From a virus, in IMG/VR virus record IMGVR_UViG_3300026518_000052, positions 1-26,658 of that record: a DNA stretch of 26,658 nt; one strand, 5' to 3'. Of the stretch, positions 1-26,658 are shown in pieces. A model generated the notes under the pieces. That model saw only the letters and a list, made by a program, of their open reading frames with translations, did not search any database and had not been told where the DNA came from. Every line of letters begins with the position of its first letter. Position 1 is the first letter of the stretch. The position numbers and the translations under genes were made by a program.

Positions 1-2
1 TA

Positions 3-11
3 TGTTACACT
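3..11 (+). promoter_or_regulatory. Candidate extended -10 promoter of the early operon
   Basis: TGTTACACT lies about 27 bases before the first gene and resembles the other extended -10 elements in this window (TGTTACAAT at 24994, TGTTATACT before the head-fibre gene). The -35 region falls outside the window. The box matches the consensus at four of six positions, so this is tentative. Transcription may equally come from further upstream. Confidence 0.3.
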
Positions 12-37
12 TATGAACATCAACACAAAGGATTAAC

Positions 38-328
38 ATGAAAAAGACATTTTTGACACTGGCTGCGCTAACAATGATCGTTCAGGCTAACAATTATGAT
101 GACAAGATGTGTTCATACCACCTTGCAAAGGCTTTATCGTATGCTGAAAAAGGCAACTATGCTGCGGGTGCAGGGGATAGCGATCTGTTTGGTTTGTACT
201 ATAAGATCAGCGGTGAACATCTCATTGATGTCAAGCAGTATTGCAACCTTGACGCAAAAACGCTGAAAAAGGTAAACAAACATATCAAAAGAGCACAGGA
301 AATTGCACGCAAATACGCAAAACATTAA
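38..328 (+). CDS. Small secreted (periplasmic) hypothetical protein
   Basis: This 96-residue protein has a clear Sec-type signal peptide: two lysines after the start methionine, a hydrophobic core, and a likely cleavage site after VQA at residues 15-17. The mature part is about 79 residues, largely helical in appearance, with cysteines at about 25 and 69 that could form a disulfide in the periplasm. An AAAGGA ribosome binding site precedes the ATG. I do not recognise a family. It opens a co-directional operon of small phage genes, with the next gene 19 bases downstream. A secreted phage protein expressed with early genes could act in superinfection exclusion or envelope modification, but nothing in the sequence proves this. 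Confidence 0.75.
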   Translation: MKKTFLTLAALTMIVQANNYDDKMCSYHLAKALSYAEKGNYAAGAGDSDLFGLYYKISGEHLIDVKQYCNLDAKTLKKVNKHIKRAQEIARKYAKH

Positions 329-347
329 AATAATACAAAGGACTAAC

Positions 348-506
348 ATGGAAAAAACAGTAAAAAGAATTGCGGTCACACCGCATGTTAAGAAGCTCAT
401 GGATATGGCGACAAAAAAGGTGATGGTAGAAACACAAGGTGAGGTACAGACCATCAACGATGCATTGAAACATATCCTTGAATACTACTTGGAAAAGGAT
501 GAGTGA
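348..506 (+). CDS. Small ribbon-helix-helix-like protein
   Basis: The protein has 52 residues from the ATG at 348, which is preceded by AAAGGACTAAC, the same binding-site style as the gene before it. An upstream in-frame ATG at 303 lies inside the previous gene and lacks such a site. The layout resembles the Arc/CopG fold: a short basic beta-strand (KRIAVT), a helix, a turn, and a second helix (TINDALKHILEYYL). These proteins bind DNA as dimers and usually repress transcription. The spacer between the helices is longer than normal, so the assignment is moderate. Its TGA overlaps the ATG of the next gene by one base, indicating translational coupling. Confidence 0.65.
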   Translation: MEKTVKRIAVTPHVKKLMDMATKKVMVETQGEVQTINDALKHILEYYLEKDE

Positions 507-604
507 TGATAGATCGTATCACTGCTCTATTCACCATATACGCCATAATATTTCTTTTATTCTTTGTCATGGCTGCCGGTGTAAAACTTGGTTGGATGTT
601 GTAA
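506..604 (+). CDS. 32-residue single-pass membrane protein
   Basis: A very short frame starts with the ATG that overlaps the previous stop codon (TGATG) and ends at TAA 602-604. It encodes about 32 residues dominated by one hydrophobic segment (roughly residues 8-25), with a charged N-terminus (MIDR) and a C-terminal lysine. It fills the gap exactly between two convincing genes. The coupling and the membrane-like composition are the only evidence that it is real. No function can be assigned. Confidence 0.5.
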   Translation: MIDRITALFTIYAIIFLLFFVMAAGVKLGWML

Positions 605-620
605 TAAAAAAGGAGAAAGA

Positions 621-1088
621 ATGATAAACCCTATATTTGAAGTGGAGAGATTTGTCAAAGATAGAAAGCTTGACAAACAGAAATTTGACGAAATGCAAGT
701 ATGCACGAATATCCTTGAAGAGATGTTCGAGATGCTTGGATACGATGTACCAAAAGAAGAACGTGACTGGCTCATGATGGACTTTATGCGCTTTATTGAC
801 AGACAGGTAGAGGGGTGTGTAGCACGGAAAAAAGAGAACCACACAGATGATGACAGGATCGATGCACTATCAGATATCCGTGTATTCTGTATTGATGCAA
901 CTATGAAACTTGGCTATGAGCCTAAATGCACATTGAATGAAACAGCCAAGGAGATCAACAGCAGAAAGCAAGACCCTGAGCAAGCCAAGAACTGGAAAGA
1001 CGGTGACAAATGGCAGAAAGACAGGAACCAAGACCCGTCAACACTTTATAAAGCAGACTATGACAAATGCAAGATAAAGGAGGATTAA
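621..1088 (+). CDS. MazG-like nucleoside triphosphate pyrophosphohydrolase
   Basis: The protein has 155 residues from the ATG at 621, preceded by AAAAAAGGAG. It shows the metal-binding pattern of the all-alpha NTP pyrophosphohydrolases (MazG / phosphoribosyl-ATP pyrophosphatase superfamily): an EExxE helix (EEMFE, about residues 31-35) and a later DALSDI helix (about 87-92). The C-terminal part (NETAKEINSRKQ followed by a lysine/aspartate-rich tail ending with PSTLYKADY) resembles that of phage PRA-PH-like enzymes. Such enzymes hydrolyse NTPs or dNTPs to monophosphates, and in phages they are thought to adjust nucleotide pools or blunt (p)ppGpp signalling. The spacing between the two acidic helices is longer than in minimal MazG domains. 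It belongs to the early operon, and the next gene starts two bases after its stop. Confidence 0.7.
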   Translation: MINPIFEVERFVKDRKLDKQKFDEMQVCTNILEEMFEMLGYDVPKEERDWLMMDFMRFIDRQVEGCVARKKENHTDDDRIDALSDIRVFCIDATMKLGYEPKCTLNETAKEINSRKQDPEQAKNWKDGDKWQKDRNQDPSTLYKADYDKCKIKED

Positions 1089-1090
1089 AT

Positions 1091-1543
1091 ATGCACAGTC
1101 ATGCTAATGAAATTAGATACTGGGCAGAACATCCAGACGGAACTAAAGTATGGCTTAAACATCAGAACTCTGATTGGACTTTGCTTGAAGACTACGAAAT
1201 AAATTGGAGATTAAAGAAAGGCATTTATATAGTAGATGATGAATGGGCAGAGCTAAGAATTGCACAGGCGGACAGTAAACAGTTGCAATATCTGTCATTC
1301 AGCGGTAAATGGATAGATGACACTCTTGATTATAACAAGATGACATTAATGTTGAAAAACTGGCGTATCAAACCTGAAAACCCTGTATATGAGTATCAAG
1401 TAATCTACAGATTGACAAATAGCAATGTATACAACTTGACATGTGAATATTATAAAGACGAAGAAGAGTTTAAAAGGACTTCTAGTGAATTTGTATTCGT
1501 TGAACTGTATGAACCAAGCAAAAGAGAAAGAAACATGAAATGA
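1091..1543 (+). CDS. Hypothetical tryptophan-rich phage protein
   Basis: The protein has 150 residues from the ATG at 1091, behind the strong site AAAGGAGGATTAAAT. It is rich in tryptophan and tyrosine. It contains the block YWAEHPDGTKVW near the N-terminus and NWRIKPENPVYEYQV near residue 95. The WRIKP signature occurs in many small phage proteins of unknown role that seem built from short beta repeats. There is no signal peptide or membrane segment. It sits in the same operon as the MazG-like gene. I cannot assign a function. Confidence 0.7.
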   Translation: MHSHANEIRYWAEHPDGTKVWLKHQNSDWTLLEDYEINWRLKKGIYIVDDEWAELRIAQADSKQLQYLSFSGKWIDDTLDYNKMTLMLKNWRIKPENPVYEYQVIYRLTNSNVYNLTCEYYKDEEEFKRTSSEFVFVELYEPSKRERNMK

Positions 1544-1602
1544 ATAAATACATAGATACAAAATTGATTTCATTCTGAAGATTTAAATATAAAGGAGTAA
1601 AA

Positions 1603-1860
1603 ATGGAGATTAAAACAAAATACAACATAGGAGATACTGTATATCTGTTTATTAATGGTGAGGTATATGAGGAAAAGATAAAGTCAATAGATATACGTAT
1701 AGGCAAAAACAGAAGTAATATATTTACCGATATAGAAATACATTACGATGTTTCAAAAATTCATCTTCCGGGATGGACTAAAGACAAATATGCAGAGAAT
1801 TGTCTATTCAACTCTAAAAAAGAGATAGCTTACTATCTGTATAATAAGATAATGCAATAA
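1603..1860 (+). CDS. Small hypothetical protein, beta-rich
   Basis: The protein has 85 residues, and its ATG follows AAAGGAGTAAAA. The N-terminus (KYNIGDTVYLFINGEVYEEKI) reads like a small SH3-like beta barrel, of the kind seen in many phage proteins of unknown role. The rest alternates beta strands with a short C-terminal helix. A perfect TATAAT box lies inside its 3' end (1840-1845) and may drive the structured RNA that follows. No function can be assigned. Confidence 0.65.
   Translation: MEIKTKYNIGDTVYLFINGEVYEEKIKSIDIRIGKNRSNIFTDIEIHYDVSKIHLPGWTKDKYAENCLFNSKKEIAYYLYNKIMQ
1838..1845 (+). promoter_or_regulatory. Candidate -10 box driving the structured RNA
   Basis: TGTATAAT contains a perfect TATAAT hexamer at 1840-1845, inside the last codons of the preceding gene. 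Transcription would begin near 1852, about 25-30 bases before the first stem of the hairpin array. There is no obvious -35 box, but other promoters in this window also lack one. The base composition is AT-rich, so a chance match is possible. Confidence 0.4.
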
Positions 1861-1874
1861 AAAGGAGATCATAA

Positions 1875-2107
1875 CTCTACAGAGCCAACTTAGGTTGGTT
1901 CGATGGAGCCATGCTCCCGTGGGTCAGGTTAGGTAGGTTGAGTCTCTACTCGCCCATGTGATATGCAGGAATAAAAAACTTCAAAGTGACATTTGTTAAG
2001 ATACCTGTATATCAGCAGCAGAGGTTTTTAGAAAAAATAGACTGCTTCTATTGGACGTGTTTTCCTCTGCTGCATCAAAGAGAGTTTTGAAAGAATTTCT
2101 CTCTTTG
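1875..2107 (+). ncRNA. Unrecognised structured RNA or long structured leader
   Basis: This gene-free stretch is tiled with consecutive stems. Stem A is 1882-1889 with 1894-1901 (8 pairs, one G-U, loop TTAG). Stem B is 1905-1909 with 1913-1917 (5 pairs). Stem C is 1918-1924 with 1952-1958 (7 pairs, two G-U), enclosing a small stem GAGT/ACTC at 1940-1951. Stem D is 1959-1969 with 2004-2014 (11 pairs, one G-U), enclosing a second stem at 1979-1985 with 1992-2000. Stem E is 2015-2024 with 2064-2073 (10 perfect pairs), enclosing 2036-2040 with 2048-2052. Stem F is 2076-2084 with 2099-2107 (9 perfect pairs). Stems B, C, D and E abut with no unpaired base between them. An unattached AAAGGAG lies just upstream (1861-1867). 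No T-run follows the last stem, so it may be the leader of the methyltransferase mRNA. It does not match tRNA, tmRNA, the SAM riboswitch or a hammerhead by eye. Confidence 0.6.
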
Positions 2108-2144
2108 GTTGAACTATATTTGAATGGTTGAATAAAGGAGAGAT

Positions 2145-3452
2145 GTGAAAAAAGTGAAGATCGCCACTGTGTTTAGCGGTATCGGTGCCCCTGAACAGGC
2201 AGCGAGCAGGGTATTTAAAAAAGTAAAACTTGTTTTTGCATGTGAAATAGACAAATTTGCAAGAAAAAGTTTTGAAGCGATATATAACATAAACCCAAAA
2301 CGCTTTCATACGGATATTACAAAAACAGACTTTTCAAAATATCGTAAAAAAGTGGACATCCTTATTGGAGGAAGCCCATGCCAATCGTTCAGTATTGCAG
2401 GGGGGCGTGCCGGTTTTGAGGATACAAGGGGTACACTGTTCTTTGATTTTGCACGGTGCATAAAAGAGTGTCAGCCAAAATATTTCATATTCGAGAACGT
2501 CAAAGGTATTGTCAACCATGACAATGGCAAGACGCTTAGTGTTATACTTTATGTATTCAATGAACTTGGATATGCAATAACTCTTGACATATTGAACACT
2601 AAAGACTTCGGTGTACCACAGAATAGAGAGCGTTTCTTTGTTATAGGCAAAAGGAAACATAAACAAACATCAATGCCTAAAATGAAAAATGGAAAATTGC
2701 TAAAAGACAAAATGTGGAATGCGTTTGTTGGAAAAGGGTTAAAATGGTTTGATGCATATAAGTTCCCCACACCGATACCGCTCGAAAAACGCCTAAAAGA
2801 TGTTCTCGAAGATGATGTTGATGAGAAGTATTATTTGAGTGAAAAAGCAATTAAAGGCTTCATCCATCACACAAACAGAATGCAGGAGAGGGGGAATGGT
2901 TTTAATTTTTCTCCAACTTTAGGCGAGTGTGTAGCATCGAGCATCACCACAAAATCAGGGACAAGACCTTGCGATAATTTTATTAAAGTCATAGGGGAAC
3001 TCGACATAAAAGGTAACGACCGGATCAAGAGAGTGTACGGTGATGATGATGTAAGACCTGCATTACAAACAATGCAGGGTGGCAATAGAGAGCCAAAGAT
3101 ACTTGTGAAAAGTGCTACGAAAAAAGGCTATGATGAGGCAGAATATGGTGACAGCATAAATCTTAGTGTTCCAAATAGTAAGACACGAAGAGGTGGGGTC
3201 GGTAAACAGGTTTCACAGACACTTGACACGTCATGTAATCTGGCTTTTTTAGGAGATAGAATAAGAAAGCTCACACCGCTTGAATGTTGGAGGTTACATG
3301 ATTTCCCCGATGAAGCGTTCAATAAAGCGAAAAATGCGGGATTGAGTGATACACAGCTTTACAAGCAGGCAGGAAACAGCATGAGTGTAAATGTCATCGA
3401 ATTATTGTTTAAAAATATCAAAAAGGACATGGAACATGAAAAACATACTTAA
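2145..3452 (+). CDS. C5-cytosine DNA methyltransferase (Dcm-like)
   Basis: The enzyme has 435 residues and transfers a methyl group from S-adenosylmethionine to carbon 5 of cytosine in a specific DNA sequence. The ordered family motifs are all present: motif I FSGIGAPEQA (about 10-19), the catalytic motif IV GSPCQSFSIAGG with Cys79, motif VI FENVKG (about 116-121), motif VIII QNRERFFVIG (159-168), a variable target-recognition region (about 190-370), and motif X QAGNSMSV (408-415). The start is GTG 2145 behind AAAGGAG. An alternative GTG at 2154 is in frame. No restriction endonuclease lies next to it, so it is probably an orphan phage enzyme that protects phage DNA from host restriction. It follows the hairpin-rich region, which may control it. 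Its 3' end overlaps the next small gene by 17 bases. The target sequence cannot be read from the protein. Confidence 0.93.
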   Translation: MKKVKIATVFSGIGAPEQAASRVFKKVKLVFACEIDKFARKSFEAIYNINPKRFHTDITKTDFSKYRKKVDILIGGSPCQSFSIAGGRAGFEDTRGTLFFDFARCIKECQPKYFIFENVKGIVNHDNGKTLSVILYVFNELGYAITLDILNTKDFGVPQNRERFFVIGKRKHKQTSMPKMKNGKLLKDKMWNAFVGKGLKWFDAYKFPTPIPLEKRLKDVLEDDVDEKYYLSEKAIKGFIHHTNRMQERGNGFNFSPTLGECVASSITTKSGTRPCDNFIKVIGELDIKGNDRIKRVYGDDDVRPALQTMQGGNREPKILVKSATKKGYDEAEYGDSINLSVPNSKTRRGGVGKQVSQTLDTSCNLAFLGDRIRKLTPLECWRLHDFPDEAFNKAKNAGLSDTQLYKQAGNSMSVNVIELLFKNIKKDMEHEKHT

Positions 3453-3561
3453 AAACATTGGTTGGATAGACCATAAAGGCAACTGGGATAAAATGGAGAT
3501 ATTTGTGGATGTGGTGATCGTTATATGCACAATCTCTCTGCTGTTATGGGGGTTAACATGA
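3436..3561 (+). CDS. 41-residue membrane protein
   Basis: A short frame starts at ATG 3436, inside the end of the methyltransferase gene behind AAAGGACATGGAAC, and ends at TGA 3559-3561. That stop overlaps the ATG of the next gene. The product has a charged N-terminal half (MKNILKNIGWIDHKGNWDKM) and one hydrophobic C-terminal segment (about residues 22-40), so it is a likely inner-membrane peptide. Ribosome binding site, overlap on both sides and membrane character support it. Its function is unknown. Confidence 0.55.
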   Translation: MKNILKNIGWIDHKGNWDKMEIFVDVVIVICTISLLLWGLT

Positions 3562-4052
3562 CAAACATAGACATGAACGTGATCTTCTATGCCATACTGC
3601 AAAAGAGCATGGAGGATGCAGGCATGCTAAATCCAGATGCAAGCCCAAAGAAACCAAAGAACTTTGAGGATGAGGATTTAGTAAAAATGTACGAACATTT
3701 CAGTAAATGTGTGGTTATGTACGATACACACGAATTGATAGCACAAACAAAGCGTTTCAATGAGAGGGCACAAAAACTCCATGATGACTACCTGCTGAAC
3801 ATGCTATTAATGGGGCTGTTCATGATGGACACATGGCTGCACAATGATGCAACGACTTATGAAAAAAATATACTATTGCCAAAAGTGACACGTTCTATAA
3901 AACGTGCAAGAAAAACGGCACACGATGAGGTTATCATGGACAGCGTAATAGCCGCATCGAATATGTACCGAGTGCTCAACGGACAACCGGAGCTAACCAA
4001 AGAAGTAAGAGAAGCGAGGAGAAAAGCATGGAAATTAAAGGTCAAAAACTGA
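3558..4052 (+). CDS. Hypothetical helical protein
   Basis: The protein has 164 residues from ATG 3558, coupled to the preceding small gene by ATGA. An in-frame ATG at 3525 would extend it by 11 residues but lies inside that gene. The sequence is almost entirely helical and charged, methionine-rich in the middle (DDYLLNMLLMGLFMMDTW) and strongly basic at the C-terminus. There is no transmembrane segment of convincing length and no family I recognise. The C-terminal ARRKAWKLKVKN tail could contact nucleic acid, but this is speculation. Confidence 0.7.
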   Translation: MTNIDMNVIFYAILQKSMEDAGMLNPDASPKKPKNFEDEDLVKMYEHFSKCVVMYDTHELIAQTKRFNERAQKLHDDYLLNMLLMGLFMMDTWLHNDATTYEKNILLPKVTRSIKRARKTAHDEVIMDSVIAASNMYRVLNGQPELTKEVREARRKAWKLKVKN

Positions 4053-4150
4053 TGAAAGGTGTATATATGCTTGATGGGCAGGTGATCCTTGCCAAATCGT
4101 TCAAAGAAGCTATTAAAATATACATGAAAGGAGAAAAACATGGAAATTAA
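4028..4150 (+). CDS. 40-residue hypothetical protein
   Basis: A short frame is embedded between two overlapping genes. ATG 4028 is preceded at good spacing by AGGAG, which is better support than the later in-frame ATG at 4052 that overlaps the previous stop. The product begins MEIKGQKLMKGVYMLDGQV and ends in a basic helix with GEKHGN. It overlaps the preceding gene by 25 bases and the following one by 11. Its first four residues (MEIK) are the same as those of the next gene, perhaps from duplication of a translation start. Function unknown. Confidence 0.5.
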   Translation: MEIKGQKLMKGVYMLDGQVILAKSFKEAIKIYMKGEKHGN

Positions 4151-4454
4151 ACATCCATTGATAAACAAAATTGACAGCGAACATTATGACAGTAAAGGAA
4201 AGCCTGCTATTGCCGATTTTGAGGACAAATATACCGTAGGAGAGCTTATGGTATGGGCTAAGATCACAAAAGCCAAATATGAACATCCTGCACGTGCTGC
4301 AAAGGGTCAGGTTGAAGCGGATAAAAGGAAAGCAAAAACATACGGTGATTATTATGAGTTTTTGAGTGAGATTGCCAAATACTCTTTACCTATAAAAAAC
4401 ATGGTTGCAAGCAAGGCATACGCAAAGCTTGGTGTTGAGGTGGTTTATGAGTAA
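4140..4454 (+). CDS. Hypothetical protein, possibly a divergent DUF3310-like phage protein
   Basis: The protein has 104 residues and its ATG follows AAAGGAGAAAAAC. The order of features (an early EHYDSKGKPAIADFEDKY block, a middle helix, then DKRKAKTYGDYYEFL) is reminiscent of the small phage family DUF3310, which typically has an HY...I.. start and a lysine-rich AxxYL helix. Identity is too low to be sure. There is no membrane segment or signal peptide. It overlaps the next gene by 8 bases and belongs to the same early operon. The role is unknown. Confidence 0.65.
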   Translation: MEIKHPLINKIDSEHYDSKGKPAIADFEDKYTVGELMVWAKITKAKYEHPARAAKGQVEADKRKAKTYGDYYEFLSEIAKYSLPIKNMVASKAYAKLGVEVVYE

Positions 4455-4638
4455 AAAAGAATACCTTATGACATCAATGGTAATATTTTCAACACTACTG
4501 TTATCATCGGGATTTGCCGGTTTTCTTATTGCAAAAGAAGATTACCCAAATGGTATCATCTTTGCAAGTCTAACATCAATACTGACGTTATTCTTTGCCG
4601 ATGCAATATCAAAGGCGTTCAAGTATGATCACGAATAA
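4447..4638 (+). CDS. Small two-helix membrane protein
   Basis: The protein has 63 residues from ATG 4447, preceded by GAGGTGGTTT. There are two hydrophobic segments (about residues 10-27 and 36-52) separated by a short charged loop (AKEDYPNG), giving a helical hairpin in the inner membrane. The length and topology recall class II holins, but the lysis genes are elsewhere in the late operon, so this is more likely an early membrane peptide of unknown role. It overlaps the preceding gene by 8 bases and the next by 14. Confidence 0.6.
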   Translation: MSKKEYLMTSMVIFSTLLLSSGFAGFLIAKEDYPNGIIFASLTSILTLFFADAISKAFKYDHE

Positions 4639-4834
4639 GACACTTTACGGTACAGATGACGTGCCGCCCATACCAAAAGATATCGCACAAAAACGCATCG
4701 ATCTGTTGTATTCTAACCTGCGACGTGAGGTGAATAAACCGTTCAAAGAGCAGAACGCCTATTTACAAGCACAGATACTCAAAGCGATGGGGTTTTGGAA
4801 AAAAATGGCGAACATGGAGGATGCAGGGTTATGA
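4625..4834 (+). CDS. Small hypothetical protein ending the early operon
   Basis: The protein has 69 residues from ATG 4625, in an overlapping arrangement with the membrane protein gene before it. It is predicted to be helical, with a proline-rich N-terminal segment (DDVPPIPKDI). I recognise no domain. Its stop codon overlaps the stop region of the opposing late gene by 6 bases, so the two operons meet with no space for a separate terminator. The ribosome binding site is weak, which suggests translation coupled to the preceding gene. Confidence 0.55.
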   Translation: MITNKTLYGTDDVPPIPKDIAQKRIDLLYSNLRREVNKPFKEQNAYLQAQILKAMGFWKKMANMEDAGL

Positions 4835-5572
4835 GTTCCCTTTGTCATATCTCTCATCGTGTCTTACAAAACCTTTTTTAACCTCATCTGTAGCTTTGTA
4901 AACTTCAAGATCACTGATAGGTGCACTTCCCAAGAGCCATCTGTAGTACACATCTGATTTGGTTTGATCAGCCTGACCGGCGGGGCATTCTGTGTACCAC
5001 CCCCCGTTATCATCAGGCAGTAACGCCCCTGTCGTGTAAAGATAATTGCCATCTTTGTCGTATATGGCTATTGCAAGTGCGGTTACATCTTTCCTGTCTA
5101 TATGCAGGTACCATCTGTACCCCCATTGATCATGGAAGCGTGTGAATGTGTACGGGTCACGTTCATCATCGTGTATCTCCATCATCTGCCTTTGTTTTGC
5201 AGGTGGTTTTGGCAGCGTTGACGTATATTCGGTATCAAGCTTGTTATATGCATCTTTAAGCCACAGATGATACCCATTTTTGTCATCTATCAACGGATTT
5301 GCACCAACAGCACGTCTTTTATTGTCCTCAACATCGATCACGCCACCCTCTGCTGCCATAGACTCAAGTATTTTGATATTTGTTTCCTTTTCATACTTAT
5401 CAAGCTCATCCTGTGTGAATGCAGGGTCAGGGGTATTGCCCTGTGCGATCCACTCCTGAACTTCTTTATAGTGTCTATTATTTTCATCCATAGGGACGAT
5501 GATCTCATCATTCACCAAATATCCCGTATATTCCGTAGGTGTCTTGATATTTGCAATATATTTTACTTTCAT
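4829..5572 (-). CDS. Probable tail fibre assembly or fibre-associated protein
   Basis: The protein has 247 residues from the ATG at 5572, which follows GCGGAG and lies one base after the stop of the fibre gene. The N-terminal third reads like the small proteins encoded downstream of phage fibres: a short beta region (EYTGYLVNDEIIVPMDENNR), then YKEVQEWIAQGNTPDPAFTQDEL, a pattern typical of tail-fibre assembly chaperones and DUF4376-like tail proteins. The C-terminal two thirds (WGYRWYLHIDRKDVTALAIAIY and later) look beta-rich and have no family I know. As the last gene of the late operon, directly behind the fibre gene, a chaperone or fibre-tip role is plausible but unproven. Confidence 0.6.
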   Translation of the reverse strand: MKVKYIANIKTPTEYTGYLVNDEIIVPMDENNRHYKEVQEWIAQGNTPDPAFTQDELDKYEKETNIKILESMAAEGGVIDVEDNKRRAVGANPLIDDKNGYHLWLKDAYNKLDTEYTSTLPKPPAKQRQMMEIHDDERDPYTFTRFHDQWGYRWYLHIDRKDVTALAIAIYDKDGNYLYTTGALLPDDNGGWYTECPAGQADQTKSDVYYRWLLGSAPISDLEVYKATDEVKKGFVRHDERYDKGNS

Positions 5573-5573
5573 C

Positions 5574-6704
5574 TTATAACTCCGCATCTGCTTCAAATTG
5601 TGTTATAACTGCACCGCCAGTTGTAGTACCGGTGTAGAAAATAGAGGTATTTGTACCGTTGAATTTAATATATGTTCGTGTAAGTCCTGTCACATTCTCA
5701 ACGATAGTATAGCTTGGCGTGTTCCTCATTTGCACAGGGTGTGGGATGGTAGCAACACTGTAGCCAGCAGTTGAGTATTTTGATATATACGTTAAACTGT
5801 CATGCGTCATTTTTGTGAAATATCTCTGACACCTCAACAGCTCATCTTTATAGCTTGGGTATTGGAACGGTGTGGCGGTGTTGCCCTCTTCCACTTTCAG
5901 CTCAGCTATTCTTATAAAGTTACCGGCAGCAGCCGTCCAGTCGACAGCAGTGGTGGTCGTGATTTTACTGGCATCCTGCCATGTGTCTTTAACACTTGTG
6001 GCAAAATCGCCCTGATTAATAAAGCCTATGTTGAGATCAAAGCCAAAATTATCATCATCTTGAAGAGGCGGGTTGAAAATAATGTTAAGCGGAATTGTCA
6101 CTTCAACTTTTCTTTGCGTATTCGCATTAGTATAATTGAACGATGTAACATAGCTTTGAACACCTGCACTTGTATTTGTAAAGTTCCTTAAAGCAATGCT
6201 GTACTCCCCTGCAACATTGGAATAGAACCAAAACGAAATGGTAATGATTCCACCTCTCTTTGCTATCCAATACAGATCACGCCCCTCAAACTTGTACCAA
6301 AGTCCAGCCCAGTATTTAGAGCCGGTAAGATCGGTCGGTGGTGTCACAGAATAGAACTGTATCGCCTCTTTCCCGTAGAATGAACTTTTCGATACCCTAA
6401 GTTTTGACGCATCACTGCTGCATGCACCGAACATCCTGTCAGCGGTGTGGTATCCTGAACTTGCAGAATAATCATAACTTGTACCTCTCTGCCATACCTG
6501 AAAACCGCCATTCACGATGATGTTAGGGTTTGATTGCGTGCCGGGTGTGATCGGTGCGGGTATCTCTTTCATTTTGACTATCTCATCGTTGCGCCCCCTT
6601 GTCCAAAGCTCATCCGTTAGTATGTTATAGACAGTCTGTCCCTGCTCTATATCTCTCGGTGTCGGTTTATACGGGCTTGGTTCATAGACTATTTTATCTA
6701 TCAT
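5574..6704 (-). CDS. Tail fibre / receptor-binding-like protein
   Basis: The protein has 376 residues from ATG 6704, behind GAGGTG. A GTG two codons upstream is also possible. After a short N-terminal attachment region there is the block NIIVNGGFQVWQRGTSY (about 62-79), which starts a carbohydrate-binding-like jelly-roll domain common in phage fibre and tail-appendage proteins. The YPSYKDELLRCQRYFTK motif (about 285-302) typically closes that domain. A C-terminal beta domain of about 70 residues follows and could be the variable receptor-contact tip. It sits among tail-tip genes and directly before the putative assembly gene. The role in host recognition is inferred from family resemblance and position. 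Confidence 0.72.
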   Translation of the reverse strand: MIDKIVYEPSPYKPTPRDIEQGQTVYNILTDELWTRGRNDEIVKMKEIPAPITPGTQSNPNIIVNGGFQVWQRGTSYDYSASSGYHTADRMFGACSSDASKLRVSKSSFYGKEAIQFYSVTPPTDLTGSKYWAGLWYKFEGRDLYWIAKRGGIITISFWFYSNVAGEYSIALRNFTNTSAGVQSYVTSFNYTNANTQRKVEVTIPLNIIFNPPLQDDDNFGFDLNIGFINQGDFATSVKDTWQDASKITTTTAVDWTAAAGNFIRIAELKVEEGNTATPFQYPSYKDELLRCQRYFTKMTHDSLTYISKYSTAGYSVATIPHPVQMRNTPSYTIVENVTGLTRTYIKFNGTNTSIFYTGTTTGGAVITQFEADAEL

Positions 6705-6706
6705 GC

Positions 6707-7069
6707 TCACACCTCATTGAAAGTGACATCAACCTGTTTTGTCATCGTTGACTGCACTCCCGCATCGTCTGTCAGGGTCAGCGTTAATGTGACAGTTTCT
6801 GTCACATTAGACCCCTGCACATCAAGCATGTAGAGTTCTTGGGTATTGCCGTTGGTTTCAGTGCCTTTGTCATTGCTCCATTGGTATGATACAGCACCGG
6901 AAGCATTGGCATATCTTGCAGTGAAACTCAATTTAACGATACAGTTCCCGCCTGCTTGGTGATCGCATGAGTGAGTAACAGACTCATCATTGATCTCTAT
7001 GATCTGAAAATCCGTGCATCTTTGTGTGGCTGCATTTCTTGGTGTGTATATATTTTGAGTCTTTATCAT
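6707..7069 (-). CDS. Ig-like (PKD-type) tail protein
   Basis: The protein has 120 residues, and its ATG follows GGGAGGATAGT and overlaps the preceding stop by four bases (ATGA). A short linker is followed by one immunoglobulin-like domain of PKD type: KLSFTARYANASGAVSYQWS, then a strand with NTQELYML, then VTETVTLTLTLTDDAGVQS. Such domains decorate phage tail tips and fibres and are thought to bind weakly to cell-surface sugars. A related Ig-like segment with paired cysteines occurs in the larger protein just upstream, suggesting that this gene arose by duplication or splitting of that domain. Confidence 0.65.
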   Translation of the reverse strand: MIKTQNIYTPRNAATQRCTDFQIIEINDESVTHSCDHQAGGNCIVKLSFTARYANASGAVSYQWSNDKGTETNGNTQELYMLDVQGSNVTETVTLTLTLTDDAGVQSTMTKQVDVTFNEV

Positions 7070-9534
7070 ACTATCCTCCCGATAACATTTCCAGTGACGC
7101 TTGACGGGTCAAGGTTTGCAGAGCCTTTAATGGCATCACCTGCCACTTGGCCACCATATCCCATACCCTCACCCCTGCTTCCGCTTTGACCCCAGTCACC
7201 GCCTGCACCGCCTCGGTAACCGCTGTTGCCGCCTGACGGGGTAGATGGGCTTCCCAAACTTCCAGCGTCAGGTGTTTCATGACCGTAGTGCGCCCCGTCA
7301 CCGCCTGCTCCGCCTGCGCCGCCATATCTTGGCTCTGTGGTGTACCATTCTCTTGTGTATCTGTAGGCACACGCATCGGCTACACAGTTTATTAACGCAC
7401 CCCTTGTATAAGTGATGCCGTTATAAGAAAGTTTTGTGTATGAATAAGGGTTGCCTGAAACGGTAAAAGTATGTTCAAGCACATTGTTATAATATATCTC
7501 GATTAGCGGAGGATTTTTATCTCTTGCTTTCCAAGAGCCTAAATTATAGAGTACATTATGTTTTTGGTATGTGTCATCAGCACCTTTAGCACCAGTGCCC
7601 CCCTTGCCGCCTGCACCTTTTATCCAACCGTTGTTTATCAGCTTCATAGGTGATGTGACATTGAGTGCTGTCCAACCGTTGTCCGTACCTCGTATCTCAC
7701 CATAATTGATAAGCGTCACATTGTAACCTGTAAGCGTACCTGACAAAACGCTTGGTGTCTTTATGCCTGTAGGGATGGTTATGATAACGTTCTTGATATT
7801 GTGAGGATTGTTAGCATCTATGAAATCCCTTAGTACCAATCCGTTTTGATCATACACGTTCAGGGTCAGTCGCAGATCGTCCCCTGTGCGTGTATGTGTG
7901 AATGAGTATGTACCTGAGTTGATCGTAGCCACATCATCGGTCACGTCGCAATATATGGATATTGTAGTGGGCTCTCCTGACGGGTTACTTTGTACGTCAA
8001 CCGTCTGTTGATTATCTGCACCGACTATCGTACCCCCTGACACAACGTGCCATTTATATGTTGCAGTGCCGCTGACATTGGTTGCGTCTATTCTGTATGT
8101 GCCCGTAGACTGGCAGTTGCTCTGCCCGCTTGCAATATGACAAGTACCCTGTGTGACTTCTGTAATACCTGTGATGTTCATGCCGCAAGGCGTGCCTGCT
8201 TTCTGCCATAACGCACCCGCTTCTATCGTTGCCAGTTCCGTTGCATCGGGATGTGTGAACTTACTGTTGAGGAACATATCTTTTGTGCTGATCTTTGCAC
8301 GGGTGTCAATACCTGTCAAACACGTGCCATTGCCAGCGTTCATGAACATTCTGTCAAAGTATTTTCCCTTTGTCGTGTCCATCTTTGTCATGATGCTTGC
8401 GGGGGTGTCTTTGAACATTTCCATGAAATCAACGCCCTCTGACAAAGTGAAGTTTGGAAAATACTGGATATTGTGCATATTGGCATAGAAACGCTTGAAG
8501 TTAGTTACAGATGAGGTATCGAACAGTGTTACGTTAGCCAATCCCGAACCGTCAAACATCCCCTCACAATTCTCAGCCTTGCTATCACCTGCACTCTGAC
8601 CTATTGAGAACTGTGAGAGATTGACCATATCTGCAAAGAACCTGAAAAAATCCGTTCGTTTTCCCCAACCCTCTATTGCAGCTTCAAGCACAAAGGCTCT
8701 ATCCCTGTCATCCACATAGCTGTCATTCGATGCTATAAGCACCTCATCGCCGTTCACGGGTTTCACCCATCCTCCGACACCACGCTTCCACATACCGTTC
8801 ATCAAGTCATCTTTGTACCAATAATTACCTGTGACACGGATGCCGCCCTGTGTCGATATGTCAAGTTTGTATTTAACTTTGAATTGCGGAACTTGACCTT
8901 GACCGATATTGATCGCTATAACGGCAGGGTGGCTTGATGTATATCTGTCCTTTGCCACAAAGCTGAAACAGTCACTACCCACGTATCCCCCGTTCGGTGT
9001 ATATAGCATTAGTGGAGGAGTCCCTGTCAGCGTTCCGTATGCGGGTGGTACTTCTATCTCATAGGTCAAATTATCCCCGTCAGGGTCGTACCCAGTCAGT
9101 TTGATATAGTTGTTATTACTGTTTTGATCAACATACACTACGTTATCCAATGCGATTGGCGGTTTGTTTTCGCTTCTCTCATCCCATACCACTTTTGCCG
9201 TGAATGTTATTTTGTGATATGCATCCGTCTTGGTATGTACCAAAGCTGTTGTCTGTATGATGCCGTATTCACCGAGAACACCGAATATTTCGGCATAGAT
9301 AATGCCCACTTTCATACCGCGTGACAATCCGTCTTTGTGATCTTTCCACCACGTCATAAAGCTATCGACTTCTGCACCTGTGTTAAAGATACCCTCAAGC
9401 GTAACCACCGGATAATAACCTTGCGTCTTGCCATAGCCCAAGTAGTCTTTGTCTATATCTTGCGTTCCTCTATATGCACTGGCTGTGAAACACACACTTG
9501 GAAACCTTACTGCATCAACAATGTTCTGTGCCAT
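7066..9534 (-). CDS. Large multidomain tail-tip protein with BspA-like and glycine-rich parts
   Basis: The protein has 822 residues, translated from an ATG overlapping the previous stop (TAATG) behind GAGGAGGT. In order it has: an N-terminal tail-attachment region (1-120); a cadherin-like domain (about 123-210, with GYDPDGDNLTYEIE and VGSDCFSFVAKDR); a DUF285/BspA-like repeat region (about 245-440) with FDTSSVTNF and repeated FxxMF motifs; a PKD/Ig-like domain (about 450-570); and a C-terminal glycine-rich region (about 645-800, GGKGGTGAKGA, GGAGGAGGDG) like the polyglycine adhesin tips of phage fibres. The whole looks like an adhesive tail-tip protein that helps recognise the host surface. 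BspA-like repeats are best known from bacterial surface proteins, so they may have been acquired from a host. Confidence 0.7.
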   Translation of the reverse strand: MAQNIVDAVRFPSVCFTASAYRGTQDIDKDYLGYGKTQGYYPVVTLEGIFNTGAEVDSFMTWWKDHKDGLSRGMKVGIIYAEIFGVLGEYGIIQTTALVHTKTDAYHKITFTAKVVWDERSENKPPIALDNVVYVDQNSNNNYIKLTGYDPDGDNLTYEIEVPPAYGTLTGTPPLMLYTPNGGYVGSDCFSFVAKDRYTSSHPAVIAINIGQGQVPQFKVKYKLDISTQGGIRVTGNYWYKDDLMNGMWKRGVGGWVKPVNGDEVLIASNDSYVDDRDRAFVLEAAIEGWGKRTDFFRFFADMVNLSQFSIGQSAGDSKAENCEGMFDGSGLANVTLFDTSSVTNFKRFYANMHNIQYFPNFTLSEGVDFMEMFKDTPASIMTKMDTTKGKYFDRMFMNAGNGTCLTGIDTRAKISTKDMFLNSKFTHPDATELATIEAGALWQKAGTPCGMNITGITEVTQGTCHIASGQSNCQSTGTYRIDATNVSGTATYKWHVVSGGTIVGADNQQTVDVQSNPSGEPTTISIYCDVTDDVATINSGTYSFTHTRTGDDLRLTLNVYDQNGLVLRDFIDANNPHNIKNVIITIPTGIKTPSVLSGTLTGYNVTLINYGEIRGTDNGWTALNVTSPMKLINNGWIKGAGGKGGTGAKGADDTYQKHNVLYNLGSWKARDKNPPLIEIYYNNVLEHTFTVSGNPYSYTKLSYNGITYTRGALINCVADACAYRYTREWYTTEPRYGGAGGAGGDGAHYGHETPDAGSLGSPSTPSGGNSGYRGGAGGDWGQSGSRGEGMGYGGQVAGDAIKGSANLDPSSVTGNVIGRIV

Positions 9535-11054
9535 TAAACTACCTCCTCTATGGCAAAGGAATACGTTGCATATTCCCCTATCTTCTTATTTTCCTCTTTA
9601 GTTTTTAGGTCAAATTGCGTAAACCTGCCTATCATCATCGTTGATGTGAATATATCCCTGCTATTAGCGGGGTTATTGTTAACTGCATCAGAACTGTCAA
9701 TGATAACCTCACGTCCTCCGACCATAAGCATAAGCCTGTCCATTTGATCGTATCGCACGACAGGCATATCGACAGTGCCCGTGTGCACTTTGACACGTAC
9801 ACCGTCCTTATAGTACACATTACCCCACTGATCCTGCTCTTTGGGTGAAAAATCCCTGAAACGGTTATTAAAGGCAACGTTTGTCATACCCGCATCAAGC
9901 ATCTCCCCGCCTTTCAACATCCCCAGCTGTATGTAGTATCCGTGCAATATGACTTCAATGACGCTGTTAAACGGTACGGTTTCTCCAACATACAGCACAA
10001 TAGTTTCAGGGTATTCGATGCTTGAATTGAACGCTACCGTATTATCCACTTCATAATTGTTAATCTCTACGAGCTTACCGTCAGGGAACGTTATCCTTAT
10101 GGTGATGTTGTCACAAAGCACCCTGCCGAATGCAATAGTATTGAACGGTTCTGTGTTGATACACACCCAAGTCGCGTTATGGTCAGGTGCTTCTGTGGTG
10201 TACTTCGTTGCCGTGTAGTTCTTGTCATCGAACGGCAATAGCGCATGGGTTAGCCTCTTTTTCTCAAAACCGTCAATATCAGCAGGGGAGAGCACTTCCA
10301 TGAAAGTGTATGTGGTTGTCAGACCTTTGTATTCCACAGGGATATCAAGATTTGTCCTGAGATACCAATATCCACCCCGTTCTATCATTGAATAGAACAG
10401 GACTGTTTTTTGATCATGCCCTGCTACTCCGCCATCCCACATGAACACTTTCGCTTTTTTGTCAGCAGCGGGGTTATATTTGTTACTGTAACCGCCCTCA
10501 AAACATGAGCGTAGGTTTGGATAGGTTGCGCCTGTGAACACAGGATAGTTAGGGTCAGTGATGTCTGTTACCATCTGCACCCATTGACCATGACCACATC
10601 CCCTTAAACCTCCGCTTCCCCTGTTCTCAAAGTAGAAAAAGTACAGTCTGTAGCCAACCTGTTGTCTAAGCTGCACCCATCCGTGCGGTCGCGCTTCAAC
10701 ACGAACCCACCTGCACTTCCATGTGTCGGGGTCGAACGATGTATCAAAACATGAATACTCCTCAGGCTCAAGCGGAACTTTTTTGCCGGTGACCTTTTTC
10801 CCTGTGATCTTCTGAAGCTTGCAGTCTTTCCATACGATATCGCCTATCTCATAATCGGGATAGCTTGGGTTGTAGTCCTTTACCAAGAACTCCTCATCAC
10901 CTTTGTATTCCCAAACCCAGTGTGTGTCTGCAACTTCAAGCCCTTTCCGTATGATGGGCTTTTGACAACCCGCTGTCAAATCCTCTATGGTCGGCACGTC
11001 ATCTTTTACGTTACTGCTTTGAAAGGCAAGTGGTATAGGCAGGCTTATTGTCAT
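9534..11054 (-). CDS. Probable tail-tip protein of unknown family
   Basis: The protein has 506 residues, with ATG at 11054 behind AAGGAG and overlapping the tape measure stop by four bases (ATGA). The gene directly after a siphovirus tape measure usually encodes the distal tail or another tail-tip protein, and this position is the main evidence. The sequence is beta-rich with many tryptophans, tyrosines and cysteines. Towards the C-terminus there are repeated similar phrases (NNYEVDNTVAFNSSIEYPETIVLYVGE-type at about 345-370, followed by VPFNSVIEVILHG). A KKVTGKKVP-type repeat lies near residue 85. I recognise no named domain. Confidence 0.6.
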   Translation of the reverse strand: MTISLPIPLAFQSSNVKDDVPTIEDLTAGCQKPIIRKGLEVADTHWVWEYKGDEEFLVKDYNPSYPDYEIGDIVWKDCKLQKITGKKVTGKKVPLEPEEYSCFDTSFDPDTWKCRWVRVEARPHGWVQLRQQVGYRLYFFYFENRGSGGLRGCGHGQWVQMVTDITDPNYPVFTGATYPNLRSCFEGGYSNKYNPAADKKAKVFMWDGGVAGHDQKTVLFYSMIERGGYWYLRTNLDIPVEYKGLTTTYTFMEVLSPADIDGFEKKRLTHALLPFDDKNYTATKYTTEAPDHNATWVCINTEPFNTIAFGRVLCDNITIRITFPDGKLVEINNYEVDNTVAFNSSIEYPETIVLYVGETVPFNSVIEVILHGYYIQLGMLKGGEMLDAGMTNVAFNNRFRDFSPKEQDQWGNVYYKDGVRVKVHTGTVDMPVVRYDQMDRLMLMVGGREVIIDSSDAVNNNPANSRDIFTSTMMIGRFTQFDLKTKEENKKIGEYATYSFAIEEVV

Positions 11055-14000
11055 GATAACGCTCCTTGATATGATGCTTTTTCTATTGCATCCAACAGAT
11101 TGTCAAGCTTGGTATTAGCAAGCTCAAGTTCATCAACCACATCATCGGTTGTTTTTTCGGGCACATATTCGGCAGACTGCAATTTTTCGATGTAATCATT
11201 GAATTTTAACATATATTCCTCTTTTGTGACACTCATCTTTTTCTCATACTCTATCTGCTTCCCAAGTTCTGAGAAGTATGTCGCCGTATCTCCGGCATTA
11301 ATGGCTTCCTGTGCTTTTTCGGCGGCATATTGGGCTTTCTCCATGCTATTGAGGTAACTTAGCGACCCAAGATAAGCATCATCTATAAGCCTTTTGACCT
11401 CTTCATAGAAATTTATCTCATTGTTAACCGCATCAATCCTTTTTTGTATCAATTCGTTTTCGGCATCTTGCAGGGATTTTAAAGCATCGCTAAGCTGTGC
11501 CCACTTGTCCAAATCCTCTTGGGTCATACCTCCACTGCTTGCCGCTTTGAACTTAGCAAGGAAATTCTTGGCGTTGATGCCGCTAAGTCCAGTTTCTTTG
11601 ATGACAGCAGACAGGATGAGTTTTGCACCCGCCATGCTGTCCATCCAGTCTGCCTGAAGTTTTGCGATATCAGAGAGCTTAGCCATCTCTATAGTGACCT
11701 GCTCAACCGAACTTGCCGCCTCTTCGGCTGCTGTGTTGAAATCAAAGAAAGCGTTAGCTGCTTCGGCAAAATCAGAGGCAGCGGATAGATACTGGATATT
11801 ACCTGTGGCTCTGAATAAATTCATCAGCCCCACCACAGCCTGCTTTGCATCGTCTATCGATTTGGGGAGTTCAACACCCAAGCTTGTATAGAGCATTTTC
11901 GCTTTAAAGCGTAGAGCATCTATCTTTTCGCCCTGTGACATGAAATTATCATAGAATTTGTTAAGTTTGTCCCATGAGCCAACAGCACGTGTCATGTCAA
12001 GAGCATGGGCATAATCTTTGATCTTGTACTTGAACTTTGACATAGCATCAAAGGCTTCTGTCCAAATTTGATGTGCTTCATTGTTAAGTTCATTGAGTTT
12101 CTTTAAAGCATCGTCAAAGCCTGTGTTTAACACGCCCATCAGTTCAGTGACTTTTGAATATTCTACTCTTGAAAGATATTTACCCTCATAGTTGGTTTTG
12201 GTTGGGTCACGTCTTACAGCATCGTATGACGGGGCTGATGGATGTGAGGAACCACCCCCAAAAGAGCCATTAACCATAAAACCAAGTGCCGCCATAGCCG
12301 CTGCCATAGCCGCCATTCTTGCAAAGGCGGTGTACGGGTCACCTGTGGCTTGATTGGCTACACCTACCGCGGCTTTTGCACTCCCCTCTATCTGTGCCTG
12401 CGCCACGGCTTGTGCGGTGCTTTCCACGCTTTTTTGCACCATTTGATCATAGAATGACCCGATAAGGCTTGTCATGGTATCACCGAACAGTTTTGAAAAT
12501 TCCTCCTGCAACGGCTTGACAAAAACGCCGATAATATCGTCAAGCAGGGATTTGAACGCACCTTTTAGATCACCTCCGATGAGATTATTAGTGAAGTTTC
12601 TACCTACCAAGCGCATCTGCTTGTTGAACTCATTAATATTTTTGTTAACCAGTTTCCAGTATTTGGTGTCGAGTTTTACCGCCTTTATTTTAAGAGCGAT
12701 GAGTTTCTTTTGTACCGTTGCCTCATTGGCGTGCTTCCCCGCTGTTTTCACCGCTATTCTGTAGGTTTCCCACGCAAGTTCCGCTTCTATTTTGGCAAAA
12801 CGTATCTGATCTGCTCTCATAGAATACTCATCAAGCAGGAGACCCCGCATGGTGTATTCTTTTTCAAGCTGTGCATACTTCAATTCATTCTTTTGTCGCT
12901 CAAGCTCCACCATGTCGTTGATAAGTTTGAGTTCGGCACGGCTATTAGCCGCACCGCTGCCATTGCCGCCACCGCCTGCCCCGACACCGCCTTTTTGTAG
13001 TATGGTACCGCCTTGGATACGGGCAAGTATTTCAGCCTGCTGCACAGTTTCACGGTAGGCATCCCCTATCTTTTTTACCATGCGGTAATTATCTTCCACA
13101 CCTTTGGCGTTCTTAAGTGCCGCTTCAACAGCCGCCACACGTCCTGCTTCTGTCTTGGCTTCTTTGATCTGACGGATATATTGCAGTTCACGTTTATAAG
13201 CTTCAAGTTTTATATATTCTCTTTTCCGCCCTTCCTTACTGAACGCATCATCGCGCTGTTTCTGTGACTGCTGTCTAAGCTTAATGTTTTCCTGCTGTAT
13301 CTTTGCAATATCGGCATCGGCATCGGCAAGCCCCTCTTTTTTCTTGGTAAGACGCTCTATTTCTGCTTGATGGTACTTGTACTGCTTGCTTTCCTCATCA
13401 TACAGCTTTATTTTACGCTTATGCTGTGCAAGCAGTTTCTCTTCATTGTCTGTGAGTTCCCCATATACGCCTGCCATTTTCTGAACTTGTATGGCAGCCA
13501 TTCTGATACCATTGAACGCTATGGCGATGCCGTTTAGCCCTGAAACAAGCAGGGCGACAAGCTGTTTTACCGCGATCAATGCACTATGCCATGTCCATGT
13601 GCCGCCCGTCAATGCTTCAAACAAATTGGATACATGACCCAATGCTTCAAATATATTACCCACGGCGGTTTTAATGTCATCGAACAGATCAACACCACTG
13701 ATAATGTCGGCACGGATGACACCATAGAACTCATCCCAAAACTTGGAGATCGAGTCAAAGTCCTGCTTAAGCTCTCCCGTAAACTCCTGTGCCAAATCTT
13801 TCAAATCTTCAAAAAGACCACTTGTGCCAGCACGTCTGATATCATCAAGTACCGCCCCAAGCTGTGCCATCGCTTTGGTATAGGTCATTACGCCCTCAAC
13901 GTTCTTGAAAGGCTCCAATGCGTCTAACAGCAGTTTTGACAGACCATCTGTGTGTTTTTTGGCTTCCCGCACTGCTTGATTGGCGGCACTCGGAGAGCCG

Positions 14001-14653
14001 AACAGCATCATGGCAAGCAGTGAGTCTGTTGAGGCATTACCGCTCATCAAAGAGCGTATCTCTTCATTGATCTTTGGCATCTCCATACCGGCAGCGGCAC
14101 CCAGTGCTGACATCCTTTGTGTGAATTTGATGACGTTCTTATTCACCTCATCAATGCTGTCACCGAATGTTTTGTTTTCAGTAATTGCATGACCGATAGC
14201 CTGCTGATAGAAACCGACCATCTGCTGAAATGAAGCAGGGGTCTGCAATGCCGCCTGCTTAATATCATTCATGACGTTTTTTGTCATGCCCTGTACGGCT
14301 ATGAATTTCTCATAAGAATTCAATTCCTTGCCACTTGCATCAAGCATGTCCACCTTTGCACTGACAAGTGCGGAGATACCAAGAGCCTGATCTTCATACA
14401 TCTTATTCAGCTCAACCCCTTTGGACACCACTTGACCCATCACTGTTTCAATGGATTTGTATGCCACATACAACGTTTCAAGCTGTCTAACGGTGCGTAC
14501 CACGTCATTACGCATCTGCTGAAATGATTTGGATTGTCTTTGTACTGTATCATTGACCCTACCAAGCTCTTTTGTAGCTTTGTTAACGTCCTTTTGCAAG
14601 GATTTGATGTTCATTTTCAGGTCAACATAGAGATCACCTAATTGTGTAGAAAT
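11051..14653 (-). CDS. Tape measure protein
   Basis: With about 1,200 residues this is by far the longest protein in the window. It has long coiled-coil regions (about 395-500 and 560-680), glycine/alanine-rich hydrophobic stretches (about 345-385 and 765-800), and a position right after the G/GT chaperones. In siphoviruses the tape measure fixes tail length and helps DNA cross the envelope. The start is notable. The first ATG (14614) has no ribosome binding site, but the frame stays open upstream to an ATT at 14651-14653, preceded at six bases by a perfect AGGAGG (14660-14665). Starting there adds STQLGDLYVDLK, which matches the usual TQxGDLxVxL beginning of tape measure proteins. I therefore place the start at ATT. 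The frame upstream of ATT holds no ATG, GTG or TTG before a stop. Confidence 0.92.
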   Translation of the reverse strand: MSTQLGDLYVDLKMNIKSLQKDVNKATKELGRVNDTVQRQSKSFQQMRNDVVRTVRQLETLYVAYKSIETVMGQVVSKGVELNKMYEDQALGISALVSAKVDMLDASGKELNSYEKFIAVQGMTKNVMNDIKQAALQTPASFQQMVGFYQQAIGHAITENKTFGDSIDEVNKNVIKFTQRMSALGAAAGMEMPKINEEIRSLMSGNASTDSLLAMMLFGSPSAANQAVREAKKHTDGLSKLLLDALEPFKNVEGVMTYTKAMAQLGAVLDDIRRAGTSGLFEDLKDLAQEFTGELKQDFDSISKFWDEFYGVIRADIISGVDLFDDIKTAVGNIFEALGHVSNLFEALTGGTWTWHSALIAVKQLVALLVSGLNGIAIAFNGIRMAAIQVQKMAGVYGELTDNEEKLLAQHKRKIKLYDEESKQYKYHQAEIERLTKKKEGLADADADIAKIQQENIKLRQQSQKQRDDAFSKEGRKREYIKLEAYKRELQYIRQIKEAKTEAGRVAAVEAALKNAKGVEDNYRMVKKIGDAYRETVQQAEILARIQGGTILQKGGVGAGGGGNGSGAANSRAELKLINDMVELERQKNELKYAQLEKEYTMRGLLLDEYSMRADQIRFAKIEAELAWETYRIAVKTAGKHANEATVQKKLIALKIKAVKLDTKYWKLVNKNINEFNKQMRLVGRNFTNNLIGGDLKGAFKSLLDDIIGVFVKPLQEEFSKLFGDTMTSLIGSFYDQMVQKSVESTAQAVAQAQIEGSAKAAVGVANQATGDPYTAFARMAAMAAAMAALGFMVNGSFGGGSSHPSAPSYDAVRRDPTKTNYEGKYLSRVEYSKVTELMGVLNTGFDDALKKLNELNNEAHQIWTEAFDAMSKFKYKIKDYAHALDMTRAVGSWDKLNKFYDNFMSQGEKIDALRFKAKMLYTSLGVELPKSIDDAKQAVVGLMNLFRATGNIQYLSAASDFAEAANAFFDFNTAAEEAASSVEQVTIEMAKLSDIAKLQADWMDSMAGAKLILSAVIKETGLSGINAKNFLAKFKAASSGGMTQEDLDKWAQLSDALKSLQDAENELIQKRIDAVNNEINFYEEVKRLIDDAYLGSLSYLNSMEKAQYAAEKAQEAINAGDTATYFSELGKQIEYEKKMSVTKEEYMLKFNDYIEKLQSAEYVPEKTTDDVVDELELANTKLDNLLDAIEKASYQGALS

Positions 14654-14679
14654 GGCACACCTCCTGAATGAGTTGTACC

Positions 14680-14688
14680 ATTATATCA
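14680..14688 (-). promoter_or_regulatory. Extended -10 promoter before the tape measure gene
   Basis: On the minus strand TGATATAAT is a perfect extended -10 (TGnTATAAT). It overlaps the stop codon of the GT frame. Transcription would begin near 14673, giving the tape measure gene a short leader of about 20 bases with the AGGAGG. The stop codon context (ATG ATA TAA TGG) contributes to the match, so chance cannot be excluded, but the same element occurs before the tail tube and fibronectin genes. Confidence 0.5.
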
Positions 14689-15351
14689 TTTTTTTGGAGA
14701 TTGATGAAAAAGCGGCTTGAACCTGTGTTGGGCTCATCACTTTATGCTCTTTATGTTTCTGTTTTACAGGGTTCCTCACAAGATAATTATCAAATTTTGA
14801 CTTCTTGTTACCAAGCCCACTTGCTATGATATGCGATATTACAGCGAGTTGTATTTCATGTGCGTCAGGGTGTTCAAATTTGAAATAACGCATCCAGTTC
14901 ACATACTCCGAATACGGCAAGGATGCTTTCATAACATACACAGGCATACCGAGAGCCAATGCTATTTTATGGTCAAGCTGCTGTATCGGGGTGAGGGGGG
15001 TTAGTTTCCCTCATCGTCAGTTCCGTCATCTTCCTCAACGAGTGTAAGTATCTCTTCAATGATCTCACGGGCTTTGGTAGCGGGGAGTGACTTCAACTCT
15101 TCCACAGTAACGGCGGGGTCTATCAGCATATGTGAAACTTTTTCATATTTCACTTCACTTGCTTTAGCAAAGTCGTAAACAGGCTTACCGTTGTCATCGA
15201 TACCTGAAATAAGTTTCGCGTTGACCACATCGGCTTCCTCTGCGGTGAGTTCACGATATGTTATCTCATAGTTATCAAGAGATTTGATAGTAGCTTTTTT
15301 ATGGGGCTGCTGCATATACACAGCGAACGGGTTTTGTTTTGTCTTTGACAT
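14681..15351 (-). CDS. Tail assembly chaperone GT fusion (made by -1 frameshift)
   Basis: The product is about 223 residues. The ribosome reads the G frame from ATG 15351 to the slippery sequence GGGAAAC (15004-15010), slips back one base, and continues from 15004 to the stop at 14681. The T part then reads LTPLTPIQQLDHKIALALG, followed by MPVYVM and YVNWMRYFKFEHPD. The order QQLDxxIAxALGMPV..M....L..SE...W is typical of phage T domains fused behind G. G and GT in lambda bind the tape measure and guide tail tube polymerisation around it. No good independent start with a ribosome binding site exists for the T frame, since TTG 14959 has none. This supports expression by frameshifting only. Confidence 0.85.
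15001..15351 (-). CDS. Tail assembly chaperone G
   Basis: The protein has 116 residues from ATG 15351, behind AGGAGAAAATC. It ends in an acidic tail (LVEEDDGTDDEGN), and its last two codons form the slippery site, as in lambda G. The core (YEITYRELTAEEADVVNAKLI, then VTVEELKSLPATKAREIIEEILTLVEE) has the helical layout of tail chaperones. It lies between tail tube and tape measure genes, the standard place. Most ribosomes should terminate here, and a few percent should make the GT fusion. The family is poorly conserved, so position and the slippery site carry much of the assignment. Confidence 0.82.
   Translation of the reverse strand: MSKTKQNPFAVYMQQPHKKATIKSLDNYEITYRELTAEEADVVNAKLISGIDDNGKPVYDFAKASEVKYEKVSHMLIDPAVTVEELKSLPATKAREIIEEILTLVEEDDGTDDEGN
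15004..15010 (-). promoter_or_regulatory. Programmed -1 ribosomal frameshift site GGGAAAC
   Basis: The heptamer G GGA AAC fits the X XXY YYZ rule in the reading frame of gene G and is immediately followed by the TAA stop of G. Slippage by -1 joins the T frame, which is open across the junction (15004-14681). Lambda uses the near-identical GGGAAAG at the same place. No strong downstream stem-loop is evident, and the region after the stop is a C-rich stretch. Confidence 0.85.
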
Positions 15352-15430
15352 GATTTTCTCCTATGCGAAAATATAAATTAGAGCGATGTGCTCACACCGA
15401 GGGGGCATCATAGGCTACCCCCGGCATCAG

Positions 15431-15450
15431 CACACCCCAAAAGGGATGTG
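15431..15450 (-). terminator. Hairpin between tail tube and chaperone genes
   Basis: On the minus strand CACATCCC and GGGGTGTG form an 8-pair stem (one G-U) around a TTTT loop, directly downstream of the tail tube stop. A second GC-rich stem (around 15390-15425) follows. There is no U-tract after the stem, so this is not a classic terminator. It may attenuate read-through or protect the tail tube mRNA 3' end, giving much more tail tube protein than chaperone. Confidence 0.5.
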
Positions 15451-15455
15451 TTGGA

Positions 15456-15941
15456 TTATTTAGCTGCGCACTCTGTGATATCAGAGCTAATCTCAAGTGT
15501 CACAGTGTAGGTGATAGCTTCATCCATTGTGATACCCGTAGACACACCGGATACTCCCGCTTCAAACCAATATATGGTGCCGTTTCCAGTCTTTGGTGTA
15601 ACAGCGTTTGGCAGTTCAACACCGATAATAACAGGGGTATTATCCTTGAATGCCTGCTTAAGCTTACCCTGCCCTTCCGTATCGTCAGGGTCAAGCAAAA
15701 GACCGAGTTCAAGTGACCCTCTTGAGATAGCACCCAGAGCTTTTGCGCTTTCATTTGAGGAAAGACACTTGTACTCATTGACGTTTCTTGTTTCGGAAAT
15801 ATCACCGATAGACTGAGGGCAGCCCACGACCTTTCCACCTTTGATAGCTGCAACCGCCGCGGTGCAGTCAGTCCAAGCCGTACCCGGTACATCAACAACA
15901 TAAACAGTTGTTCCTTGACTGTTGATCAGATTAATACCCAT
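15456..15941 (-). CDS. Major tail tube protein
   Basis: The protein has 161 residues, with an ATG behind AGGAGAAGATC. The sequence has the siphovirus tail-tube look: an N-terminal strand pair (GTTVYVVDVPGTAWTDCTAAV), a middle region with LGAISRGSLELGLLLDPDDTEGQ and LKQAFKDNTPVIIGVELPN, and a C-terminal strand (AITYTVTLEISSDI). This resembles lambda gpV and related tube proteins, in which such a beta sandwich polymerises as hexameric rings. It lies just before the chaperones, as usual. It has its own strong extended -10 promoter and a palindromic leader, which fits a protein needed in hundreds of copies. Confidence 0.85.
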   Translation of the reverse strand: MGINLINSQGTTVYVVDVPGTAWTDCTAAVAAIKGGKVVGCPQSIGDISETRNVNEYKCLSSNESAKALGAISRGSLELGLLLDPDDTEGQGKLKQAFKDNTPVIIGVELPNAVTPKTGNGTIYWFEAGVSGVSTGITMDEAITYTVTLEISSDITECAAK

Positions 15942-15966
15942 GATCTTCTCCTAAATTTGAATTGCG

Positions 15967-15984
15967 TTTTCTTAGCTAAGAAAA
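15967..15984 (-). repeat. Perfect 18-base palindrome in the tail tube leader
   Basis: TTTTCTTAGCTAAGAAAA reads the same on both strands and lies between the extended -10 promoter (16009-16017) and the ribosome binding site of the tail tube gene. In RNA it could fold as seven pairs with an AGCT loop near the 5' end of the transcript, perhaps stabilising an abundant mRNA. As DNA it could be a dimer operator. Confidence 0.7.
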
Positions 15985-16008
15985 ACAAAGTCCTATGCCT
16001 TATCCGAT

Positions 16009-16017
16009 ATTATAGCA
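16009..16017 (-). promoter_or_regulatory. Extended -10 promoter of the tail tube gene
   Basis: The minus strand reads TGCTATAAT, a perfect TGnTATAAT extended -10, just after the stop codon of the upstream lipoprotein gene. Transcription should start near 16002, giving a leader of about 60 bases that carries the palindrome. No -35 box is seen, which is normal for extended -10 promoters. Confidence 0.6.
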
Positions 16018-16019
16018 CA

Positions 16020-16313
16020 CTATTTTGTTTTTGTGGTAGTTGTATCGGCTGTAGTGGTGTTCACCTCTACAGCCGAATATACATCGATATTGCCGCAGTC
16101 ACGGCTATAATTACCGCATTGCACCAAAATAGAGCCATCCCCAAGCTGTGTGTAGCTTAAACCAACGTTAGACCCGTTATCCGCCTGCACAAGCACAGTA
16201 TTACCGTCCGTTGGTGTTGCGGGCGGAACAGGTGCTTCCTTGACATATGTGGTTTCACTTCCGCCACACGCTGTAAAAACAAAGGCGACCATCGCCATAA
16301 GCAAATATTTCAT
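16020..16313 (-). CDS. Small lipoprotein
   Basis: The protein has 97 residues, with ATG behind AGGAGTTAAT. A signal peptide ends in the lipobox FTAC at residues 13-16, giving a mature protein of 82 residues anchored by a lipid-modified cysteine. It contains a proline/threonine linker (APVPPATPTDG), a short beta-rich core with two cysteines (LVQCGNYSRDCGN), and a threonine/lysine-rich tail. It is the last gene of the lysis cassette, so an outer-membrane spanin subunit is one option. Superinfection exclusion at the envelope is another. I recognise no family. Confidence 0.7.
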   Translation of the reverse strand: MKYLLMAMVAFVFTACGGSETTYVKEAPVPPATPTDGNTVLVQADNGSNVGLSYTQLGDGSILVQCGNYSRDCGNIDVYSAVEVNTTTADTTTTKTK

Positions 16314-16328
16314 ATTAACTCCTATGTG

Positions 16329-16421
16329 TTAATTATATGTACCAAAGTACACACATATCAAACCGCAAATAACGATAACAGCAAAGATTATAATTATAAG
16401 TATATCTAAAAATCTGTTCAT
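16329..16421 (-). CDS. 30-residue membrane peptide
   Basis: The ATG overlaps the stop of the preceding small lipoprotein gene (ATGA). The product is a single transmembrane helix with an N-terminal MNRFLD and hydrophobic residues from about 7 to 26. The size and coupling suggest a real small membrane peptide of the lysis cassette, but no homologue is known to me and the evidence is limited to the overlap and composition. Confidence 0.4.
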   Translation of the reverse strand: MNRFLDILIIIIFAVIVICGLICVYFGTYN

Positions 16422-16552
16422 TTGCCATACTTTAAGGGGGATGCATCATCCACTATCTTTCCGGTGTGAACATCGGCTTTACCACCTATGGCGATGATGG
16501 AAACGCATCCGGTTAATAGCAACACTGCAATGAAAATATACATAAACTTCAT
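16418..16552 (-). CDS. 44-residue small lipoprotein, candidate outer spanin
   Basis: The product starts MKFMYIFIAVLLLTGC, a textbook lipoprotein signal with lipobox LTGC. The mature protein would have only about 29 residues (CVSIIAIGGKADVHTGKIVD and a short tail). Small lipoproteins beside holin and endolysin genes are often the outer-membrane spanin subunit (Rz1-like), which fuses inner and outer membranes at the last step of lysis. It lacks the proline richness common in Rz1, so this is a candidate only. The ribosome binding site is weak (AAAGATTAACAC). Confidence 0.5.
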   Translation of the reverse strand: MKFMYIFIAVLLLTGCVSIIAIGGKADVHTGKIVDDASPLKYGK

Positions 16553-16564
16553 GTGTTAATCTTT

Positions 16565-16777
16565 TTAAAACTTTTCAATAACCTTGTCAATAGGTTCTTT
16601 TGTAACGTATCTAAAGAACCAAATACCGATGCCAATAAAATACCCCGCGAGTTCATGGTATTCTGTTGGGACAAGGGTCATAAGGATGTCTGTGTTGTTA
16701 GACAACCATGTTCCAACCATCACAAACAGACCGAACCACATGGTTTTTGATTTAGTAATAGGTTTTTTATTTTCCAT
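16565..16777 (-). CDS. Holin-like protein with two transmembrane helices
   Basis: The protein has 70 residues. It has a basic N-terminus (MENKKPITKSKTMW), a first hydrophobic helix (about 13-26), a loop with NNTDILMTLVPTEYHE, a second helix (about 44-58), and a C-terminal basic/acidic tail (RYVTKEPIDKVIEKF). The KSKTMW start and RxxTKEPI end resemble a small phage holin type often found next to endolysins. It overlaps the preceding holin-like gene by 11 bases. Holins form the membrane lesions that trigger lysis. Two holin-like genes in one cassette may work as holin and antiholin. Confidence 0.65.
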   Translation of the reverse strand: MENKKPITKSKTMWFGLFVMVGTWLSNNTDILMTLVPTEYHELAGYFIGIGIWFFRYVTKEPIDKVIEKF

Positions 16778-17018
16778 TTTGTCCCATCCTTGACTTCATA
16801 ATGACCACTGCAACTTCAATAGCAAGGTTAACAAGGAACATACTTGCGTTTGAGATAAATTTCACAACTTCCTGTTGCACATACTTACGTTTCTCTTCAC
16901 CTGACCATTCTTTTTCATTGGCAATAGACACAAGCTGTTTTACGGTATTCATAAGATCACCACCCACAAGCCATTTCACAACTCTGTCGAGTAGCATTAT
17001 TTTTACACCATTTGTCAT
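16767..17018 (-). CDS. Holin-like protein (LLH-type)
   Basis: The protein has 83 residues from ATG 17018, preceded by AAGGAGAAATT and overlapping the upstream stop by four bases. The order EKEWSGEEKRKYVQQEVVKF followed by a hydrophobic segment with VNLAIEVAVVIM near the C-terminus resembles the conserved C-terminal half of LL-H-type phage holins (EKxxYV....IN..IEAAV). The usual N-terminal helix of that family is replaced by a short amphipathic region. It lies in the lysis cassette between a coiled-coil membrane protein and a second holin candidate. Confidence 0.6.
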   Translation of the reverse strand: MTNGVKIMLLDRVVKWLVGGDLMNTVKQLVSIANEKEWSGEEKRKYVQQEVVKFISNASMFLVNLAIEVAVVIMKSRMGQNGK

Positions 17019-17491
17019 AATTTCTCCTTAAATTTGATTAACTCATACTGCCTACGCTGAACAGTATTAAGCTTTGATTTAATGTATGCTAAATCCTTTC
17101 TTATTTCAGTGTAGGCAATAATTGATTTTTTTGACTCTTGTATGACTTCTTTAATGTCGGAATACAAATACCCAAAAGCGAACACAACCACAGCCACAGC
17201 AGTAGTTAAACCTTTCCATAATCGGGCTTGACCAATTTTATCCAAATCTCTTCTGTTTTGCTCTATAAGTTGGTGCATTTCACCCTCTTTTTTGTAAATG
17301 TCATTTGACACAGATGTTAATTTAGACCCTAAGCTGTTTATATCCTTTGTGTTCATTTTAACCGTTTCCGCAAGAGCTACTGTTGAATTTATAGACCCTA
17401 TTAGTTTGTCCATCTGTTTTGTCTGTGACTCCTGTATGGTTGCGAGTTTTGTCATTGTCGTTTCCAATCTTGATAATCTACTTTCGACCAT
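17015..17491 (-). CDS. Coiled-coil membrane protein of the lysis cassette (XhlA- or spanin-like)
   Basis: The protein has 158 residues from ATG 17491, behind GAGGGTAAA. An in-frame ATG at 17506 is the alternative. It has a long N-terminal coiled coil (about 1-90, starting with VESRLSRLETTMTKL), one transmembrane segment (about 95-110, GLTTAVAVVVFAFGYLY), and a C-terminal coiled coil (about 115-158). The front half resembles XhlA-type hemolysin/holin-associated proteins. The coiled coil behind the membrane segment could also serve as an inner-membrane spanin. It follows the endolysin gene and couples to the holin-like gene by ATGA, so a part in lysis is likely, though which part is unclear. 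Confidence 0.6.
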   Translation of the reverse strand: MVESRLSRLETTMTKLATIQESQTKQMDKLIGSINSTVALAETVKMNTKDINSLGSKLTSVSNDIYKKEGEMHQLIEQNRRDLDKIGQARLWKGLTTAVAVVVFAFGYLYSDIKEVIQESKKSIIAYTEIRKDLAYIKSKLNTVQRRQYELIKFKEKL

Positions 17492-17498
17492 TTTACCC

Positions 17499-18065
17499 TC
17501 ACACATGGCATATTTCCTGTGCCATGCTTGCAATAGTAGATGCTTTGTCAAGACCATTCACAATACGGCGTGCTTCATAAAAATCAATGTTTCCTTGTGC
17601 ATCCGTGAAGTCTTGCAGTGATTTTCCCGTAAACAGACCGTCACGCATACCGATAACGAGGATTTTCACCGCTATATCCTCATCAAGCGCACGGTCAGGG
17701 TAGTTTACGAGGTCGATGTCAAGCAGTTTGGAGAACTTTTCATAGTTCTCTTTCAATGTGATCTGAATTAGACCCCTGCCAAAATAAGGATAGTATCTTA
17801 GATGCTTATTTCTCCAATCCTCACTTAGCCAATACGCTTCTTTGACTGGCTTGCAGGTATGGTTGGTTTCCCACATCGCTGTCGCTACCATGTAGGCAAT
17901 GTGGCTTTCATTTGTCACACCCTGCTTGGCACACTCATCTCTTATCAACTGTTCCATTTTTTGGCAATCTGTCATTCTATACCCTTTATTAACTTTCTTT
18001 CCAAACAACACTTGAACCATCTTTCCATGCAGTGCGCGGGAATTGATGGTGGAGCATTCACTCAT
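17499..18065 (-). CDS. Endolysin, GH19-type (chitinase class I fold)
   Basis: The protein has 188 residues from ATG 18065, which overlaps the upstream stop (ATGA). A second candidate, ATG 17975 behind AAAGG, would remove 30 residues that do not look like part of the enzyme. The domain shows the family signature: AYMVATAMWETNHT with catalytic-type Glu66, a second acidic residue (Glu76), then YFGRGLIQITLKENYEKF (about 95-112), the GRG-IQIT-NY motif of phage GH19 endolysins. These cleave the glycan strands of peptidoglycan. There is no signal peptide, so export depends on the holin. The gene starts the lysis cassette, which lies within the tail genes. Confidence 0.88.
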   Translation of the reverse strand: MSECSTINSRALHGKMVQVLFGKKVNKGYRMTDCQKMEQLIRDECAKQGVTNESHIAYMVATAMWETNHTCKPVKEAYWLSEDWRNKHLRYYPYFGRGLIQITLKENYEKFSKLLDIDLVNYPDRALDEDIAVKILVIGMRDGLFTGKSLQDFTDAQGNIDFYEARRIVNGLDKASTIASMAQEICHV

Positions 18066-18412
18066 TTCTCACTCAACATAACATCTATGATCTGACGATA
18101 CTTAACTGTTATATTAGCATAATCTTCATAACTGTTAATGCCAAAAGTGATAAATGACGCTCTCAACACATCTTTGACTTTCTGCATAATCTCGACACTT
18201 TGTGCGTATGTCTTTGCAAAAACATCTATCTGCACCATACACCGTGTATCAACCGGATTAACGCACGTCACGCCTGTAATATCATTGGTTCCGATGATAC
18301 GATACACAATGCTGTTCTCTTTGGTGTCCTGTGGCATCAGCAGTGGGTACACACGCCCCCCTACTTCGGGAACACCGTTCACAAGTGCCTTATGCAGTTC
18401 TATCCGTATCAT
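18062..18412 (-). CDS. Tail terminator / tail completion protein (DUF3168-like)
   Basis: The protein has 116 residues from ATG 18412 (GTG 18415 is also possible), coupled to the upstream stop. Features of the family are visible: an N-terminal helix (RIELHKALVNGV), GGRVYPLLMPQDTKENSIVYRII, and CMVQIDVFAKTYAQSVEIMQKVKDVLR. Proteins of this type form the hexameric ring that ends tail tube growth and joins the tail to the head. It lies directly after the HK97 gp10-like gene, as in HK97-type phages. Normally the tail tube gene follows, but here the lysis cassette comes next. Confidence 0.82.
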   Translation of the reverse strand: MIRIELHKALVNGVPEVGGRVYPLLMPQDTKENSIVYRIIGTNDITGVTCVNPVDTRCMVQIDVFAKTYAQSVEIMQKVKDVLRASFITFGINSYEDYANITVKYRQIIDVMLSEK

Positions 18413-19044
18413 CACTTCACTCCATATTTCTCAAAGTATTTGTCAAGCCGTTCAGCCATAGCTTTCTCTATAGAGCCGTCAGTAGATGCAGAGAACAGGG
18501 CAGGTCGTAGGAACGGTTGTGCTTGGTACCACACAACACCTTTAATGCCTTGCCCTTTATTCCAGTAAAGCCCCGTGCCGTTCGGTGCCATACTGTGACC
18601 GTGCCTTGCATAGTCGGGGTGACGCTTCAAGGTTTTCGGGCTATATGGGTCTTTTGTGAGGTTCCTGTTCTGATAGGTACCGAACTCAACCCAAAAAGCA
18701 GGGGGGCAAGCCATCTGTGCAAGCATCTTTTTTGAACGTGCTTTTTTGGCATCGTTGGAAAGATATTCAAGCACCGAACGCTCTCTTGCGCTTGACCTTT
18801 CGCTGTTCCCGCCTGCCACCACGCTAACACGGCTGTTGCCGGCTTTAGTCTTTTTCCGCCTGACTACCTTGATGGACGGCACCAAACAGGAGGGTGCCTT
18901 TGCCCGTGCCCTGTCACGCACCACAGCCGCCCCAGCTCTCAATGCGGCATCAGTAGCACCGCGCCGCATATTTTTAGGCATGCTTTCAAGCTTTCGCACG
19001 ATGTCGTTCAAGCTCTTTTTGTCAATGTGCATACTGATCGGCAT
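18412..19044 (-). CDS. HK97 gp10-like head-tail protein
   Basis: The protein has 210 residues from ATG 19044, behind GAGGTTTTCC. It has the family layout: an N-terminal helix (LNDIVRKLESMPKNMRRG), ALRAGAAVVRDRARAKAP, and the characteristic CPPAFWVEFGTYQ and AQPFLRPALFSA blocks. Members sit between head closure and tail terminator genes and join the tail to the connector. At 210 residues it is longer than the usual 110-150, owing to a basic insert (about 60-105, KKTKAGNSRVSVV and following) and a loop after FGT (about 120-160). It overlaps the upstream gene by 23 bases. Confidence 0.82.
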   Translation of the reverse strand: MPISMHIDKKSLNDIVRKLESMPKNMRRGATDAALRAGAAVVRDRARAKAPSCLVPSIKVVRRKKTKAGNSRVSVVAGGNSERSSARERSVLEYLSNDAKKARSKKMLAQMACPPAFWVEFGTYQNRNLTKDPYSPKTLKRHPDYARHGHSMAPNGTGLYWNKGQGIKGVVWYQAQPFLRPALFSASTDGSIEKAMAERLDKYFEKYGVK

Positions 19045-19366
19045 GGAAAACCTCTTTCACGTTAAATTGCCACATGATGTCACGTTCAAACACATTTACA
19101 GGTTGACCGATGACCTCAAAGACACGCCCGTCATATCGTATCTGCATGGTCGCATCAAGCTGTATGGGTATATGGCGCATAAGTATTTTGTGGGTTTGAT
19201 CTGTGACTTCCATCTTTTCATAGAAATTCTCACGCCCAGTGAGAGGTCTGATCTCTGCAAAAGCATCTGCTATTTTGGTGTAGTTCTTTTGAGGTTGACC
19301 GTACTCATCCGTGACCTCTTTGTACTTCCAAACTTCTACAAGATGCCTGAGTCTGCCTGACTGCAT
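19022..19366 (-). CDS. Head closure / head-tail adaptor (SPP1 gp16-like)
   Basis: The protein has 114 residues from ATG 19366, behind AAGGATATGAT and two bases after the upstream stop. The sequence follows the head-tail joining family: MQSGRLRHLVEVWKYKEVTDEYGQPQ, then IADAFAEIRPLTGRENF, HKILMRHIPIQLDATMQIRYDGRVFEVIG, and a C-terminal strand (RDIMWQFNVKEV). These small beta-barrel proteins plug the connector after DNA packaging. Gene order and motifs agree. Confidence 0.87.
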   Translation of the reverse strand: MQSGRLRHLVEVWKYKEVTDEYGQPQKNYTKIADAFAEIRPLTGRENFYEKMEVTDQTHKILMRHIPIQLDATMQIRYDGRVFEVIGQPVNVFERDIMWQFNVKEVFHADQYAH

Positions 19367-19367
19367 A

Positions 19368-19907
19368 TCATATCCTTGGTTTCCATATTGATGCCATAGC
19401 ATACTGCACCCAGTCAGGCAGCATCTTTGGCTCTCCTACACGCACGCTCTCCCTGTTCTCAAAGAGATGTGCACCATATCTGAATATGATGGTTTTCAAG
19501 TGTGGCGGCATATCAGCTTCTGTCGCAAAGCCGGCATAGAACGTTATCTGTTTATTCAACGGGTGAGGATACACCATACCATGCAGGGTGTCTATCGTGT
19601 AATCCCCAGTCACATCAACACCGGCACTGTTTATGATGGTCATACCCGATATATCCCACTTGCCACAATACCATGAACTCGGTGTTGACCCACCCTCATA
19701 AACAGACTTTTCAGGGTAAAAAACACTGTATTGCGACAGGAAAATATCATTACCCGCATAGCGTTCTATGCCGTCTATGGCACCTGCAAGATAAAGACGT
19801 ATGGACGCATCCTCTACATCATGCAGTATTCTAAGATGTAGTTTGAACGCGTCAAATAGTTCATCTACGAGTGTCGTTCTGTCTTTATTAAGCTGTAGCA
19901 ATGTCAT
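19368..19907 (-). CDS. Head-tail connector (HK97 gp6-like)
   Basis: The protein has 179 residues, with ATG 19907 behind AAAGG and overlapping the upstream gene by 20 bases. The N-terminal helices (FKLHLRILHDVEDASIRLYLAGAIDGIERYAG) are typical of gp6-type adaptors, which form a ring under the portal. The middle region is a beta domain, and the C-terminal part has FYAGFATEADMPPHLKTIIFRYGAHLFENRE, another common element of this family. It is followed by the head closure gene, as expected. Confidence 0.85.
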   Translation of the reverse strand: MTLLQLNKDRTTLVDELFDAFKLHLRILHDVEDASIRLYLAGAIDGIERYAGNDIFLSQYSVFYPEKSVYEGGSTPSSWYCGKWDISGMTIINSAGVDVTGDYTIDTLHGMVYPHPLNKQITFYAGFATEADMPPHLKTIIFRYGAHLFENRESVRVGEPKMLPDWVQYAMASIWKPRI

Positions 19908-21021
19908 CTTGCAAGCCTTTGTTAGTTGCTTTGAGTATTTCTATCTCATCAACGAGCCGTTGAAGCATCTCGGTGTTATCCACTTCCACAACAGTAGTAT
20001 CACCTTTTTCACCTTTTCGACCCCTGACTGCCTTGGCTAACAGTTTCCACCCATCAGACGGCAGTGACTGTTCAGGACTCGATGTTTTTATCCAAGATGA
20101 GTTCTCCCACATAACGATGTCGTTCTCCTCATACGTTTTGGACACATCATAGACACCTTTGTGTGTCGGTGCTTTGGGTGATTTGATGAGGAGTTTGTAC
20201 GATGCATTCTTTTCACTTGGCTCAGATGCATTGTCATCAATCAGGTTGACATACAAATTGTTATCATGCAGCACCATAGCACCCTTGGATACAGCGGTAC
20301 CATCGTAGTGACTTGCAGGGGGTAGATCAAGCTCAAGTGGTTTTGCCAATGCTTCTTTTATCCATGCATCATCATATTCCTTGAACTCCGGTACTTCGGG
20401 AATTGACTTGGCAACCTCATCGATCTTGGCTCTAAGTTCGCTGTCATCGTATTCCTTGAATTCAGGTACTTCGGGAATTGACTTGGCAACCTCATCTATC
20501 TTAGCTCTAAGTTCGCTGTCATCGTATTCCTTGAATTCAGGTACTTCAGGGATGGACTTGGCAACCTCATCGATCTTAGCTCTAAGTTCGCTGTCATCGT
20601 ATTCCTTGAATTCAGGTACTTCAGGGATGGACTTGGCAACCTCATCGATCTTTGCTTTAAGTTCAGTATCATCGTACTCTTTGAACTCGGGCACTTCAGG
20701 GATGGACTTGGCAACCTCATCGATCTTTGCTTTAAGTTCAGTATCATCGTACTCTTTGAATTCAGGTACTTCGGGAATTGACTTGGCAACTTCATCGATC
20801 TTTGCTTTAAGTTCAGTATCATCGTACTCTTTGAACTCCGGTACTTCGGGAATTGACTTGGCAACTTCGTCTATCTTGGCTCTAAGTTCAGTATCATCGT
20901 ACTCTTTGAATTCAGGTACTTCAGGGATTGACTTTTGCAAAGCATCGTACATCTGCTTCATTTGTGCATCAAACAAAGCCAGTACATATTCTCTGATTAC
21001 TTCAAAATCTTTTTTCAGCAT
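19888..21021 (-). CDS. Repeat-rich putative head fibre protein
   Basis: The protein has 377 residues from ATG 21021 (MLKKDFEVIREYV), behind GGAGTCATACC. An upstream in-frame start at 21051 lies inside the promoter. After a short helix come seven copies of a 25-residue repeat (SIPEVPEFKEYDD plus xELxAKIDEVAK) and a partial eighth (residues 31-218). Next are two short domains resembling carbohydrate-binding modules (GVYDVSKTYEENDIVMWENS and a matching earlier one near 240), a collagen-like GRKGEKGD, and a C-terminal coiled coil. A repeat shaft with sugar-binding tips suggests a trimeric fibre. Its place between portal and connector genes points to the head surface. This is inference, since no family member is known to me. 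Confidence 0.65.
   Translation of the reverse strand: MLKKDFEVIREYVLALFDAQMKQMYDALQKSIPEVPEFKEYDDTELRAKIDEVAKSIPEVPEFKEYDDTELKAKIDEVAKSIPEVPEFKEYDDTELKAKIDEVAKSIPEVPEFKEYDDTELKAKIDEVAKSIPEVPEFKEYDDSELRAKIDEVAKSIPEVPEFKEYDDSELRAKIDEVAKSIPEVPEFKEYDDSELRAKIDEVAKSIPEVPEFKEYDDAWIKEALAKPLELDLPPASHYDGTAVSKGAMVLHDNNLYVNLIDDNASEPSEKNASYKLLIKSPKAPTHKGVYDVSKTYEENDIVMWENSSWIKTSSPEQSLPSDGWKLLAKAVRGRKGEKGDTTVVEVDNTEMLQRLVDEIEILKATNKGLQDDIATA
20368..20931 (-). repeat. 75-bp tandem repeats (seven full and one partial copy)
   Basis: Seven consecutive 75-base units plus a 39-base partial unit encode the 25-residue repeat of the putative head fibre. Copies differ mainly at silent positions and at the T/S and R/K residues. 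The variants come in blocks: neighbouring copies share CGCTGTCATCGTATT or CAGTATCATCGTACT. This indicates duplication and recombination between copies rather than independent mutation. Confidence 0.9.
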
Positions 21022-21041
21022 TGGTATGACTCCTTTTGTGA

Positions 21042-21050
21042 AGTATAACA
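21042..21050 (-). promoter_or_regulatory. Extended -10 promoter of the repeat-rich fibre gene
   Basis: On the minus strand TGTTATACT is an extended -10 with five of six matches to TATAAT. Transcription should start near 21035, some 14 bases before the start codon at 21021. It restarts the late operon after the antisense endonuclease cassette. Confidence 0.5.
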
Positions 21051-21072
21051 TAAAAATATCAGATTTAACAAA

Positions 21073-21121
21073 ACTTTAAGTTCTTAAAGTGTATCATTGA
21101 TGAAACACAAAGGATGATACA
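21073..21121 (+). promoter_or_regulatory. Promoter, inverted repeat and start-occluding hairpin of the endonuclease gene
   Basis: Two inverted repeats lie side by side. The first is ACTTTAA (21073-21079) with TTAAAGT (21084-21090), a seven-base operator-like element. The second is TGTATCAT (21090-21097) with ATGATACA (21114-21121), eight pairs that include the first base of the ATG start and enclose the AAAGGA ribosome binding site. The 5' arm contains the likely -10 box TATCAT (21092-21097). A transcript started there begins near 21104 and lacks the 5' arm, so only read-through transcripts could fold the blocking hairpin. Confidence 0.6.
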
Positions 21122-22980
21122 TGGGAAAAAAACTGACAACAGCAGATTTTATCGAACGTGCAATAAAAGTGCATGGGGATAAATATGATTACAGCAGGGT
21201 TGAATATGTGAATAACAAGCAAGCAGTGAGCATCATTTGTCCAAAACATGGTGATTTTACACAAATACCAAATGATCATTTGCAAGGTTGTGGATGCCAA
21301 AAATGTGGGAAATCGAACATGGCAATAGCAAAAATAAAAAAATCACAAAAAAAATTTTATGAATATTGCCATCAGAGAAATGACGGGTATGATTATTCAA
21401 AAGTGGTGTTCAAAGGGGTTCACACAAAAGTAACTATTATTTGTCCAAAACATGGTGAATTTAAACAAACCCCACATCAACATATGATTGGTTCCGGTTG
21501 TCAAAAATGTGTACCGAATTATAAGAAAACAACAGCAGATTTTATCGAACGTGCAAGAAAAGTGCATGGGGATAAATATGATTACAGCATGGTTGAGTAT
21601 GTGAATAGTGCTTCACAACTCACAATCACTTGCAGGGTTCATGGTGATTTCACACAAAAGGCGAGTGATCATTTGCAAGGTTGTGGATGCCAAAAATGTT
21701 TTGGTAACAAAATACCATCAACTGAAGAGTTTATAACGAGATCAAAAAAAATACACGGTAACAAATATGATTACTCAAAAACCAAATACACAAAAGGACA
21801 AGAAAAGGTAACTATCATTTGTCCAAAACATGGTGAATTCAAACAAAAAGCTGTTTCACATTCTGTCGTTGGGATGGGTTGTCAAAAATGTGCAATCGAT
21901 CAAATTAAGGTCAAACTTGCATTAACCACAAAAGAGTTTATCAAGCGAGCAAAGAGAGCACACGGTGATAAGTATGATTATTCACAGGTAAACTATATCA
22001 ATTCACAAACACCTGTGAAAATTATATGCAAAAAGCACGGGGCATTTATGCAAAAACCGAATGGTCACTTAGGCGGTCATGGGTGCACCAACTGCACTGC
22101 TTCTTACAGCTATATGGAAGTTGAACTACTTACATTCATAAAAAACCTCATGGGTAATGAGAATGTGATACACAGTGATAAAACACTCATAGCACCGTTT
22201 GAACTTGATGTTGTGATACCATCACTAAAAATAGCTTTTGAGTTCAACGGCATATATTGGCATAGTGAATTGCATGGGAAAGACAAAGATTATCACGCAA
22301 ATAAAACAAAGTTGTGTCAAAAGGCGGGATACAGACTTATTCACATTTGGGAAGATGACTGGGTGAATAAAAATGCACGCGTTAAATCATTCATACGACA
22401 CACACTTAACAAAAGTTTGATGTCTAACAAAATATATGCAAGGAAATGTGACATCAGGGAGATCACAAAGATTGATGCAGAGCCGTTTTTGAATGAACAT
22501 CACATTCAAGGATACAGCATTGGTACAGTGCATATAGGGTTGTACCATGATAATACATTGGTGGCTGTAACGACCTTTAGGAAGGGTCACAAAAACACAA
22601 AGAATAAGGGGTCTTTTGAACTCATACGCCATGCAACCAGCGGTACTGTGATTGGGGCATTGGGCAAGGCTGTAAAATACTTTGCAAAAAATCACTGCCA
22701 AAAAATATTCACTTACTGTGATATATCGATGTTTGACGGGAAAAGCTATGAGAAAGCGGGGTTCATCAAAACAGGTGAATTAAAACCCGATTATCAATAC
22801 ATTGTCAATAAAAAAAGAGAGCATAAATTTAATTGGAGGTTAAAGAGGATATATACAGAATACCCCGAATGCGAGGGTATGACGGAAAAAGATGCAATGG
22901 ACTATCTTGGCTTCCCACGGGTATGGGATTGTGGCAAGGTGAGATATGAATACAAGATCAATACAAAGGATATAAAATGA
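21121..22980 (+). CDS. Homing-endonuclease-like protein: five zinc ribbons, Vsr-like nuclease, GNAT-like domain
   Basis: The protein has 619 residues and is transcribed against the late operon. The first 325 residues contain five repeats of about 60 residues (F.xRAxKxHGxKYDYSxVxY.....V.I.C.xHG.F.Q...H..G.GCxxC), each with Cys-His-type zinc ligands and probably DNA binding. Residues about 330-440 match the Vsr-like (EDxHD) nuclease fold used by phage homing endonucleases: FELDVVIPSLKIAFEFNGIYWHSE, then HANKTKLCQKAGYRLIHIWEDDW. Residues about 450-575 form a GNAT-like domain common in phage proteins (HHIQGYSIGTVHIGLY, ELIRHAT, YEKAGF). Such genes spread by cutting alleles that lack them. Repeats 1 and 3 are almost identical in DNA sequence. 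It couples by ATGA to a small regulator gene. Confidence 0.8.
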   Translation: MGKKLTTADFIERAIKVHGDKYDYSRVEYVNNKQAVSIICPKHGDFTQIPNDHLQGCGCQKCGKSNMAIAKIKKSQKKFYEYCHQRNDGYDYSKVVFKGVHTKVTIICPKHGEFKQTPHQHMIGSGCQKCVPNYKKTTADFIERARKVHGDKYDYSMVEYVNSASQLTITCRVHGDFTQKASDHLQGCGCQKCFGNKIPSTEEFITRSKKIHGNKYDYSKTKYTKGQEKVTIICPKHGEFKQKAVSHSVVGMGCQKCAIDQIKVKLALTTKEFIKRAKRAHGDKYDYSQVNYINSQTPVKIICKKHGAFMQKPNGHLGGHGCTNCTASYSYMEVELLTFIKNLMGNENVIHSDKTLIAPFELDVVIPSLKIAFEFNGIYWHSELHGKDKDYHANKTKLCQKAGYRLIHIWEDDWVNKNARVKSFIRHTLNKSLMSNKIYARKCDIREITKIDAEPFLNEHHIQGYSIGTVHIGLYHDNTLVAVTTFRKGHKNTKNKGSFELIRHATSGTVIGALGKAVKYFAKNHCQKIFTYCDISMFDGKSYEKAGFIKTGELKPDYQYIVNKKREHKFNWRLKRIYTEYPECEGMTEKDAMDYLGFPRVWDCGKVRYEYKINTKDIK

Positions 22981-23162
22981 AACAAAAGATCAAGCACATT
23001 GAAGTCGATGACAGAACACATACCAAAGTCAAATTAAATGCACTGCTTCATGGAATGACCATGAAGCAATATATCGCCTATTTGGTTGCAAACGATAAAG
23101 CTTTACCATCTGACGCACCCAAAGATTTGGCGGCATCCGAACTGACCACATCTGTTGGTTGA
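22977..23162 (+). CDS. Ribbon-helix-helix regulator coupled to the endonuclease
   Basis: The protein has 61 residues, and its ATG overlaps the endonuclease stop by four bases (ATGA). The sequence KHIEVDDRTHTKVKLNALLHGMTMKQYIAYLVANDKA has the Arc/CopG pattern: beta strand, helix, GMT turn, second helix. It is probably a dimeric DNA-binding repressor, and the operator-like inverted repeat before the endonuclease (21073-21090) is an obvious candidate target. The last 28 or so residues are encoded on the strand opposite the 3' end of the portal gene (85-base convergent overlap) and look like an accidental tail beyond the folded domain. Confidence 0.72.
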   Translation: MKQKIKHIEVDDRTHTKVKLNALLHGMTMKQYIAYLVANDKALPSDAPKDLAASELTTSVG

Positions 23163-24385
23163 GGTGGTTGTGTATTGCCATCTATCTGAGAAGTGGCAAG
23201 GCGGGCGGCAAGGTCAACCGGTACCATCTGCATTTGGACAAGCGGTGTGTCACCCTCTTTGATCGAGGGTAAACCCTCTTTTTTTCGAGCTTCATTGGGA
23301 CTCATGATTCCCCCGGACACCGCGACCTTAAGTCCGTCCATTCTCTCTTTGAAGCTTGCTTCCAATATGAACTCCACATCGAACTCTAGCTTCTCATTAG
23401 GCGGCAGTTTGAACAGCTCTTCAAGACTGTTTTCAAGATGTTCTATGATGAAACCGAGTCCGGTGGACACCCAGTATTTCATGAGTGTTTCTGTGTTTGC
23501 AAAGGTGGCTTTTTCCATATCTCCTATCAATGCTAACGGCACTCTGAAGACAGACGCTATGTCGCTCTTCGTCATTCCGTATGTGGAGATGATCTCCGCA
23601 TCCACAGCACTCATCGTAATGGGTTGATACTTCAACCCACTTGTAAGTATCGGAGTACCCCCAGTGTTGAGGTCTTGCGAAAGTTCATTGAAACGTTCGC
23701 GCAATGCTTTTGTCTGATCAACTGAGAGGGTAAGGTCAGTATGCAACAGCCCAGAAGGTCGTGACATATTCTGAAAGAACCTGTTTGTGTGCCCTTGGAT
23801 GCTGTTCCCTGTGGCAGCAGAGAGTACCGCTGCTTCAAGCGGTGTGTGCCCTATCAGGGGATGTTCTATGGTATGCATACGCAAATGCAGCACATTCCGG
23901 CTTGGTATCATGTCATCTATCTTTTTTATCAGCGTTTCATCTGACATGGAATAGTACACATCCCTGTTATCGTAGGACACAAACGGATACATACGTGTCT
24001 GTGGATAGATCGCGTCTATCTCGAAACGGTTATTCCTTGTGCAGACTCCATAGCCGTTCCCTGTCAACAGCATCCGCCTTACGATATCCACAAAAAACTC
24101 TGACTTTGTTTGGAACGGGTTGGGCTTCCTAAGCACACGGGTGGCAGCAGAGTTCTTTATGATCTCGGTGCCGCCGTCAGGGTTTACACGAATATGTCTT
24201 ACAGGCAGCATCGCGATGGTCTGTGAGATAGTGGCAACACAAGCTTCTACCGTGCTGTTATTGTGATAATCCTCCACCCGCATATCTTTCTGCCACCAGT
24301 CCCACGGATACCATTTTGGAGGTGTCCATGAGTCTGTCGTACTCTTTGGTAGAGCTTTCGCCTTTGACTTGAAAAAGCCGAACAT
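23078..24385 (-). CDS. Portal protein (HK97 family)
   Basis: The protein has 435 residues, with an ATG behind AAAGGTAGGAT. The sequence shows the HK97-type portal pattern: AVEACVATISQTIAMLP-like early helix (NNSTVEACVATISQTIAMLPV), LRKPNPFQTKSEFFVDIVRRMLLTGNGYG, HLRMHTIEHPLIGHTPLEAAV, the stem region (ISTYGMTKSDIASVFRVPLALIGD), and SGGIMSPNEARKKEGLP near the C-terminus. Twelve copies form the channel through which DNA enters and leaves the head. Its 3' end overlaps the antisense ribbon-helix-helix gene, so the last codons (GKALSFATK) may derive from inserted DNA. Unusually, it lies downstream of the capsid gene. Confidence 0.93.
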   Translation of the reverse strand: MFGFFKSKAKALPKSTTDSWTPPKWYPWDWWQKDMRVEDYHNNSTVEACVATISQTIAMLPVRHIRVNPDGGTEIIKNSAATRVLRKPNPFQTKSEFFVDIVRRMLLTGNGYGVCTRNNRFEIDAIYPQTRMYPFVSYDNRDVYYSMSDETLIKKIDDMIPSRNVLHLRMHTIEHPLIGHTPLEAAVLSAATGNSIQGHTNRFFQNMSRPSGLLHTDLTLSVDQTKALRERFNELSQDLNTGGTPILTSGLKYQPITMSAVDAEIISTYGMTKSDIASVFRVPLALIGDMEKATFANTETLMKYWVSTGLGFIIEHLENSLEELFKLPPNEKLEFDVEFILEASFKERMDGLKVAVSGGIMSPNEARKKEGLPSIKEGDTPLVQMQMVPVDLAARLATSQIDGNTQPPQPTDVVSSDAAKSLGASDGKALSFATK

Positions 24386-24394
24386 ATCCTACCT

Positions 24395-24904
24395 TTACGC
24401 TGTAGTTGTGAATGTAACGGGTGCAGATGAAACCTCACCCACACTGTTTTTGGCTGTCACGACAACCTTATACCCTGTGGATGCACTCAATCCCGATAAT
24501 GTCTTGGACAACGTTGTACCTGCCATTGTGAACGGTGAACCGCTGATAGGCGTGCTTGTCGCACCATCCACCACATTAACAATATAGTTATCCACGGCAC
24601 TGCCGCCTGATGGTGCAGTCCATACCACTTTTGCGCCTGTGGCTGTAATATTGGTTACTGTTGGGTCTGCAAGTCCGGTAGGTGGTTTAACAGGATTATA
24701 ATTTGTGTAAATCTCACTAAGCTTTATAGGGTCGATGGGGTCTGCTGAATGATACAGGGGCTGCGACCCGTCATCTGCAATATCAGTCCTGTTGTCATAA
24801 GCTGTATAGATCATACCTTTTTGCGGCTTCTGAACAGGAGCACCGTTAACATCATAAACATTTGTGGGAATTTCTAGGGCAAATACCCAAATAAGTTTAG
24901 CCAT
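24395..24904 (-). CDS. Fibronectin type III protein, probable capsid decoration
   Basis: The protein has 169 residues, with ATG behind AAAGGATTAGAT. Residues 1-80 form a unique N-terminal region beginning MAKLIWVFALEIPTNVYD. This is followed by one fibronectin type III domain (about 78-169) with its typical tryptophan (AKVVWTAPSGGSAVDNYIVN), the LSGLSASTGYKVVVTAKNSVGEVS strand pair, and a TFTTTA end. Such Ig-like domains often decorate phage capsids or tails and bind weakly to surface sugars. Position between capsid and portal genes suggests a head decoration protein. It has its own promoter and an inverted repeat leader. The N-terminal part could be the capsid-binding region. Confidence 0.72.
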   Translation of the reverse strand: MAKLIWVFALEIPTNVYDVNGAPVQKPQKGMIYTAYDNRTDIADDGSQPLYHSADPIDPIKLSEIYTNYNPVKPPTGLADPTVTNITATGAKVVWTAPSGGSAVDNYIVNVVDGATSTPISGSPFTMAGTTLSKTLSGLSASTGYKVVVTAKNSVGEVSSAPVTFTTTA

Positions 24905-24914
24905 ATCTAATCCT

Positions 24915-24943
24915 TTGGTAACTTTGAGTTACCAATTATATCA
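24915..24943 (-). promoter_or_regulatory. Extended -10 promoter with overlapping inverted repeat before the fibronectin gene
   Basis: On the minus strand TGATATAAT (24935-24943) is a perfect extended -10. Directly after it TTGGTAAC and GTTACCAA (24928-24935 and 24915-24922) form an eight-pair inverted repeat around a five-base loop. It covers the expected start of transcription and reaches into the AAAGGA ribosome binding site. It could be an operator or a leader hairpin in read-through mRNA. Confidence 0.6.
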
Positions 24944-24993
24944 TAAAAAATCGGATGAGTGTTATTCTCTTAAGATGTAATTAAGTTACACTG

Positions 24994-25002
24994 TGTTACA
25001 AT
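24994..25002 (+). promoter_or_regulatory. Extended -10 promoter of the tandem-repeat membrane protein gene
   Basis: TGTTACAAT is an extended -10 (TGnTAnAAT-like, five of six matches). It is flanked by GTTACA direct repeats 10 bases apart (24985-24990 and 24995-25000) and overlaps an inverted repeat TGTAA/TTACA (24976-24990). Transcription would start near 25009, about 23 bases before the ATG. It faces away from the fibronectin promoter, so the two share one regulatory region. Confidence 0.5.
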
Positions 25003-25031
25003 ACATTAAATAAACACATAAAGGATGCACG

Positions 25032-25337
25032 ATGATACTGTTAATAGGAATATTGGTTATTTGGGTATTGATCAATGTAGCGATAGGTTATTTTGAAGCA
25101 GATGAAAAATATGAAAAATATGGAAAATATGGAAAATATGGAAAATATGGAAAATATGGAAAATACGAAAAAGAGTTCGATGAACTGTATATACTCGATG
25201 ATGGTGAACTGTACGACACTAAAGCAATGTATATAGCATTGAGAGGAAAATATGGAAAAAGTATGGAACAGGCTATCGCCATAATGATAAATTACTATGA
25301 GGTAGAGATAGATGGATGGGAGATAAAATACTATTGA
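25032..25337 (+). CDS. Membrane protein with lysine-tyrosine tandem repeats
   Basis: The protein has 101 residues on the strand opposite the late operon, with ATG behind AAAGGATGCACG. An N-terminal transmembrane helix (about 1-20, MILLIGILVIWVLINVAIGYF) is followed by a seven-unit tripeptide repeat (two EKY and five GKY, residues 25-45). The acidic C-terminal part has EFDELYILDDGELYDTK and a helical GKYGKSMEQAIAIMINYYEVEI. The gene is flanked by its own promoter and a likely bidirectional terminator, so it is an independent accessory unit (moron-like) inserted between capsid and fibronectin genes. It might act at the envelope of the infected or lysogenic cell, but function is unknown. Confidence 0.65.
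   Translation: MILLIGILVIWVLINVAIGYFEADEKYEKYGKYGKYGKYGKYGKYEKEFDELYILDDGELYDTKAMYIALRGKYGKSMEQAIAIMINYYEVEIDGWEIKYY
25104..25166 (+). repeat. 9-bp tandem repeat (seven units)
   Basis: Two units of GAAAAATAT are followed by four of GGAAAATAT and one of GGAAAATAC, all in frame within the membrane protein gene. The unit length is a multiple of three, so copy-number changes by slippage would lengthen or shorten the protein without a frameshift. Confidence 0.9.
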
Positions 25338-25353
25338 CCCCCAGTAAGGGGTC
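25336..25353. terminator. Probable bidirectional terminator hairpin
   Basis: GACCCC and GGGGTC pair perfectly around a CAGTAA loop in the 22 bases between two convergent stop codons. The plus side continues with GTTGTCTT and the minus side with AATAGTATTTT, so neither has a strong T-run, but the position argues for a terminator serving both the membrane protein gene and the capsid gene. Confidence 0.65.
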
Positions 25354-25359
25354 GTTGTC

Positions 25360-26628
25360 TTACCACGCTACGCCGGTAAGGATTTGAACACCGTTCGCTC
25401 TCACCTGTTTCCAAGTCAGTGCCAGTGTTTGCTTAATAGCAAGGGTGTCTGTCTGATACAGTGATCTGATTGGCAGGGAGGTCGCTGTTTTGCCGTCACC
25501 AATAGGTTCAGCAGGGTCACCCATAACCAGTGTCGCCTGTGTAGATACATCGAACTCTACACCTTGATCAAGACCGAATACCATCGCTTCTGCATCGACA
25601 AAGTACACTTTATCAGCAGGTACGTTGATGGAGGTAACTGTAGTGTATCCGTCAAGGATAGAGCCATCTCTGAACACATACTGTCCGAGTGCGTTCATCT
25701 TCATGCGGAGTCCTCTAAGACGTGCAGGGTTCATAATGACCGTACCGCTTTGACCCATTCTTGATGCTGAAAGTCTTTCAAACACACCTTGCAGGTCTGC
25801 TTCAATAGCGGCTACGTCTGTACCTGTAGCAGCCTTAATGTTTGCCGCGCCGGCAGCTGCTTCAAGTCCGGCAGGTCGGATAGCACTTGCAGCGGTATTG
25901 TCAAGGAACACAGTGTCAAGCACTTCTCTTGTGTCTTGCAGCATGTGTTGTCTAAGCAGGCTTTCAATAGCAGGGGTTGATTTTCTTGCGATCTCTTTAG
26001 TGAATGTTGTGATAACACCAAGCTTGCTTGGAGCGATCTTAACAGTGCCGAAGCGATCTTCTTTGACTGGGATAGGGTCACCCTCTGCAACGAAGTCACC
26101 CGCAAGATGCTGAACACCGTCACGGTAAGGGATGTTGATTGAACTGTCACGACCGAATGTCAATCTCATACCTGCAACCTGTCCGTAAATGGTAGCAGCT
26201 GTGAGGTCTCTAAGGTATGCAGCGTAACCCTCTTGTGTCAGATTACCAGCCCATTCAGGGACACTTGTTTCAGCGGGGTTGCTTGCCGCTTTCACGAACA
26301 CATCGGCGATCTTGTCATCAACAGGACGCTCACCGCCTGCCATTTTGACCATAGAAACAAGTCCTTTGATGACCCCAAATTTAACCTCTTTTTCACCATA
26401 CTGTGGTACCGGTGCCGCCTTTTTGACAGCAGGGAGGTTCGATGCTGCTTTTTCCATCTGCTCAAACTTTTTGATACGGTCTGACTCGGATGCAATATCG
26501 CTTGTCAGCTGTGTCATTGTATCCAAATCCTCATCGGAAAGATCATGTTTACTGTTCAACCCTTCAAGTTGTGCCGTTTTTTCTGCAACTGACTTTTGCA
26601 GTGCTTCAATTCTATCTCTGAAGTTCAT
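25360..26628 (-). CDS. Major capsid protein (HK97 fold)
   Basis: The protein has 422 residues, with ATG behind AAAGGATTACAA. An N-terminal coiled-coil delta domain (about 1-75, starting MNFRDRIEALQKSVAEKTAQL) is followed by a linker and the capsid domain: GYAAYLRDLTAATIYGQVAG, VAEGDPIPVKEDRFGTVKIAPSKLGVITTFTKEI (the E-loop and spine region), LDTVFLDNTAA, GTVIMNPARLRGL, and LPIRSLYQTDTLAIKQTLALTWK at the end. The delta domain serves as an internal scaffold and is usually cut off by a phage protease, which is not in the window and may lie upstream. It would build the icosahedral head. Confidence 0.93.
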   Translation of the reverse strand: MNFRDRIEALQKSVAEKTAQLEGLNSKHDLSDEDLDTMTQLTSDIASESDRIKKFEQMEKAASNLPAVKKAAPVPQYGEKEVKFGVIKGLVSMVKMAGGERPVDDKIADVFVKAASNPAETSVPEWAGNLTQEGYAAYLRDLTAATIYGQVAGMRLTFGRDSSINIPYRDGVQHLAGDFVAEGDPIPVKEDRFGTVKIAPSKLGVITTFTKEIARKSTPAIESLLRQHMLQDTREVLDTVFLDNTAASAIRPAGLEAAAGAANIKAATGTDVAAIEADLQGVFERLSASRMGQSGTVIMNPARLRGLRMKMNALGQYVFRDGSILDGYTTVTSINVPADKVYFVDAEAMVFGLDQGVEFDVSTQATLVMGDPAEPIGDGKTATSLPIRSLYQTDTLAIKQTLALTWKQVRANGVQILTGVAW

Positions 26629-26658
26629 TTGTAATCCTTTTGGTTTGATTGTTACTTT

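Follow-up and report, generated by a model that had tools for sequence, protein, structure and literature searches.

The locus described here raises the question whether the gap in front of a phage DNA methyltransferase gene encodes a structured RNA and, if so, which role this RNA could play. The analysed window (26,658 bases) corresponds to one entire IMG/VR virus record from an uncultured phage. The region of interest (1861-2144) is a 284-base gap flanked by an 85-aa phage gene (1603-1860) and the methyltransferase gene (2145-3452), and it is located inside a run of genes from 38 to 4834 that all point in one direction. The original prediction had described it as gene-free and as an unknown structured RNA. 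The first part was borne out: stop codons are present in all six frames, no coding signal spans the region and an antisense ORF of 93 aa (2028-2309) is without PHROG match. The AT skew of 0.04, vs about 0.2-0.3 in the flanking genes, is as expected for a non-coding stretch. The second part is plausible in the light of the analysis below.

Two short sequence features were seen at the borders of the gap. A Shine-Dalgarno-like AAAAAGGAGAT at 1864-1868, located just after the upstream gene's stop codon, precedes no usable start codon, and the same bases form the outer arm of the first hairpin domain. A three-codon ORF (ATG GTT GAA TAA, 2124-2135) with no obvious Shine-Dalgarno of its own ends right before that of the methyltransferase gene.

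Folding energy and hairpin domains

Dinucleotide shuffles served as null model for the folding z-scores, which ranged overall from -4.7 to -6.2 depending on the stretch and the run. Folding of 1850-2150, the comparison proposed with the original prediction, resulted in a z of -4.71 with none of 100 shuffles as good. For 1861-2144 two shuffle runs yielded -6.2 and -5.4, and the core (1862-2108) reached -85.6 kcal/mol (z -5.3), lower than 1000 of 1000 shuffles. Perfect Watson-Crick stems of at least 9 bp occur twice in the region vs a mean of 0.075 in shuffles. Along the record, windows over 1861-2144 were among the most structured of the 330 windows tested, and the other gaps longer than 200 nt (455 nt and 251 nt; n=2) are not structured beyond shuffles (z between -0.4 and -1.5). 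The hairpin packing of 1861-2144 is real and well beyond chance. Two outcomes named beforehand as refuting the prediction, a folding energy at shuffle level and a coding signal across the region, were not observed.

Two observations concern other parts of the record. The strongest z of the scan, -4.9, belonged to a + strand window starting at 16021; here the 3' end of a - strand gene (16020-16313) carries two hairpins, 15981-15989/16024-16032 and 16045-16054/16067-16076. The unstructured 455-nt gap (24905-25359), which extends from the capsid gene to the next gene, holds a + strand ORF of 101 aa (25032-25337) without Pfam match.

The predicted + strand structure consists of four domains and a fifth hairpin. 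Domain 1 (1864-1917; pair probabilities 0.85-1.0; -22.5 kcal/mol when folded alone) is composed of nested GGAG/CUCC, CAU/AUG and CUCUA/UGGAG pairings and an 8-bp tip, GAGCCAAC/GUUGGUUC, with the loop UUAG; the tip (1882-1889/1894-1901) has a pair probability of about 1.0 and its outward extension of 0.85-0.96. In domain 2 (1918-1958) a 7-bp outer stem, CGUGGGU/GCCCAUG (1918-1924/1952-1958; 0.84-1.0), contains two G-U pairs and encloses a weak inner stem (1932-1937/1945-1950; about 0.5). Domain 3 (1959-2014) is formed by the 11-bp stem UGAUAUGCAGG/CCUGUAUAUCA with one G-U pair (1959-1969/2004-2014; 0.81-1.0). The perfect 10-bp stem GCAGCAGAGG/CCUCUGCUGC of domain 4 (2015-2073; -22.8 kcal/mol for the domain alone) pairs 2015-2024 with 2064-2073 at a probability of 1.0, and an inner stem of 6 bp connects 2036-2041 with 2047-2052. 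Hairpin 5 (2076-2107), a candidate anti-sequestor, is closed by the 9-bp stem CAAAGAGAG/CUCUCUUUG (2076-2084/2099-2107), which has pair probabilities of 0.97-0.99 if the RNA ends before the Shine-Dalgarno sequence. Finally, the minimum-energy structure of 1852-2115 includes a weak 4-bp stem CAAU/GUUG (1855-1858 with 2108-2111), which might join the hairpins in one multi-branch junction.

The stems proposed originally were all found at their positions, and five of the six main ones have a high pair probability, including the two long perfect stems of domain 4 and hairpin 5. The exception is the 5-bp second stem, GGAGC 1905-1909/GCUCC 1913-1917, which is nearly unpopulated (0.04) and a minor alternative, because the preferred partner of GCUCC is the GGAG further upstream (1864-1867), so that the hairpin of domain 1 extends over it. 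The linker-free junctions at 1917/1918, 1958/1959 and 2014/2015 are real and separate the four domains. Runs of at least four abutting helices were observed in 17 of 1000 shuffles (1.7%); the abutment is thus unusual, yet less extreme than the folding energy.

The methyltransferase gene and its Shine-Dalgarno sequence

The gene said to follow the last stem is indeed a C5-cytosine DNA methyltransferase gene on the + strand (2145-3452, GTG start at 2145, 435 aa; PF00145, E 6.7e-77; phrog_116) with the Shine-Dalgarno sequence AAGGAG at 2136-2141. Its closest solved relatives in the PDB are the HhaI/HaeIII methylases, and its nearest genome match, from Campylobacter concisus, has an identity of 43%, which is too low to assign a host.

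The window as a whole shows site avoidance: GGCC occurs once vs about 58 expected and CCWGG not at all vs about 35, and GCGC (21 vs 51 expected) and GDGCHC (23 vs 42) are reduced (1-26658). This suggests earlier encounters with host restriction systems that recognise these sites; the phage has its own cytosine methyltransferase as well. The record also encodes a 619-aa endonuclease (21121-22980; phrog_559) with repeated zinc-finger-like segments and similarity to MTES_1575-type nucleases, which stands alone on the + strand among structural genes of the - strand, an arrangement expected of a free-standing homing endonuclease.

With regard to transcription, the TATAAT pointed out upstream of the region is present at 1840-1845, within the end of the preceding gene, but as a possible -10 box it has no recognised -35, and the scan detected no two-hexamer promoter in its vicinity. 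A + strand scan limited to sigma-70-like pairs found none upstream, and shuffles contained more promoter-like matches than the scanned stretch. Since 1861-2145 is also free of terminator-like sites, the structured region is likely co-transcribed with the methyltransferase gene.

The 3' end of the region can adopt two mutually exclusive folds. The arm CUCUCUUU (2099-2106) can pair either with 2076-2084 in hairpin 5 or with AAAGGAGAG (2135-2143), which holds the Shine-Dalgarno sequence. The second helix, a candidate sequestor (2098-2143; 2098-2106 with 2135-2143), buries AAAGGAG with pair probabilities of 0.92-1.0 in folded 1852-2200 and is favoured over the hairpin-5 state by 1.9 kcal/mol. When transcripts of increasing length were folded, hairpin 5 was dominant to about base 2140 and was displaced by the sequestor once 2143 was out.

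Strong sequestration as proof of a switch had to be rejected, however. The two-state geometry with one helix burying the Shine-Dalgarno sequence was also present in 214 of 2000 shuffles (10.7%). Opening of the Shine-Dalgarno costs 4.6 kcal/mol vs a mean of 5.1 for shuffled upstream sequence; 175 of 300 shuffles were at least as costly to open, and similar values were obtained at other genes of the record. Because this geometry appears in 11% of shuffles and the burial is no stronger than chance, a switch is treated here as a hypothesis. An RNA thermometer was rejected as well: the energy gap between the two states is almost temperature-independent from 20 to 50 C, and the predicted pairing of the Shine-Dalgarno drops only from 0.98 at 20 C to 0.96 at 50 C.

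Search for relatives

Comparison of the whole window with Rfam (release 15, gathering threshold) matched no family, and at a relaxed threshold (E up to 10) 1840-2170 gave only three chance-level matches (E 1.5-8.7), none of them to a riboswitch, SAM and SAH classes included. ARAGORN reported 0 tRNA or tmRNA genes in the window and, with loosened thresholds, low-scoring matches only. This agrees with the absence of tRNA, tmRNA and SAM riboswitch similarity noted at the outset.

Searches for homologues gave the same picture. Blastn of the region against phages and plasmids produced only chance matches of 20-35 nt. Pattern scans of IMG/VR with the stem sequences returned 0, 1, 19 and 2 matches, all of which looked chance-like by the score of a window-derived covariance model. 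The best of them (623-672 of its locus) carries the same 10-bp arms, GCAGCAGAGG/CCTCTGCTGC, with a short extension, CGTGT-TTCCTCTGCTGC, which agrees at 7 of 8 positions on one arm; it is located inside a small ORF of a GC-rich phage contig and was discarded as probably a coincidence. A scan of bacterial genomes with the first hairpin yielded 0 matches. In 397 Campylobacterota genomes blastn detected short matches only and the single-sequence model had no match, although an empty answer from such a search shows little.

The model of the element was also applied to loci that carry relatives of the methyltransferase or the portal, with the upstream sequences of about 90 methyltransferase relatives, and found nothing there. 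In most of the methyltransferase relatives that were examined (34-53% identity among those listed) no more than tens of bases separate the start from the preceding gene, so this gene family does not have the element as a conserved leader. IMG/VR searches with the portal, the capsid and the upstream gene revealed no close phage relative. Absence of homologues is therefore weak evidence against a function, since the phage itself lacks a close relative by portal or capsid protein. The element is an orphan candidate, a single unreplicated sequence, and at the same time a solid structural candidate.

Possible functions and known systems

The most likely single reading, which we hold at somewhat less than even confidence, is that the region is a cis-acting structured leader, that is, an intercistronic 5' region on the mRNA carrying the methyltransferase gene. 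The four abutting hairpins would fold while the RNA is made, and hairpin 5 would form next and hold CUCUCUUU off the Shine-Dalgarno. After transcription of 2135-2143, CUCUCUUU could re-pair with AAAGGAGAG and bury it. The methyltransferase might thereby be made later or at an adjusted level, through the near-balanced two-state fold alone or through a ligand or protein on the upstream hairpins. Structure beyond chance and two near-equal states were computed; transcription, regulation and any ligand of the leader are what we infer. The earlier suggestion of a methyltransferase leader is favoured by the position directly upstream on the same strand and by the lack of both a terminator before the gene and a convincing promoter. 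Control of the gene by this leader is a hypothesis, as the burial of the Shine-Dalgarno and the bistable geometry stay at shuffle level. The leader reading is further opposed by the equally strong z of the - strand, by the methyltransferase relatives examined, which have no comparable leader, and by the lack of any homologue and hence of covariation.

A rival reading, which we consider rather unlikely, is a trans-acting phage non-coding RNA. The hairpins 1855-2111 would then be a discrete RNA, transcribed from the TATAAT at 1840 or processed from the operon transcript, with host or phage targets, and the methyltransferase gene would be a mere neighbour. Some 30 bases separate the end of the structural core from the Shine-Dalgarno, and the core can be closed by pairing of 1855-1858 with 2108-2111; the switch part is not beyond chance, and the element is absent from methyltransferase relatives. 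However, neither a two-hexamer promoter nor a terminator-like site was found, and none of the collections searched holds a free-standing RNA relative.

It is improbable that the region is an intercistronic element for mRNA stability or processing, such as an RNase or antitermination site, that sets the levels of the upstream vs the downstream gene with no switch at the Shine-Dalgarno; stable and abutting hairpins between co-oriented genes and the unexceptional burial of the Shine-Dalgarno agree with it, but no known antitermination family was matched in Rfam.

Comparison of the strands bears on the remaining alternative. Most stems are inverted repeats that come close to perfect, which is why the z-scores are alike on the + and the - strand of the region. 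Of the two folds, that of the + strand is deeper; it retains domain 2 with its G-U pairs, whereas the - strand fold loses this domain, and the comparison leans weakly to + strand RNA. An element acting as DNA through inverted repeats (a replication origin, a packaging or recombination site, or protein-binding palindromes) would explain the similar z-scores and the several perfect Watson-Crick stems, but it has little probability given the dependence of domain 2 on G-U pairs, the lack of an iteron-type direct-repeat array in 1590-2200, a GC skew without a switch at the site and the location inside a run of same-strand genes.

In addition, it is possible, though we regard it as doubtful, that the abutting hairpins, perhaps arranged around a multi-branch junction, represent a new class of phage structured RNA, which would either act in trans or respond to a signal and so time the synthesis of the anti-restriction methyltransferase.

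Large structured RNAs encoded by phages have precedents in GOLLD and ROOL, RNAs of unknown function that form nanocages, are often located near tRNA islands and are included in Rfam (PMC12286853). The region resembles them as a candidate for a structured phage-encoded RNA, but it has a length of only about 250 nt, no tRNA nearby and no Rfam match. RNA thermometers are also present in phages (PMC11182007). They share with the leader reading the predicted pairing of a Shine-Dalgarno upstream of a phage gene, but the predicted pairing here barely changes from 20 to 50 C.

In the cIII mRNA of phage lambda two alternative structures reportedly set translation initiation (Altuvia et al. 1989, listed in the references of PMC11182007). 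In our case, too, two near-equal folds are predicted, and in one of them the ribosome-binding site of a phage gene is hidden; the differences are the 200-nt hairpin-tiled region upstream, the different gene and a switch that is predicted, without statistical support. In leaders of the riboswitch type a structured domain precedes two alternative helices, an anti-sequestor and a sequestor, in front of the gene. Although it has no Rfam riboswitch match and no identified aptamer, the region shows the same predicted layout. To protect their DNA, phages need their anti-restriction methyltransferases early enough. If such a gene is indeed preceded by a structured leader, this would mean timing of counter-defence at the level of RNA, and the leader could represent a new class of phage RNA.
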